64,000 nucleotides of DNA from Allobranchiibius huperziae. GTDB taxonomy: Bacteria > Actinomycetota > Actinomycetes > Actinomycetales > Dermatophilaceae. The translations under genes and the position numbers were made by a program. Numbering within the stretch: the first letter of the stretch is position 1; every line of letters starts with the position of its first letter. Shown one piece after another: positions 1 to 64,000 of the stretch. The stretch is from assembly GCF_013410455.1 (NCBI RefSeq), contig NZ_JACCFW010000001.1, positions 2,434,929-2,498,928 of the forward strand, read 5' to 3'. The notes beneath the pieces were generated by a model. That model saw only the letters and a list, made by a program, of their open reading frames with translations, did not search any database and was not told the origin of the DNA.

Positions 1-55
1 GACCATCGCCCCGGGCGTCGGGTGGGCACGAGTTCGGGGCGGGTCCCACTGCACG

Positions 56-117
56 CTGACGGTGTTCGCGTTCGTTGACGGTGTTCGAACGCCGTCAATG
101 GTCATGAACGCCGTCAG
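56..117. repeat. Nested palindromic intergenic repeat, family A copy 1
   Basis: Sixty-two bases made of two nested inverted repeats. The outer arms are CTGACGGTGTTC (56-67) and GAACGCCGTCAG (106-117). The inner arms are TTGACGGTGTTC (75-86) and GAACGCCGTCAA (87-98). A second copy of the same length lies at 59115-59176 and matches at 51 of 62 positions by hand count. Copy 1 lies just past the 3' end of the hydrolase gene, so it could also fold as a terminator. Confidence 0.75.
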
Positions 118-154
118 CGTCACGCTGCGGGTCTCTGCCCGGGCTGGGTGGGCA

Positions 155-1027
155 TCAGACCGGCGACGCCACGAGCTCGTGGAGCATCTGCGCGATGCTG
201 CCGATGACCACCGACAGATGGCCCTCGCCGTGCAGCAGGTGCGCGCGGACGCCGGGAAGGTGCCCCGCCAGCCATTCACCGTGCGCGAACGGCACCATCA
301 GGTCCTCGCTGCCCTGCCACAGGGAGGTCGGCACCCGCACCTGCGCGAGGTCGAACCCCCACGGCCGCACTAACGCCAGGTCGTCGTCGAGCCAGCCGTC
401 GCCACTGACCCGCAGACCGTCGCGGAAACCGGCGGCCAGGTCGTCGCCGAACTCCTCGCTCAGCACTGCGCGGTCGACCTGCGGGAGCAGCGAGGACATG
501 CTCTCGATGATGTTCTGCGGGGTCGCGTCCGCCAGCTCACGCACCGACGTCTCCATCACCTCGCGCCATTTGGCCTCGCCGGCCCGCGTTGCGTCGAACT
601 CCTCGACGTTGTCCTCGCCCATCCCGGCCAGGAAGTCCAGACCGGCCGCGTCGTACGGCGCGACACCGGCCATCACGAGCACACCGCCGAACCGCTCCGG
701 CGCGAGCGCCCCGCACGCCAGCGCGTGCGGTCCGCCGCCCGACCACCCGGCGGTGACACACCGCGCCACCCCGAGGTGGTCGAGGATCGCGATCATGTCG
801 GGCACGACCGCGGCCACGTCGCGGCCGGGGTTACGGGTCGAATCGCCATACCCCGCACGGGCGTACGTGACGGTGCGCAGACCCAGATCCGCGGCCGCAC
901 GGACCAGGAAGCCGAACGCCGGCACCGAGCCCGGAGTACCGTGATGGAAGAGCAGCACCGGCGCGTCGTCGGGTCCGTCGACGCGTACGTCGAGGCGTCG
1001 GCCGTCCGGCAGGTCGATCAGGGTCAT
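155..1027 (-). CDS. Alpha/beta-hydrolase
   Basis: This 290-residue protein has an alpha/beta-hydrolase fold and is probably a cytoplasmic serine hydrolase. The oxyanion-hole segment HHGTPGS lies at about 28-34. The nucleophile elbow GWSGG puts the catalytic serine near residue 96. The acid is probably the aspartate in GSEDLMVP (about 242) and the base the histidine in GEGHLS (about 270). No signal peptide is visible. The glyoxalase-like gene ends upstream of it with only a few bases between, so the two are probably cotranscribed. The substrate cannot be told from the sequence; esterase, lactonase and haloperoxidase-like members all share these motifs. Confidence 0.85.
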   Translation of the reverse strand: MTLIDLPDGRRLDVRVDGPDDAPVLLFHHGTPGSVPAFGFLVRAAADLGLRTVTYARAGYGDSTRNPGRDVAAVVPDMIAILDHLGVARCVTAGWSGGGPHALACGALAPERFGGVLVMAGVAPYDAAGLDFLAGMGEDNVEEFDATRAGEAKWREVMETSVRELADATPQNIIESMSSLLPQVDRAVLSEEFGDDLAAGFRDGLRVSGDGWLDDDLALVRPWGFDLAQVRVPTSLWQGSEDLMVPFAHGEWLAGHLPGVRAHLLHGEGHLSVVIGSIAQMLHELVASPV

Positions 1028-1031
1028 CGCG

Positions 1032-1436
1032 TCACTCTCTCGAGGAGAGCACGCAGAATTCGTTGCCCTCGGGGTCGGCCAGCACGGCCCAGGTGACCTC
1101 AGTGTCGTCCTGGCCGACGTCGACCCTGGTGGCGCCCCGATCCAACAGCGCCTGGATCTCGGCGTCCCGGTCCTGGGTGGTGTGCGGCGCGAGGTCGATG
1201 TGCAGGCGGTTCTTGACCGTCTTGCGCTCCGGCACCTGCACGAAGACCAGCCCGGGACCCACCTGCAGCCACTCCTGCACGGACGCCGGGGTGGTCGTCA
1301 TCGCGTGCGGCGGGACGATCACGGCCTCCTCCGGCGACTCGTAGGCCAACTCCCAGTCCAGCGTCTGCGCCCACCATCGGGCCTGGGCCGCCAGGTCGTG
1401 ACAGTCGACGACCACGGTGCACCAGCGCATCGCCAT
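1032..1436 (-). CDS. VOC-family glyoxalase-like protein
   Basis: A small protein of about 134 residues resembling the glyoxalase-like (VOC) fold. Visible family features are a DCHDLAAQARWW start of the first module, a middle NRLHIDLAP segment and the closing WAVLADPEGNEFCVL motif. These positions carry the metal-site His and Glu in the family. The start at 1436 (MAMRW) was chosen because the alternative upstream start adds an arginine-rich tail unlike the family; an ATG two codons later is also possible. The function is unknown: such proteins include antibiotic-binding and lyase members, and nothing here separates them. Confidence 0.8.
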   Translation of the reverse strand: MAMRWCTVVVDCHDLAAQARWWAQTLDWELAYESPEEAVIVPPHAMTTTPASVQEWLQVGPGLVFVQVPERKTVKNRLHIDLAPHTTQDRDAEIQALLDRGATRVDVGQDDTEVTWAVLADPEGNEFCVLSSRE

Positions 1437-1501
1437 GGCGGTAAGACTCCCGTCGCGACGGCGCCCGCGCAAGGCCGCGCGCCGTACGCCGGCATCTCGC
1501 C

Positions 1502-1507
1502 TAGTCT
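1502..1507 (+). promoter_or_regulatory. -10 element for a leaderless start
   Basis: TAGTCT fits the actinobacterial TANNNT -10 pattern. It ends six bases before the ATG at 1514 with no Shine-Dalgarno sequence between, so the transcript probably starts at or next to the start codon. Confidence 0.5.
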
Positions 1508-1513
1508 CCCCGG

Positions 1514-2392
1514 ATGGCCACGGACACCCCGCTCGCCCGCAAACCCGTCCTCACCAGCGAGCGTGTCGTGCTGCGGCCGTTCCAGGAGCGCGACCTGCCG
1601 GTCATGGCGGCGGCGATCGGCGACCCCGACGTACGGCGGTTGACCGGGAGCGTGACCTCCACTGCGGAGGCGGAGGCGGGTCGCACGGAGCCCGATGACG
1701 AACTGCGTGCGTGGTACCTGTCGCGGGTCGAGCAACCCGACCGGCTCGACCTCGCGGTCGTCGACGTGGTCACCGACCGATGCGTCGGCGAGGTCGTGCT
1801 GAACGAGTGGGACCCGGCGGCGCGCAGCTGCAACTTCCGGATCCTGCTCGCACCGGAGGGACAGGGCCGCGGCCTGGGGACGGACGCGACCGCCCTGATC
1901 GTGGAGCACGGGTTCGCGGTCGGACTGGAGCGGATCACCCTGACGGTGTTCACCTTCAACCCCCGGGCCCTGCGCATGTACGAGCGCGTCGGGTTCGCGA
2001 TCGAGGGCACCCGCCAGCGCGCCCTGGAGTACGACGGCGTCTGGCACGCCGAGCACCTGATGGCGATCCACCCCGATGATCCGCGACCGGCGGCACCCGT
2101 GCTGGAGCAGGTGGAGCTGCACGTCAGGGAGGGTCAGGAGGCGGCGTACGAGGCGGCGTTTGCCCAGGCGGCGCCGATCATCCGCCGTCAGACCGGGTGC
2201 CGCTCCGTGAGGCTCGTCCGATCGGTCGAACACCCCTCGCACTACGTGCTGTCGGTGGAATGGGCGCGGGTCGCGGATCACACTGTCGGCTTCCGCGAGT
2301 CGGCGGATTACGAGCAGTGGCGGACGCTGCTGCATCCGTTCTACGAGCAGGTCCCACCCGTCGACCACTACGTCGACGTGCACCGCGGCTGA
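1514..2392 (+). CDS. GNAT acetyltransferase fused to an antibiotic-biosynthesis-monooxygenase (ABM) domain
   Basis: A 292-residue two-domain protein. Residues 1 to about 185 are a RimJ/RimL-like GNAT acetyltransferase with the acetyl-CoA loop in APEGQGRGLGTDA and the typical NPRALRMYERVGF segment. From about residue 195 to the end is a dimeric ferredoxin-like ABM domain (VELHVREGQEAAYEAAFAQA onward), a fold used in quinol monooxygenases and some haem-degrading enzymes. The start at ATG 1514 is set by a TANNNT -10 six bases upstream. The joining of the two folds in one chain is unusual. The ABM part may act as a dimerisation or small-molecule sensing module, but that is inference; the acceptor substrate is unknown. 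Confidence 0.85.
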   Translation: MATDTPLARKPVLTSERVVLRPFQERDLPVMAAAIGDPDVRRLTGSVTSTAEAEAGRTEPDDELRAWYLSRVEQPDRLDLAVVDVVTDRCVGEVVLNEWDPAARSCNFRILLAPEGQGRGLGTDATALIVEHGFAVGLERITLTVFTFNPRALRMYERVGFAIEGTRQRALEYDGVWHAEHLMAIHPDDPRPAAPVLEQVELHVREGQEAAYEAAFAQAAPIIRRQTGCRSVRLVRSVEHPSHYVLSVEWARVADHTVGFRESADYEQWRTLLHPFYEQVPPVDHYVDVHRG

Positions 2393-2416
2393 TCGCCGCG
2401 CGCCTTTCCCCGCCCG

Positions 2417-4003
2417 TCAGCTGACGGTGAAGGTCACCGAGTGCAGACCGGTCGAGCCGTTCGGCGGGGGCGGCGCCTCGGCCGAGATCTGCACCTGCCC
2501 CTTCGCGTCGACAGCACGCACCGTGGCGGTGTGCCGACCCTTCGTCGCGGGCCAGTGCAGCACCCACTGCCGCCACGCGTCGACGGTGGCCTGTTCGCCC
2601 AGCTTGGCGCTCTGCCACGGACCGTCGTCGATGCGCACCTGCACGCCACTCACCCCGGTGTGCTGGTCCCAGGCGACACCCGCGATGGGCACGGTGCCGT
2701 CCGCGCCTGGTGAGACCGACCGCCCGTCGCGCGGCACGTCGATGCGCGAGGAGATCTTCACCGGTCCCATCGCCGACCAGCCGCGCGGAATCCAGTAGCC
2801 CTGGTCCTTCGCGTACGTCGTGACCTTCAGCTGGGTGAGCCACTTGGTCGCGCTCACGTAGCCGTAGAGGCCCGGGACGACCAACCGCACGGGATACCCG
2901 TGCTCCACCGGCAGCGCCTTGCCGTTCATCGCGACCGCCAGCAGGGCGTTGCGATCATCGGTCAGCGCGCCGATCGGCGTACCGGCGGTGAACCCGTCGA
3001 CACTGGTGGACAGCACCATGTCGGCACCCGCCTGCGGTCCCGCCAGCTTGAGTAGCTCGCGCACGGGCCACCCGGTCCAGATCGCGTTGCCGTTGAGGCT
3101 GCCGCCCACCTCGTTGGACACGCACATCAGGGTGATCATGGCCTGCTGCATCGGCTTGGACAGCAACGTCTTCCAGTCGATCTCGACCTCGTGGTCGACC
3201 ATCCCGGTGACCTTCAGTCTCCATCCGGATGCTTCGACCTGCGGCACCTGCAGCGCCGTGTCGATGCGGTAGAACTGCCCGTTCGGCACGATGTACGGCG
3301 TGATGCCGGGTACGTCGACCGGAGCACCGGCCGGCACCTGCACCGGATGTTGCACCTCCGGGGCCACGAAGGTCGCGCGCGCGGCCTGGATCGCCCGCGC
3401 ACTGCCGCTCACGGCACGTCCCGCTGCCAGGGCGAGGCCTCCCCCGACGACACTCAGCATCGTCCAGGTGAGCACCTGCCGGCGCTCGGTGGTGATCTCA
3501 CGCCGGCCGACGCCCACGCTCAGCAGCCCACGCCACCGGTGCAACACCCACAGACCCATCAGTCCGCCGACGACCGTCGGGATCAGATCGGCGGGGCGTG
3601 CGCCCGGGCGGGTGAGGACCGCGGCCATGGCGACGGCGATCAGCACGACGAACCCCACGAGCGCGGCCACCGGCAGGCGCCGCAGCAGCAGACCGATCAG
3701 GCACGAGAGCAGGAAGAGCACGACGCCGATGCCGGCCAGCAGCACCGCCTTGTCGTTGGTGCCGAAGTTGTTGACCGCGAAGTCCTTCAACCACGGCGGT
3801 GTCCGGTCGATGAAGGCCTCTCCCACGGCGATCACCGGGGAAGGGATCCCACCACTCCACCCGAACCGCTCCATGAGACCGGCCAGCAGCTCGGCCACCC
3901 CGATGGTGACCGCGCCGGCCGCGACACCTCCCAGCACCGCGACCCACGCGCGGGCCGCGGATGGTTCGTGGGTCGTCTCTTCGGCCTCGCGCACAGTGCT
4001 CAC
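2417..4003 (-). CDS. Membrane-anchored molybdopterin oxidoreductase, sulfite-oxidase family
   Basis: A 528-residue protein with about five membrane spans in its first 200 residues (near 21-44, 86-107, 111-130, 141-155 and 178-196). It then has an extracytoplasmic sulfite-oxidase-type molybdenum-cofactor domain. The cofactor-ligating cysteine is in TLMCVSNEVGG (Cys 294). The last 100 residues look like the beta-sandwich dimerisation domain of the family. The GTG start at 4003 overlaps the rdgB stop as GTGA, so the two are translationally coupled. A longer reading upstream runs through rdgB and is not credible. Substrate and electron acceptor are unknown. Confidence 0.88.
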   Translation of the reverse strand: MSTVREAEETTHEPSAARAWVAVLGGVAAGAVTIGVAELLAGLMERFGWSGGIPSPVIAVGEAFIDRTPPWLKDFAVNNFGTNDKAVLLAGIGVVLFLLSCLIGLLLRRLPVAALVGFVVLIAVAMAAVLTRPGARPADLIPTVVGGLMGLWVLHRWRGLLSVGVGRREITTERRQVLTWTMLSVVGGGLALAAGRAVSGSARAIQAARATFVAPEVQHPVQVPAGAPVDVPGITPYIVPNGQFYRIDTALQVPQVEASGWRLKVTGMVDHEVEIDWKTLLSKPMQQAMITLMCVSNEVGGSLNGNAIWTGWPVRELLKLAGPQAGADMVLSTSVDGFTAGTPIGALTDDRNALLAVAMNGKALPVEHGYPVRLVVPGLYGYVSATKWLTQLKVTTYAKDQGYWIPRGWSAMGPVKISSRIDVPRDGRSVSPGADGTVPIAGVAWDQHTGVSGVQVRIDDGPWQSAKLGEQATVDAWRQWVLHWPATKGRHTATVRAVDAKGQVQISAEAPPPPNGSTGLHSVTFTVS

Positions 4004-4602
4004 GTGAGGGTGTCCCCCAGGTCCTCGCGAATGGCCCGCATCGCGATTGCTCGATGAGAGATCTGATTCTTCTCCTGCGCGGGCAGCTGCGCCAGGGTGC
4101 GCCCGTCGGGGAGCTCGAAGATCGGGTCGTAGCCGAACCCATCGGTGCCGCGTTGGTTGCGGGTGATGATGCCGTGCAGCTCGCCGCGGCGGATCCGTTC
4201 GGCGCCGCCGGGCAGCGACAGCACCATGCAGCACACGAAGTGGGCGGCCATCGTGGCTGTGACGTCCATCGTCTGGGAGAGCAGAAGGTCGATGTTCGCC
4301 TGGTCAGCGCCGTGCGTGCCGGCCCACCGCGCGCTGAAGACGCCGGGGCAACCGCCGAGCACGTCGACCGACAACCCGGAGTCGTCCGCGATGGCAGGAA
4401 GCCCGGTCGCCGCGGCGACCGCGCGCGCCTTGAGCGTGGCGTTCTCCTCGAACGTCACTCCCGACTCCACCACATCCTGCACATCAGGAAATTCGGAGAC
4501 ATGGACGATGCGGATGCCCTGCAGCCCCGACCATCCGTCGATCAACGCACGGAATTCGCGCAATTTGCCGACGTTGCGCGTCGCGAGTACGACGGTCGTC
4601 AT
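4000..4602 (-). CDS. rdgB: RdgB/HAM1 non-canonical purine NTP pyrophosphatase
   Basis: This 200-residue enzyme removes dITP, XTP and similar damaged purine nucleotides from the pool, releasing the monophosphate and pyrophosphate. The family opening [14 protein letters not shown], the central [18 protein letters not shown] and the late [10 protein letters not shown] and SHRAIA motifs are all present at standard positions. Length is normal. It overlaps rph upstream by ATGA and the oxidoreductase downstream by GTGA. The order murI, metallo-hydrolase, rph, rdgB also occurs in mycobacteria, which supports the assignment. Confidence 0.97.
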
Positions 4603-5402
4603 CGGCGGTGCTCACCGAGCGGCACGGCGAGCGCCTCCTGCTGCTTGCGGGTCAGCTCCTCGATGCCGTCGGCCGCCAGTGCCAGCAGGCTGTCCAGCTC
4701 GGACCGGTCGAAGGGCGCGCCCTCGGCCGTGCCCTGCACCTCGACGAACCCACCGGCGCCCGTCATCACGACGTTCATGTCGGTCTGCGCGGTCGAGTCC
4801 TCCGGGTAGTCCAGGTCGAGCACCGGCTGTCCGTCGACGATGCCGACGCTGATGGCCGCGATCGACCCGGTGAGCGGCTGCGCACCCTTGGCGATCAGCC
4901 CCTTGGCGCGGGCGTCCTCGATCGCGTCCGCGAGTGCGACGTACGCGCCCGTGATGGATGCCGTGCGGGTGCCGCCGTCTGCCTGGAGCACGTCGCAGTC
5001 GAGCACGATCGTGTTCTCCCCCAGGGCTTTCGTGTCGATGATGGCGCGCAGGCTGCGGCCGATGAGCCGGGAGATCTCGTGGGTGCGGCCGCCCACCTTG
5101 CCCTTGCGCGACTCGCGGTCCGAGCGGGTGTTGGTGGCGCGCGGCAGCATCTCGTACTCCGCGGTGATCCACCCCGTGCCGCGACCCTTCATCCAGCGCG
5201 GCACCCCCTCGGTGAACGACGCTGCGACCAGCACGCGGGTCTTGCCGAACTCCACCAGCACGCTCCCCTCGGCGTGGTCCAGCCACCCGCGGGTGATGCG
5301 CACCTCGCGCAGCTCGTCGGCCGCGCGGCCGTCGTGGCGGCCGGCGCCCCGGGAACTGGCGGAGGTCGCTGCGGTCGGGGTCGAGGTGGTGGTGTCCGTC
5401 AT
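4599..5402 (-). CDS. rph: Ribonuclease PH
   Basis: A phosphorolytic 3'-5' exoribonuclease that trims the 3' ends of tRNA precursors; 267 residues. Family features seen are the opening [14 protein letters not shown] block, [20 protein letters not shown] around residue 90-110, [17 protein letters not shown] and the phosphate-site [16 protein letters not shown]. The first 25 residues are a Ser/Thr/Ala-rich tail not found in most members. The ATG at 5402 has GGAGGC directly before it and a TATCGT -10-like hexamer six bases upstream, so it may be leaderless or have a very short leader. It begins the unit rph-rdgB-oxidoreductase. Confidence 0.96.
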
Positions 5403-5453
5403 GCCTCCACGATAGGAGGCCCCCCTGACCGTTCCCTCCCCGCCGTCCGCCGG

Positions 5454-6242
5454 TCAGATGTCGTACGCCGCGCCGGGACGGGCCAGCTCGACGTCGCCGG
5501 GCCAGATGCCGGCGGCCTCCTTGCGGCAGGTCTCCGGGTCGTTCCACGGCGGGATGTGGGTGAGCATCAGGCGCCCGACGCCGCCGGCGTCGAGCGCCGC
5601 CTGCGCCGCCCGCGCACCGGTCAGGTGGATGCCCTCCACGGTGTCGCGGCCCTCGACGAACGCCGAGTCGGTAAGGGCGAGGTGCGCGCCGCCCAGCAGG
5701 TCGGTGAGCGCGCCGCACACATCGGTGTCACCGGTATAGGCGAGCGTCCGGCCGTCGGCCTCGATGCGTACGCCGTACGCCTCGACCGGGTGGTTGACCA
5801 GACGAGGGGTGAGAGTGAACGGCCCGACCGTGAAACTCCGGCCGGAGGTGAGGGTACGGAAGTCGAACTCGGGGTCAAGGCCGTGCACGTCCTGGGTCTC
5901 CTCCAGTGTGACGCCGTTCGCGCGGGAGATGCGTGCCCCGGTGTCCTGCGGACCGTAGACCGGTATCGGCGGGTGCGATCCCGCAGTGACCATGGGGTCG
6001 TACTTCTGCACGACGAACAGTCCGCACAGATCGAGACAGTGATCGGGGTGCAGGTGACTAAGAACGATCGCGTCGATCTCGTCCAGACGCACGTGCCGCT
6101 GCAGCGGACCGAGCGCGCCGTTGCCGAGGTCGAGCACGACGCTCCACAGACGGCCCTCGTGCTCGGCCTGCACCAGATAGCACGAGGCGGGCGAGTCGGG
6201 ACCGGGGAACGATCCGGAGCATCCGACGACGGTGAGCTTCAT
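5454..6242 (-). CDS. Metallo-beta-lactamase-fold hydrolase (mycobacterial Rv1339-like phosphodiesterase family)
   Basis: A 262-residue protein of the RNase Z/ElaC-like branch of the metallo-beta-lactamase fold. The dizinc motif HLHPDH is near residue 66-71. Further ligands are likely His and Asp in [12 protein letters not shown] and YTGDTDVCG, with a last His in LTHIPPW. It overlaps murI by ATGA. Gene order matches the mycobacterial murI-Rv1339-rph-rdgB string, and Rv1339 is reported as a cyclic-nucleotide phosphodiesterase. That role is inferred here from synteny and family, not from substrate-specific residues. Confidence 0.85.
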
Positions 6243-7153
6243 CGGGCCGACCCCGTCATCGCCTCCAACGGGTGCTCGAGAGCACCCGACGAGCCGTGCG
6301 TGTCGCCACGGTCCGTCGGGTCTGCCTCAGGCGTCGCAGCATCGTGCTGGGCGAAGTCGTTGACGAAGACGTGATCGAACTCCGGGCCCATCCCGAGGAA
6401 ACGCTTGGACAGCGCGCGGAACCTGTCGGGGTCACCGGTGGTGGTGAAGGAATGCTCGGGCGCTGCGAGGTGATCCGGTCGCAACTCGTGACGGTCGGCG
6501 AGCACCCGGTAGACGTCCTTGGCGGTCTCCTCGGCGGAGGACACCAGCGTGACACCGTCGCCCATCACGTAGGAGATCACCGCCGTCAGCAGCGGGTAGT
6601 GCGTGCAGCCGAGCACCAGCGTGTCGATGTCACGCTCGCGCAGCGGCTCCAGATACTCCCGCGCGTACGACAGCATCTCCGGGCCCCCGGTGACGCCGGA
6701 CTCGACCAGATCCACGAACCGTGGGCACGGCTCGCTCGTCACCTGCAGTTGCGGTGCCGCGGCGAACGCGTCGAGGTAGGCGCCGGACTGATGCGTGCCC
6801 TTGGTGGAGATGATCCCGACCCGCCCGTTGCGGGTGGCGCGCACGGCCCGGCGTACGGCCGGGCGGATCACCTCGACGACCGGCACGTCGTAGCGTTCCC
6901 GCGCATCGTGCAGGACCGCGGCGCTGGCGGTGTTGCAGGCGATCACCAGCACCTTGACGCCGTGGTTGACCAGCCGGTCCAGGCACTGCAGAGCGAAGGC
7001 TCGGGTCTCGGCGATGGGCCGCGGGCCGTACGGCGCGCGCAGCGTGTCGCCCAGGTAGGCGACCGACTCGTGGGGGAGCTGATCCAGGACTGCACGGGCG
7101 ACGGTGAGCCCGCCGTACCCGCTGTCGAAGATCCCGATCGGCGCATCAGACAC
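6239..7153 (-). CDS. murI: Glutamate racemase
   Basis: Converts L- to D-glutamate for peptidoglycan. The 304-residue protein opens with the family motif [15 protein letters not shown]. It carries the two catalytic cysteines in VIACNTASA (near residue 76) and LGCTHYPLL (near 188). Pocket residues appear in [13 protein letters not shown]. About 35 extra residues at the C-terminus (Glu/Asp/Gly/Ser-rich) go beyond the usual 265-270 and look disordered. It is the first gene of a pair with the metallo-hydrolase. Confidence 0.97.
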
Positions 7154-7209
7154 GATGGAAGCCTACGGTCGGGTCCGGCCGCCGACCGCCAGGTGGCCGG
7201 AGATGTTCG

Positions 7210-7992
7210 TCACGCGTCGGCGCCGTGCCGGACGAACGGGTTGCGCAGCACGCCGATGTCCTCGATCTCGACCTCGACGCTCTGCCCGGACTCGACGGGC
7301 CCGACTCCCTCGGGCGTGCCGGTGAGGATCACATCACCGGGCAGCAGCGTGAACGCCTGCGACGCGTACGAGATCAGCGTGGGAATGTCGTGGATCATGT
7401 CGGCGGTCGTGCCGTCCTGCACCACCTCATCGCCCCGGCGGGTGCGCAGCCGCAGGTCGCTGACGTCCAGGTCGGTCTCGATCCAGGGGCCGAGCGGGCA
7501 GAACGTATCGAAACCCTTCGCCCGCGACCATTGTCCGTCGCTCTTCTGCAGGTCGCGCGCGGTGACGTCGTTGGCGCAGGTGTAGCCGAAGATCACCGAC
7601 CGCGCCTCCTCCACCGACACGTCGCGGCACATCCGGCCGATGACGACGGCGAGCTCGCCCTCGTAATCGACGCGCTCGCTCTGCCGCGGCATGACGACCG
7701 GGTCGCCGGGGCCGACGACGGCGGTGTTGGGGATGAGGAACATGAGCGGCTCCTTCGGCGCCTCGCCCCCCATCTCGCGGGCGTGCTCGGCGTAGTTCTT
7801 GCCGATGCCGATCACCTTCGAGCGCGGGATCACCGGCGCGAGCAGGCGCACCTCGTCGACCGTGGTGGTGACGCCGGTGAGCTCGATCTTGGAGTAGAGG
7901 GGGTCGCCGCTGATCTGGGCGATCTTCTCCCCCGCGCCGTCGACCAGCCCGTACGTCGGATCCTCGCCTGTCGTGTACCTCGCAATACGCAC
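7210..7992 (-). CDS. Fumarylacetoacetate hydrolase family protein
   Basis: A 260-residue single-domain FAH-family enzyme; these cleave or hydrate carbon-carbon bonds in catabolism of aromatic and keto acids using a divalent metal. The core metal site reads DYEGELAVVIGR, with further ligands in VFGYTCANDVTARDLQ. The substrate loop TFCPLGPW and the terminal LTGTPEGVGPV are standard. The GTG at 7992 has TAAGGT six bases upstream and no ribosome binding site, which fits a leaderless start. It lies just downstream of cimA on the same strand but seems to have its own promoter. The substrate is unknown. Confidence 0.88.
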   Translation of the reverse strand: MRIARYTTGEDPTYGLVDGAGEKIAQISGDPLYSKIELTGVTTTVDEVRLLAPVIPRSKVIGIGKNYAEHAREMGGEAPKEPLMFLIPNTAVVGPGDPVVMPRQSERVDYEGELAVVIGRMCRDVSVEEARSVIFGYTCANDVTARDLQKSDGQWSRAKGFDTFCPLGPWIETDLDVSDLRLRTRRGDEVVQDGTTADMIHDIPTLISYASQAFTLLPGDVILTGTPEGVGPVESGQSVEVEIEDIGVLRNPFVRHGADA

Positions 7993-7998
7993 GTGTCG

Positions 7999-8004
7999 AC
8001 CTTA
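7999..8004 (-). promoter_or_regulatory. -10 element for leaderless FAH-family gene
   Basis: TAAGGT on the minus strand, six bases before the GTG at 7992, matches TANNNT. No Shine-Dalgarno sequence lies between. Confidence 0.45.
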
Positions 8005-8067
8005 ATCACGCCGGGCGACACCGGCGAACCGAGACCGCCCAGCGCTGCGGGCCGGCGGAGCTCGCGA

Positions 8068-9675
8068 TCAGCGCGCGACCGCCGCGTGAGCGACCGGTTC
8101 CGCGCGCGACGGACACCGCAGCATCCCGAAGGTGAAGGAGTCGACCAGCGCGATCCAGCTGGCGTGCACGATGTTCGGGCCCACCCCCACCGTGGTCCAG
8201 GTGCGCTCGCCGTCGGTGGTGTCGATGAGCACCCTGGTGGTCGCGTCGGTGCCGTGATCGGCGTCGAGGATCCGGACCCGGAAATCGATGAGCTCCAGCT
8301 CGACGAGGCGCGGGTACGCCGGGGTGAGCGCCTGCCGCAGCGCGTGGTCCAGCGCGTTGACCGGACCGTTGCCCTCTCCCACCGCGACCTGCCGGCGTCC
8401 CTCGACGCGAAGCTCCAGGGTCGCCTCGGACAGCGCGCTCGCGCTCCCCTCGGCATCGGTGCGCACCCGCCACGACTCCAGCTCGAAGAGGGCGGCGGGC
8501 CGCCCCTGCACCTCCTCGTGCAGCAGCAGATCGAACGACGCGTCGGCTGCCTCGAAGGTCCACCCCGCGCCCTCGAGTTCCTTGACCCGGCGCAAGACCC
8601 GGGCCAGCAGCTCGGGCCGACCGGCGAGGTCGTAGCCGAGCTCGCGGCCCTTCAGCTCGATGCTCGCCCGGCCGGCCATGTCCGAGACCAGCGTGCGCAT
8701 CTCGTTGCCCACCAGCGCCGGGTCGATGTGTTGATAGAGGTCGGGGTCGACCCGTAGGGCGCTCGCGTGCAGCCCGGCCTTGTGCGCGAACGCGCTCGCC
8801 CCGACGTACGGCGCTCGCTCGAAGGGCGGGAGGTTGGTGATCTCGCTGACGGCGTGACTCACGTGCACGGTAGCCGCGAGCTGCCCGTCACTCACCAGTG
8901 GCATGCCGAGCTTGAGCTGCAGGTTCGTGGTCACCGCGATGAGGTCGGCGTTGCCGGTGCGCTCGCCGTACCCGTTGACGGTGCCCTGCACGTGGGTCGC
9001 ACCGGCTCGCACCGCCGCGATGCTGTTGGCGACGGCGCACCCTGTGTCGTTGTGACAGTGGATACCCAGACGCACTCCGGTGCGCTGGGCAGTCGCGGAG
9101 ACGACACGCTCGATGTCGTGCGGCAGCATGCCGCCGTTGGTGTCGCAGAGGACGACCGCCTCCGCGCCGGCCTCGGCGGCCACCCGCACCACCTCGACGG
9201 CGTACGCCGGATCGGCCTCGTACCCGTCGAAGAAGTGCTCCGCGTCCAGGTAGACGGTGCGGCCGTGCGCGACCAGGTGGGCCACCGTGTCGGCGACCAT
9301 CGCCAGGTTCTCCGCCGGAGAGGTGCGCAGCGCATCGGTCACGTGGCGCACGTGCGACTTGCCGACGAGCGTCACGACGGGGGTCTGCGCCTCCAGCAGC
9401 GCGGCGACCTGCGGGTCGTCGCACGCGCGTACGCCGGCGCGCCGGGTGCTCCCGAACGCCGCGAGCCGGGCGCTGCCCAGGACGAGCTCGGTGCGTGCCC
9501 GCCGGAAGAACTCGGTGTCCTTGGGGTTCGCGCCGGGCCAGCCGCCTTCGATGAAGCCGACCCCGAGCTGGTCGAGCAGACGCGCGACCGCCAGCTTGTC
9601 GTCGACGCTGAGGTGCAGACCCTCCTGCTGGGCGCCGTCGCGCAGGGTCGTGTCGTAGAGGTCGAAGCCACTCAT
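8068..9675 (-). CDS. cimA: (R)-citramalate synthase
   Basis: Condenses pyruvate and acetyl-CoA into citramalate, the threonine-independent entry to isoleucine. The 535-residue chain starts with the HMGL-like catalytic barrel: DTTLRDGAQQEG at 7-18, GGWPGANPKD, and the metal-site HCHNDTGCAVANS near residue 200. It ends with a LeuA-type allosteric dimerisation domain (from about 395). An AAAGG ribosome binding site precedes ATG 9675. The gene is preceded by a leader peptide and an intrinsic terminator, so expression is probably attenuated. The C-terminal domain suggests feedback inhibition by an end product. Length and N-terminus favour CimA over 2-isopropylmalate synthase. Confidence 0.93.
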   Translation of the reverse strand: MSGFDLYDTTLRDGAQQEGLHLSVDDKLAVARLLDQLGVGFIEGGWPGANPKDTEFFRRARTELVLGSARLAAFGSTRRAGVRACDDPQVAALLEAQTPVVTLVGKSHVRHVTDALRTSPAENLAMVADTVAHLVAHGRTVYLDAEHFFDGYEADPAYAVEVVRVAAEAGAEAVVLCDTNGGMLPHDIERVVSATAQRTGVRLGIHCHNDTGCAVANSIAAVRAGATHVQGTVNGYGERTGNADLIAVTTNLQLKLGMPLVSDGQLAATVHVSHAVSEITNLPPFERAPYVGASAFAHKAGLHASALRVDPDLYQHIDPALVGNEMRTLVSDMAGRASIELKGRELGYDLAGRPELLARVLRRVKELEGAGWTFEAADASFDLLLHEEVQGRPAALFELESWRVRTDAEGSASALSEATLELRVEGRRQVAVGEGNGPVNALDHALRQALTPAYPRLVELELIDFRVRILDADHGTDATTRVLIDTTDGERTWTTVGVGPNIVHASWIALVDSFTFGMLRCPSRAEPVAHAAVAR

Positions 9676-9762
9676 CGCGGGGCCTTTCGGGTGGGGCGGG
9701 GCGGGTCTTGGTGAAAACCCGACCCGGCGCCGTCTCCGGCGCGTGGGTGATGCCCGGGGACG

Positions 9763-9789
9763 AAAAAACCTCCCGAGGTAACGGGAGGT
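9763..9789 (-). terminator. Attenuator terminator ahead of cimA
   Basis: On the minus strand, perfect 8-bp arms ACCTCCCG and CGGGAGGT enclose a six-base loop and run into six T. It sits between a short leader reading frame (stop 9813) and the cimA start (9675), 23 bases after the leader stop. That is the geometry of a transcription attenuator. Confidence 0.85.
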
Positions 9790-9812
9790 CGCGCGCCGGG
9801 TCGTCCGACGCG

Positions 9813-9863
9813 CTAGTCGATAATCGTCGCCGCGGAGGTGACCGCGGACCCGAGGGTCATCAC
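9813..9863 (-). CDS. Leader peptide of cimA (16 residues, ends Thr-Ile-Ile-Asp)
   Basis: A short frame encodes MMTLGSAVTSAATIID if begun at the GTG at 9863; an ATG at 9872 in the same frame gives MSDVMTLGSAVTSAATIID. Two adjacent Ile codons (ATT ATC) lie just before the Asp codon and stop, 23 bases before the terminator hairpin. Ribosome stalling there under isoleucine shortage could change folding of the terminator. The GTG start is favoured because CACGAT (9871-9876) ends seven bases upstream and TGGACG (9895-9900) lies 18 bases before that, giving a leaderless transcript. The regulatory role is inferred from layout and known BCAA attenuators. Confidence 0.6.
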   Translation of the reverse strand: MMTLGSAVTSAATIID

Positions 9864-9870
9864 GTCGGAC

Positions 9871-9900
9871 ATCGTGGCATCGCCCCTCACGTCCCGTCCA
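9871..9900 (-). promoter_or_regulatory. Candidate promoter of cimA leader
   Basis: TGGACG (9895-9900) as -35 and CACGAT (9871-9876) as -10 are 18 bases apart. The -35 coincides with the first six bases of a 17-bp operator-like site, exactly as at the ilvB promoter. The -10 is weak against TANNNT. Confidence 0.4.
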
Positions 9901-9932
9901 CCATTCGACACCCCCGTCTCATCAGGTGGTCA
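9895..9932. promoter_or_regulatory. Tandem operator-like sites upstream of cimA
   Basis: Two 17-bp sites, CGTCCACCATTCGACAC (9895-9911) and GTCTCATCAGGTGGTCA (9916-9932), start 21 bp apart. They resemble the consensus GTCTCNNCATTCGAGAC seen near leuB and ilvB. Each keeps one good half: CATTCGACAC in the first and GTCTCATCA in the second. The regulator is unknown. Confidence 0.5.
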
Positions 9933-9934
9933 CA

Positions 9935-10012
9935 CCGCCGAGTGGCATACATATGTTTCGAGTGGCATACCTACAGCCGGTGGACTCGATACATATGTAT
10001 GCCACTCGGCGG
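9935..10012. repeat. Long palindrome with 22-bp perfect arms downstream of ilvE
   Basis: The arms 9935-9956 and 9991-10012 are perfect 22-bp inverted repeats, with outer part CCGCCGAGTGGCATAC and inner part ATATGT. The 34-base loop holds a third partial copy, CGAGTGGCATAC (9959-9970). It lies 14 bases past the ilvE stop and upstream of the cimA control region. It could end ilvE transcription, but it has no T-tract. Confidence 0.75.
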
Positions 10013-10026
10013 GTTTGTCCGGACCG

Positions 10027-11121
10027 TCAGGCGAGGCGGGTGAGCCAGCCGCGCGAATCCTCGACCCGGCCGTACTGGATGTCCAGCAGCGACGAGCGGA
10101 TCTGCAGCGCGACCTTGTCGTCGTGCCCCTCGCGGCGGTGGTCGCACGACCCGCCGTCCCACTTCAGCTCACCGACCGGGGTGACCACGGCGGCGGTCCC
10201 GCAGGCGAACACCTCGGCGATCTCCCCGGATGCGGCCCCGTCCTTCCACTCCTGGATCGGGATGCGGCGCTCCTCCGGCTGCAGGCCGAGGTCCTTGGAA
10301 AGCTCCAGGATCGAGTCGCGGGTGACGCCCTCCAGGATCGAGCCGGTCAGCTCGGGGGTGACCAGGCGGCCGTCCTTGTAGACGATGAACAGGTTCATCC
10401 CGCCGAGCTCTTCGATGTAGGTGTGCGACGAGGAGTCCAGGAAGACGGCCTGGTCGCAGCCGTGCTCGGCGCCCTCGAGCTGTCCGGCCAGGGACGAGGC
10501 GTAGTTGCCGCCGCACTTGGCCGCGCCGGTGCCCCCGTCGCCGGCGCGGGCGAAGTCGGTGGAGATCCACAGCGAGACGGGCTTCACTCCCCCGCTGAAG
10601 TACGCGCCGGCCGGAGAGGCGATGACGCAGAAGGTGACCTCGTTGGCCGGGCGGACGCCCAGGAACGGCTCGGAGGCGAACATGAACGGCCGCAGGTAGA
10701 GCGAGGTCTCGCCGCCGCCCGCAGGCGGCACCCACGCCTCGTCCATGGTGACCAGGGCGCGCAGCGCGTCGATGAAGTCCGCCTCCTGCATCACCGGCAG
10801 CGCCATCCGGGTGGCACTGCGGGCGAAGCGGGCGGCGTTCTGCTGGGGACGGAAGGTCCATACCGAGCCGTCGGCGTGGCGATAGGCCTTCATCCCCTCG
10901 AAGATCTCCTGCGCATAGTGCAGGACGGCCGCCGACGGGTCGATCGAGATCGGGCCGTACGGCGTGACCTTGGCGTCGTGCCAGCCGTCGCCCTTGGTCC
11001 AGGTCACCGTGACCATGTGATCGGTGAAGTGGTTGCCGAAGCCGGGGTCGGCGAGCACCGCCGCACGGTCGGCGTCGCTCACGACGTCCTGGCGTCGGGT
11101 CACATCGAAGGTCAGTGCCAT
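10027..11121 (-). CDS. ilvE: Branched-chain amino acid aminotransferase
   Basis: A PLP enzyme that transfers the amino group between glutamate and the keto acids of valine, leucine and isoleucine; 364 residues. Motifs include the FEGMKAYR substrate region (about 95), SLYLRPFMFAS and the PLP-lysine region GAAKCGGNYASS. The cofactor phosphate region is EELGGMNLFIV and the late part EVFACGTAAVVTPV is typical. GAGGAG precedes the ATG at 11121. It follows leuB on the same strand with an 81-base gap, so cotranscription is likely. The large palindrome at 9935-10012 lies at its 3' end. Confidence 0.96.
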   Translation of the reverse strand: MALTFDVTRRQDVVSDADRAAVLADPGFGNHFTDHMVTVTWTKGDGWHDAKVTPYGPISIDPSAAVLHYAQEIFEGMKAYRHADGSVWTFRPQQNAARFARSATRMALPVMQEADFIDALRALVTMDEAWVPPAGGGETSLYLRPFMFASEPFLGVRPANEVTFCVIASPAGAYFSGGVKPVSLWISTDFARAGDGGTGAAKCGGNYASSLAGQLEGAEHGCDQAVFLDSSSHTYIEELGGMNLFIVYKDGRLVTPELTGSILEGVTRDSILELSKDLGLQPEERRIPIQEWKDGAASGEIAEVFACGTAAVVTPVGELKWDGGSCDHRREGHDDKVALQIRSSLLDIQYGRVEDSRGWLTRLA

Positions 11122-11202
11122 GGCGGTCTCCTCGGGGCGTGGGCGCGTCGGAGTGTGACGCGCGCTACAGGTGCGGCGGTGGAGCCAGGTTACGCCCGGG
11201 CG

Positions 11203-12267
11203 TCATACCCGACCCGCGATGGCGTCGCCGATCTGAGTGGTCGACCGGGGAGCGTCGCCACGCGCCGCCAGGTCGGCCGCCACGGCCTCCTGCACCCGCC
11301 GCGCCTCGTCGCCGCGTCCCAGGTGCTCCAGCAGCATCGCGACCGACAGGATGGTCGCCGTCGGGTCGGCCTTGGCCTGACCGGCGATGTCCGGGGCCGA
11401 GCCGTGCACCGGTTCGAACATCGAGGGCGCCGTGCGCTCGGGGTTGATGTTGCCCGAGGCGGCCAGGCCGATGCCGCCGGTCACCGCGGCCGCCAGGTCG
11501 GTGACGATGTCGCCGAAGAGGTTGTCGGTCACGATGACGTCGAAGCGGCCCGGGTCGGTGACCATGTAGATGGTCGCGGCGTCGACGTGCGCGTACGCGG
11601 TGCTCACCTCGGGGAACTCCGCGCCGACCTCCTCGACCGTCCGGCGCCACAGGTGCCCGGCGTACGACAGCACGTTGTGCTTGTGGATCAGCGTGAGGTG
11701 CTTGCGAGGACGGGCCTGGGCGCGGGCGAAGGCGTCACGCACCGCGCGCTCGGCACCGAACCGGGTGTTGACGCTGACCTCGGTCGCGAGCTCGGCCGGG
11801 GTGCCCACCCGCAGTGCGCCGCCGTTGCCGGTGTACGGGCCCTCCGTGCCTTCGCGCACCACCACGAAGTCGATGCCGTCGGGCGCGACGCGCGCGACGT
11901 CCAGCGGCGAGCGCACGCCGGTGAAGAGGGTGGCGGGGCGCAGGTTGACGTAGTGGTCGAAGTCGAAGCGCAGCTTCAGCAGCAGCCCACGCTCCAGCAC
12001 GCCGCTCGGGACGAACGGGTCGCCGATCGCACCGAGCAGTATCGCGTCGTGCCCGCGCAACTCGTCCTCGACCGACTCCGGGAGGATCTCGCCACTCGCG
12101 TGCCAGCGCCGGGCGCCCAGGTCGTACTCGGTGCGGGAGACCTTGGCAGCGCTGACGGCCTCGAGCACCTTCAGCCCTTCGGCGACCACCTCCGGTCCGA
12201 TGCCGTCGCCGCCGATCACGGCCAGGTCGATGAAGTCGGACGCGGTGCCTGTGGGAGTGCTCGTCAT
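11203..12267 (-). CDS. leuB: 3-isopropylmalate dehydrogenase
   Basis: Oxidises and decarboxylates 3-isopropylmalate to 2-ketoisocaproate with NAD in leucine synthesis; 354 residues. The start [19 protein letters not shown], the substrate-binding [13 protein letters not shown], the metal and NAD segment [22 protein letters not shown] and [13 protein letters not shown] are all present. GGAGG directly precedes ATG 12267. A TAGCCT -10-like hexamer lies eight bases upstream of the start, with tandem operator-like sites directly behind it. Leucine-pathway control is thus probably exerted here. Confidence 0.97.
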
Positions 12268-12288
12268 ACCTCCGCAGGCTAGTCATCT

Positions 12289-12326
12289 GTCTTGCCATTT
12301 GAAACGCAGGTCTCGGATGACGAGAC
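12289..12326. promoter_or_regulatory. Tandem operator-like sites upstream of leuB
   Basis: Two 17-bp sites, GTCTTGCCATTTGAAAC (12289-12305) and GTCTCGGATGACGAGAC (12310-12326), start 21 bp apart. The second has perfect 6-bp arms, GTCTCG and CGAGAC. Read in reverse it is GTCTCGTCATCCGAGAC, close to the sites at cimA and ilvB. They begin 22 bp before the leuB start and overlap its -35 region. An IclR-type NdgR/LtbR protein is a candidate binder, by analogy only. Confidence 0.6.
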
Positions 12327-12353
12327 GTGCTGATCAACGCCCCCGGGGACGAC

Positions 12354-12384
12354 GAAGGGCCCCGGCGTGCTGCCGGGGCCCTTC
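12354..12384. terminator. 13-bp perfect hairpin between a small reading frame and leuB
   Basis: The arms GAAGGGCCCCGGC and GCCGGGGCCCTTC are perfect over 13 bp around a five-base loop. There is no long T-tract, which is common for actinobacterial terminators. It begins 22 bases after the stop of the 20-codon frame at 12406-12468 and 87 bases before leuB. It may end the small transcript or act as an attenuator. Confidence 0.7.
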
Positions 12385-12405
12385 CGTCGAACAGAGTTCG
12401 TCGAC

Positions 12406-12468
12406 TCAGTCGCGCAGATCCATCGATTCCTGCAACGCCCGCTGGATCTCGATCTGTTCTTCGGACAT
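12406..12468 (-). CDS. Small 20-residue open reading frame upstream of leuB
   Basis: The frame encodes MSEEQIEIQRALQESMDLRD. It has a strong ribosome binding site (AGGAG, seven bases before the ATG) and is followed at once by a 13-bp hairpin. The peptide is acidic and predicted helical, with no membrane segment or signal. It is not rich in Leu, Ile or Val codons, so it does not look like a classic BCAA leader, although its place (frame, hairpin, leuB) is that of an attenuator. It could instead be a free-standing small protein gene. I do not recognise it. Confidence 0.5.
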   Translation of the reverse strand: MSEEQIEIQRALQESMDLRD

Positions 12469-12599
12469 GGTCCGTCTCCTGCCGTGCTCGGTGTGGGCCG
12501 CCGGACATCGCAGTGGGATCACCACCGATGTCAGTCCGTCTAAGCCATGACCGCCAGGCGCCGGTTGGGCGCCGTTCCGAACACGACGTTAGACCCACT

Positions 12600-12637
12600 C
12601 ATCCAAGATTCGATACCGCTATCTCGCCATTCGAGAC
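12600..12637. promoter_or_regulatory. Tandem operator-like sites between the small frame and the acyltransferase
   Basis: The 17-mers CATCCAAGATTCGATAC (12600-12616) and ATCTCGCCATTCGAGAC (12621-12637) start 21 bp apart, as at cimA, leuB and ilvB. The second is a close match to the consensus; the first keeps only the ATTCGANAC half. They could serve the small minus-strand frame or the plus-strand acyltransferase. A TANNNT element (TAACGT, minus strand, 12586-12591) lies next to them. Confidence 0.45.
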
Positions 12638-12694
12638 ACGGCGGACGGTCGATCGGGCCCCCTCGATGCACGTCCTCGCACGACCCGGTTCGCC

Positions 12695-12700
12695 TACACT
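12695..12700 (+). promoter_or_regulatory. -10 element of the acyltransferase gene
   Basis: TACACT matches TANNNT and lies 39 bases before the TTG start at 12739. No clear -35 is visible at 17-18 bases upstream. Confidence 0.4.
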
Positions 12701-12738
12701 GACTGCCGAGTAACTTCCCTCACACCCGAAGAGACCCC

Positions 12739-14751
12739 TTGACGACGCTTGCTGCGAAGGAAGCCGCGCACAAGCGCGCCGCCAACACGCCGAAGAAGAA
12801 GCATCGGCCCGCGTTGGACGGCGTGCGCGCTCTCGCCATCGTGCTGGTGATGATCTACCACGCCACCGACAACCTGCCGATGGGCGGTTTCTACTCGGTC
12901 GACGTGTTCTTCGTGTTGTCCGGCTACCTCATCGCCGGCCTGCTCATCTCGGAGAACCGCAAGTGGGGCTCGATCAACCTGGTGAGCTTCTACGTGCGCC
13001 GCGCCCGGCGGCTCCTGCCGGGACTGGTGCTCGCGGTGGTCGGCATCACGGTGATCTGCCCCTACGTGCTCGACCGGTACGCGCGCGCCACCATGCGCTC
13101 GGACGGGATCGCCACCGTCTTCTACTACGCCAACTGGCATTTCATCTCCGAGGGCGAGTCGTACTTCCAGCAGTACGGCGACCCCTCGCCGTACCGGCAC
13201 ATGTGGACCCTCGCCATCGAGGAGCAGTTCTACTTCGTGCTGCCGGCGTTGATGATCGCTCTCATCGCGATGACTCGCGGCAACCGGCGACGCATCACTC
13301 AGATCCTGGTGGGGCTGTCGGTCCTGTCCGCCGTGTGGATGGCCTGGCTCTACAAGCCTGGCGCCGACCCCTCCCGCATCTACTACGGCACCGACTGCCG
13401 CGCTCAGTCGCTGCTGCTGGGCAGCGCGCTGGCGGTCTATCTCAGCTACGCGCCGCGGCGCCGCCTGACGCGCAACTACCGACGCCTGACCGCGATCGGG
13501 GCGACGGGGATGGCCGTGATGGCCGCGTTCTTCCTGTTCGTCAGCTACCAGAACGACTTCACCTGGCGTGGCGGATTCTTCGTCTTCGTGCTCGCCACCC
13601 TGGCGGTCATCGCGGTCGTGGAACTGGACCAGGAAGGCCCGATCGCCGCCATCTTCGGCTTCCGCTCGTTCGCCTGGATCGGCAAGATCTCCTACGGGCT
13701 CTACCTGTGGCACTGGCCGATCTTCGTGATGCTCACCCCCAAGCGGGTCGGATTCGGCGGTCCGGGCCTGTTCCTCCTGCGTTTCGTGCTCAGCTTCGCC
13801 GCCGGTGCCGCGTCGTTCTACCTCGTGGAGAACCCGATCCGCATCAACGGGCTGCGCAAGTGGATCGGCACGCTCGGCGGCACGTTGAGCGGCGTCCTCG
13901 TCCTGCCTCTCACCGCGCTCGCGGTCATCCTCACGACCTCCGCCGCCAGCGGAAATCCCCTGGTGGAGGGTCAGACCGGCAAGAGCTACGGCGTCGGCGG
14001 GATGGACGTGAACAAGCCGGTCCGGGTGCTCGTGCTGGGTGACTCGGTCGGGATCTCGCTGGAGTTCAGCTTCCCCCAGTCCGCCTTCCCCCAGGTCGGC
14101 CTCGACGGCAACGCCGTCTTCGGCTGCGGGCTCATGCCCCAGCAACTCGCGATCTACGGCAAGAAGCAGACCGCGAAAGCCGCCCCGGAATGCTCGAACC
14201 TCTACCCAGGCTGGAAGTCGCACCTGCAACGCGACAAGAACCCGGTCGTGGTGCTGAGCGTCGGCGGTTGGGAGGTCTTCGACCATGTCACCCCGACGGG
14301 TTCGATCGTGAAGGCGGGGACCCCGGCGTACGCCGCGTACCTGCTCTCCTACCTGAACAAGGCCTTGGCGCAGATCGGCCCGAACTCCAAGGTCGTCATC
14401 CCCAACGTGCCCTGTTACGACTGGACCTCCTCGGTGGTCGCCGGTGTCGACATCGCCCCGATCCGCAACGCGGCGTACCGCGGGAAGGCCGTCAACGCCG
14501 TCCTCGCGACGTTCGCCCGGCAACATCCCTCGCAGGTGCACATCGCGGACGTGGCGTCGAAGCTGTGCCCAGGCGGCAAACCCCGCGACGTCATCGACGG
14601 GGTGAAGGTGCGCCTCGACGGGGTCCACTACACCGTCGCGGGCGGCAAGCTCGTCTGGGGCTGGCTGATGCCGACCATCTACGCGGCCGTCGGCTACAAG
14701 CCGACCGCTCCCACCACACCGACGACCCCGACCCCCACCACCTCGCAGTGA
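12739..14751 (+). CDS. OafA/YrhL-type membrane acyltransferase with C-terminal SGNH domain
   Basis: A 670-residue integral membrane protein likely to O-acylate a cell-surface glycan or lipid. The first 400 residues are the acyltransferase-3 domain: RPALDGVRALAIVLVMIYHA with the catalytic His, then DVFFVLSGYLIAGLL, about ten membrane spans, and the SYGLYLWHWPIF motif near 315-327. Residues from about 430 form an extracytoplasmic SGNH hydrolase-like domain: VLVLGDSVG nucleophile block and late DGVHYT with Asp and His. The end is a Thr/Pro-rich tail. The TTG start at 12739 is preceded by GAAGAG. The acceptor is unknown; it stands alone among amino acid genes. Confidence 0.88.
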   Translation: MTTLAAKEAAHKRAANTPKKKHRPALDGVRALAIVLVMIYHATDNLPMGGFYSVDVFFVLSGYLIAGLLISENRKWGSINLVSFYVRRARRLLPGLVLAVVGITVICPYVLDRYARATMRSDGIATVFYYANWHFISEGESYFQQYGDPSPYRHMWTLAIEEQFYFVLPALMIALIAMTRGNRRRITQILVGLSVLSAVWMAWLYKPGADPSRIYYGTDCRAQSLLLGSALAVYLSYAPRRRLTRNYRRLTAIGATGMAVMAAFFLFVSYQNDFTWRGGFFVFVLATLAVIAVVELDQEGPIAAIFGFRSFAWIGKISYGLYLWHWPIFVMLTPKRVGFGGPGLFLLRFVLSFAAGAASFYLVENPIRINGLRKWIGTLGGTLSGVLVLPLTALAVILTTSAASGNPLVEGQTGKSYGVGGMDVNKPVRVLVLGDSVGISLEFSFPQSAFPQVGLDGNAVFGCGLMPQQLAIYGKKQTAKAAPECSNLYPGWKSHLQRDKNPVVVLSVGGWEVFDHVTPTGSIVKAGTPAYAAYLLSYLNKALAQIGPNSKVVIPNVPCYDWTSSVVAGVDIAPIRNAAYRGKAVNAVLATFARQHPSQVHIADVASKLCPGGKPRDVIDGVKVRLDGVHYTVAGGKLVWGWLMPTIYAAVGYKPTAPTTPTTPTPTTSQ

Positions 14752-14797
14752 CCTGAGAAGTCAGTTGCAGAGGGTGCAGCGGGCCGCACATCCTCGG

Positions 14798-14817
14798 GAA
14801 CTGACATCTCGAAGGGG
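14798..14817. repeat. Imperfect inverted repeat, left flank of the exonuclease-TerD gene
   Basis: GAACTGACATCTCGAAGGGG matches the reverse complement of 16861-16880 at 18 of 20 positions. The pair encloses only the lower-GC gene at 14844-16738. They may be borders of an acquired cassette or two binding sites of one regulator. Confidence 0.4.
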
Positions 14818-14843
14818 CGGCTTTCTTCCCCTTACGGCGCCCG

Positions 14844-16738
14844 TCAACTTTCGACGTCGACCCCGTACTGGCGCGCGAGATCAGCCAACGTCCGCTCATA
14901 CCCCTGGCCGATGGACCGAAACCGCCACACGTCGCCGCGCAGGTAGAAGTCGGCCAGAAGCAACGATGTCTCCGACGTTGCCGCATCGATCGTCGTCGAG
15001 GCGATGGGTTCTCCGAGGCTCGAACGCAGCGTGAGCTCGAGTGCGCCGATGTCACCGAACGTGCAGTCACCATCGAGCGATGCAGCAATTCGGATGCAGC
15101 GAGGTTCGGCGAGCAGGCGGGGTCGACCTCTGCCGTGACCTCGCCGCTGATGTCCAGGCCGAGAGCGATCGCCCCCGACGGATGCGCCGGCTGGTTGTAG
15201 AACACGAAGTCCTCGTCGCATCCCACGGCGGCTGTCTGATCGAGGACGAACCCGACGACGTCAACTTCGCCGCGCACCAGATTGGAATCCCACTCGACGG
15301 TGAGCGCGAACTGTTTGCCGTCCGGCAGGTCGATCACACCGCCCCGAGGGAGCTGAACGCCGCCGGGCAGCGCCAGAGGCCGATCGTGTGGCGTCCGCTC
15401 CTGGGGCGAGAGCTTCCTCGCAGGTTCTTCGACGACGAGACCTTCACCACGGAGCATGCATGGGCCCATCTCGCGCGCGCGAGCCAGCCGTGGATCGTGA
15501 TCGGCTCTCGCCAGCATCACCACGTGCGTGATAGACGCCGTCAGCCGTACAGCAGGTTGCGCACCAAGCGCCATGACCCGGCGACGCACTCGCAAACACT
15601 GCTCGTGCGATCCGCCGAGCACCAAGACTCGGTCGCCCGGGCCGATGGAGTTCTGGGGGCTGACGGCGTCGTTGTCGGCGGGGCGCACCTGTGTGTCGGG
15701 AGCGGGGGCAGGGGTGGCCCGTGAACTCTGCTCGGAACGCACCCGGCGCTCCACCTTCGCCTCGAGATCCGTGGCGCCTGTGTCCATGCGCACGAGTTCC
15801 TGCATCAACGGCGTCCCCGGCCGGACTGAGCCGAGCATCCGCCGGAAGTCCGGCTCAGTGATCAGGGGGATGCCGAGACGTATTGCCTGAGCGAACTTCC
15901 TCGTCTGAGACTGCTCGGAATTGCAGATCACCAGGCTCGTGCGCGAGCTGACCGAATTCATGACGTCCAGGCCGGCGGCCGTGGCGTCGCGCATCAACTC
16001 AGAGCGATCGAGCGCGGTCGGGCCCGTGATCACCACCTTCATGCCCTGCACCAACTGCTGACCCACCTGCCACGCACCGGGCCACAGCCAGGGGCATTTC
16101 ACCGCTCTGGGTGCCGGCGACGGATACATCGAGCCGACGGACGTACGGCTGTCGATCGTCAGGGGAAGGTCGAGTCCCATCTGATAGGCCATGACGAGTT
16201 CGAGTCGTAGGACCTCCAGCAACACCCGCACGTCGTCGACAGCGTCGTGAGCGCGGTGTTGTGACAATCCCCAGTAGTTGGCGAGCGTTCCAAGTGTGAG
16301 GTTCGGCACGTTGAGATTGAGTCGTCTACTCAAGGCAACCGTGCAGAGTCGGCGTTCGATGGCGAGGTCGTACTGTCCCCTGCGGTACTCGGACTGCAGG
16401 AACGACCAGTCGAACTTCGCGTTGTGAGCGACGAGGACGCGACCATAAAGGAGGTCGGCGAGGGGCGCCGCTACATCTCGAAATTTCGGCGCCCCACGCA
16501 GATCTGAGGCCGTCAGACCGTGGATATGGGTCGGGCCAGGATCGCGCTCCGGGTCGATCAGGGTCGACCACGACTCACCTATCGCGCCGTCCGAACGCAT
16601 CTGGGTGACCGCGATCTGCACTACCCGGTCTCGTGACGACACCAGACCAGTGGTCTCCACGTCAACCACCGCATAATCGTGCGGATAGCAGGTCGAGACC
16701 TGAGACCCGAGCGGGCCCGTCACTTCGTCCAGAATCAT
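14844..16738 (-). CDS. DEDDh exonuclease-BRCT-BRCT-TerD fusion with an apparent frameshift
   Basis: Residues 1 to about 180 are a DnaQ-like 3'-5' exonuclease with DVETTGL, HNAKFDW and HRAHDAVDD supplying the acidic and His residues. About 230-305 is a BRCT domain (MKVVITGPTALDRSEL onward). About 370-440 is a weaker second BRCT. From about 460 a TerD domain starts (LPRGGVIDLPDGKQ). The TerD domain breaks off at VTAEVDP and continues in another frame (IRIAASLDGDCTFGDIGALE to the stop at 14844). One base missing in the G run at 15119-15122 would explain it. Start 16738 has GGGGGAG before it. GC is visibly lower than in neighbours, suggesting transfer. A role in DNA damage or stress response is inferred. 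Confidence 0.75.
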
Positions 16739-16860
16739 CGAGTCTCCCCCCACCGGCAGCCGTACGTCGTTTCGGCGGCTGCGAACCGCAGCACAACCTA
16801 ACCCGCCCGATGACGTGCCGCCTCGATTTGTCGAGGTCAGTTGACGGTGTACCCGACCGA

Positions 16861-16880
16861 CCCCCTCGAGATGTCACTTC
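16861..16880. repeat. Imperfect inverted repeat, right flank of the exonuclease-TerD gene
   Basis: The partner of 14798-14817 (18 of 20 matches in inverted orientation). It lies about 120 bases upstream of the start at 16738, so it may instead be part of that gene's control region. Confidence 0.4.
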
Positions 16881-16911
16881 AGACGGTTGACGGCGCCGGG
16901 CACCGTCTGAA
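16878..16911. repeat. Inverted repeat in the gap between ilvC and the TerD-fusion gene
   Basis: Perfect 10-bp arms TTCAGACGGT (16878-16887) and ACCGTCTGAA (16902-16911) enclose 14 bases. No T-tract follows. It stands beside, not inside, the ilvC terminator and may be an operator or a second hairpin. Confidence 0.5.
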
Positions 16912-16952
16912 ATTGACAACTCGAGCGCGGCCCGGTCCCGGATGGAAACGAC

Positions 16953-16985
16953 GAAGGCCGCCACCCTGCGCGGGTGGCGGCCTTC
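16953..16985. terminator. ilvC terminator
   Basis: Perfect 13-bp arms GAAGGCCGCCACC and GGTGGCGGCCTTC surround a seven-base loop, 15 bases past the ilvC stop at 17000. This is a strong GC-rich hairpin that should end the ilvBNC transcript. Confidence 0.8.
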
Positions 16986-16999
16986 GGTGCCTTGCGGTG

Positions 17000-18058
<1,059 letters not shown>

Positions 18059-18079
18059 TTAGTTGAGTAGGAATGTGAT

Positions 18080-18592
18080 TCAGGCCGAACGGCGACTGCG
18101 GTCGGTGATCGACCGGCTGCCGCGACCGATGGCCACGAGCCCGGACTGCACCAGTTCGCGCACGCCGTACGGCTCGAGGACGTCCAGCAGCGCGATCAGC
18201 TTCTCCGGGGTGCCGGTGGCCTCGATGACGATGGAGTCGACGGCCACGTCGACGACGTTGCACCGGAACAGCTCGGTGATCTGCACGATCTCCACCCGGC
18301 TCGCCGCGTCGCAGCGCACCTTGATGAGCACGATCTCGCGCTGCACCGAGTGACCCGGCTCGAGCTCGACGACCTTCAGCACCTCGATGAGCTTGTTGAG
18401 CTGCTTGGTCACCTGCTCCAGCGCGACCGGGTCGACGTCGACCACGATCGTCATCCGCGACACGGTGTCGTGCTCGGTCGGCCCGACGGCCAGGGAGTCG
18501 ATGTTGAAGCCGCGGCGCGAGATCAGTCCGGCGATGCGCGCGAGCACACCGGGGCTGTTCTCCACCAGGACCGAGAGCGTGTGCCGCGCCAT
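18080..18592 (-). CDS. ilvN: Acetolactate synthase small (regulatory) subunit
   Basis: A 170-residue regulatory partner of IlvB that confers feedback inhibition by valine. The N-terminal ACT domain (HTLSVLVENSPGVLARIAGL) and the C-terminal domain (IVEIT-like stretch with ATGTPEKLIALLDVLEPYG) have normal length and order. Its ATG overlaps the ilvB stop by one base (TGATG), so synthesis of the two subunits is probably coupled. The gap to ilvC is 48 bases. Confidence 0.97.
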   Translation of the reverse strand: MARHTLSVLVENSPGVLARIAGLISRRGFNIDSLAVGPTEHDTVSRMTIVVDVDPVALEQVTKQLNKLIEVLKVVELEPGHSVQREIVLIKVRCDAASRVEIVQITELFRCNVVDVAVDSIVIEATGTPEKLIALLDVLEPYGVRELVQSGLVAIGRGSRSITDRSRRSA

Positions 18593-20430
18593 CAGGCGTC
18601 TCCTGCCTCGTCGTCGCGATCCCAGACCGGCGTCATCGCCCGGGCCGTGGTCACCATGTCGTTGCTGACGCCGGCCGGCACCATCGGCCAGACCATCGCG
18701 TCACGCTCCACCACGAAGTCGATCACGACCGGAACGTCGTTGATCTCCAACGCCTTCCGGATGGTGTCGTCGACGTCCTCGGCGCGCTCGCAGCGCAGGC
18801 CCACGCAGCCGTACGCGTCCGCGAGCTTGACGAAGTCCGGCACCCGCGAACCGACCGAGGTGTTGAGGTCGGTGTTGGAGTAACGCTCGTTGTAGAAGAG
18901 CGTCTGCCACTGGCGCACCATGCCGAGGCTGGAGTTGTTGATGATCGCGACCTTGATCGGGATGTTGTTGATGACGCAGGTCGCGAGTTCCTGATTGGTC
19001 ATCTGGAAGCACCCGTCGCCGTCGATCGCCCACACGGTGCGGTCGGGTTCGCCGACCTTGGCGCCCATCGCAGCCGGCACGGCGTACCCCATCGTGCCGA
19101 GCCCGCCGGAGTTGATCCAGGAGTTGGGCCGTTCGTACTTCACGAACTGGGCGGCCCACATCTGGTGCTGGCCGACTCCGGCGGCGTAGACCGCGTCGGG
19201 CCCGGTGAGGGCGCCGATCCGCTCGATGACGTACTGCGGCGGGATCGCCGCCGCGTTCTCCTCCGGCGCGTAGCCCAGCGGGAAGGTCTGCGCCCAGCCG
19301 GTGCTGCGGGTGCGCCACGCGGCGTAGTCGCCCTGGCGGCCGGCCTCCTGGTCCGCGCGCACCACGGCCGTCAGCTCCTCGATGACCTCCTTGCAGTCAC
19401 CGACGATCGGCACGTCCGCGATCCGGTTCTTGGAGATCTCGGCCGGGTCGATGTCGGCGTGCACGACCTTCGCCTCGGGCGCGAACGAGGAGATCTCGCC
19501 GGTCACCCGGTCGTCGAACCGGGTCCCCAGCGCGAGCAGCAGGTCCGACTTCTGCAGCGCGGTCACCGCCGCGACCGAGCCGTGCATTCCCGGCATGCCC
19601 AGGTGCAGCGGGTGACTGTCGGGCAACGCGCCGCGGGCCATCAGCGTGGTGACGACCGGGATGCCGGTCAGCTCCACGAACTGAGCCAGCTCTGCGCTGG
19701 CCTCCGCACGGATCACTCCGCCACCGACGTAGAGCACCGGTCGCTTCGACGCGAGCATCAGGTCGGCGGCGGCCCGGATCTGCTTGCTGTGCGGGCGCGT
19801 GACGGGCCGGTATCCGGGCAGTTCGAACGCGGGCGGCCAGGAGAAGTCGGTCCGGCCGGTCAGCGCGTCCTTGCTGATGTCGACCAGCACCGGGCCGGGC
19901 CGGCCGGTGGAGGCGATGTGGAAGGCCTCGGCGAGCGCGCGGGAGATGTCCGCCGCACGCGTCACGAGGTAGCTGTGCTTGGTGATCGGCATCGTGATGC
20001 CGCGGATGTCGGCCTCCTGGAAGGCGTCCGTGCCGATGGCCCGGGAGGACACCTGACCGGTGACCACGACGATCGGCACCGAGTCCATCGAGGCATCGGC
20101 GATCGCGGTGACCAGGTTGGTGGCGCCGGGTCCGCTGGTCGCCATGCACACACCGACCTTGCCGGTCGCCGCGGCGTACCCCTGAGCGGCGTGACCGGCG
20201 CCCTGCTCGTGGCGCACCAGGATGTGGCGCACCTTGGTGGAGTCCATCAGCGGGTCGTACGCCGGCAGGATCGCGCCACCGGGGATCCCGAAGACCGTGT
20301 CGACGTCGAGGGATTCCAGGGAGAGGACGAGGCTCTGTGCGCCGGTCACCTCGCGCGGAGGCGCTGCCGGGCGAGCGCCTGCGGGGGGCGCGGGCACTGG
20401 GGCGGACGGCTTGTGCGTCACGTTGGTCAT
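18592..20430 (-). CDS. ilvB: Acetolactate synthase large (catalytic) subunit
   Basis: The TPP and FAD-dependent enzyme that joins pyruvate with pyruvate or 2-ketobutyrate. It has 612 residues from ATG 20430, chosen because GAGGA lies just upstream; a longer reading starts inside the attenuator T-run. The catalytic glutamate is in [15 protein letters not shown]. The FAD domain follows, and the TPP-binding motif [19 protein letters not shown] begins near residue 485. About 35 Pro/Ala-rich residues precede the first domain. First gene of ilvBNC. Expression is probably set by the upstream leader peptide, attenuator and tandem operator-like sites. Confidence 0.97.
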
Positions 20431-20473
20431 CGTTGTCCTCGCGTTCGGTCTGGCCCAGCTGGAACATGGCATG

Positions 20474-20510
20474 AAAAAGGCCCCCAGCCTTCGCAGGCAT
20501 TGAGGGCTGG
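20474..20510 (-). terminator. Attenuator terminator ahead of ilvB
   Basis: On the minus strand, stem CCAGCC/GGCTGG with further pairing inside is followed by GGGCC and five T, then reaches the ilvB start 44 bases later. The hairpin starts 19 bases after the leader-peptide stop. An alternative GCCT/AGGC hairpin with a GCGA tetraloop lies within it, offering a competing fold. Confidence 0.75.
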
Positions 20511-20529
20511 CACGCTCACCGACGGGATG

Positions 20530-20568
20530 TCAGCGGGCGTGCCTCACAAGTACGAGAATTCGGGCCAC
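20530..20568 (-). CDS. ilvB leader peptide, MARILVLVRHAR
   Basis: A 12-residue frame starting at GTG 20568 with the run Ile-Leu-Val-Leu-Val at residues 4-8. These are the end products of the pathway, as in the ilvB leaders of Streptomyces and Corynebacterium. There is no ribosome binding site. The -10 CAGACT ends six bases before the GTG, so this should be a leaderless start. A GTG two codons upstream in frame is possible. Stalling on scarce charged tRNAs would favour read-through into ilvBNC. Confidence 0.75.
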   Translation of the reverse strand: MARILVLVRHAR

Positions 20569-20574
20569 GTCCAC

Positions 20575-20603
20575 AGTCTGCAACCGGCTCGCAGCACCGT
20601 CAA
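20575..20603 (-). promoter_or_regulatory. ilvB promoter
   Basis: TTGACG (20598-20603) as -35 and CAGACT (20575-20580) as -10 are 17 bases apart. The predicted transcript start falls on the leader GTG. The -35 coincides with the first six bases of the proximal operator-like site. Confidence 0.6.
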
Positions 20604-20635
20604 CAATGTGAGACCGACGTCTCATCATTCGAGAA
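20598..20635. promoter_or_regulatory. Tandem operator-like sites at the ilvB promoter
   Basis: The 17-mers CGTCAACAATGTGAGAC (20598-20614) and GTCTCATCATTCGAGAA (20619-20635) start 21 bp apart, the same spacing as upstream of cimA and leuB. The distal site is close to GTCTCNNCATTCGAGAC. The proximal one overlaps the -35, so a bound protein could either block or help polymerase. Confidence 0.55.
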
Positions 20636-20645
20636 CGTCTCCCGA

Positions 20646-20689
20646 TTGTCAGCGGATTACCGGCATCGGCACCAGTGATCCGCTGACAA
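20646..20689. terminator. 12-bp hairpin downstream of the NAD(P)-binding gene
   Basis: Perfect 12-bp arms TTGTCAGCGGAT (20646-20657) and ATCCGCTGACAA (20678-20689) enclose 20 bases, 11 bases past the stop at 20700. Probably the end of that transcript, insulating the ilvB promoter. Confidence 0.6.
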
Positions 20690-20699
20690 CCGTGGGGGT

Positions 20700-21353
20700 T
20701 CACAGACCTTCGAGGGCCTCGCCGATCGGGGTGGGCCCGTTGTTGAACTCGATGATCCGGCCGTACGACGCCGGGAGCTCCAGGACGCCGGCGATGACCG
20801 CGGCCACGTCGGCGCGGTCGACCGAGCCACCCTTCACGGAGCCGTCGTTGATCTCGATGCGGCTGGTCGGCTCGTCGTCGGTCAGCGAGCTGGGCCCGAG
20901 GATGGTCCAGTCGAGCCCGGTCCCCCGCAGGTACTCGTCCGCGGCCGCCTTCGCCTCGGCGTACGCGAAGAAGGAGTTGTCGTGCGGCACACCGTGATCG
21001 GGACCGGCTCCGAAGTAGGACACCATCACGTAGCGCGTAGCCCCGGCCGAGACCGTGGCGTTCATGCTGCGGATCGCGGCGTCGCGGTCGACCGCGTAGG
21101 TGCGTGCCTCACTGCCGCCGCCGGCGCCCGCGGTCCAGACGACCGCCTCGACACCGTGCAGCAGCTCGGCCATCGCGGGGACGTCTGAGGTCTCCAGGTC
21201 GGCGACCACAGGCGTGGCGCCGGTCGCGAGGACGTCCTGCACGTGGTCCTCGTTACGGAAGATCGAGCGGACGTCGTGGCCCGCGGCCACCAGGAGCCGG
21301 GACAGCGTGAGTGCGACCTTGCCGTGGCCGCCGAAGATTGCGATGGAAGTCAT
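20700..21353 (-). CDS. NAD(P)-binding atypical short-chain dehydrogenase (NmrA-like)
   Basis: A 217-residue Rossmann-fold protein with the glycine motif IFGGHGKVALTLSRLL at the N-terminus and ATPVVADLETSDVPAM, where the second strand meets the adenine pocket. The active-site region YFGAGPDHGVPHDNSFFAYAEAKAAADEYL has the YxxxK-like spacing of atypical SDRs that act as isomerases, reductases or redox sensors. The start at 21353 (MTSIAIFGG) puts the first strand at the N-terminus as usual. It faces away from ilvB and is followed by a hairpin. The substrate is unknown. Confidence 0.85.
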   Translation of the reverse strand: MTSIAIFGGHGKVALTLSRLLVAAGHDVRSIFRNEDHVQDVLATGATPVVADLETSDVPAMAELLHGVEAVVWTAGAGGGSEARTYAVDRDAAIRSMNATVSAGATRYVMVSYFGAGPDHGVPHDNSFFAYAEAKAAADEYLRGTGLDWTILGPSSLTDDEPTSRIEINDGSVKGGSVDRADVAAVIAGVLELPASYGRIIEFNNGPTPIGEALEGL

Positions 21354-21395
21354 GCGACCACTGTGCCGCATGCACCGCGTCCCCTTCAGGGTGGT

Positions 21396-22955
21396 TCAGG
21401 CGAACTTGCGCAGCTTGCCCAGCATCTCCGGTGCTCCCCGGTCCAGTCGTCGCCCGCCCCACCAGATCCCGATCCCGAGCCCGCCGGAGCCCCAGATCAG
21501 TGCGGCCGCGAGCACCACGCACTCCGCGATGGCCGAGTGCCGGGCGAGGACGGCCCCGACGATCACCGGCGCGACCAGGACCGCGGGTACGACGAACATC
21601 ACGGCGGCGGTGAGGCACCCTCGGGCGCCGCCCCCCGCGTTGCCCGCGAACGGGTTCGCGCCTCGGCGCGTCGCCTGGCCCGGGTCCAACGCTCCCATTG
21701 CTGCGCCCAGGCCGAGGGAGATCAGCAGCGCACCGACCAACGGCCCGCTGACCGCCAGCCAGGCGGTGTGTGCCCCGACGGCGATCTGCAGGACCGACAC
21801 CAGGGCGTCGAAGACGAGGATGCTCACGCCGATCGCGAGAGCGCGGCCGGCACGGTCGACCCAGCCGGGTACGCCGGCAACGACCTGCATCCACCACGCC
21901 GTGCCGTCATAGGCGAGGTCGTTCGCTATCAGCACCCCGGCCATGACGGAGGACAGGGCCAGAGGGAGCAGTCCGGACGGATGGCTACCGCCCGAGCTGA
22001 TCAGGGCCGGCAAGACCGGGAGGACCGACACCGCGATGAGCGAGACGGCCTGCATGGTGAGGCGTGGGTCGCGGCGCCAGCCGAGCAGCCGCCGCCGGGC
22101 GATCGCGGTCAGGGGACGGGACCGCCTCGACGGGGCGCGCGAGACGCGCACCGTCCCCGCCTGCCTGGGTGCGGTGGTCGTCAGTTCGACGTCGAGCACC
22201 CGTTCCCAGAGCACGACGAGGGTCAGCAACAACGCGGTGGCGAGTGCGAGGTGGAGCAGCGCATCGGCGTACGCGCCACGGGCGACCTCCCATGGGACGG
22301 CCCAGGCCCATCCGAACGGGGTCCACTCCGCGACGGTCGCCGCGTGGTGCGCAGCGGCGGACCCGTGGCTGGACCTCCTGCGCTCGAGGAACTGGTCGAG
22401 CACCAACGGCGCGAGGTAGATCAGCGGCAGCACCATGGTCACGAGAAAGCGCGCGCGCCGTCTCCACAGCGACCGGGCGATCACGGAGGTGACCATCCGC
22501 GACAGCACCACGCAGGTGGCGGCGCCGAGGAGTGCCGCGACGATCGCGGCGAACGTCGCGGGCACCGACCGGCTCCACACCAGCACCTGTTCGAGGGCGA
22601 ACGCCACGGTGACCGCGCCCGGTATGCCGACCAGCGCGGCCAACGTCAGTCCGGGGATGAGGCGGCGGGCGCCAAGCGGCAGCACCGAGAAGGCACCGGC
22701 GTCCAGCATGTCGTCCACTCCCGCCATCAGCAACGGAGCGAGCATCCAGAGCAGGGTCACGGTGCTCATCGCCGCGACGGCACCGGACGCGTCGGTCACC
22801 GACCCGGCACGCAGACCCACAGCCACGGGCAAGGATCCGATCACCAGGATCGCCGCGACGATCGCTCCGATCAGATAGCTGACCAACCGTGAGGTGTCCC
22901 TGCCGAGGGACCGGAGCAGGATGGTGAGCTTGAGTCGGATCAGGACTGCAGCCAC
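21396..22955 (-). CDS. ABC exporter membrane subunit
   Basis: A 519-residue polytopic protein with about ten to twelve hydrophobic segments and a soluble loop near 290-330 (RAPSRRSRPLTAIARRR). The GTG start at 22955 lies inside the 3' end of the ATPase gene, overlapping it by 16 bases, so the two are coupled. A longer reading exists but runs through the ATPase. It resembles ABC-2-type permeases in having spans grouped in two halves. The exported substrate is unknown. Confidence 0.8.
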   Translation of the reverse strand: MAAVLIRLKLTILLRSLGRDTSRLVSYLIGAIVAAILVIGSLPVAVGLRAGSVTDASGAVAAMSTVTLLWMLAPLLMAGVDDMLDAGAFSVLPLGARRLIPGLTLAALVGIPGAVTVAFALEQVLVWSRSVPATFAAIVAALLGAATCVVLSRMVTSVIARSLWRRRARFLVTMVLPLIYLAPLVLDQFLERRRSSHGSAAAHHAATVAEWTPFGWAWAVPWEVARGAYADALLHLALATALLLTLVVLWERVLDVELTTTAPRQAGTVRVSRAPSRRSRPLTAIARRRLLGWRRDPRLTMQAVSLIAVSVLPVLPALISSGGSHPSGLLPLALSSVMAGVLIANDLAYDGTAWWMQVVAGVPGWVDRAGRALAIGVSILVFDALVSVLQIAVGAHTAWLAVSGPLVGALLISLGLGAAMGALDPGQATRRGANPFAGNAGGGARGCLTAAVMFVVPAVLVAPVIVGAVLARHSAIAECVVLAAALIWGSGGLGIGIWWGGRRLDRGAPEMLGKLRKFA

Positions 22956-23698
22956 TGCAACCCGCTTCCGAGCTCGTCCACGCCCACCCCCGCCAACTGC
23001 AGGAACCGCTCGTGCAGGCTCATGCCGCCCTGTACGTCGGACGTGCGCCCCGCCGCGAGCGCCCGCCCACCGACGATGACCGCGACGTGATCGCAAACGG
23101 CCTCGACAAGCTCCATCACGTGGCTCGACATGACCACCGTGCCGCCGCCTGCGACGTACCGGGCGATGACCGCGCGCATCGTCTGCGCGGACACCGGATC
23201 GACGGACTCGAACGGTTCATCCAGGATCAGCACGCGCGGCGCGTGGAGCATCGCGCAGGCGAGCCCGATCTTCTTGGTCATGCCGGCGGAGAAGTCGGCG
23301 ACCACCACGTTGGCGGCGTCGGCCAGTCCGAGCACGTGCAACAGCTCGGCAGCGCGCTCGGCGATCACCGGGCCGGGCATCGAGCGCAACTCGCCGACGA
23401 AGCGCAGCAATTCCTGCGCGCTCAGGCTGTCGAAGAGCCGCAGGCCGTCCGGCGCGACACCGAACAACGCCTTCGCCGCCACCGGATCGGCCCAGACGTC
23501 GTGGCCGAGCACCTGCACGCGCCCTGCGTCGGGGCGCAGCAGCCCGCTCGCCATGAGCATCGAGGTGGTCTTGCCTGCGCCGTTCGGCCCCAGCACCCCG
23601 TAGACGGACCCGACCGGGATCTGCAGGGACAGTCGGTCCACCGCCACCCGGCCGCCGAAGGCTTTAGAGAGTCCGTCGAAGACGACCGCGTGCTGCAC
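22940..23698 (-). CDS. ABC transporter ATP-binding protein
   Basis: The nucleotide-binding subunit for the membrane protein that follows. It has Walker [11 protein letters not shown], signature [14 protein letters not shown] in place of the usual LSGGQ, Walker [10 protein letters not shown] with the catalytic Glu, and the switch His in VMSSHVMEL. The degenerate signature is typical of ABC-2 exporters. The GTG at 23698 puts the first strand near the start; 23737 is an alternative with 13 more residues. It is followed with overlap by the permease and preceded by ilvD 34 bases upstream. Confidence 0.9.
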
Positions 23699-23770
23699 GA
23701 GCGCAGTCAACCAGGATCGACGCCCCGCGGGGGTCAACCGCGCGGGGAGGGCCTCTCCGGATCGGGGCGG

Positions 23771-25471
23771 TCAGTCGCAGACAGCCCCGTTGCTGGCCGA
23801 ACCGACCAGACGGCGGTACTTGGCCAGCACGCCGCGGGTGTACTTGGGCTCGGGGTGGGTGACGCCCGCAGTACGTCGGCGCGCCATCTCCTCCTCGTCG
23901 ACGAGCAGGTCGAGGGTGCCGCCCGCCACGTCGAGCCGGATCGGGTCGCCGTCGTGCACGAAGGCGATGGGTCCCTCGTCCACCGCCTCGGGCGCGACGT
24001 GCCCGACGCACAGGCCGGTGGTGCCTCCGGAGAAGCGACCGTCGGTCAGCAGGAGCACGTCCTTGCCCAGCCCGGCGCCCTTGATGGCACCGGTCACGGC
24101 GAGCATCTCGCGCATGCCCGGGCCGCCCTTGGGTCCCTCGTACCGGATGACGACGACGTCCTTCGGCTTCAGCGAGCCCTCGGACACCGCGTCCATCGCG
24201 GCGCGTTCGCCGTCGAAGACCCGTGCCGTGCCCTCGAAGACATCGCTGTCGAAGCCGGCCGACTTCACGACCGCGCCCTCCGGTGCGAGCGAGCCCTTGA
24301 GGATCGTCAGTCCGCCGGTGCGGTGGATCGGTTCGTTCATCGCGCGGATGACCTTGCCGTCGATGTCCGGCGGCGGCACGTCGGCGAGGTTCTGCGCCAA
24401 GGTGCGCCCGGTGACGGTCAGGCAGTCGCCGTTCATGAGCCCGGCGTCCAGCAGCGCACGCATGACGACGGGCACCCCGCCCACCTTGTCGATGTCGGTC
24501 ATCACGTAGCTGCCGAACGGCTTCACGTCGGCCAGGTGCGGCACCCGGGACCCGATCCGCTGGAAGTCCTCGATCGACAGATCGACGTCGGCTTCGTGTG
24601 CGATCGCCAGCAGGTGCAGCACCGCGTTGGTGGACCCGCCGAACGCCATCACCACGGCGATGGCGTTCTCGAACGCCTCCTTGGTCATGATGTCGCGCGC
24701 GGTGATGCCCCGGCGCAGCATCTCCACGACGGCCTCACCGGACTTGCGGGCGAACCCGTCGCGGCGGCGGTCCGTCGCCGGTGGTGCGGCGCTGCCGGGC
24801 AACGACATGCCGATGGCCTCGGCGACGGACGCCATCGTGTTGGCGGTGTACATGCCACCGCAGGCACCCTCGCCCGGGCAGATCGCACGTTCGATGGTGT
24901 CGACGTCCGCGCGACTCATCAGTCCTGCCGCGCAGGCACCGACCGCCTCGAACGCGTCGATGATCGTGACCTGCTTCTCGGTGCCGTCCGACAGCTTCGC
25001 GATGCCCGGCAGGATCGATCCGGCGTAGAGGAAGACACTGGCCAGATCGAGGCGCGCGGCAGCCATCAGCATGCCGGGCAGCGACTTGTCGCATCCCGCG
25101 AGAAGGACTGTGCCGTCGAGGCGTTCGGCGCTGACGACCGTCTCGACCGAGTCGGCGATGATCTCGCGGCTGACCAGGGAGAAGTGCATGCCCTCGTGGC
25201 CCATCGAGATGCCGTCGGAGACGCTGATGGTGCCGAACTCCAGCGGGTAGCCGCCGGCCGCGTGCACGCCGTCCTTGGACGCCTTCGCGAGCCGGTCGAG
25301 CGAGAGGTTGCAGGGCGTGATCTCGTTCCAGGAGCTGGCGACGCCGATCTGCGGCTTGGCCCAGTCCTCGTCGCCCATCCCGACCGCGCGCAGCATCCCT
25401 CGGGAGGCGGTCTTCTCCAGGCCGTCGGTGACGTCGCGGCTGCGGGGCTTCAGATCAGGGGTCCCAGACAT
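23771..25471 (-). CDS. ilvD: Dihydroxy-acid dehydratase
   Basis: Iron-sulfur enzyme that dehydrates dihydroxy acids to the keto acids of valine and isoleucine; 566 residues from ATG 25471. Cluster cysteines appear in [11 protein letters not shown] (near residue 125) and in [16 protein letters not shown] (near 190-205). The active-site Ser region is [18 protein letters not shown] near the C-terminus. TAAGCT ends seven bases before the ATG without a ribosome binding site, so it may be leaderless. It has no leader peptide or tandem operator like those at ilvB, so its control may differ. Confidence 0.96.
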
Positions 25472-25481
25472 GCCCGGCAGC

Positions 25482-26201
25482 TTATTCCGCCGGGCCGGCC
25501 CCCCGCCGCACGGTCTCAGACCCGGCGGCGGCGTCCGGTACGGGGGGCTCGGCGTCATCCTCGTGCGTCGTACGCCGTGCCGTCCTGCTGGCGGCCACCG
25601 CGTCGTAGGCCCGAAGCACCCACGACTCGGTCATCAGGAGCAGCAACGGGTAGTAGGTCGTGGCCGGGATCGCCAGGGTGATGACCAGGGCAACCCCGAG
25701 CAGCACCGCACTCACCACCGACGGGGCCATCTGGGGCAGGCCCACCCCGTCGGCCAGAGGCGGTCGGCGCCGAATGGTCCGGACGGTCAGACCGATGACG
25801 ACCATGCTCACCGTGATGGTGCCGATGTAGAGGACCTTGACGACGGCCTGATGACCCGCCTCGGCGACCAGCGCGGTCGGGAAGGGCAGGAAGACGATCG
25901 TGAGCGTCCAGAGGACGAGCAGCCACGACACCGTCGCGTCCGCATCCTGCAGGTGACGCACGGCGCGGTGCTGGGCGAACCAGAGCCGGGCGATCACCGC
26001 GAAGCTGAGCAGGAAGGACCAGATCTGCGCCTGGTGGACCCGCAGGAGATCGGCCACGGACCCTGACCCGGTGACCCCCGAGGCAAGATCCGCCAGCGGC
26101 AGCACGAGCAGCGTGATCGCGATGGCGACGATCGCGTCGATGAAGGTGAGCAGTCGCTCCAGGTCTCGCCCACGCTCTGCCTGTGTAGCCCGGTGATCCA
26201 C
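25482..26201 (-). CDS. TMEM175-like (DUF1211) membrane protein, putative potassium channel
   Basis: A 239-residue protein with six hydrophobic segments. The first holds the family signature in [21 protein letters not shown], near residues 17-36, which in characterised members lines a potassium pore. Later segments carry [12 protein letters not shown] after span three. The C-terminal 30 residues are charged and disordered. The GTG start at 26201 has GAGG-like bases just before it. Function as a channel is inferred from the first-helix motif only. Confidence 0.8.
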
Positions 26202-26220
26202 ACCTCAGAGTAAGCGCGCC

Positions 26221-26288
26221 ACCGTGACGCAGGTCGGTCCGAGAGACACAGGCCGACGTGTGTCTCCCGGGCGTACCTGCGCCACGGT
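26221..26288. repeat. Nested palindromic intergenic repeat, family B copy 1
   Basis: Nested arms: ACCGTG/CACGGT (26221-26226, 26283-26288), CGCAGGT/ACCTGCG (26228-26234, 26275-26281) and GAGACACA/TGTGTCTC (26243-26250, 26259-26266). The sequence and layout match 53056-53125. This copy lies between two diverging genes, so it is not simply a terminator. Confidence 0.7.
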
Positions 26289-26416
26289 CGGCATCGCTGC
26301 TGGGGCCTGTCCGCATGGCGCGACGGCTCGTCGTACGCCGTGATGCAGCCTGCACAATGCGCGGATGCGTTTCTTCCTCGCGCACCGCTTCGGCATGCCC
26401 GCCATGCCTGTCCGGG

Positions 26417-26503
26417 GTGACAGAGACACCCGAGCCACCCCGTCAGCGCCTGGCCCGCGGGCTCCCCGGCCCCTACGTCCGCTGGGCCCGCGACCGGTGG
26501 TGA
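26417..26503 (+). CDS. Possible 28-residue frame coupled to the ThrE-type gene
   Basis: A frame from GTG 26417 ends with a stop (26501-26503) that overlaps the downstream GTG 26500 as GTGA. The peptide is basic and Trp-rich at its end (YVRWARDRW). No clear ribosome binding site precedes it. It may be translated only to deliver ribosomes to the next gene, or may be chance. Confidence 0.3.
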   Translation: MTETPEPPRQRLARGLPGPYVRWARDRW

Positions 26504-27999
26504 GCCGTGCCGTGGGGCAGGCCACCAGGCGGGTACGCGCGGGCGGCCGGGTCACGCGTCAGCCCACGGCGCAGCAGCGGCGCGATGCGCGGGATCTGCT
26601 GCGCGGGTCGATCTACGACGGCATGACCTTCCGCGTGACGCCCGCCAACCAGCACTACTCCGCGCGCGAGATCCTCAACTTCTGCCTCGACCTCGGGGAG
26701 CTCATGCTCACCGCCGGAGCCGACACGCGCAGCGTCGAGGTGGCCGTGGTCGCGGTGTGCTCGACGTGGAACCTCCTGCCGATGGAGATCGACCTGGCGT
26801 CGGAGTCGATCTACCTGATGTACACGCCCGCCGACGGGCAGCCGGTCGTCACCATGCGCGTCATCCGGACCGAGACCTCCGACCTCGGCCGGGTGGACCG
26901 GTTGCACCGGGTCGTCGAGCAGGTCGTGCTCGAAGGCGTCGGTCTCGTCGAGGCGACGCGCGCCCTCAGCGGGGTCGCGCAGTCACCCCCGCGGTGGGGG
27001 CCGCAGGTGATGACCGTGGCGACCGCTGTCCTGGCGGTCAGCGTCGCTCTGCAGTGCGGTGGGACACCACGCGCCGCACTCGCGGCGTTCCTGCTGGTGT
27101 GCGTCGTCACCGAGGTCTCCCTGCTGCTGACGAGACGGGGACTGCCCGGATTCTTCGCTGCCGGCGCCCAGGCCGCGATCGCCGGCGCGTTCGCGACGGT
27201 CGCGATCTACACCGAGCTGCTGACCGCCGGCGGGGCCGCCGCCAGTCTGGCGGCCTGTCTGGTGCTGCTGTTGCCGCACGCGTCGATCGTGACGTTCGGC
27301 CGCGACGCGATCACCGGCTTCAAGGCCACCGCGGCCTCGCGGTCGATCGGCATCGGCCTGGTCATCATGGGCATCCTCTTCGGGCTGCAGCTGGGGTTGT
27401 CCCTCACCCGTCAGTTGCCGGTCCAGGTCGACCCGACGGACATCCGGCTGCATCCCCTCGGACTCGGGCTCGCGGCCCTCGCCTCCGCGATAGCGGCGAG
27501 CGCCAACTGCATCGCGCAGGGATCGGCGGCGCGCGTCGTCCCCGCCGCCGCGCTGGCGTGCGTGCTCGCGCAACTGGTCCTGCGCGGCTGCCTGCACCTC
27601 GGCCTGGGCAACACCGAGGCCACCTTCCTCGCGGCCACCGCGCTGGGTGCCGCCTGCACCTGGTGGGCCGCGCGACAGCACACCTCGGCAACGGTCTACG
27701 CCGTGCCGGCGTTCTGCGGGGCACTGCTCCCGGCGCTCCCGGTCGCCGACTCGCTGCTCAACCTGGTGGCGCACACCCCGAACTCCGGCTGGCGGCTCGC
27801 GATCGCGGTGCTGTCGACGCTGTCGATCGGCGCCGGACTGGTCATGGGCGGCCTGCTGGCCACCGGAGGTGCGCGGCGCGTCGTGCGATCGCGGGTGCGC
27901 TCCCTGGACTCCGCGATCGAGCGGCCCGAGCGGTCGCTGGTGGCGCCGATCGAGAGCCCTGAGGCCTCAGTCGGCGCGAGCGGTGTGTACGGCTCGTAG
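26500..27999 (+). CDS. ThrE-family threonine/serine exporter
   Basis: A membrane exporter of about 499 residues. The soluble N-terminal half (AREILNFCLDLGELMLTAGADTRSVE onward) is the ThrE/YjjP domain with its conserved TxxxE-type pattern. After it come about ten membrane spans ending with the YjjB-like part. Corynebacterium ThrE exports L-threonine and L-serine; the same activity is inferred here. The GTG 26500 start is favoured by the GTGA overlap with a short upstream frame; a longer reading from 26365 has an N-terminus unlike the family. The last 50 residues are Arg/Ser-rich and cytoplasmic. Confidence 0.85.
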   Translation: MSRAVGQATRRVRAGGRVTRQPTAQQRRDARDLLRGSIYDGMTFRVTPANQHYSAREILNFCLDLGELMLTAGADTRSVEVAVVAVCSTWNLLPMEIDLASESIYLMYTPADGQPVVTMRVIRTETSDLGRVDRLHRVVEQVVLEGVGLVEATRALSGVAQSPPRWGPQVMTVATAVLAVSVALQCGGTPRAALAAFLLVCVVTEVSLLLTRRGLPGFFAAGAQAAIAGAFATVAIYTELLTAGGAAASLAACLVLLLPHASIVTFGRDAITGFKATAASRSIGIGLVIMGILFGLQLGLSLTRQLPVQVDPTDIRLHPLGLGLAALASAIAASANCIAQGSAARVVPAAALACVLAQLVLRGCLHLGLGNTEATFLAATALGAACTWWAARQHTSATVYAVPAFCGALLPALPVADSLLNLVAHTPNSGWRLAIAVLSTLSIGAGLVMGGLLATGGARRVVRSRVRSLDSAIERPERSLVAPIESPEASVGASGVYGS

Positions 28000-28491
28000 T
28001 TGCGCCCCGCCGCTCGCGAGCTGGTCCCACTCGCCATCGATATCCAGCACGGCGACCGTGCACGTCGGGTATCCCCGCTCGAGCTCCTCCAGGGCCTCCG
28101 CGTCGCCCTGACCGTCGGCCAGGCTCGCGGCGAAGTGGGGTATGCCGGGGGCGTGCCCGACCATCACGACCGTCTCGGCCTTGGGGTCCGCCTCGTGCAG
28201 GACCTCGAGCAGCGCGGACGGGTCGGCGTTGTAGATCCGCTGGTCGTGCTCGACGATGGCGCCGATCGCGGCCGCCTCGACGACGGCCGCCCAGGTCTCG
28301 CGCGTGCGGGTGGCCGTGGAGCAACGGGTCTCCTGGGGCCGGATGTCGGCGTCCTTGAGCCAGCGCCCGAGGGCGGCCGCGTCCTGGTGCCCGCGATCGG
28401 TGAGCGGACGGTCGTGGTCCGGGGTGTCGGCATCGCCGCTGGCGGCCTGGGCGTGTCGGATGAGGACGAGTCGGTGGCGGTCGGTCGTCAT
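27967..28491 (-). CDS. SixA-type histidine phosphatase
   Basis: A 174-residue phosphohistidine-fold phosphatase. LVLIRHAQAASGDADTPDHDRPLT carries the RHG-type catalytic His with the SixA-specific spacing, and VVMVGHAPGIPHFA carries the second His. Length and the lack of a long insert point to the SixA branch that removes phosphate from phosphohistidine proteins. The start at 28491 was taken because the family begins just before LVLIRHA; 28503 is possible. Its 3' end overlaps the ThrE gene tail-to-tail by 33 bases. It is the last gene of a four-gene minus-strand run. Confidence 0.88.
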   Translation of the reverse strand: MTTDRHRLVLIRHAQAASGDADTPDHDRPLTDRGHQDAAALGRWLKDADIRPQETRCSTATRTRETWAAVVEAAAIGAIVEHDQRIYNADPSALLEVLHEADPKAETVVMVGHAPGIPHFAASLADGQGDAEALEELERGYPTCTVAVLDIDGEWDQLASGGAQLRAVHTARAD

Positions 28492-28504
28492 GCCACCGAG
28501 CATG

Positions 28505-29554
28505 TCACTGTGCGGGATCAGGCAGCGGATCGCCCACCCGCCGGGCATTGGCGCCCGCCAGGAACATCACCAGCAGCCCGCCGAGCAGCCACCAGCCGAG
28601 CGTGCCCGCCGGCCGCAGTGCGTGATCGCGATGGAAGTACACGACGTCCCGCACCAGGTCCACGCCGGCGCCGCCGGGCAGCTGGTGGACGACGGCCCGG
28701 GTGATCGCGGGCAGCGAGGCGTCGGACGCGGCGTACGGTCCGCTGAACGTCGCCAGCATCAGGGCCGGGAGCACCGCGCCGCCCGGGCCGAAGACTCCGA
28801 TGGCGGCGAACGTAAGCACCGCGCTCACCCCGGCGACCAGGGCGCCGGCGAGCGCGAGCGGAAGCCACGGCGCGCTGAGCGAACGGGTCACCGAGAGGAC
28901 CAGCCACGCCCCGAACGCCCCCGACCCGAGCGAGAAGACGATGGCGGCGAGCAGGGTCCGACGCAGACGGGAGAAGCCCGCTCGCCGGCCGTGCAGCCAC
29001 GCCCCGAGGGCGGCTGCGATGACGAAACCGCTGACGGACTGGCACAGCACGAGATAGCCGCTCACCTGCCCGCGCGGGTCGCCGGGCTGGGTGGGCGCGA
29101 CGTCCCGGACGGCGGCAGCGCGTCCCTGGGCGGCTTCGTCCGCTCGCAGGATCGCGGTCGACGCGGCGGCGTCGGCCGCACCGGCCGCGGAGTCGGTGAG
29201 GATCGCGTCGGAGGGTTGATCCGGCGTGAAGACGAGCGCCGCCGACGCGTCGCCGTCCGCGAGATCGCTCTCGGCGGCTGCGCGGTCGGAGGCGACGAAC
29301 GCGCGCAGCGGATGTCCGTCGAGCGCGTTCAGGCGGTTGGCGATCCCCCCGGCCACCCCACGGTCCGCGCTGACCACGAGCACCTTCGGGCCGCGACCGG
29401 CGTGGTCGCCGGAGAGTCCGACGTAGGCGATGGTGAGCAGGGCCTGGATCGCGAGCACGACCACGGCCGCGGCGAGCAGGACGGCGACGTACCAGAGGCC
29501 ACCGCGACCGGTCCGCTGGGCACTCCCCTCGCCGGTCTCCCCCTCGAGCGCCAT
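28505..29554 (-). CDS. ABC-2/YhgE-like membrane protein
   Basis: A 349-residue protein with one membrane span near residue 18-42, an extracytoplasmic domain of about 110 residues (VLVVSADRGVAGGIANRLNALDG onward) and five or more further spans from about 180 to the end. This pattern resembles the YhgE/ABC-2 permease-like family, whose members take part in export of surface polymers. No ATPase gene is adjacent. It follows the hydroxyacid dehydrogenase with a four-base gap and precedes the phosphatase closely. Function unknown. Confidence 0.7.
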   Translation of the reverse strand: MALEGETGEGSAQRTGRGGLWYVAVLLAAAVVVLAIQALLTIAYVGLSGDHAGRGPKVLVVSADRGVAGGIANRLNALDGHPLRAFVASDRAAAESDLADGDASAALVFTPDQPSDAILTDSAAGAADAAASTAILRADEAAQGRAAAVRDVAPTQPGDPRGQVSGYLVLCQSVSGFVIAAALGAWLHGRRAGFSRLRRTLLAAIVFSLGSGAFGAWLVLSVTRSLSAPWLPLALAGALVAGVSAVLTFAAIGVFGPGGAVLPALMLATFSGPYAASDASLPAITRAVVHQLPGGAGVDLVRDVVYFHRDHALRPAGTLGWWLLGGLLVMFLAGANARRVGDPLPDPAQ

Positions 29555-29558
29555 CGGG

Positions 29559-30488
29559 TCAGCCGGTGGCGACCACGTGGGACAGGTCCTCGCCCTTGCC
29601 GAATCGGGTGAGCTCGCGGCGCAGGAAGTCCAGGGCGCGAGGCACGAACGCGGTGGTCGCACCCCCGACGTGCGGGGTCACGAGCATCCCGGGCGTCGTC
29701 CAGACGGGGTGCCCGTCCGGCAGGGGCTCCGGGTCGGTGACGTCGAGGGCGGCGGTGAGCCGGCCTGCCGCACACTCCCGGACGAGGGCGTCGGTGTCGA
29801 CGACCCCGCCGCGCGCGACGTTGACGACCAACGCGCCGTCCGGCAGCGCGTGCAGGAAATCCGCGTCGACCATCCGGCGGGTCGCCTCCGAGAGCGGCAC
29901 GACCACGATCACGACGTCGTGGTGCGGCAGCAGATCGGGCAGCTCGTCGGTGCCGTGGATCGTGTCGACGAGTTCGTCGCCAGCGCGCGCCCGCGAGGCG
30001 ACGGCGGTGAGCGAGACCTCGAACGGCTGCAGACGCCGCGCGATCGCGGTGCCGATCGAGCCGTATCCGAGGATCAGGACGTGTCGGTCGGCGAGCGACC
30101 GGCGGCCGTTCAGGGACGTCCACCTGCCCTGCTCCCCCGCACGCGTCGCCTCCGGGATCCCGCGCAACGACGCGAGGGCGAGTGCGACGGCGAGTTCGGC
30201 GGTCGAGGTGTCGTGGATCCCGGCGCCGTTCGCGAGCTGGACCCCCTCGGGCAGGTGAGGCTGCACGTGCTCGTATCCCGCCGTGACCAGCTGCACGGCC
30301 CGCAACTGCGGACACTGCTGCAGGTGGCCGAGTTGGCGTCGTCCGGCCCGCATGTACGGCGGCACGGCGAGCGCGATGTCGTCGCGGGGCGGCGCGTCCT
30401 CCATGTCCCAGGTGACGAGCTCCACACCGGGGACGTCGGAGAGCGCGTCGACCCAGTCCTGGTCCGGGAGGGAGGCGACCGGGTCCAT
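29559..30488 (-). CDS. D-2-hydroxyacid dehydrogenase
   Basis: A 309-residue NAD(P)-dependent enzyme of the D-isomer hydroxyacid dehydrogenase family. The nucleotide motif is HVLILGYGSIGTAIARRL near 140-157. The catalytic Arg is in NVARGGVVDTDAL and the His in TPHVGGAT near 280. The Glu of the usual triad is probably in DVTDPEPLPDGHP. The ATG at 30488 overlaps the P450 stop by one base. Substrate unknown; these reduce 2-keto acids such as glyoxylate or hydroxypyruvate. Confidence 0.92.
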   Translation of the reverse strand: MDPVASLPDQDWVDALSDVPGVELVTWDMEDAPPRDDIALAVPPYMRAGRRQLGHLQQCPQLRAVQLVTAGYEHVQPHLPEGVQLANGAGIHDTSTAELAVALALASLRGIPEATRAGEQGRWTSLNGRRSLADRHVLILGYGSIGTAIARRLQPFEVSLTAVASRARAGDELVDTIHGTDELPDLLPHHDVVIVVVPLSEATRRMVDADFLHALPDGALVVNVARGGVVDTDALVRECAAGRLTAALDVTDPEPLPDGHPVWTTPGMLVTPHVGGATTAFVPRALDFLRRELTRFGKGEDLSHVVATG

Positions 30489-31762
30489 CAGGCTCCTGCC
30501 GTGACGGGCAGCGAGCGCAGCCCTCGGATGGTGACGCTGTTGCGTCGCTTCGGTTTCGCCGCGAAGTGCAGCGTGGGCATCCGCTCGGCGAGCACCTGCA
30601 GGGCGACCTCGGCCTCCAGCCGCGCCAGCGGCGCTCCCACGCAGTAGTGCACACCCCCGGAGAACGCCAGGTGGTCGGAGTTGTCGGTGCGGGTGATGTC
30701 GAAGAAGTTCGGCCGGGCGAACCGCGCGGGGTCCCGGTTCGCGCCCGCCAGGATGCACAGCACCCGGTCACCGGCCGGCACGTCGTACCCGCCGATGGTG
30801 CTGTCCTGCAACGCGACCCGGTCGGTGAACTGGATCGGCGGGTCGTAGCGGAGGGTCTCCTCGACCACCCTGGGCGCGTACGTCGCGGGGTCGCCGGCCA
30901 GCAGCTCCCACTGGTCCGGGTTGCGCATCAGCGCGAGGACGGCGTTGCCGATCAGGTTGACGGTCGTCTCGAAACCCGCGACCAGCAGCAGGGTGCACAG
31001 CGGCAGGATCTCCTCGGGCCGCACCGCGCCACCCTCCTCGGCGACGAGCATCGAGAGCATGTCGTCGCGCGGATCGGCCCGGCGCTCCTGCACCAGTCGC
31101 TCGAACATCGCGTCCAGGCCGAGCTTGGCGCTCAGCACCTGCTGCGCGTGCCGCAGCGAGTGCACGCCTTCGAGGGCGCTGCCGAGGGCGGTCCCCCAGC
31201 GCAGGAAGAGGCCGTCGTCGGCCTCCGGCACGCCGATCAGCTCGGAGATGATGCGGATCGGCAGCGGACCCGCCAGCTGGCGGATCAGGTCGAAGGACGC
31301 GCCGGGAGGCACCGCGTCCAGCCGCTCGTGCACGGTCTTCTCGATCGTCGTGCCGTACGCGGTGAGCCGACGGGGCGTGAACGCGGGAGCGGCGACCCGG
31401 CGCAGGCGGGTGTGCTCGGGCGGGTCCATCTCCAGCAGCGACATGCTGAACTCGACCTCGTCCTTGCCGACGATGGTGCGGCCGCCGACGCCGAACTCCC
31501 GGCTCTTCAGGATGTGCTTGCACACGTCGTGGGTGGCGCTGAGGTGCACGTTCGGCTCGCGCGGCGACGGCGACAACGGCGCCTGGTCTCGGACCTGGTC
31601 GAAGTACGGGTAGGGGTCGAGCCGACCCGGCCAGGTGATGGCCCGCGCGACGGGCGCGCGCAGCACCCGCGCGCCGTACTCGGTCTTCGCCCTCGCGACG
31701 TAGACGTCCTTGATGAAGGAGCGGGCCATGCCCAACTGCGTGATCAGACCGGGTCGTTCCAT
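30488..31762 (-). CDS. Cytochrome P450
   Basis: A 424-residue soluble P450. The I-helix oxygen-activation motif is VAGFETTVN, the ExxR pair is in EETLRYDPP, and the haem-ligating cysteine lies in FSGGVHYCVGAPLARLE near residue 365. The bacterial type needs separate ferredoxin and reductase, and none is adjacent. It heads a tight unit with a hydroxyacid dehydrogenase, a membrane protein and a phosphatase. The role is open: oxidation of a lipid, terpenoid or xenobiotic are all possible. Confidence 0.95.
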   Translation of the reverse strand: MERPGLITQLGMARSFIKDVYVARAKTEYGARVLRAPVARAITWPGRLDPYPYFDQVRDQAPLSPSPREPNVHLSATHDVCKHILKSREFGVGGRTIVGKDEVEFSMSLLEMDPPEHTRLRRVAAPAFTPRRLTAYGTTIEKTVHERLDAVPPGASFDLIRQLAGPLPIRIISELIGVPEADDGLFLRWGTALGSALEGVHSLRHAQQVLSAKLGLDAMFERLVQERRADPRDDMLSMLVAEEGGAVRPEEILPLCTLLLVAGFETTVNLIGNAVLALMRNPDQWELLAGDPATYAPRVVEETLRYDPPIQFTDRVALQDSTIGGYDVPAGDRVLCILAGANRDPARFARPNFFDITRTDNSDHLAFSGGVHYCVGAPLARLEAEVALQVLAERMPTLHFAAKPKRRNSVTIRGLRSLPVTAGA

Positions 31763-31817
31763 GCCGTCCGCCTCTCATGGTGGGGCGTGCCACCGCGAGG
31801 CGGGCTGCCCGCCGGGG

Positions 31818-33331
31818 TCAGGTCAACCGAGCCAGGATCAGCTCACGGGCGCGTGCCGCGTCCGCCTGACCCCGCATCTCCTTCATCACGCCGCCGATCA
31901 GTGCCCCGGCCGCGTTGAGCTTGCCCTCGCGCACCTTCGCGGCGACGGCCTCGTTGGCGGCGATGACCTTGTCGACCGCTGCTTCCAGGGCGCCGTCGTC
32001 CTGCGCCAGCGCGAGCCCTCGAGCGTCCGCGACCTGGGTCGGCGTGCCCTCGCCGGCCAGGACGCCGTCGAGCACCTGCCGGGCCATCGCGTCGTTGAGG
32101 CGGCCCGAGGCCACCAGGCCGGACAGCTCGGCGATATGCGCAGGCGTCACGCCGGAGTCGTCGATCGCGCGCCCCTCGGCGTTGGCGCGCCGGGAGATCT
32201 CCCCGGTCCACCACTTGCGGGCCGCGGCCGGACTCGCACCGTCGGCCACGGTCTGCTCGATCAGCTCGGTCGCGCCCGCGTTGAGTACGTCGCGCATCTC
32301 CAGATCCGTGTAGCCCCAGTCCTTCTGGAGTCGCTTCCGCCGCTGGTCGGGAGGCTCCGGGAGCGTCCCGCGCAGCTGCTCGACGTACTCGCTCGACGGT
32401 GCGACGGGCACCAGGTCGGGCTCGGGGAAGTAGCGGTAGTCGTCGGCGTCGGACTTGGGCCGTCCGGAGGTCGTGACCCCGGTGTCCTCGTGCCAGTGCC
32501 GGGTCTCCTGCTGGATGGCGGCTCCGGAGTCCAGCACCGCCGCGTGACGGCTGATCTCGTAGCGGATGGCCCGCTCGATGGACCGCAGCGAGTTGACGTT
32601 CTTGGTCTCGGTGCGGGTGCCGAGCTCGTCCTCGCCTCGGGGCATGAGCGACACGTTGGCGTCGCAGCGCACCGACCCCTGCTCCATCCGCACGTCGCTG
32701 ACGCCGAGGGCTTTGAGCAGGTCGCGCAGCGCGGCGACGTACGCCTTGGCCACCTCGGGTGCCCGCTCGCCGGCACCGCGCACCGGGCGGGTGACGATCT
32801 CGATCAGCGGCACGCCCGCGCGGTTGTAGTCCACGAGGGAGTACTCCGCGCCCTGGATGCGGCCGGTGGAGCCGCCGACGTGCAGCGACTTGCCGCTGTC
32901 CTCCTCCATGTGGGCGCGTTCGATCTCGACGCGGAAGATCTCGGTGCCGTCGCCGTTCGCGGTCGGGATCTCGACATCGAGGTAGCCGTCGAAGGCGATC
33001 GGCTCGTCGTACTGGCTGGTCTGAAAGTTCTTGGTCATGTCCGGGTAGAAGTAGTTCTTCCGGGCGAAGCGGCACCAGGGCGCGATCGAGCAGTTGAGCG
33101 CGAGACCGATCCGGATGGCCGACTTGACCGCCGCGGCGTTGACCACCGGCAGCGCGCCCGGCAGGCCCAGGCAGACCGGGCAGACCTGCGAGTTGGGCTC
33201 GGCGCCGAAACCGGTCGCACAGCCGCAGAACATCTTGGTCTCGGTGTTGAGCTCGACGTGGACCTCCAGGCCCATCACCGGGTCGTACCGAGCAATCGCG
33301 TCGTCGTAGTCGACGACGGCGTCCAGCACAC

Positions 33332-33335
<4 letters not shown>
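31818..33335 (-). CDS. gatB: Asp-tRNA(Asn)/Glu-tRNA(Gln) amidotransferase subunit B
   Basis: The 505-residue kinase/tRNA-binding subunit of GatCAB, which phosphorylates the misacylated tRNA side chain for amidation. [20 protein letters not shown] opens the cradle domain, and [18 protein letters not shown] and the zinc-site cysteines follow. The tail domain (LLNxxATELI type) that contacts the tRNA elbow closes the protein. The ATG at 33335 overlaps the gatA stop by ATGA. Confidence 0.98.
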
Positions 33336-34887
<1,552 letters not shown>

Positions 34888-34891
<4 letters not shown>

Positions 34892-35184
34892 TCTTCGTCG
34901 AGGATGCGGGGGACGGCGAAGCGGCCGGCCTGGGCGTCGGGGGCACCGGCCAGGGCGTCGCCCGAGCTCAGGCTGGGGCGTACGACGTCCGGCCGGGTGA
35001 CGTTGACCAGCGGAAGTGGGTGCGACATCGGGGGGATGTCGTCGGCCGCGATCTCACCCACGGTGGCGACGAATCCGACGATCTGGTCCAGCTGCCCGGC
35101 GAGCTTGTCCAGCTCGTCGTCGGTCAACTGGATACGGGCGAGCATCGCGACGTGCGCGACCTCCGCGCGGGACAGCTCAGGCAT
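34888..35184 (-). CDS. gatC: Asp-tRNA(Asn)/Glu-tRNA(Gln) amidotransferase subunit C
   Basis: The 98-residue belt subunit that wraps GatA and holds the complex together. The family core [27 protein letters not shown] is present from residue 6. First gene of gatC-gatA-gatB. TAGACT lies seven bases before the ATG without a ribosome binding site, so translation is probably leaderless. Confidence 0.97.
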
Positions 35185-35191
35185 GGGAGCC

Positions 35192-35197
35192 AGTCTA
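35192..35197 (-). promoter_or_regulatory. -10 element of gatCAB
   Basis: TAGACT (minus strand) matches TANNNT and ends seven bases before the gatC ATG, indicating a leaderless operon transcript. Confidence 0.5.
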
Positions 35198-35268
35198 TGG
35201 GTGCCCCCGTCGACGACCGGCGCGGCCGTGCCGGAGCCCGTGCGGGCTCTCGGCCGTTCGCCGGAGGC

Positions 35269-35505
35269 TCAGCTCGCGAGGGCGGCGAGCACCACGTCCG
35301 GGTCGGGGTTGGTGTGCGCGGCACCCGCGATCACGACGGTCGGGACGATCTCGTTGCCGTTGTTGACACCCGCGACGTACCGGCGCGCCTCGTCGTCCTC
35401 CCAGATGTTGCGCCAGGTCGCCTTGTCGGCGGCCGAGCCGAGACTCGAGCGCAGTCGGGAGCAGTAGCCGCAGCCGGGCCGCCAGTAGATCGTCACGTCA
35501 CTCAT
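35269..35505 (-). CDS. Mycoredoxin-type glutaredoxin
   Basis: A 78-residue thioredoxin-fold redox protein. The active site reads WRPGCGYCSRL near residue 8-18, with the cis-proline in NEIVPTVVIAG. Mycoredoxins reduce mycothiol mixed disulfides in actinobacteria, and the CGYC site and small size fit that class. The start at 35505 gives the usual N-terminus (MSDVTIYWRPG). Faces the same way as gatC, separated by 84 bases. Confidence 0.9.
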   Translation of the reverse strand: MSDVTIYWRPGCGYCSRLRSSLGSAADKATWRNIWEDDEARRYVAGVNNGNEIVPTVVIAGAAHTNPDPDVVLAALAS

Positions 35506-35632
35506 GCCCGGTCCAACGCTCCGGTACCCGCGGGTATGCCCGCCCGTCCCCGTCGGGGGGTAGGGCGGTCGGCGAGGGGTGGGGACATAGGCCCATCTCT
35601 CGATGCCTTCCCCACCCCACCGATGGGAAGGC

Positions 35633-36511
35633 TCAGTCGGTCGGGAAGACGTCGGGCAGGTCGGAGGCCGATCCGGCGAAGCGCGGCGAGCGCTTCTCCA
35701 GGAACGAGGCGACCCCCTCCTGGCCGTCGCCCTCGCTGGTCCAGAACATCGCGAGCGACTCCGCACGGTGCGCCTCGCGCGGATGCGACGTCGCCGCGTT
35801 GCGGTACATCATCTGGCGGGTCAGTGCCACGGCAACCGGACTGCGGTCGTCGGTGAACCGGTGCGCCAACGCCCTTGCCCCAGCGAGCAGGTCGTCCGGC
35901 TCGTGCACCGAGCGCACCAGTCCGCCGTCCTTCGCCTCCTGCGCGGTGAGGATGTCCGCGGAGTAGGCCCACTCCAGGGCCTGCTGGATGCCGACGATGC
36001 GCGGCAGGAACCACGTCGAGCACGCCTCGGGGACGATCCCGATCCTGCCGAAGACGAAGCCGATCCGTGCCTTGGTCGAGGCCAGCCGGAAGTCCATGGC
36101 GCAGGTCATCGTGGCCCCGACGCCGACCGCCGCACCGTTGATCGCCGCGATGACCGGTTTGGGGCAGTCGTAGATCGCGAGCGCGACCCGCCCGCCGGTG
36201 TCGCGTACGCCCTCGACGACGGCCGGGTCCTCGAACCGCTCAACCAGGTCGGCCGGGGTCGGGCTCATCGAGCCGTCGAGTCCGAAGACGTTGCCGCCCA
36301 CCGACAGATCCATGCCCGCACAGAAGGCGCGGCCGGCGCCGGTGACGATCACGGCGCGAGCGTCGTCGTCGCGACCGGCACGCCCGAAGACGTCGATGAG
36401 CTCGTTCGCCATCGTGACGGTGAAGGCGTTGAGGGCGTCGGGGCGGTCGAGGGTGACGGTCGCGATGCCGTCGGCCACCTCGTAGCGGATGGTCTCGTAC
36501 GTCGGGTTCAC
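35633..36511 (-). CDS. Enoyl-CoA hydratase/isomerase family protein
   Basis: A 292-residue crotonase-fold protein. The oxyanion-hole backbone is in GRAFCAGMDLSVGG and NGAAVGVGATMTCAMD. The acidic residue expected in the third loop appears in FGRIGIVPEAC, which fits a hydratase acting on medium or long enoyl-CoAs. The GTG 36511 start overlaps the SDR stop as GTGA. The pair likely shares a lipid-metabolism role, but the substrate is not shown. Confidence 0.9.
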   Translation of the reverse strand: MNPTYETIRYEVADGIATVTLDRPDALNAFTVTMANELIDVFGRAGRDDDARAVIVTGAGRAFCAGMDLSVGGNVFGLDGSMSPTPADLVERFEDPAVVEGVRDTGGRVALAIYDCPKPVIAAINGAAVGVGATMTCAMDFRLASTKARIGFVFGRIGIVPEACSTWFLPRIVGIQQALEWAYSADILTAQEAKDGGLVRSVHEPDDLLAGARALAHRFTDDRSPVAVALTRQMMYRNAATSHPREAHRAESLAMFWTSEGDGQEGVASFLEKRSPRFAGSASDLPDVFPTD

Positions 36512-37371
36512 GCCGTCTTCGCCTTGCGCTTGGCGACCGCTGCCATCGAGGCCTTCATCAGCTTCCAATAGCCGGCCGGGCGGGTGCGGGCCATCACGTC
36601 GAGGGCCTTGGCGTCCTGCCCGATCAGCAGCCGCGGTCGGCGGTTGATGGTGGCCTCGATGATGTCCTCGGCCGCTCGGTCGGCGGGATAGCTGAGCATC
36701 GCCGCGAACGACTTCTTCTGCGCAGCACTCTCGGCCTCATCGACGCCGGCGGCCACCCGCGCGTTCACGGCGATGTTGGTGCGGATGCCGCCAGGGTGCA
36801 CGACGGTGACGCCGACGGGCAGGTCCTCCTCGGCCAGCTCGTGGCGCAACGACTCGGAGAAGCCGCGCAGCCCGAACTTGCTGGTGCTGTACGCCGTCTG
36901 GCCGGGAGGCGCGACGAGCCCGAAGAGCGAGGACGTGTTGACCACGTGGGCGTTGCCGTTCTCGATCAGGATCGGCAGCAGCGCGCGGGTGATCCGGATC
37001 GGGGCGAGCAGGTTGATCTCGAGCAGCCACTCGAAGTCCTGCTCGGAGGTCTGTACGAAGCGGCCGCCGAGCGCGACGCCGGCGTTGTTGAAGAGCAGGT
37101 TGACGTCGGGGTGGGCGCTCACGACGCGCGCGATCAGCGTGTCGGTGCCGGCTCGGTCGGCCAGGTCGACGACGTACGTCGTGACGCGCACCGACGGGCT
37201 CTCGCGCCCGATCTCCTGGGCGACACGCGCCAGCCCGGTCTCGTCGCGGTCCAGGAGCACGACGTTCGCGCCCCGCCGGGCGAGGCCGCGGGCGATGTGC
37301 TCGCCCATCCCACCCGCTGCGCCAGTCACCAGCGCTACCGATCCTTCGACAACGACGTCGGGCAGTGCCAT
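36508..37371 (-). CDS. SDR-family oxidoreductase
   Basis: A 287-residue classical short-chain dehydrogenase. VTGAAGGMGEHIARGLARRG is the nucleotide motif (residues 15-34), NNAGVALGG follows, the catalytic Ser is in VNTSSLFG, and YSTSKFGLRGF holds the YxxxK pair. The C-terminal extension (ALDVMARTRPAGYWKLMKAS) resembles acyl-CoA or keto-acyl reductase relatives. Begins at ATG 37371 with AAGGAT upstream. Coupled to the crotonase that follows. Confidence 0.9.
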   Translation of the reverse strand: MALPDVVVEGSVALVTGAAGGMGEHIARGLARRGANVVLLDRDETGLARVAQEIGRESPSVRVTTYVVDLADRAGTDTLIARVVSAHPDVNLLFNNAGVALGGRFVQTSEQDFEWLLEINLLAPIRITRALLPILIENGNAHVVNTSSLFGLVAPPGQTAYSTSKFGLRGFSESLRHELAEEDLPVGVTVVHPGGIRTNIAVNARVAAGVDEAESAAQKKSFAAMLSYPADRAAEDIIEATINRRPRLLIGQDAKALDVMARTRPAGYWKLMKASMAAVAKRKAKTA

Positions 37372-37412
37372 CAACGATCCTTCGTTCGGGTGGGGTGGAG
37401 TCGAGCCCGACC

Positions 37413-41101
<3,689 letters not shown>

Positions 41102-41120
41102 CGGCTGGTCCTCCGCCGAC

Positions 41121-42014
41121 TCAGCGATAGGACGTCAGCGGCTTCGTACCGATCCCCTGCAGCGACTTCTTGACGGTGCCCGACGTGACCTTGACGAAGC
41201 AGGCGGCGTACCGGTCGCCCTGCGCCCAGGCCGTCTTGGTGACGTAGAGGCCGTCCTCGACGACATCCTTACGCGACTTCGTGCCGAGGAAGGCCTGCGC
41301 CAGCGGCGGGCAGAACTGAGCCCGCTGGGCGATCAGGTGGGCGTCGCCGGGGAACTTGTCGATGTACCGGCCGGACAGGTACCCGCCGGTGGTCTGACCC
41401 ACGTGCGGGGAGGAGCACTTCACGATCTTGAAGTTCTTCGCCACCTTGTCGACGCAGAAGGTGTACTTGAACGCGTTCGCACCCTTCAACGCGTCCTGCA
41501 GCGTGTAGTTGATCGGCAGGTTGGCCTCGTCACCGTCGGTGCGCAGGTGCATCAGGCACACGATCCGGGTGGAGTTGAGCGGGTCGTCGACCAGGGCCAC
41601 GGGGTTTCCGACGGCCAGCAGACCGACCGGCGCCCCACCGCTGAACTTGACCAGCGAGGCGTTGCAGGTCTCCTGCCGCAGCACCTGACGCGCCGTCGGG
41701 TCGGTATTGACGCTGGAGTTCCTGACCACCGCGGTGACCTGGTAGACGTGCGTCTGCGTGCAGGGCACGACCTGGTAGGTCAGGGTGTCGATCAGGCACT
41801 GCCCGGTCTGCACCGACGCCGAGATGCCCGAGGCGCTGCTCGAGCTGCTGGAACTGCTGGGCGTCGGCGAGGACGAGCTCGACGACGAGGAGGAACTGGT
41901 CGAGCTGGGCGATGTGGAGGTCGCGCTGTGGACCGTCGGGGCGCTGCCTCCCCCACCGCACGCAGCCAGGACCACAGCGGCCGCAGCCACCCCCACGATC
42001 TGACGGACCGACAT
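41121..42014 (-). CDS. Septum-formation-family lipoprotein
   Basis: A 297-residue exported protein. The signal with lipobox LAAC (residues 16-19) predicts lipid attachment outside the membrane. A run of Ser with Pro, Thr (residues 25-62) forms a linker. Two repeated modules follow, each with paired cysteines (GQCLID...VPCTQTHVY; FCVDKVAKNF...KCSSPHVGQT), as in the septum-formation domain. Length and the place between ligA and mnmA match mycobacterial LpqA. A role in cell envelope or division is inferred from the domain name only. Confidence 0.8.
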   Translation of the reverse strand: MSVRQIVGVAAAAVVLAACGGGGSAPTVHSATSTSPSSTSSSSSSSSSSPTPSSSSSSSSASGISASVQTGQCLIDTLTYQVVPCTQTHVYQVTAVVRNSSVNTDPTARQVLRQETCNASLVKFSGGAPVGLLAVGNPVALVDDPLNSTRIVCLMHLRTDGDEANLPINYTLQDALKGANAFKYTFCVDKVAKNFKIVKCSSPHVGQTTGGYLSGRYIDKFPGDAHLIAQRAQFCPPLAQAFLGTKSRKDVVEDGLYVTKTAWAQGDRYAACFVKVTSGTVKKSLQGIGTKPLTSYR

Positions 42015-42141
42015 CCAGCACTCCTTCACCCTGTCGCCGGCGGGCACCGGCGCTCGGCCATTGTGACCTGTCCACCCCGTCCGATGCGGCCGACCGGCCC
42101 GGTCCGGGTGGGAAATATGCGTGGTCGCCGGCGTGCCTGCG

Positions 42142-43230
42142 TCAGGCGGAGGCTTCGACGCGGCCGGTGCGCGCGATGGTGGCCGATCCGACGACCCTGG
42201 TGCCGTCGTAGAGCACGACGGACTGGCCGGGCGCCACGCCGCGGATGCGACGATCCAGGCGCACCTGCACCCGGTCGCCGTCTGCGGTGGCGGTCGCGGG
42301 AATCTCCTCGCCGTGGGCTCGCACCTGAGCGCCCACCCGCACCTCACCGGCGGGCGCCGGGCCGCACCACCGGCCGTGATCGGCGTCCAGCAGGTCCACG
42401 CCCAGCAGTTCGGCGGTGCCGACGACGACCCGTCGGGTCGCGGGTTGCACCTCGACGACGTACCGCTTGGCGCCGTCCTCGCGCGGCACCTTCAGCCCGA
42501 GGCCGCGGCGCTGCCCGACGGTGTACGCGAACGCCCCCTCGTGGGTGCCGACGACCTTGCCGGCGTCGTCGACGATCTCACCGGGAGCCGTGCCGAGCCG
42601 TCCGGTCAACCAGCCCTTCGTGTCGCCGTCGGCGATGAAACAGATGTCGTGGCTGTCCGGCTTCTTGGCGACCGAGAAGCCGCGCGCGGCCGCCTCCTCG
42701 CGGATGTGCGGCTTGGTGGTGTCGCCGAGCGGGAAGAACGAGCGCGAGAGCTGCTCGGCGTCCAGCACCCCGAGCACGTAGGACTGGTCCTTGGCCGGGT
42801 CGACCGCCCGGTGCAGCTCCCGGCCGTCCGGGCCGTCGACGATCTGCGCGTAGTGCCCCGTCGCGACCGCGTCGAAACCGAGCGCGAGCGCCTTGTCCAG
42901 CAACGCCGCGAACTTGATGCGCTCGTTGCAGCGCAGGCACGGGTTGGGGGTGCGGCCGGCGGCGTACTCCGCGACGAAGTCCTCCATGACGTCCTCGCGG
43001 AACCGGTCGGCCATGTCCCACACGTAGAAGGGGATGCCGAGCCGGTCGGCGACCCGTCGGGCGTCGCCGGCGTCCTCGATGGTGCAGCACCCGCGCGCGG
43101 ATTCGCGCAGGGTCGCCGCGGACTGCGACAACGCCAGATGCACACCGACCACCTCATGCCCGGCGTCGAGCATCCGTGCGGCGGCCACGGCCGAGTCGAC
43201 CCCGCCGCTCATGGCGGCAACGACGCGCAT
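42142..43230 (-). CDS. mnmA: tRNA-specific 2-thiouridylase
   Basis: Places sulfur on uridine 34 of certain tRNAs. The 362-residue protein has the PP-loop [14 protein letters not shown] at residues 8-21, the nucleophile Cys in [16 protein letters not shown] near 100, and the second active-site Cys in [12 protein letters not shown]. The ATG at 43230 overlaps the cysteine desulfurase stop (43230). The donor enzyme next door would provide the persulfide sulfur, a common pairing. Confidence 0.97.
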
Positions 43231-44441
43231 CACTGACCCTTCGGCCGGGCGCCGGCGCGGCCCGCGTGGTGGGCGCGCTGAGCGCGCTCGACGGCGGCCG
43301 GAAGCGCGTCGAGGAACGCCGCGACGTCGCTGTCGTCGGAGGTGTGACCCAGGGAGAGGCGCAGCGCGCCGCGAGCGCGGGCCTCCGGCACGCCCATCGC
43401 CAGGAGCACATGGCTCGGACGCGGCACGCCGGCCTGGCAGGCCGACCCGGTCGAGCACTCGATGCCCGCGGCGTCGAGCAGGTAGAGCAGGGAGTCACCG
43501 TCGCAGTCCGGCACGAGCAGGTGCACATTGCCCGGCAGCCGCCGTTCGACGTCACCGACCTCGTGCGGCCCGCTCACCGTGATGTCGAAACCCGCGTCGA
43601 GCGCACCGCGGATCATCTTGTCCCGCAACGACGCCAGCCGGTCGCTCTCGGCCGCCCGGCCGTCGGTCACGAGGGCCGTCGCGACCGCCATCCCGCGGAT
43701 TGCGGCGACGTCCAGGGTGCCGCTGCGCAGCCCGCGCTCCTGGCCACCGCCCTGAGTCAGCGGCCGCAGCCGCACGTCACGCCGGGCGAGGAGCACCCCC
43801 ACGCCGAGCGGTCCGCCGATCTTGTGCCCGCTGGCGGTGAGCAGGTCGGCCCCGACCGCTGCGAAGTCGATCGGCAGGTGACCCATGGCCTGGACCGCGT
43901 CCGTGTGCATGGGAATGCCGAATTCGTGGGCTACGGAGGTGATCTCGGCGATCGGCTGCACCGTGCCGACCTCGTTGTTGGCCCACATCACCGACACGAG
44001 GGCGACGTCCGCGGGATCCTGCTCGATGGCCGCGCGCACGCGTGCGGGATCGATCCGGCCGAGCGGGTCGGGCTCGACCCAGGTGATCCGCGCGCCCTCG
44101 TACTCGACCAGGAAGTCGACGCAGTCGAGCACCGCATGGTGCTCGATGGCCGAGACGATAAGCCGGGTACGCCGCGGGTCGTCGGCCCGGCGCTGGTAGT
44201 ACAGGCCCTTGACCGCGAGGTTGTCCGACTCGGTGCCCCCGGAGGTGAAGACGACCTCGGACGGTCCGGCGCCGAGCCCGGCCGCGATGGTCTCGCGCGA
44301 CTCCTCCACGACGCGTCGGGCCGCACGGCCGGCCGTGTGCAGCGACGAGGCGTTGCCCGGGACGGCCATCTGCTCGGCCATCGCGGTGACGACCTGCGGC
44401 AGCGCAGGCGTCGTCGCGGCATGGTCGAGGTAGTGGGGCAT
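43230..44441 (-). CDS. Cysteine desulfurase, NifS/IscS type
   Basis: Takes sulfur from cysteine for tRNA thiolation and possibly iron-sulfur assembly; 403 residues. The start YLDHAATTP is standard. The PLP lysine is in [17 protein letters not shown] near 205. The catalytic Cys is in [17 protein letters not shown] near 335. The gene ends one base inside mnmA, so the sulfur donor and the tRNA enzyme are coupled. Confidence 0.96.
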
Positions 44442-44535
44442 CGGTCGATTCTACGATCCGGTCCTGGGACCCGCCCGCGCCCGCTCCCCGTCTTTGGCAG
44501 ACTGCTCGCTGATCCCACCCGATGAGAGGCCCGCT

Positions 44536-45567
44536 TTGTTCTCCCGCGCCACGCGCCTCGGCGGTCCCGCCGCACTCGCCGTTCTCGCGACGTCCGTGCT
44601 CACGGGCTGCAGCCACGGCGCGCCCGCGAAGGCCGTCCGCACCACCGTCGTCGCCCCCAGCGGATGCTCCGGCCCCAAGGACGTGTCCTACTCCGGCGGC
44701 GCGACGGCGTACGACGTGCCCGTCCCGACCCCCGACCACCGTGCGGTGGCCACCCAGGTCGGTGCGCCCACCCTGTCGCAGGTCTCCAGCGGGGAGAGCA
44801 GCTACCGCATCGCGTCGGTGCACATGTCGGCGCGGGTGGTGCAGAACGGGTCGTACGTCGTGTCCCCCGGGTCGCTCGTGATGCTCGACCCGCAGGGCAG
44901 GGCGTGCCCGCGGCCCGCGCACAACCCGCTGGCCGGCGCCTTCCCCCTCACGACGATCGACGAGCAGCGCGGCGCCGACGGCAACGTCGCCTTCCTGGTG
45001 CCGGCGGACGCCGACCTGGCGAACTACTCGGTCGTCTACGTGGAGAACCCGACCGACCGGCGCGCGCTCGCGAAGTGGTCCAAGCAGGGCACCGCTCCGC
45101 AACGCACGGTGACCGATGCGTGCGACGGGCCCCGCACCGCGTACGACCGCAAGGGCGTCGCGACAGTGCACTTCGGCCGGACGATCTCGATCATCAACGG
45201 CGGTATCGGCGTCACCGTCACGGCGCAGGCACCGACCCCTCGCACGCTCGGCCCGTCCCCGACCGTCCCCGGCGACGTCGACGGCGTGGCCGTCAGCCTC
45301 TCGGTCACCGCGCGGGGCGCTGAGGCGTACGTCGATCGGCGGCAGTTCGTGCTGCTGGACGGGGGCGGCCGGACATGCCGCTTCGGCAGCATCCCCTCGC
45401 CCGGCGAGACCCTCACCAGCACGCTGGTGAAGCCGAACGGATCGGGGCGCTACACGATCATCTTCTGGGTGCCCAAGGGCGCACAGCCGCGCAGTTGGAC
45501 GCTGCTGCAGTTGACCTCACCGACGAGCAAGCGGGCGGCAGCGGCCTGGTCGACGTCGGCCAAGTAG
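44536..45567 (+). CDS. Lipoprotein of unknown function
   Basis: A 343-residue exported protein. The signal ends at a lipobox LTGC (near residue 22-25). No catalytic motif is visible; two beta-rich modules of about 150 residues each contain pairs of cysteines (DACDGPRTAYDRKG, GGGRTCRFGSI) and may be immunoglobulin-like. The start is TTG 44536 with GAGAGG seven bases upstream; an earlier ATG at 44494 would place charged residues before the signal. It diverges from the cysteine desulfurase gene. I do not recognise the family. Confidence 0.7.
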   Translation: MFSRATRLGGPAALAVLATSVLTGCSHGAPAKAVRTTVVAPSGCSGPKDVSYSGGATAYDVPVPTPDHRAVATQVGAPTLSQVSSGESSYRIASVHMSARVVQNGSYVVSPGSLVMLDPQGRACPRPAHNPLAGAFPLTTIDEQRGADGNVAFLVPADADLANYSVVYVENPTDRRALAKWSKQGTAPQRTVTDACDGPRTAYDRKGVATVHFGRTISIINGGIGVTVTAQAPTPRTLGPSPTVPGDVDGVAVSLSVTARGAEAYVDRRQFVLLDGGGRTCRFGSIPSPGETLTSTLVKPNGSGRYTIIFWVPKGAQPRSWTLLQLTSPTSKRAAAAWSTSAK

Positions 45568-45576
45568 CCCCCCGCG

Positions 45577-45626
45577 TTTTGGACATGCAGATCGGGGCAT
45601 ATTCGCCCCCATCTGCATGTCCGAAA
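45577..45626. terminator. Bidirectional terminator palindrome between convergent genes
   Basis: Arms TTTTGGACATGCAGAT (45577-45592) and ATCTGCATGTCCGAAA (45611-45626) pair over 16 bp with one G-T. An inner GGGGC/GCCCC pair surrounds the loop ATATTC. It fills the whole gap between a plus-strand lipoprotein gene (ends 45567) and a minus-strand gene (ends 45629). Confidence 0.7.
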
Positions 45627-45628
45627 GA

Positions 45629-46093
45629 TCAGTCCGCGAGCCGGGGCGGGAAGCCGCCGGTCGCGATCGGGCCCCAGCGGGTGGGAGTGACCCGGATCAG
45701 GCACTTGCCCTGCCGGCGCATGGCCTCGCGGTATTCATCCCAGTCCGAATGCTCCCCGGAGATGACCCGGAAGTACTCCACCAGCGGCTCGACGGCGTCC
45801 TCACCCGACAGCACCTCCGCCTCGCCGTCGACCTGCACCCACTCGGCGTCGAACTCCTCGGACAGCACCAGCACGCTCACCCGCGGATCGCGTGCGGCGT
45901 TGCGGGATTTGGCGCGTTCGGGATAGGAGGAGATGACCAGGCGACCCTGCGCATCGACGCCGCCGGTGACCGGTGATGCCTGGGCCGAGCCGTCCTTGCG
46001 GGTGGTGATCAGCACGAACCGGTGCCTCGGGCGGACGAAGTCGGCGAGGGCGGCGGCATCGACGTGGGTGGTGGTGGCGACCTTGGGGCTCAT
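45629..46093 (-). CDS. PPOX-class F420-dependent (or FMN) oxidoreductase
   Basis: A 154-residue split-barrel flavin or deazaflavin reductase of the pyridoxamine-oxidase-like class. The first strand region HRFVLITTRKDGSAQASPVTGGV and the cofactor-contacting RAKSRNAARDPRVSVLVLS are typical of F420-dependent members. WVQVDGEAEVL follows. A ribosome binding site GAGGG precedes ATG 46093. Substrate unknown. Confidence 0.82.
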   Translation of the reverse strand: MSPKVATTTHVDAAALADFVRPRHRFVLITTRKDGSAQASPVTGGVDAQGRLVISSYPERAKSRNAARDPRVSVLVLSEEFDAEWVQVDGEAEVLSGEDAVEPLVEYFRVISGEHSDWDEYREAMRRQGKCLIRVTPTRWGPIATGGFPPRLAD

Positions 46094-46224
46094 GCCCTCA
46101 GCGTCTCAGACGGCTTCGTACGACGGGGGGCGTGCGTTCGGGACCGAGCGGGCCAGAACGAGCATGAGCAGCCCGATCCGGTATGCGTTGCGGGCCGAGC
46201 GGGCCTTGACAAGCCGTGCGGACC

Positions 46225-46764
46225 TCAGACGCGGGTGAGCGGCATCGCCGGCCCGGGCGGCGGCTCTACCTCGATCGGATCTCCGTCCGCGACGGTGCCC
46301 CCACGCGAGACCACGCCCATCACCCCGGCGAGGCGTTCGACCCGCCCGTCGTCGGTGGTGTGCACCAGACGCTTCAGCAGTCCGGGGCGGAAGTCCTCGA
46401 TCTGCCGACACGGGTTGCGCAGGCCCATCACCGTCACGGTGGCGCCCGCGATCGTCAGCCGGGTGCCGACCGTCAGGTCGAGCAGGGCGATGCCGCGGGT
46501 GGTGATGTTCTCGCCGAGGTCACCGGGCGCGACGTCGTACCCGGCACGTCCCAGCTGCTCGAGCACCTCGACCGGGATCAGGTGCACCTGGCGCAGGTTG
46601 GGCTGACTCGGGTCCTGCGCCACCCGAGAGCGGTGCTGCACGGTGACGCCGTAGTGCGCGTCGCCGCGTACGCCGAGCCCCTCGTCGAGCACGATGCGTT
46701 CCACGGCCTGCTTGCTGAACTCGTGCACCCCGCTGACGTGGACGGCGACGACCTGGGCTGGCAT
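46225..46764 (-). CDS. MOSC-domain protein
   Basis: A 179-residue stand-alone MOSC domain, which binds molybdopterin-type cofactor or carries sulfur in relatives. The conserved Cys is in GLRNPCRQIEDFRPGLL near residue 130, GDLGENITTRGI near 100. GGAGG precedes ATG 46764. The substrate is unknown. The gap between it and the PPOX gene (46094-46224) shows nothing I can support. Confidence 0.85.
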   Translation of the reverse strand: MPAQVVAVHVSGVHEFSKQAVERIVLDEGLGVRGDAHYGVTVQHRSRVAQDPSQPNLRQVHLIPVEVLEQLGRAGYDVAPGDLGENITTRGIALLDLTVGTRLTIAGATVTVMGLRNPCRQIEDFRPGLLKRLVHTTDDGRVERLAGVMGVVSRGGTVADGDPIEVEPPPGPAMPLTRV

Positions 46765-46801
46765 GCGCTCATCCTCCCACCGGCCGGAGGGGTCACGACG
46801 T

Positions 46802-46841
46802 ACGACGCCCCCCGGACCGGCGAGGGTGCAGGGGGCGTCGT
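46802..46841. terminator. Terminator of etfBA
   Basis: Perfect 11-bp arms ACGACGCCCCC and GGGGGCGTCGT enclose 18 bases, 15 bases past the etfA stop at 46856. Confidence 0.7.
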
Positions 46842-46855
46842 TGAGTGTCAGTGCG

Positions 46856-47815
46856 TCAGCTCTTGGCCTTCTTCACGGCCTCGGTGGCCTGCGGAAGGAC
46901 GTTGAACAGGTCGCCGACGACGCCGAAGTCGACCAGCTCGAAGATCGGCGCCTCCTCGTCCTTGTTGACCGCGACGATGGTCTTGGACGTCTGCATGCCC
47001 GCCCGGTGCTGGATCGCGCCGGAGATGCCGCAGGCGACGTACAGCTGTGGCGAGACCTGCTTGCCGGTCTGCCCGACCTGGTTGCTGTGCGGGTACCACC
47101 CGGCGTCGACAGCGGCTCGGGACGCGCCGACCGCGGCGCCGAGCACGTCGGCGAAGCTCTCGACCGGGGAGAAGTCACCGCCGGTGCCGCGGCCACCGGA
47201 GACCACGATGGCGGCCTCGGTGAGCTCCGGGCGACCGGACTTCTTCTTCTCCTGGACCTCGGTGATCTTGGCGCTCTTGGCGGTGTCGGACACCGTCAGC
47301 TCGACCGGCACGACCTGCGCACCGGCCTGGGAGGCCTGCGGCGGGGTGGTGTTCGGCTTGACCGTGATGATCGGGGTGCCCTGGGTGACCACGCCCTGCA
47401 GCGTGTAGCCGCCGGCGAACGCGGTCTGGGTCACCACGATGCCGTCGTCACCCGGCTGCACGTCCTGCGCGTCGGTGATCAGGCCGGACTCCAGCTTGAC
47501 CGCGAGACGGGCGGCGGCCTCCTTGTTGGTGCCGCTGGTGGGCACCAGGACCGCCGCGACGTCGCCGGCCTGCTTGACCACGGCCTCCAGGGCCTCGGCC
47601 AGCGGCGCGACGAGATAGTCGGTGACGTCGGCGTTGTCGACGACGTAGACCTTCTCGGCGCCGAACTGCGCGAGGCGGGGCCGTGCGGCCTCCACCTGCG
47701 AGCCGATGAAGACGGCGGACGGCGTGCCGATCCGACGGGCGATCGTGAGCAGCTCCGCAGAGGTCTTCTTGACCGCACCGTCGGTGTGGTCGACCAGGAC
47801 GAGGACTTCAGCCAT
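46856..47815 (-). CDS. etfA: Electron transfer flavoprotein alpha subunit
   Basis: A 319-residue subunit that carries FAD and passes electrons from acyl-CoA dehydrogenases to the quinone pool. The FAD motif region [15 protein letters not shown] stretch [12 protein letters not shown] and [20 protein letters not shown] near 245-265 are present. It follows etfB with a 33-base gap. The heterodimer partner is adjacent. Confidence 0.96.
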
Positions 47816-47848
47816 GGGTGTTACGTCTCCTTCTGGGGTAGCGCAGCG

Positions 47849-48628
47849 TCAGACGAGCTTGGACTTGCTCAGGAACTCCACGAGCTTGGTGCCGCCGTCG
47901 CCTTCGTCGGGCTGCACCTCGCCCTTCTCGCGGGCCGGACGCTGGGTGACGTCGACGACCTTGGTCCAGGAGCCCTCGAAGCCCACTTGGGCGGCATCCA
48001 GACCGAGGTCGGACAGTGACCACGTCTCGACCGGCTTCTTCTTGGCGGCCATGATCCCCTTCAGCGAGGGGTAGCGCGGCTCGTTGATCTGGTCGGTCAC
48101 GCCCACGAGCGCCGGGATCGAGGCCTCGACGGTCTCCGAGGCGATGTCGGTGTCGCGGCGGCCCTTGACCGACCCGTCGGCGACGGAGAGCTCCGACACC
48201 TGCGTGACCTGCGGCAGGCCGAGACGCTCGGCGAGCATGGCCGGGACGACGCTCATGGTGCCGTCGGTGGAGGCGAGACCGGTGAGCACGAGGTCGGGCT
48301 TGCCGATCTTCTCGATGGCCTTGGCGAGCACTAGGGAGGTGGCGCCGGCGTCCGAGCCGTGGATCGCGTCGTCGCAGACGTGCACACCCTTGTGGGCGCC
48401 CATCTTCAGCGACTTCTTGACCGCCTCGACCGCGACGTCGGGGCCGACCGTGAGCACGGTGACCTCACCCTCGCTCGCCTCGACGAGCTTCAGCGCCTCT
48501 TCGACCGCGTACTCGTCGAGCTCCGACAGGAGACCGTCGACGTTGGTGCGGTCGGTGGTGTGGTCGTCACTGAACGTGCGGTCGCTCTGAGCGTCCGGCA
48601 CGTACTTGACGCAGACGACGATGTTCAT
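47849..48628 (-). CDS. etfB: Electron transfer flavoprotein beta subunit
   Basis: A 259-residue AMP-binding partner of EtfA. The opening NIVVCVKYVPDAQSDR and the loop VVPAMLAERLGLPQVTQV near 140 fit the family, as does ASTDGTMS. First gene of etfBA. A near-perfect 16-bp operator-like palindrome lies about 125 bases upstream. Links the oxidation of fatty acids, where the crotonase genes nearby may act, to respiration. Confidence 0.96.
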   Translation of the reverse strand: MNIVVCVKYVPDAQSDRTFSDDHTTDRTNVDGLLSELDEYAVEEALKLVEASEGEVTVLTVGPDVAVEAVKKSLKMGAHKGVHVCDDAIHGSDAGATSLVLAKAIEKIGKPDLVLTGLASTDGTMSVVPAMLAERLGLPQVTQVSELSVADGSVKGRRDTDIASETVEASIPALVGVTDQINEPRYPSLKGIMAAKKKPVETWSLSDLGLDAAQVGFEGSWTKVVDVTQRPAREKGEVQPDEGDGGTKLVEFLSKSKLV

Positions 48629-48751
48629 GTCCTAGCCCTTCGTTGACGTGGTGCTCGATGAATGGTGACGGGCGATGACGCGGTCGTACGACGCGTCGTT
48701 CGGCGATCCCGACATGGTCCCGCAGGCTCGATATCCAGGGTACGCCACCAC

Positions 48752-48767
48752 GTTACTGGCGAGTAAC
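48752..48767. promoter_or_regulatory. Operator-like palindrome upstream of etfB
   Basis: GTTACTGGCGAGTAAC has perfect 6-bp arms GTTACT and AGTAAC around GGCG. The shape is that of many TetR-type operators. Its place between the enoyl-CoA hydratase end and the etfB start makes it a candidate site for a regulator of acyl-CoA oxidation. Confidence 0.5.
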
Positions 48768-48786
48768 AGCCTGCCCGCCGCGGATT

Positions 48787-49587
48787 TCAGCGGCCGGCGA
48801 ACCGCGCCTTCCCCGGACCCTCCTGCACGAACGACGCCATGCCCGTCGCACGGTCCTGCGTGGCGAACAGTCCCGCGAACAGGGCAGATTCGATGGCCAG
48901 CCCGGTGTCGAGGTCGGTGTCCTGACCGCGGTCGATGGCCTCCTTGGCGGCGCGCAGCGCGACCTTGGGACCGCCGACGTAGCGGCTCATCCGGGCCTTC
49001 GCGGCCTCGAGCACGGAGCCGGGTTCGCACAGTTCGTCGACCAGGCCGATCTCCAGCGCCTCGGTCGCCGCCACCATCCGACCGGAGAAGACGATGTCCT
49101 TCGCGCGGGCGGGTCCGACCAGGCGGGTGAGGCGCTGAGTGCCGCCGGCGCCGGGGATGATCCCGAGCAGGATCTCCGGCTGGCCGAGCTTCGCGTCGTT
49201 CGCGGCGATGCGGAAGTCGCACGTCATCGACAGCTCGCAGCCGCCGCCGAGCGCGTAGCCGGCGATGGCCGCGACCGTGGGCTGCGGGATGGCCGCGATG
49301 GCGGCGAAGAAGGCCTGCAATCGCGGCGCGCGGGTGACCATGTCGACGTACTCCAGGCGCTGCATCTCCTTGATGTCAGCGCCCGCGGCGAAGACCTTCT
49401 CCCCGCCGTAGAGGATGACCGCGGAGACGTCGTCTCGGTCGGAGGCCTCGATCGCGGCGGACCGCAGGCCCTCCTGGACCTCGCCGTTGAGCGGGTTCAT
49501 CTTGGGACGGTCGATACGGATGACGCCGATGCCGTCGGCCACCTCGAGGGAGACGAACTCCCCGTACGTCGATGGTGCGTCGGTCAC
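48787..49587 (-). CDS. Enoyl-CoA hydratase
   Basis: A 266-residue crotonase. The oxyanion-hole segments EKVFAAGADIKEM and GYALGGGCELSMTCD and the two acidic residues in LLGIIPGAGGTQRL (Glu near QPEIL, Glu near the second) are those of true enoyl-CoA hydratases, so beta-oxidation is likely. The GTG start at 49587 follows the YbjN gene stop (49590) closely. Lies upstream of etfBA on the same strand. Confidence 0.93.
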   Translation of the reverse strand: MTDAPSTYGEFVSLEVADGIGVIRIDRPKMNPLNGEVQEGLRSAAIEASDRDDVSAVILYGGEKVFAAGADIKEMQRLEYVDMVTRAPRLQAFFAAIAAIPQPTVAAIAGYALGGGCELSMTCDFRIAANDAKLGQPEILLGIIPGAGGTQRLTRLVGPARAKDIVFSGRMVAATEALEIGLVDELCEPGSVLEAAKARMSRYVGGPKVALRAAKEAIDRGQDTDLDTGLAIESALFAGLFATQDRATGMASFVQEGPGKARFAGR

Positions 49588-49589
49588 CC

Positions 49590-50105
49590 TCAGACCTCGC
49601 CGTCGTTGCCGGCGCCGGGGGCATCGTCAGGGCCGGGCAGGTCGGCCGGGTCGGTGTTGGCGACGTGCGGACCCTCACCGAGCACCGTCTGGTGCCACAG
49701 CTGGACGGCCTGCAGCACCATCTGCGTGGTGGAGGCGACCATCATCTCCAGGTTGTCGCCGTCCTGGACCAGGTGCTCGCCGGAGACCACGAGGGTGCCG
49801 TTGGCGATGCCGGTCTTGATGATGTTCAGGCTGAGCGTGACGTCGTTGCAGGCAAGCAGCTGCTTGACCAGGTCGTCGGGCATGTCGTCGGTGATCTGCC
49901 ACTGGCCGAAGATGCGCAGCAGGCTCACCTCGCCCTCCGTGCAGCGCGCGAAGAGCTGCTGCTCCTGCACGGTGAAGCTCACGTCGCCGTCGGCGTCGAT
50001 GTCGGGCTGTGCCTGCATGTCCTGCAGAACGTCCAACACCCGCCCACGCAGGGGGTGTTCGCCGGCGGGCGGGGGGAAGTTGGGCATCGAGGTCGGATCA
50101 GTCAT
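49590..50105 (-). CDS. YbjN-domain protein
   Basis: A 171-residue protein with the YbjN/type-III-chaperone-like fold (FTVQEQQLFARCTEGEVSLLRIFGQW then MVLQAVQLWHQTV). These often act as small binding proteins and are linked to stress or motility in proteobacteria. An acidic tail closes the chain. TATCTT lies six bases before the ATG, a leaderless arrangement. Function unknown. Confidence 0.7.
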   Translation of the reverse strand: MTDPTSMPNFPPPAGEHPLRGRVLDVLQDMQAQPDIDADGDVSFTVQEQQLFARCTEGEVSLLRIFGQWQITDDMPDDLVKQLLACNDVTLSLNIIKTGIANGTLVVSGEHLVQDGDNLEMMVASTTQMVLQAVQLWHQTVLGEGPHVANTDPADLPGPDDAPGAGNDGEV

Positions 50106-50111
50106 CCCGTC

Positions 50112-50117
50112 AAGATA
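50112..50117 (-). promoter_or_regulatory. -10 element of the YbjN gene
   Basis: TATCTT (minus strand) fits TANNNT and lies six bases before ATG 50105. It pairs with the glgX -10 in a divergent gap of only 36 bases. Confidence 0.45.
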
Positions 50118-50128
50118 CCCGGGGTCTT

Positions 50129-50134
50129 TACGCT
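50129..50134 (+). promoter_or_regulatory. -10 element of glgX
   Basis: TACGCT (plus strand) fits TANNNT and ends seven bases before ATG 50142; no ribosome binding site intervenes. Confidence 0.5.
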
Positions 50135-50141
50135 GACGCCC

Positions 50142-52280
<2,139 letters not shown>

Positions 52281-52281
52281 G

Positions 52282-53037
52282 GTGGTCTCCTACTTCGAGG
52301 CGTACGACGGCGAGCGGCTCGCCTTCCATGAGGTCGGCGAGGGCAGGACACTCGTGCTCATCCACGGGTTCTTCTCCACCGCGCGGGTCAACTGGATCGC
52401 GTACGGGCACGCGCAGACCATCGCCGACCGCGGCTACCGGGTCGTGATGCCCGACCTGCGCGGGCACGGCGACAGCGCGAAACCCCATGATCCGCAGCGG
52501 TACCGGGGCGACGTACTGGCCGATGACGGCTTCGCGCTGGTCGAGCACCTCGGACTCGACGATTACGACCTCGGCGGCTACTCGCTCGGCGCCCGTACGA
52601 CGGCTCGCATGCTCGTGCGCGGCGCCACCCCCGGTCGCGCCGTCCTCGGCGGGATGGGCCTCACGGGCATCACCCGCACCGGCGGGCGTGGTAAGCACTT
52701 CCGCGAGGTGCTCACCAGCACAGAGGAATTCCCGCGTTACTCACCGCAGTGGAAGAGCCAGTCGTTCCTGCGCAAGGTCGGGGGCGACCCCGTCGCACTG
52801 CTGCGGGTGCTGGAGTCCTTCCAGGACACCCCTGCCGACGACCTGTCGGCCATCGTGCAGCCGACGCTCGTCGTGTGCGGCGAACAGGACCGGGACAACG
52901 GCTCACCGCAGGAGCTCGCCGGGGCGCTGCCCAACGGTCAGCTCACGATCGTCCCCGGCGACCACATGAGTGCCGTCGCCGACAAGGCGCTGGGCCGGGC
53001 GATCGCGGACTTCCTGGGTGACATCGGTTCCATGTGA
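52282..53037 (+). CDS. Alpha/beta-hydrolase
   Basis: A 251-residue hydrolase. HGFFSTARVNW sets the oxyanion hole, the nucleophile elbow is GGYSLGARTTARM near residue 101, the acid probably in CGEQDRDNG, the His in PGDHMS. The GTG start 52282 follows the glgX stop by one base, so it is read from the same transcript. A tail of a lid domain is short. Substrate unknown; a role in glycogen metabolism is not implied by sequence. Confidence 0.85.
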   Translation: MVSYFEAYDGERLAFHEVGEGRTLVLIHGFFSTARVNWIAYGHAQTIADRGYRVVMPDLRGHGDSAKPHDPQRYRGDVLADDGFALVEHLGLDDYDLGGYSLGARTTARMLVRGATPGRAVLGGMGLTGITRTGGRGKHFREVLTSTEEFPRYSPQWKSQSFLRKVGGDPVALLRVLESFQDTPADDLSAIVQPTLVVCGEQDRDNGSPQELAGALPNGQLTIVPGDHMSAVADKALGRAIADFLGDIGSM

Positions 53038-53055
53038 CGGCCGCTTGCAGGCACC

Positions 53056-53125
53056 GACTGTGTCGCAGTTGCGTTCGAGGGACACAGGTCTCCCTGTGTC
53101 CCTCGTGCGTAACTGCGTCAGGGTC
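53056..53125. repeat. Nested palindromic intergenic repeat, family B copy 2
   Basis: CGAGGGACACAGG/CCTGTGTCCCTCG (53076-53088, 53093-53105) forms a perfect 13-bp stem; CGCAGTT/AACTGCG (53064-53070, 53111-53117) extends it. The sequence and nesting match 26221-26288. This copy lies between converging genes and may also act as a terminator. Confidence 0.7.
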
Positions 53126-53130
53126 GCAGG

Positions 53131-53568
53131 TCAGCGCTCATCCGTGCGGCCGGCGCCGGCGGGCACGTCGCGTCGGGTGTGGCGCAGCCACCACAGGCCG
53201 AGGATCGGCAGGAGCAGCGGCACGTAGCCGTAGCCCTGCCCGAACCTCGCCCAGACCGTCGTGTCGCCGGCTTGACCCTGAGCGACGAACGCCGAGCCGT
53301 CGGCGTAGCTCCAGATGCCGACCGCGATCACGCCGAGCAGCTCGAAACTGATGGTGTACAAAGCGATCCGCGCGTTGCGATCGCCCCCACGACCCAGCGC
53401 GACGGTGGCCAAGATGTAGACCACCGCTGCCAGCGCGGACAGCAGGTAGGGCAGGGCCGGGTGCGGCCAGGTCTGCGAGATCTGCAGGACCGACCGCCCG
53501 GTCGCGGCCAGGGCGAACAGCGCGTAGAGGGCGACCAGGATGCGCCCGAATCCGGAGTTGACCCGCAC
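53131..53568 (-). CDS. Small integral membrane protein
   Basis: A 145-residue protein with four hydrophobic segments (about 8-25, 38-58, 71-90, 112-130) and a basic tail. The GTG start 53568 lies immediately after the previous gene's stop (53570), so the two are cotranscribed. I do not recognise the family; no catalytic or metal motif is visible. Confidence 0.6.
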   Translation of the reverse strand: MRVNSGFGRILVALYALFALAATGRSVLQISQTWPHPALPYLLSALAAVVYILATVALGRGGDRNARIALYTISFELLGVIAVGIWSYADGSAFVAQGQAGDTTVWARFGQGYGYVPLLLPILGLWWLRHTRRDVPAGAGRTDER

Positions 53569-53569
53569 G

Positions 53570-54385
53570 TCAGATCGACCCAGCCGGGTGGCCGAGGTCG
53601 GACCAGGCGGCGCGCAGCAGGGAAGCCTCCTGGGCTGCACTGAGCTGTCCCGCGATGAGCCCCAGCACGTTGTGGCCGGAGGCGATGGCGAGGCAGTCCG
53701 CCCGTACGACGGTGCCGTGGACGGTGACCCGCTCCTGGAAGGCGAGCGCGCCCGTGCCGTAGCCCGTCGGAGCCGTGCCGGGGGTCACGAGGACCGTCGT
53801 ACCGTCGGACGACCTCAGCGCGGAGTGGCAGCCGGCGATGTTGGTGCGCAACCCCCCGAGCTCGCGTGCGGTGTCCAGCGCCGGATAGCTCTCGAGAGTC
53901 TCCTCGACGTCGCGCAGGTCCGACACCGATGAGATCGCACCGGAGTTGTCGTACGCCGTCTGCTCCTTGTGCGCGGGCGCCGTGGAGAAGACGTCGTCGG
54001 AGTTGATGAGCTTCGCCAGTGCCGGGCAGGTGCCACCGGTGCCGACCACGTCGCCGCTCTGCGAGTCGGCCGCGCCGGGGTCGTACGCGACCATGTCCGA
54101 CGCATACGCAGCGACCTGCGCTGCGGTGATCAGCGAGGGCCGGAACGAGGACGTCGGCAACGTGCCGAGCGGGTCGGCTGCCGAGGACGACGGGGAGGAC
54201 GGGGAGGACGGTGACGACGGCGTCGTCGTACCGGACGAGGGCCCGCCCGACGGCGCGGACGAGGCGGACGTCGAGCCGTTCGCCCCGACATGCGGCGGTG
54301 TCGCCTTCGGTGCGCTGCCTCCGCACCCCGCGAGGGCGAGCACGCCCAGCGCCACGGCCGTGTTGCGGACTCCGGACCACTGCAT
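53570..54385 (-). CDS. Lipoprotein with Ser/Pro linker
   Basis: A 271-residue exported lipoprotein with lipobox LAGC at residues 18-21. A low-complexity Ser/Pro/Thr linker (35-70) leads to a globular domain that looks like the PknH-sensor-like fold (SLITAAQVAAYASDMVAYDP; two Cys in GGTCPALAKL and AGCHSALR) found outside many mycobacterial proteins. The start at 54385 has AAGGGAAG upstream. Ligand unknown. Confidence 0.7.
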   Translation of the reverse strand: MQWSGVRNTAVALGVLALAGCGGSAPKATPPHVGANGSTSASSAPSGGPSSGTTTPSSPSSPSSPSSSAADPLGTLPTSSFRPSLITAAQVAAYASDMVAYDPGAADSQSGDVVGTGGTCPALAKLINSDDVFSTAPAHKEQTAYDNSGAISSVSDLRDVEETLESYPALDTARELGGLRTNIAGCHSALRSSDGTTVLVTPGTAPTGYGTGALAFQERVTVHGTVVRADCLAIASGHNVLGLIAGQLSAAQEASLLRAAWSDLGHPAGSI

Positions 54386-54426
54386 TCGGCTCTTCCCTTC
54401 GTCGACCGGACCGATGCGTGAGCGCC

Positions 54427-54792
54427 TCATCCGTGTCCGTTCCAGATCTGCACCAACCGCACCAGCATGACGAGCAGACCGAGCCCTGCGACCAGGATGA
54501 CGCCGGAGCTGGACCGGGACTCCCGCTCGGCGATGGCCCAGACACCCGCGACCGGCAGGGCCACCACCAGGCCGGCGAGGTAGGCGATGAAGAGCGCCGC
54601 GGACATGCCGTGCCCGCCGTGGCCCGACAGCGCGATACCGACCACCAACTGGACCACGATCAGTCCCTCGGCGACCAGACCGGTCCAGAACATCGGGTCG
54701 TCGATCGGCTTGCCGCGCAGCAGCGCGTACCCGGCCTGCAGAGCCAGCACCACCAGCACCGCTCCGGTCAGGTACGTGAGGGGGGCGAACAC
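54427..54792 (-). CDS. Small integral membrane protein
   Basis: A 121-residue protein with four predicted spans (about 4-24, 38-58, 66-86, 94-112). GHGGHGM between spans two and three. The GTG start at 54792 was chosen because upstream residues are charged and unlike a membrane protein. It is followed by the lipoprotein gene and may be part of the same unit. Function unknown. Confidence 0.6.
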   Translation of the reverse strand: MFAPLTYLTGAVLVVLALQAGYALLRGKPIDDPMFWTGLVAEGLIVVQLVVGIALSGHGGHGMSAALFIAYLAGLVVALPVAGVWAIAERESRSSSGVILVAGLGLLVMLVRLVQIWNGHG

Positions 54793-54858
54793 CCGGTCAT
54801 CGTACGGAGCGAGAGGACTCCGCGCCCGCCAGCATCCCTGCCGCATCCGCGGCCCGCG

Positions 54859-55671
54859 CTATCCGCGCTGCCAGTCCTGCGGTCGTCGACTCACCACTGC
54901 GGCGGCGACGGCCACCACCACGGCGATCACGGCGCTGAGGAGGAGACCGGTGCTCGGATCGCTGTGCGACACGAGCAGCGCGCCGATCAGGGCGCCCACC
55001 AGCATGGCGGCGATGGCGAGGATGCGGCGTACGACGACCGCGATGTTGCGCTGCCGCAGGTCCGCAGCGATGCCGGTGAGCGTCATGGTGAGCACGGTGG
55101 TGGTGAAGTCGGGGACTGCGAGGCGGCGCACTGCGGCGTTGCGCAGCCCGAGCGCGACCGCGGCAAGGGCGACGGCCACGTCGACGCCGGCGACGGTGTA
55201 GGGCCGGCCGTCGATCAGCAGGACGAGCGCGGCGGCGAGCAGGAGAGCGGCTTCCGCGGCGACGGCGTTGCGCAGCAGGACTCCTCGGTGCCCGCCGTAC
55301 CGCGTGACCACAGTGCCACCCAGACCCGCGCCCACGAGGAACCCGACGAGTGCCACCAAGGAGGCGACCAGGGAGAACCCCGGTGCGCCGGCGAGGGCGA
55401 AGCCGATGAAGACGACATTGCCGGTCATGTTGGCCACGAAGACCCGGCCGAGGCGCAGGATGCTGACCGCGTCGACCACCCCGGTGCTCGCGGTGAGGAG
55501 CAGCAGCAGGATCGGCAGTGGCCCGTGGTCGGGGTGCGCCACGTACTGGCGGTACCAGGGATCCGCGGGCTTCGGCGGACTGGGCTCGGGGGGCTCCGAA
55601 GGCACATCGCATCGTTCCACGGCAGCGCAGGTGACAGGCGGAACGGGCAGACCACAGCGGCGTGTCAGCAA
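54859..55671 (-). CDS. DUF1275 (YoaK-type) membrane protein
   Basis: A 270-residue protein with six hydrophobic segments. The family motif GVVDAVSILRLGRVFVANMTGN begins near residue 64; members are uncharacterised membrane proteins. The start is uncertain: the TTG at 55671 or a GTG at 55620 are the candidates, and the first 40 residues are proline-rich. It diverges from the glutamate-synthase-domain gene. Function unknown. Confidence 0.75.
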   Translation of the reverse strand: MLTRRCGLPVPPVTCAAVERCDVPSEPPEPSPPKPADPWYRQYVAHPDHGPLPILLLLLTASTGVVDAVSILRLGRVFVANMTGNVVFIGFALAGAPGFSLVASLVALVGFLVGAGLGGTVVTRYGGHRGVLLRNAVAAEAALLLAAALVLLIDGRPYTVAGVDVAVALAAVALGLRNAAVRRLAVPDFTTTVLTMTLTGIAADLRQRNIAVVVRRILAIAAMLVGALIGALLVSHSDPSTGLLLSAVIAVVVAVAAAVVSRRPQDWQRG

Positions 55672-55771
55672 GCTGGGCTACGTTCCAGCCACAGCCGGTA
55701 CGTCCGTTAGAGAGTGCGGGCCGTGGGTACTCCGTCATGAACCTCCCTCTGACAGCGCAGGAGTAGGACGT

Positions 55772-57301
55772 ATGGGCAAACTCACCGGGCTCGGCATCGG
55801 CGCCGGGGCCGTCGCGGCACTTGCGGCGCGCGACCTCATCCAGAAGAAGCACTCGGTGCTGCGCAATTACCCGGTGGTGGGCCACATGCGCTATCTCCTG
55901 GAGGAGATCCGCCCGGAGATCCAGCAGTACTTCATCGAGAAGAACTGGGACGGCAGGCCGTTCGACCGCGATACCCGCACGATGGTCTACGAGCGCGCGA
56001 AGGGCACCGCCGCCGAGCTCTCCTTCGGCACCGAGCGCGACGTCTACCAGCCCGGGTACGAGTACTTGGTGCACAGCACCACTCCGCTGGAGGCACCCGA
56101 CAACCCGCCGCGGGTGATGGTGGGCGGTCCGGACTGTCGCAAGCCGTACAGCATGGCGCTGGTCAACGTGTCGTCGATGAGCTTCGGTGCGATCTCGGCC
56201 AACGCGATCCGGGCGCTGAACAAGGGCGCCGAGATGGGCGGTTTCGCGCACGACACCGGCGAGGGCGGCCTGTCCAAGTACCACGAGGAGCACAACGGCG
56301 ACCTGGTCTGGGAGATCGGGTCCGGCTACTTCGGCACCCGCACCAAGGACGGGCACTTCGACGAGAGCCAGTTCGCCGACAAGGCCAACCGCGATCAGGT
56401 CAAGTGCGTCTCGATCAAGCTGAGCCAGGGCGCCAAGCCCGGCATCGGTGGGGTGCTTCCCGCGGCGAAGGTGACCAAGGAGATCGCCGAGGTACGCGGC
56501 GTACCCCAGGGCCAGAAGTGCGTGAGTCCCGCCGCCCACACCGCGTTCCACTCCCCCGTGGAGCTCATCGAGTTCGTGGCGCGACTGCGCGAGGTCACGG
56601 GCGGCAAGCCGACCGGCTTCAAGCTGTGCGTCGGTTCGCGCCGCGACGTGCTCGCGATCTGCAAGGCGATCCTGCAGGTCGGTACCGCGCCGGACTTCAT
56701 CATCGTGGACGGCAGCGAGGGCGGCACGGCAGCGGCGCCCCTGGAGTACGAGGACCACGTCGGCATGCCGCTCACCGACGGGCTGATGATCATGCACAAC
56801 GCCCTGGTCGGCATCGGCATGCGCGACAAGATCCGGATCGGCGCCAGCGGCAAGGTCGTCGGTGGCAGCGACGTCGTGAAGCGGCTCATCCAGGGCGCTG
56901 ACTACACCAACTCCGCGCGCGCCATGATGATGGCCGTCGGCTGCATCCAGTCCCAGAAGTGTCACACGGACAAATGCCCGGTCGGCGTCGCCACCCAGAG
57001 CGAGGCGCGGGCGCGGGCGCTCGACGTCGGCGACAAGAGCATGCGGGTCAAGCGCTACCAGGAGGCCACGGTCAAGCAGGCGGCGTCCATGATGGCCACG
57101 CTCGGCGCCACCCGCCCCGAGGAGCTGAGTCCGCACATGCTGCGCCGCAACATCGACGCGACCCAGACGCAGTCGTACTACGAGATGTACGAATGGCTTT
57201 CGCCCGGCCAGCTGCTCGCGGGAGCGCCGCAGACCTGGATCGACGACTGGGACACCGCCAGCCCTGACCGCTTCGTCCCCCAACGCTCGCACCAACGCTA
57301 G
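55772..57301 (+). CDS. FMN-binding glutamate-synthase-domain protein
   Basis: A 509-residue protein with one N-terminal hydrophobic segment and the FMN barrel of glutamate synthase. SMSFGAISANAI near residue 133 and GGVLPAAKVT contact the flavin, and CIQSQKCHTDKCPVGVAT is the cluster-binding Cys block of the family. It lacks the glutamine amidotransferase domain and the C-terminal beta-helix of a full GltB. GAG within GGAGTAGG precedes ATG 55772. The PoxB-type gene begins 10 bases after it. Whether it makes glutamate or reduces another substrate is unknown. Confidence 0.88.
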   Translation: MGKLTGLGIGAGAVAALAARDLIQKKHSVLRNYPVVGHMRYLLEEIRPEIQQYFIEKNWDGRPFDRDTRTMVYERAKGTAAELSFGTERDVYQPGYEYLVHSTTPLEAPDNPPRVMVGGPDCRKPYSMALVNVSSMSFGAISANAIRALNKGAEMGGFAHDTGEGGLSKYHEEHNGDLVWEIGSGYFGTRTKDGHFDESQFADKANRDQVKCVSIKLSQGAKPGIGGVLPAAKVTKEIAEVRGVPQGQKCVSPAAHTAFHSPVELIEFVARLREVTGGKPTGFKLCVGSRRDVLAICKAILQVGTAPDFIIVDGSEGGTAAAPLEYEDHVGMPLTDGLMIMHNALVGIGMRDKIRIGASGKVVGGSDVVKRLIQGADYTNSARAMMMAVGCIQSQKCHTDKCPVGVATQSEARARALDVGDKSMRVKRYQEATVKQAASMMATLGATRPEELSPHMLRRNIDATQTQSYYEMYEWLSPGQLLAGAPQTWIDDWDTASPDRFVPQRSHQR

Positions 57302-57311
57302 GAGCCCGATA

Positions 57312-59030
57312 GTGAACGTCGCCGAGAACCTCGTCACCGCCCTGGCCGATCACGGCGTCACGACCGTCTGGGGGGTCGTCGGTGACGCGCTCAACCCCGT
57401 CACCGACGCGATCCGCCGCGAGGACCGCATCGAGTGGATCGGGGTGCGCCACGAGGAGGCCGCGGCGTTCGCGGCCGGCGCTCAGGCCCAGCTGACCGGC
57501 ACGATCGGGGTCTGCATGGGCACCGTCGGGCCGGGTTCGATCCACCTGCTGAACGGGCTCTACGACGCCAAGAAGTCCCACGTCCCGGTGCTCGCGGTCT
57601 GCGGGCAGGTGCCGACCGAGGAGATGGGCAGCGAGTTCTTCCAGGAGGTCAACAACGACGTCCTCTTCAGCGACGTGTCGGTCTTCACGCACACCGTCAC
57701 CTCCGCCGCGCAGATGCCGCAGATCCTGGAGCAGGCGGTGAACACCGCGTACGCGCAACAGGGCGTCGCCGTGCTGACGCTCCCCGGTGACATCGGCGAC
57801 TCGAAGCTGCCGGACGACGCGGCGCCGCGCTTCGCACCGCCGCCCGCCGAGGCCGCCGCCCCGGTGAGCCAGATCCAGGAGGCGGCAGCAGTGCTGGCCG
57901 ACGCCGACGCGGTCACGCTGCTGGTCGGACGCGGCGCCCGCGAGTCGCGCCGCCAAGTGCTCGACCTCGCCGAACGCCTGCAGGCGCCGATGGTGTTGAC
58001 GCTCAAGGCCAAAGGGGGTCTGGAGCACGACAACCCCTATGCCGTCGGACAGTCCGGCCTCATCGGCAACCCGGCGGCCGCGAAGGCGCTGGACGACTGC
58101 GACGTGCTCTTCCTGGTCGGCACCGACTTCCCCTACCGGGAGTGGCTGCCGAAGGGCAAGACGGTCATCCAGCTCGACGCGCGGGCCGAGCACATCGGGC
58201 GACGGATCAACGTCGAGCACGCACTGGTCGGCCACGTCGGGCCCACGCTGGGCGCGTTGCTCCCCCAGCTGCCGGAGAAGCGACCGTCCGGTCGCCACCT
58301 CGACAAGGCGACGAAGGCGTACGCCACCTGGCACGAGGCCCAGCAGCGCCTCACCGACCCCGATCACGACAAGAAGCTGCTCGGCCGGCTGCGCAGCCTG
58401 GGCGACAATCCCGACAAGCTGATCCGCCCGGAGATCGTGGCGAAGGCGCTGAACGATCACGCCGACCCCGACGCGATCTTCACCAGCGACACCGGCATGT
58501 CGACCGTCTGGCTCTCCCGCTTCATCGAGTTCTCCGGCACCCGCCGGCTGCTCGGCTCCTACAACCTGGGCTCGATGGCCAACGCGATGCCGCAGGCACT
58601 CGGTGCCCAGGCCCTCGACCGGTCGCGCCAGGTCATCGCCTGCTGCGGTGACGGCGGCCTGATGATGCTGCTCGGCGACCTGCGTACGGCGGTCACCTAC
58701 GACCTGCCGGCGACGTTCGTCGTCTTCGACAACGGCCGCCTCGGCATGGTCAAGCTCGAGCAGGAGCAGGGCGGCCTGCCCGAGTTCGGCACCGAGCTGG
58801 ACAATCCGGACATCGCAGCCGTCGCAGCGGCGATGGGACTGGACGCCGTTCGCGTCACCGACCCCGACGAGGTCGCCCCGGCGCTTCAGCGGGCCCTGGC
58901 GAGCGGCCGGCCCGCACTGCTCGACATCGTGACCAACCCCGACGAGGTGTCGATCCCCCCGAAGCCGAAGGTCGCGCAGGCCTGGGGGTTCGCGATCGCC
59001 AAGTCGAAGGAGACGATCGAGAGCGCCTGA
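57312..59030 (+). CDS. TPP-dependent PoxB-type pyruvate oxidase/dehydrogenase
   Basis: A 572-residue member of the TPP/FAD family. VRHEEAAAFAAGAQAQLTG carries the TPP Glu, the GDGGLMMLLGDLRTAVTYD segment (near 448) is the TPP-binding motif, and the FAD domain is in the middle. The E. coli PoxB C-terminal membrane peptide is absent, so membrane attachment is not shown. A GTG start 57312 has AGGAG upstream, just after the glutamate-synthase-domain gene. Acetolactate synthase is unlikely, given the weak similarity to IlvB in this window. Confidence 0.82.
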   Translation: MNVAENLVTALADHGVTTVWGVVGDALNPVTDAIRREDRIEWIGVRHEEAAAFAAGAQAQLTGTIGVCMGTVGPGSIHLLNGLYDAKKSHVPVLAVCGQVPTEEMGSEFFQEVNNDVLFSDVSVFTHTVTSAAQMPQILEQAVNTAYAQQGVAVLTLPGDIGDSKLPDDAAPRFAPPPAEAAAPVSQIQEAAAVLADADAVTLLVGRGARESRRQVLDLAERLQAPMVLTLKAKGGLEHDNPYAVGQSGLIGNPAAAKALDDCDVLFLVGTDFPYREWLPKGKTVIQLDARAEHIGRRINVEHALVGHVGPTLGALLPQLPEKRPSGRHLDKATKAYATWHEAQQRLTDPDHDKKLLGRLRSLGDNPDKLIRPEIVAKALNDHADPDAIFTSDTGMSTVWLSRFIEFSGTRRLLGSYNLGSMANAMPQALGAQALDRSRQVIACCGDGGLMMLLGDLRTAVTYDLPATFVVFDNGRLGMVKLEQEQGGLPEFGTELDNPDIAAVAAAMGLDAVRVTDPDEVAPALQRALASGRPALLDIVTNPDEVSIPPKPKVAQAWGFAIAKSKETIESA

Positions 59031-59114
59031 CCTGTTTGCGCGCGGCCGGGTTCCTTCGCCGGGGGCCCGGCCGCGTCGTTGCGACTACTCGGCCCAGCCG
59101 ACCGCTGCATGACC

Positions 59115-59176
59115 CTGACGGCATTCACGTTCGTTGACGGCGTTCAAACACCGTCAACCGACGTGAACGCCGTCAT
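59115..59176. repeat. Nested palindromic intergenic repeat, family A copy 2
   Basis: The same 62-base nested palindrome as 56-117: outer arms CTGACGGCATTC and GAACGCCGTCA, inner TTGACGGCGTTC with AAACACCGTCAA. Changes in one arm are partly balanced in the other as G-T pairs, so the fold is kept. It lies between converging genes and may serve as a shared terminator. Confidence 0.75.
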
Positions 59177-59202
59177 GGTGGGCGCGTTCGTCGTCCGGCG
59201 AA

Positions 59203-61779
59203 TCAGGCGTTGAGGGCCAGGCCGAGCTCGCTGGGGCTCGCGAGCCCCTCATGGCGCGGCAGCACCCGCACGGTGTAGCCGAAGGACCCGGTGCGCTGGA
59301 TCGTCACGTCACCGGCGAACACCTGCCGGCCCGAGCCGTCGGGCCCGTCCTCGGTCTCCACGAACGACAGCGGCACCGTCGTGACGTCGCTCAGCTCATC
59401 GGACTCCGACACCCGCCCGTGCACGACCTGCACATCGACCTCTTCCGGCCGCAACCCGCCGAGGGCCACGTAGGCGCGCACGTGCACCTGGTCGCCCACC
59501 TGCGGGCTGTCGGACACCCCGTCGGCGTCGACGTGGTCCACCCGGGCGTGCGGGAAGGCGGCCGCCGCTTCCTGCTTGTACGCCGCGAGCTCGCGTGCCT
59601 GCGCGAAGCCGTCCTGAGCGCGGCGCCGGGCGGCCTGCGCAGCCGGCGCGTAGAGCTGCTGGGTGTAGTCCTTGACCATCCGGGTCGCCTGCACCTTCGG
59701 CCCGAGTGTGGTGAAGGTGTGCGACACCATCGAGAGCCACCGCTGCGGCAGACCGTCGTCGTCGCGGTCGTAGAACGTCGCGGCGACGTTGTTCTCGATG
59801 AGGTCGTAGAGCGCGTTGGCCTCGAGGTCGTCGCGGCGGTCGGCGTCCTGCACCCCGTCGGCGGTGGGGATGGCCCAGCCGTTGTGCCCGTCGTACCACT
59901 CGTCCCACCACCCGTCGAGGATCGAGAGGTTGAGCCCGCCGTTGAGCGCGGCCTTCATGCCCGACGTACCGCACGCCTCGAAGGGGCGCAGCGGGTTGTT
60001 CAGCCACACGTCGCAGCCGGGGTAGAGCTTCTGGGCCATCTCTATGTCGTAGCCCGGCAGGAAGATGATGCGGTGGCGGATCTCCGGGTCGTCGGCGAAC
60101 TGCACCATCTGCTGGATCAGCTTCTTGCCGGTCTCGTCCGCCGGGTGGCTCTTGCCCGCGATGACCAGCTGGATGGGGCGCTGCGGGTCCAGCAGCATCC
60201 GGCGCAGCCGCGCGGGGTGGCGCAGCATGAGGGTGAGGCGCTTGTAGGTCGGCACCCGCCGCGCGAAGCCGATGGTGAGCACGTCGGGGCTGAGGATCTC
60301 ATCGGTCCAGCCCAGCTCCGCCGACGAGGCGCCGCGCAGCAGCCACGACTCGCGCACCCTGCGGCGCGCGTCCTGCACCAGCTGCTCGCGCAGCTCGCGC
60401 TTGACGCGCCAGAACTCCTCCACCGGCACCTGCCCGAGCGCCTCCCAGGCCTGCTCGCCGCGGATCAGCTCCGGCCCGACGAAGCGCTGCCCCAGCTCCA
60501 CGACCTTCGGGTCGACCCATGTCGGCGCGTGGACACCGTTGGTGATGCTGGCGATCGGCACCTCGGAGTCGTCGAAGCCGGGCCACAACCCGTCGAACAT
60601 CCCGCGGCTGACGGCGCCGTGCAGCTGGGAGACGCCGTTGGCGCGCTGCGCGAGCCGCAGACCCATCACGGCCATGTTGAAGACGGCGGGGTCGCCGCCT
60701 TCGTACGTCTCGGATCCGAGCGGGAGCACCTTGGCGACGGGTACGCCGGGCAGGGTGCTCAGGTGCCGCTCGATCTGGTCCTTGCCGAAGCGGTCGATGC
60801 CGGCCGGGACGGGAGTGTGCGTGGTGAAGACGGTGCCGGCTCGTACCGCCTCGACGGCGTCGTCGAACGCCAGGCCCTCGCCGGTCACCAGCTCGCTGAT
60901 GCGCTCCAGGCCGAGGAAGCCCGCGTGTCCCTCGTTGCAGTGGTAGACCTCCGGCAGCGGGCTGCCGGTGAGCCGCGACCAGATGCGGGTGGCGCGCACG
61001 CCGCCGATGCCGAGCAGCATCTCCTGCCGCAACCGCTGCTCACCGCCGCCGCCGTAAAGGCGGCTGGTGAGCTCACGTCCAGCGTCGTCGTTGCCGTCGA
61101 CGTCGGAGTCGAGCAGCAGCAGGGGCACGCGTCCGACCTGCGCCCGCCAGATCCGGGCGTGCAGGGTGCGGTCGTCCGGAAGGTCGAGGGTCACCCGGGC
61201 GGGGGTGCCGTCGTCCTCGCGCACCAGGGACAGCGGCAGATCGTCCGCATCGTGGACGGGGTAGGTCTCCTGCTGCCAGCCGTCGGCGGACAGCGACTGG
61301 GAGAAGTAACCGGTCTTGTAGAAGAGGCCGAGTCCGACGATCGGCACGCCCAGGTCGGAGGCGGACTTCAGGTGGTCGCCGGCCAGGATGCCGAGACCGC
61401 CGGAGTACTGCGGCAGCACGTGGGTGATGCCGAACTCGGCGCTGAAGTAGGCGATGGCCCGCGGCGCCTCCTGGTCGGCGGCGAAGTCGTCGTACCAGGA
61501 GGGAGCGGTCAGATAACGCTCCAGGCTGCGCGCGGCCGCGTGGACACGCTCGACCAGCACGGTGTCGGCGGCGAGCTGGGAGAGCTCGTCGGCAGAGAAC
61601 GAGGCCAGCAGCGCGACCGGGTCGTGCCGCACGCTCTCCCACCGCTGCGGATCGATGTCCCGGAAGAGGTTCCTGGTGCGGCTGTGCCACGACCATCGCA
61701 GGTTGCTGGCGATGTCGCCCAGCGGAGCCAGCGGCTCGGGAAGCACGGTGCGGACGTGGAAACGTCGGATGGCCTTCAC
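59203..61779 (-). CDS. glgP: Alpha-glucan (glycogen/maltodextrin) phosphorylase
   Basis: A PLP enzyme that releases glucose-1-phosphate from glucan ends; 858 residues from GTG 61779. It is the short actinobacterial form with an N-terminal domain seen as DIASNLRWSWHSRTRNLFRDIDP. The active-site residues show in FSAEFGITHVLPQYSGGLGILAGDHLK and, late, in GTSGMKAALNGGLNLSILDGWW. The PLP Lys is near RGMFDGLWPG to KAALNGG block. The GTG is seven bases after TACGAT, a leaderless start. Diverges from glgE. Confidence 0.93.
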   Translation of the reverse strand: MKAIRRFHVRTVLPEPLAPLGDIASNLRWSWHSRTRNLFRDIDPQRWESVRHDPVALLASFSADELSQLAADTVLVERVHAAARSLERYLTAPSWYDDFAADQEAPRAIAYFSAEFGITHVLPQYSGGLGILAGDHLKSASDLGVPIVGLGLFYKTGYFSQSLSADGWQQETYPVHDADDLPLSLVREDDGTPARVTLDLPDDRTLHARIWRAQVGRVPLLLLDSDVDGNDDAGRELTSRLYGGGGEQRLRQEMLLGIGGVRATRIWSRLTGSPLPEVYHCNEGHAGFLGLERISELVTGEGLAFDDAVEAVRAGTVFTTHTPVPAGIDRFGKDQIERHLSTLPGVPVAKVLPLGSETYEGGDPAVFNMAVMGLRLAQRANGVSQLHGAVSRGMFDGLWPGFDDSEVPIASITNGVHAPTWVDPKVVELGQRFVGPELIRGEQAWEALGQVPVEEFWRVKRELREQLVQDARRRVRESWLLRGASSAELGWTDEILSPDVLTIGFARRVPTYKRLTLMLRHPARLRRMLLDPQRPIQLVIAGKSHPADETGKKLIQQMVQFADDPEIRHRIIFLPGYDIEMAQKLYPGCDVWLNNPLRPFEACGTSGMKAALNGGLNLSILDGWWDEWYDGHNGWAIPTADGVQDADRRDDLEANALYDLIENNVAATFYDRDDDGLPQRWLSMVSHTFTTLGPKVQATRMVKDYTQQLYAPAAQAARRRAQDGFAQARELAAYKQEAAAAFPHARVDHVDADGVSDSPQVGDQVHVRAYVALGGLRPEEVDVQVVHGRVSESDELSDVTTVPLSFVETEDGPDGSGRQVFAGDVTIQRTGSFGYTVRVLPRHEGLASPSELGLALNA

Positions 61780-61786
61780 GAGGAAG

Positions 61787-61792
61787 ATCGTA
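61787..61792 (-). promoter_or_regulatory. -10 element of glgP
   Basis: TACGAT (minus strand), TANNNT type, ends seven bases before GTG 61779. It shares a 73-base divergent gap with the glgE promoter. Confidence 0.5.
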
Positions 61793-61839
61793 GAGCCGCC
61801 CGGATCACCCGCCGTGGGGCGTCCGACTGGCAAACCTTG

Positions 61840-61845
61840 TAGCGT
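61840..61845 (+). promoter_or_regulatory. -10 element of glgE
   Basis: TAGCGT (plus strand), TANNNT type, ends seven bases before GTG 61853; no ribosome binding site is seen. Confidence 0.5.
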
Positions 61846-61852
61846 CCTTCGC

Positions 61853-63910
<2,058 letters not shown>

Positions 63911-63913
63911 CCA

Positions 63914-64000
63914 GTGAGTCCGCAGCAGTTCAACCTCCATCAGCCGGGGTTGCGCCACGATCCGCACTGGTACCGCAAGGCCGTCTTCTACGAGGTGCTC
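63914..64000 (+). CDS. treS: Trehalose synthase, 5' part only
   Basis: The last 87 bases encode 29 residues from GTG 63914: VSPQQF...DPHWYRKAVFYEVL. The motif DPxWYxxAVFYEVL is the N-terminal start of TreS, which interconverts maltose and trehalose. The rest lies outside the window. Its place just after glgE is the standard arrangement. Confidence 0.8.
   Translation, partial: MSPQQFNLHQPGLRHDPHWYRKAVFYEVL

What the first reader, a model, noticed from the sequence alone, without database searches (positions are those of the whole stretch)
14844..16738. Exonuclease-BRCT-BRCT-TerD fusion on lower-GC DNA, TerD split by one base
DnaQ-type nuclease, two BRCT modules and TerD in one chain suggest a DNA-damage or phage/stress module of the Ter network. 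The coding DNA is visibly poorer in GC than its surroundings. TerD resumes in another frame at a G4 run (15119-15122), so it is either damaged, a sequencing slip, or a programmed shift giving two products with and without TerD.
Basis: partly seen in the sequence, partly recalled or inferred. Interest (0 to 1): 0.6.

Follow-up and report, generated by a model that had tools for sequence, protein, structure and literature searches.

The report
Exonuclease-BRCT-TerD gene with a frameshift
An actinobacterium carries a horizontally acquired gene that joins a DNA-trimming exonuclease, two BRCT protein-docking domains and a TerD stress domain in one chain; the family is real and recurs in other actinobacteria, but this copy has lost the reading frame of TerD by one base, recently or through a sequencing slip.

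Summary
Confirmed: window 14844-16738 (minus strand) encodes a DEDDh exonuclease, two BRCT folds and TerD. The exonuclease, first BRCT and TerD pass Pfam cut-offs; the second BRCT is shown only by a predicted fold. TerD changes frame at the G4 run 15119-15122. The sister species (Allobranchiibius sp. CTAmp26) has the same gene at the same place with an intact 630-aa frame, as do 19 other aligned full-length relatives (Streptomyces, Kitasatospora, Actinomadura, Rhodococcus, others). The break is therefore private to this copy. The tail after the run evolves under the same constraint as the rest (dN/dS 0.06), so the break is recent or a sequencing error. A programmed shift has no support. GC3 is 0.77 against 0.91-0.95 in neighbours, and a congener lacks the gene at this site: a single-gene acquisition. 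The relatives are stand-alone: 1 of 21 fusion loci has a TerD neighbour, none TerC or TelA, and no full-length copy is viral. Best reading: a paralogue of the actinobacterial exonuclease-BRCT protein PRK06063 with an added BRCT-TerD module, probably trimming DNA ends under stress or phage attack; function untested. Unexpected: the gene is bracketed by two copies of a 56-nt palindrome found mainly in this genus.

The parts
15123..16738 (-). Reading frame 0 before the run: exonuclease, two BRCT, first part of TerD (start ATG 16738)
   Evidence: 82% identical intact gene in the sister
16208..16669 (-). RNase_T / DnaQ-type DEDDh exonuclease domain (aa 24-177)
   Evidence: Pfam 87.8 bits; active-site columns near-invariant
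15854..16051 (-). First BRCT (aa 230-295)
   Evidence: Pfam 36.6 bits
15416..15652 (-). Second BRCT (aa about 363-441), placed by alignment to the sister segment
   Evidence: predicted fold and Foldseek; no Pfam hit
15158..15358 (-). TerD, first part, frame 0 (aa 461-527)
15119..15122 (-). G4 run where the frame changes by one base relative to the sister
14844..15118 (-). TerD, second part, in the other frame, up to the stop
   Evidence: Pfam 36.9 bits, profile 117-187; dN/dS 0.059
14755..14810 (.). 56-nt palindrome on the 3' side, between the gene and the convergent acyltransferase
16868..16922 (.). 55-nt palindrome of the same family on the 5' side, between ilvC and the gene

Best explanation
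A horizontally acquired single gene of an actinobacterial family: a DEDDh 3'-5' exonuclease-BRCT protein (paralogue of PRK06063) extended by a second BRCT and a TerD domain. Most likely the exonuclease trims 3' DNA ends, the BRCT pair docks it on repair or replication proteins or on DNA ends, and TerD ties it to a stress response as a binding or sensing module. Architecture, active-site conservation and acquisition are shown; substrate, partners and trigger are inferred. In this copy TerD is split by a recent one-base loss or a sequencing slip; if the sequence is right the strain makes an exonuclease-BRCT-BRCT protein with a truncated TerD and an unrelated tail.
For: Domains by profile and fold. 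Exonuclease active-site columns (D25, E27, D109, H163, D168 in the sister) at least 90% conserved, and TerD C-terminal columns invariant, in 20 full-length relatives. All domains under strong purifying selection, dN/dS 0.05-0.08. Low GC3, empty site in a congener and patchy occurrence show acquisition. NCBIfam PRK06063 matches aa 15-312 at 351.9 bits, below its cut-off of 389.
Against: No activity, partner or phenotype is known. Rhodococcus L017 has lost active-site residues, so catalysis is not needed in every member. No conserved neighbour points to a pathway. The acid-rich loop of classical TerD proteins looks reduced in the fusion (alignment; metal sites not tested).
Confidence: 0.45

Rival explanations
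1. The frame break is a sequencing or assembly slip in a short homopolymer, and the gene is intact in the organism.
For: The tail after the run keeps the same constraint as the rest (dN/dS 0.059). The break lies at a run of four G, and all 20 aligned full-length relatives are intact.
Against: About 200 orthologues compared over 400 kb show no general excess of one-base breaks in this genome, and a G4 run is short for a slip.
Confidence: 0.45
2. A programmed frameshift at the run makes two products, with and without a full TerD.
For: The run offers a re-pairing site for one tRNA (read from the sequence); the tail is under constraint.
Against: No relative has the arrangement; frame 0 does not stop after the run but continues to 14591.
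Confidence: 0.03
3. The family is a single-gene anti-phage system in which TerD and BRCT sense infection and the exonuclease degrades DNA.
For: Patchy single gene, horizontally moved. Partial match to the PADLOC candidate PDC-S48. Ter genes have been proposed to act with restriction genes against phage (PMC3710099).
Against: No defence gene recognised in the neighbourhoods, which were compared by clustering and not scanned with defence profiles; no challenge data.
Confidence: 0.25

Closest known systems
PRK06063 / NF004719, actinobacterial DEDDh exonuclease with one BRCT
   Same: Exonuclease plus first BRCT, aa 15-312 aligned over most of the model
   Different: Scores below the family cut-off; adds a second BRCT and TerD; often a second copy beside PRK06063 in the same genome
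TerD family (KP-TerD 2kxt/2kxv, Streptomyces coelicolor 3ibz)
   Same: Same domain by profile, sequence and fold
   Different: Here a C-terminal part of a nuclease; the acid-rich loop of classical TerD looks shortened
PADLOC PDC-S48, phage-defence candidate
   Same: Exonuclease and BRCT segments match
   Different: No match to the TerD part; candidate only, function untested in what I could read
Ter gene clusters (TerC, TelA, TerD), as in this genome at about 18-25 kb of contig 1
   Same: TerD domain
   Different: No TerC or TelA near any homologous locus

Membership tests
DEDDh 3'-5' exonucleases | RNase_T domain with D-E-D-H-D active-site residues | tested here: met
   lost in Rhodococcus L017
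DEDDh 3'-5' exonucleases | Exonuclease activity | not testable with these tools
   needs a purified protein
PRK06063 (NF004719) | Score above the curated cut-off of 389 bits | tested here: not met
   351.9 bits; other fusion copies 356-380
BRCT | BRCT profile or fold, two copies | tested here: met
   first by Pfam; second by predicted fold only; the profile comparison of the two is weak, 14.7% probability
TerD (PF02342) | Profile match over the cut-off along the whole domain | tested here: met
   two parts in two frames here; whole domain in the sister, 72.3 bits
TerD (PF02342) | Calcium binding | not testable with these tools
   loop looks reduced in the alignment
Ter operon module | Neighbouring ter genes | tested here: not met
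   1 of 21 fusion loci with a TerD neighbour, none with TerC or TelA
PDC-S48 | Match along the whole model | tested here: inconclusive
   exonuclease and BRCT segments only
Programmed frameshift gene | Shift conserved in relatives | tested here: not met
   intact single frame in 20 relatives

The most novel reading that the evidence does not exclude
The gene travels as a one-gene cassette bounded by a 56-nt palindrome family (22-nt arms, 12-nt loop) found mainly in Allobranchiibius, and encodes a stand-alone stress- or phage-triggered nuclease in which BRCT and TerD act as sensors. In the sister the two bounding copies are 96% identical over 73 nt, loop included, and in congener G001 another low-GC3 gene, with a marginal DUF559 match, is bounded the same way.
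Probability: 0.2. Interest if true: 0.65.

Novelty: new variant of a known kind. Interest (0 to 1): 0.4.

Why it matters
It puts the poorly understood TerD domain, a nuclease and BRCT docking domains in one polypeptide, which makes 'does TerD steer DNA processing' testable with a single gene in laboratory Streptomyces. The frame break itself is a minor, strain-level event.

Tried and rejected
Plasmid DNA match: none by megablast. Phage or viral origin: only exonuclease or TerD pieces, no full-length copy. Conserved gene neighbourhood: none outside small groups (Actinomadura; a gene pair in four Streptomyces). Single origin of the fusion: the tree of exonuclease plus first BRCT needs two changes, with long branches, so it is unresolved. 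Old pseudogene: rejected by dN/dS of the tail. Other apparent frameshifts in the genome comparison were mostly antisense ORFs, over-long starts or longer indels. Rfam over 14600-17000: no match. Papers: none held joins TerD, BRCT and exonuclease; the paper on Ter-dependent stress systems (Anantharaman 2012, from memory) is not held, so this architecture may already be listed there.

Full report
What is there. On the minus strand, from ATG 16738, lies a gene of 1.9 kb. Profile searches give an RNase_T/DnaQ exonuclease (aa 24-177), a BRCT (230-295) and the first part of TerD (461-527); the second part of TerD is in another frame at 14844-15221. The whole-protein model of the sister matches DnaQ/DinG/PolC-type exonucleases and the TerD structures 3ibz and 2kxt. 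The relative placement of the domains is not predicted with confidence (pTM 0.40).

The frame break. Against the sister species Allobranchiibius sp. CTAmp26 (82% identical protein, same neighbours ilvC and an acyltransferase) the gene differs by one base at the G4 run 15119-15122; the sister frame is intact, 630 aa. Three further Actinomadura loci hold interrupted or shortened copies, broken elsewhere. After the run, frame 0 continues to 14591 and would add an unrelated tail. Comparing the pieces in their own frames, dN/dS is 0.084 (exonuclease), 0.082 (first BRCT), 0.047 (second BRCT), 0.077 (TerD before the run) and 0.059 (TerD after the run). The break is thus recent or not real. A comparison of 400 kb of this genome with 298 kb of the sister (about 200 orthologues) showed no general excess of one-base breaks. 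That leans slightly to a true mutation but cannot decide it, because one error in about 240 kb of aligned coding DNA is also plausible.

Acquisition. GC3 is 0.773 (sister 0.748) against 0.906-0.953 in ten neighbouring genes. In congener G001, ilvC is followed by leuB with no such gene; in two other genera of the family (G005, G006) ilvC lies next to an acyltransferase with no such gene between. Full-length fusions were found in 4 of 396 phylum genomes besides this one; in the class sample, fusion-type open frames appear in about 7 of 197, judged from score and length. Near full-length copies also sit on very large replicons listed as plasmids in Streptomyces and Nocardia, but not in phages or viral contigs.

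Relatives and function. Active-site residues are near-invariant except in Rhodococcus L017, which has lost several but keeps BRCT and TerD. The family is not embedded in ter loci: only Actinomadura fibrosa has another TerD gene nearby. PADLOC lists a related exonuclease-BRCT model, PDC-S48, as a phage-defence candidate, but the match is partial. I therefore propose a DNA-end-trimming nuclease guided by BRCT and TerD in stress or phage response. The architecture is shown; the role is inferred.

Palindromes. The gene is bracketed by two imperfect palindromes, 14755-14810 and 16868-16922. They belong to a 56-nt family with 22-nt arms and a 12-nt loop; 9 of 22 pairs show changes on both sides, more than in any of 500 shuffles. 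A covariance model finds about 13 sites in this genome, similar or fewer in two congeners, weaker hits in G005, one in G015, and none in the other 24 genomes searched. In the sister the two bracketing copies form a 73-nt direct repeat, 96% identical. No copy was found in the stretches read at the gene-less sites of G001, G005 and G006 or beside the homologues searched in other genera. Many copies lie at gene ends, often between convergent genes, so a terminator-like or REP-like role is as likely as a cassette boundary; a rough estimate, made after the fact, is about 0.05 genes bracketed by chance per genome. A second bracketed gene, low in GC3, with a marginal match to DUF559 below its cut-off, occurs in G001.

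Noticed in passing
window 14755-14810 and 16868-16922; L007 5849-5904 and 7913-7968; L232 4173-4228 and 5182-5237: A 56-nt palindrome family, mainly in Allobranchiibius, brackets this gene in two species and a low-GC3 gene in G001; many other copies lie singly at gene ends.
   Followed up: partly
L017 5944-7836 (Rhodococcus sp. CH91): A homologue that has lost several exonuclease active-site residues but keeps BRCT and TerD, so it may be a non-catalytic member.
   Followed up: no
L020 6004-7847, L022 5956-7756, L031 5839-6981 (Actinomadura): Interrupted or shortened copies of the same gene in three Actinomadura genomes; in L020 a second TerD gene (7918-9117, with a part that looks like vWA by eye) lies beside it.
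   Followed up: partly
G000:C1 about 18-25 kb (L002, L003, L004): The host has an ordinary ter cluster with several TerD genes and a TerC-like gene, far from the window.
   Followed up: no
window 16952-16986: Perfect 15-bp inverted repeat just after ilvC, conserved in the sister; probably its terminator.
   Followed up: no
G000:C1 about 2507546-2508726 (positions 227546-228726 of the 400 kb stretch read): A second gene with a length difference out of frame against the sister (4 bases); not examined further.
   Followed up: no
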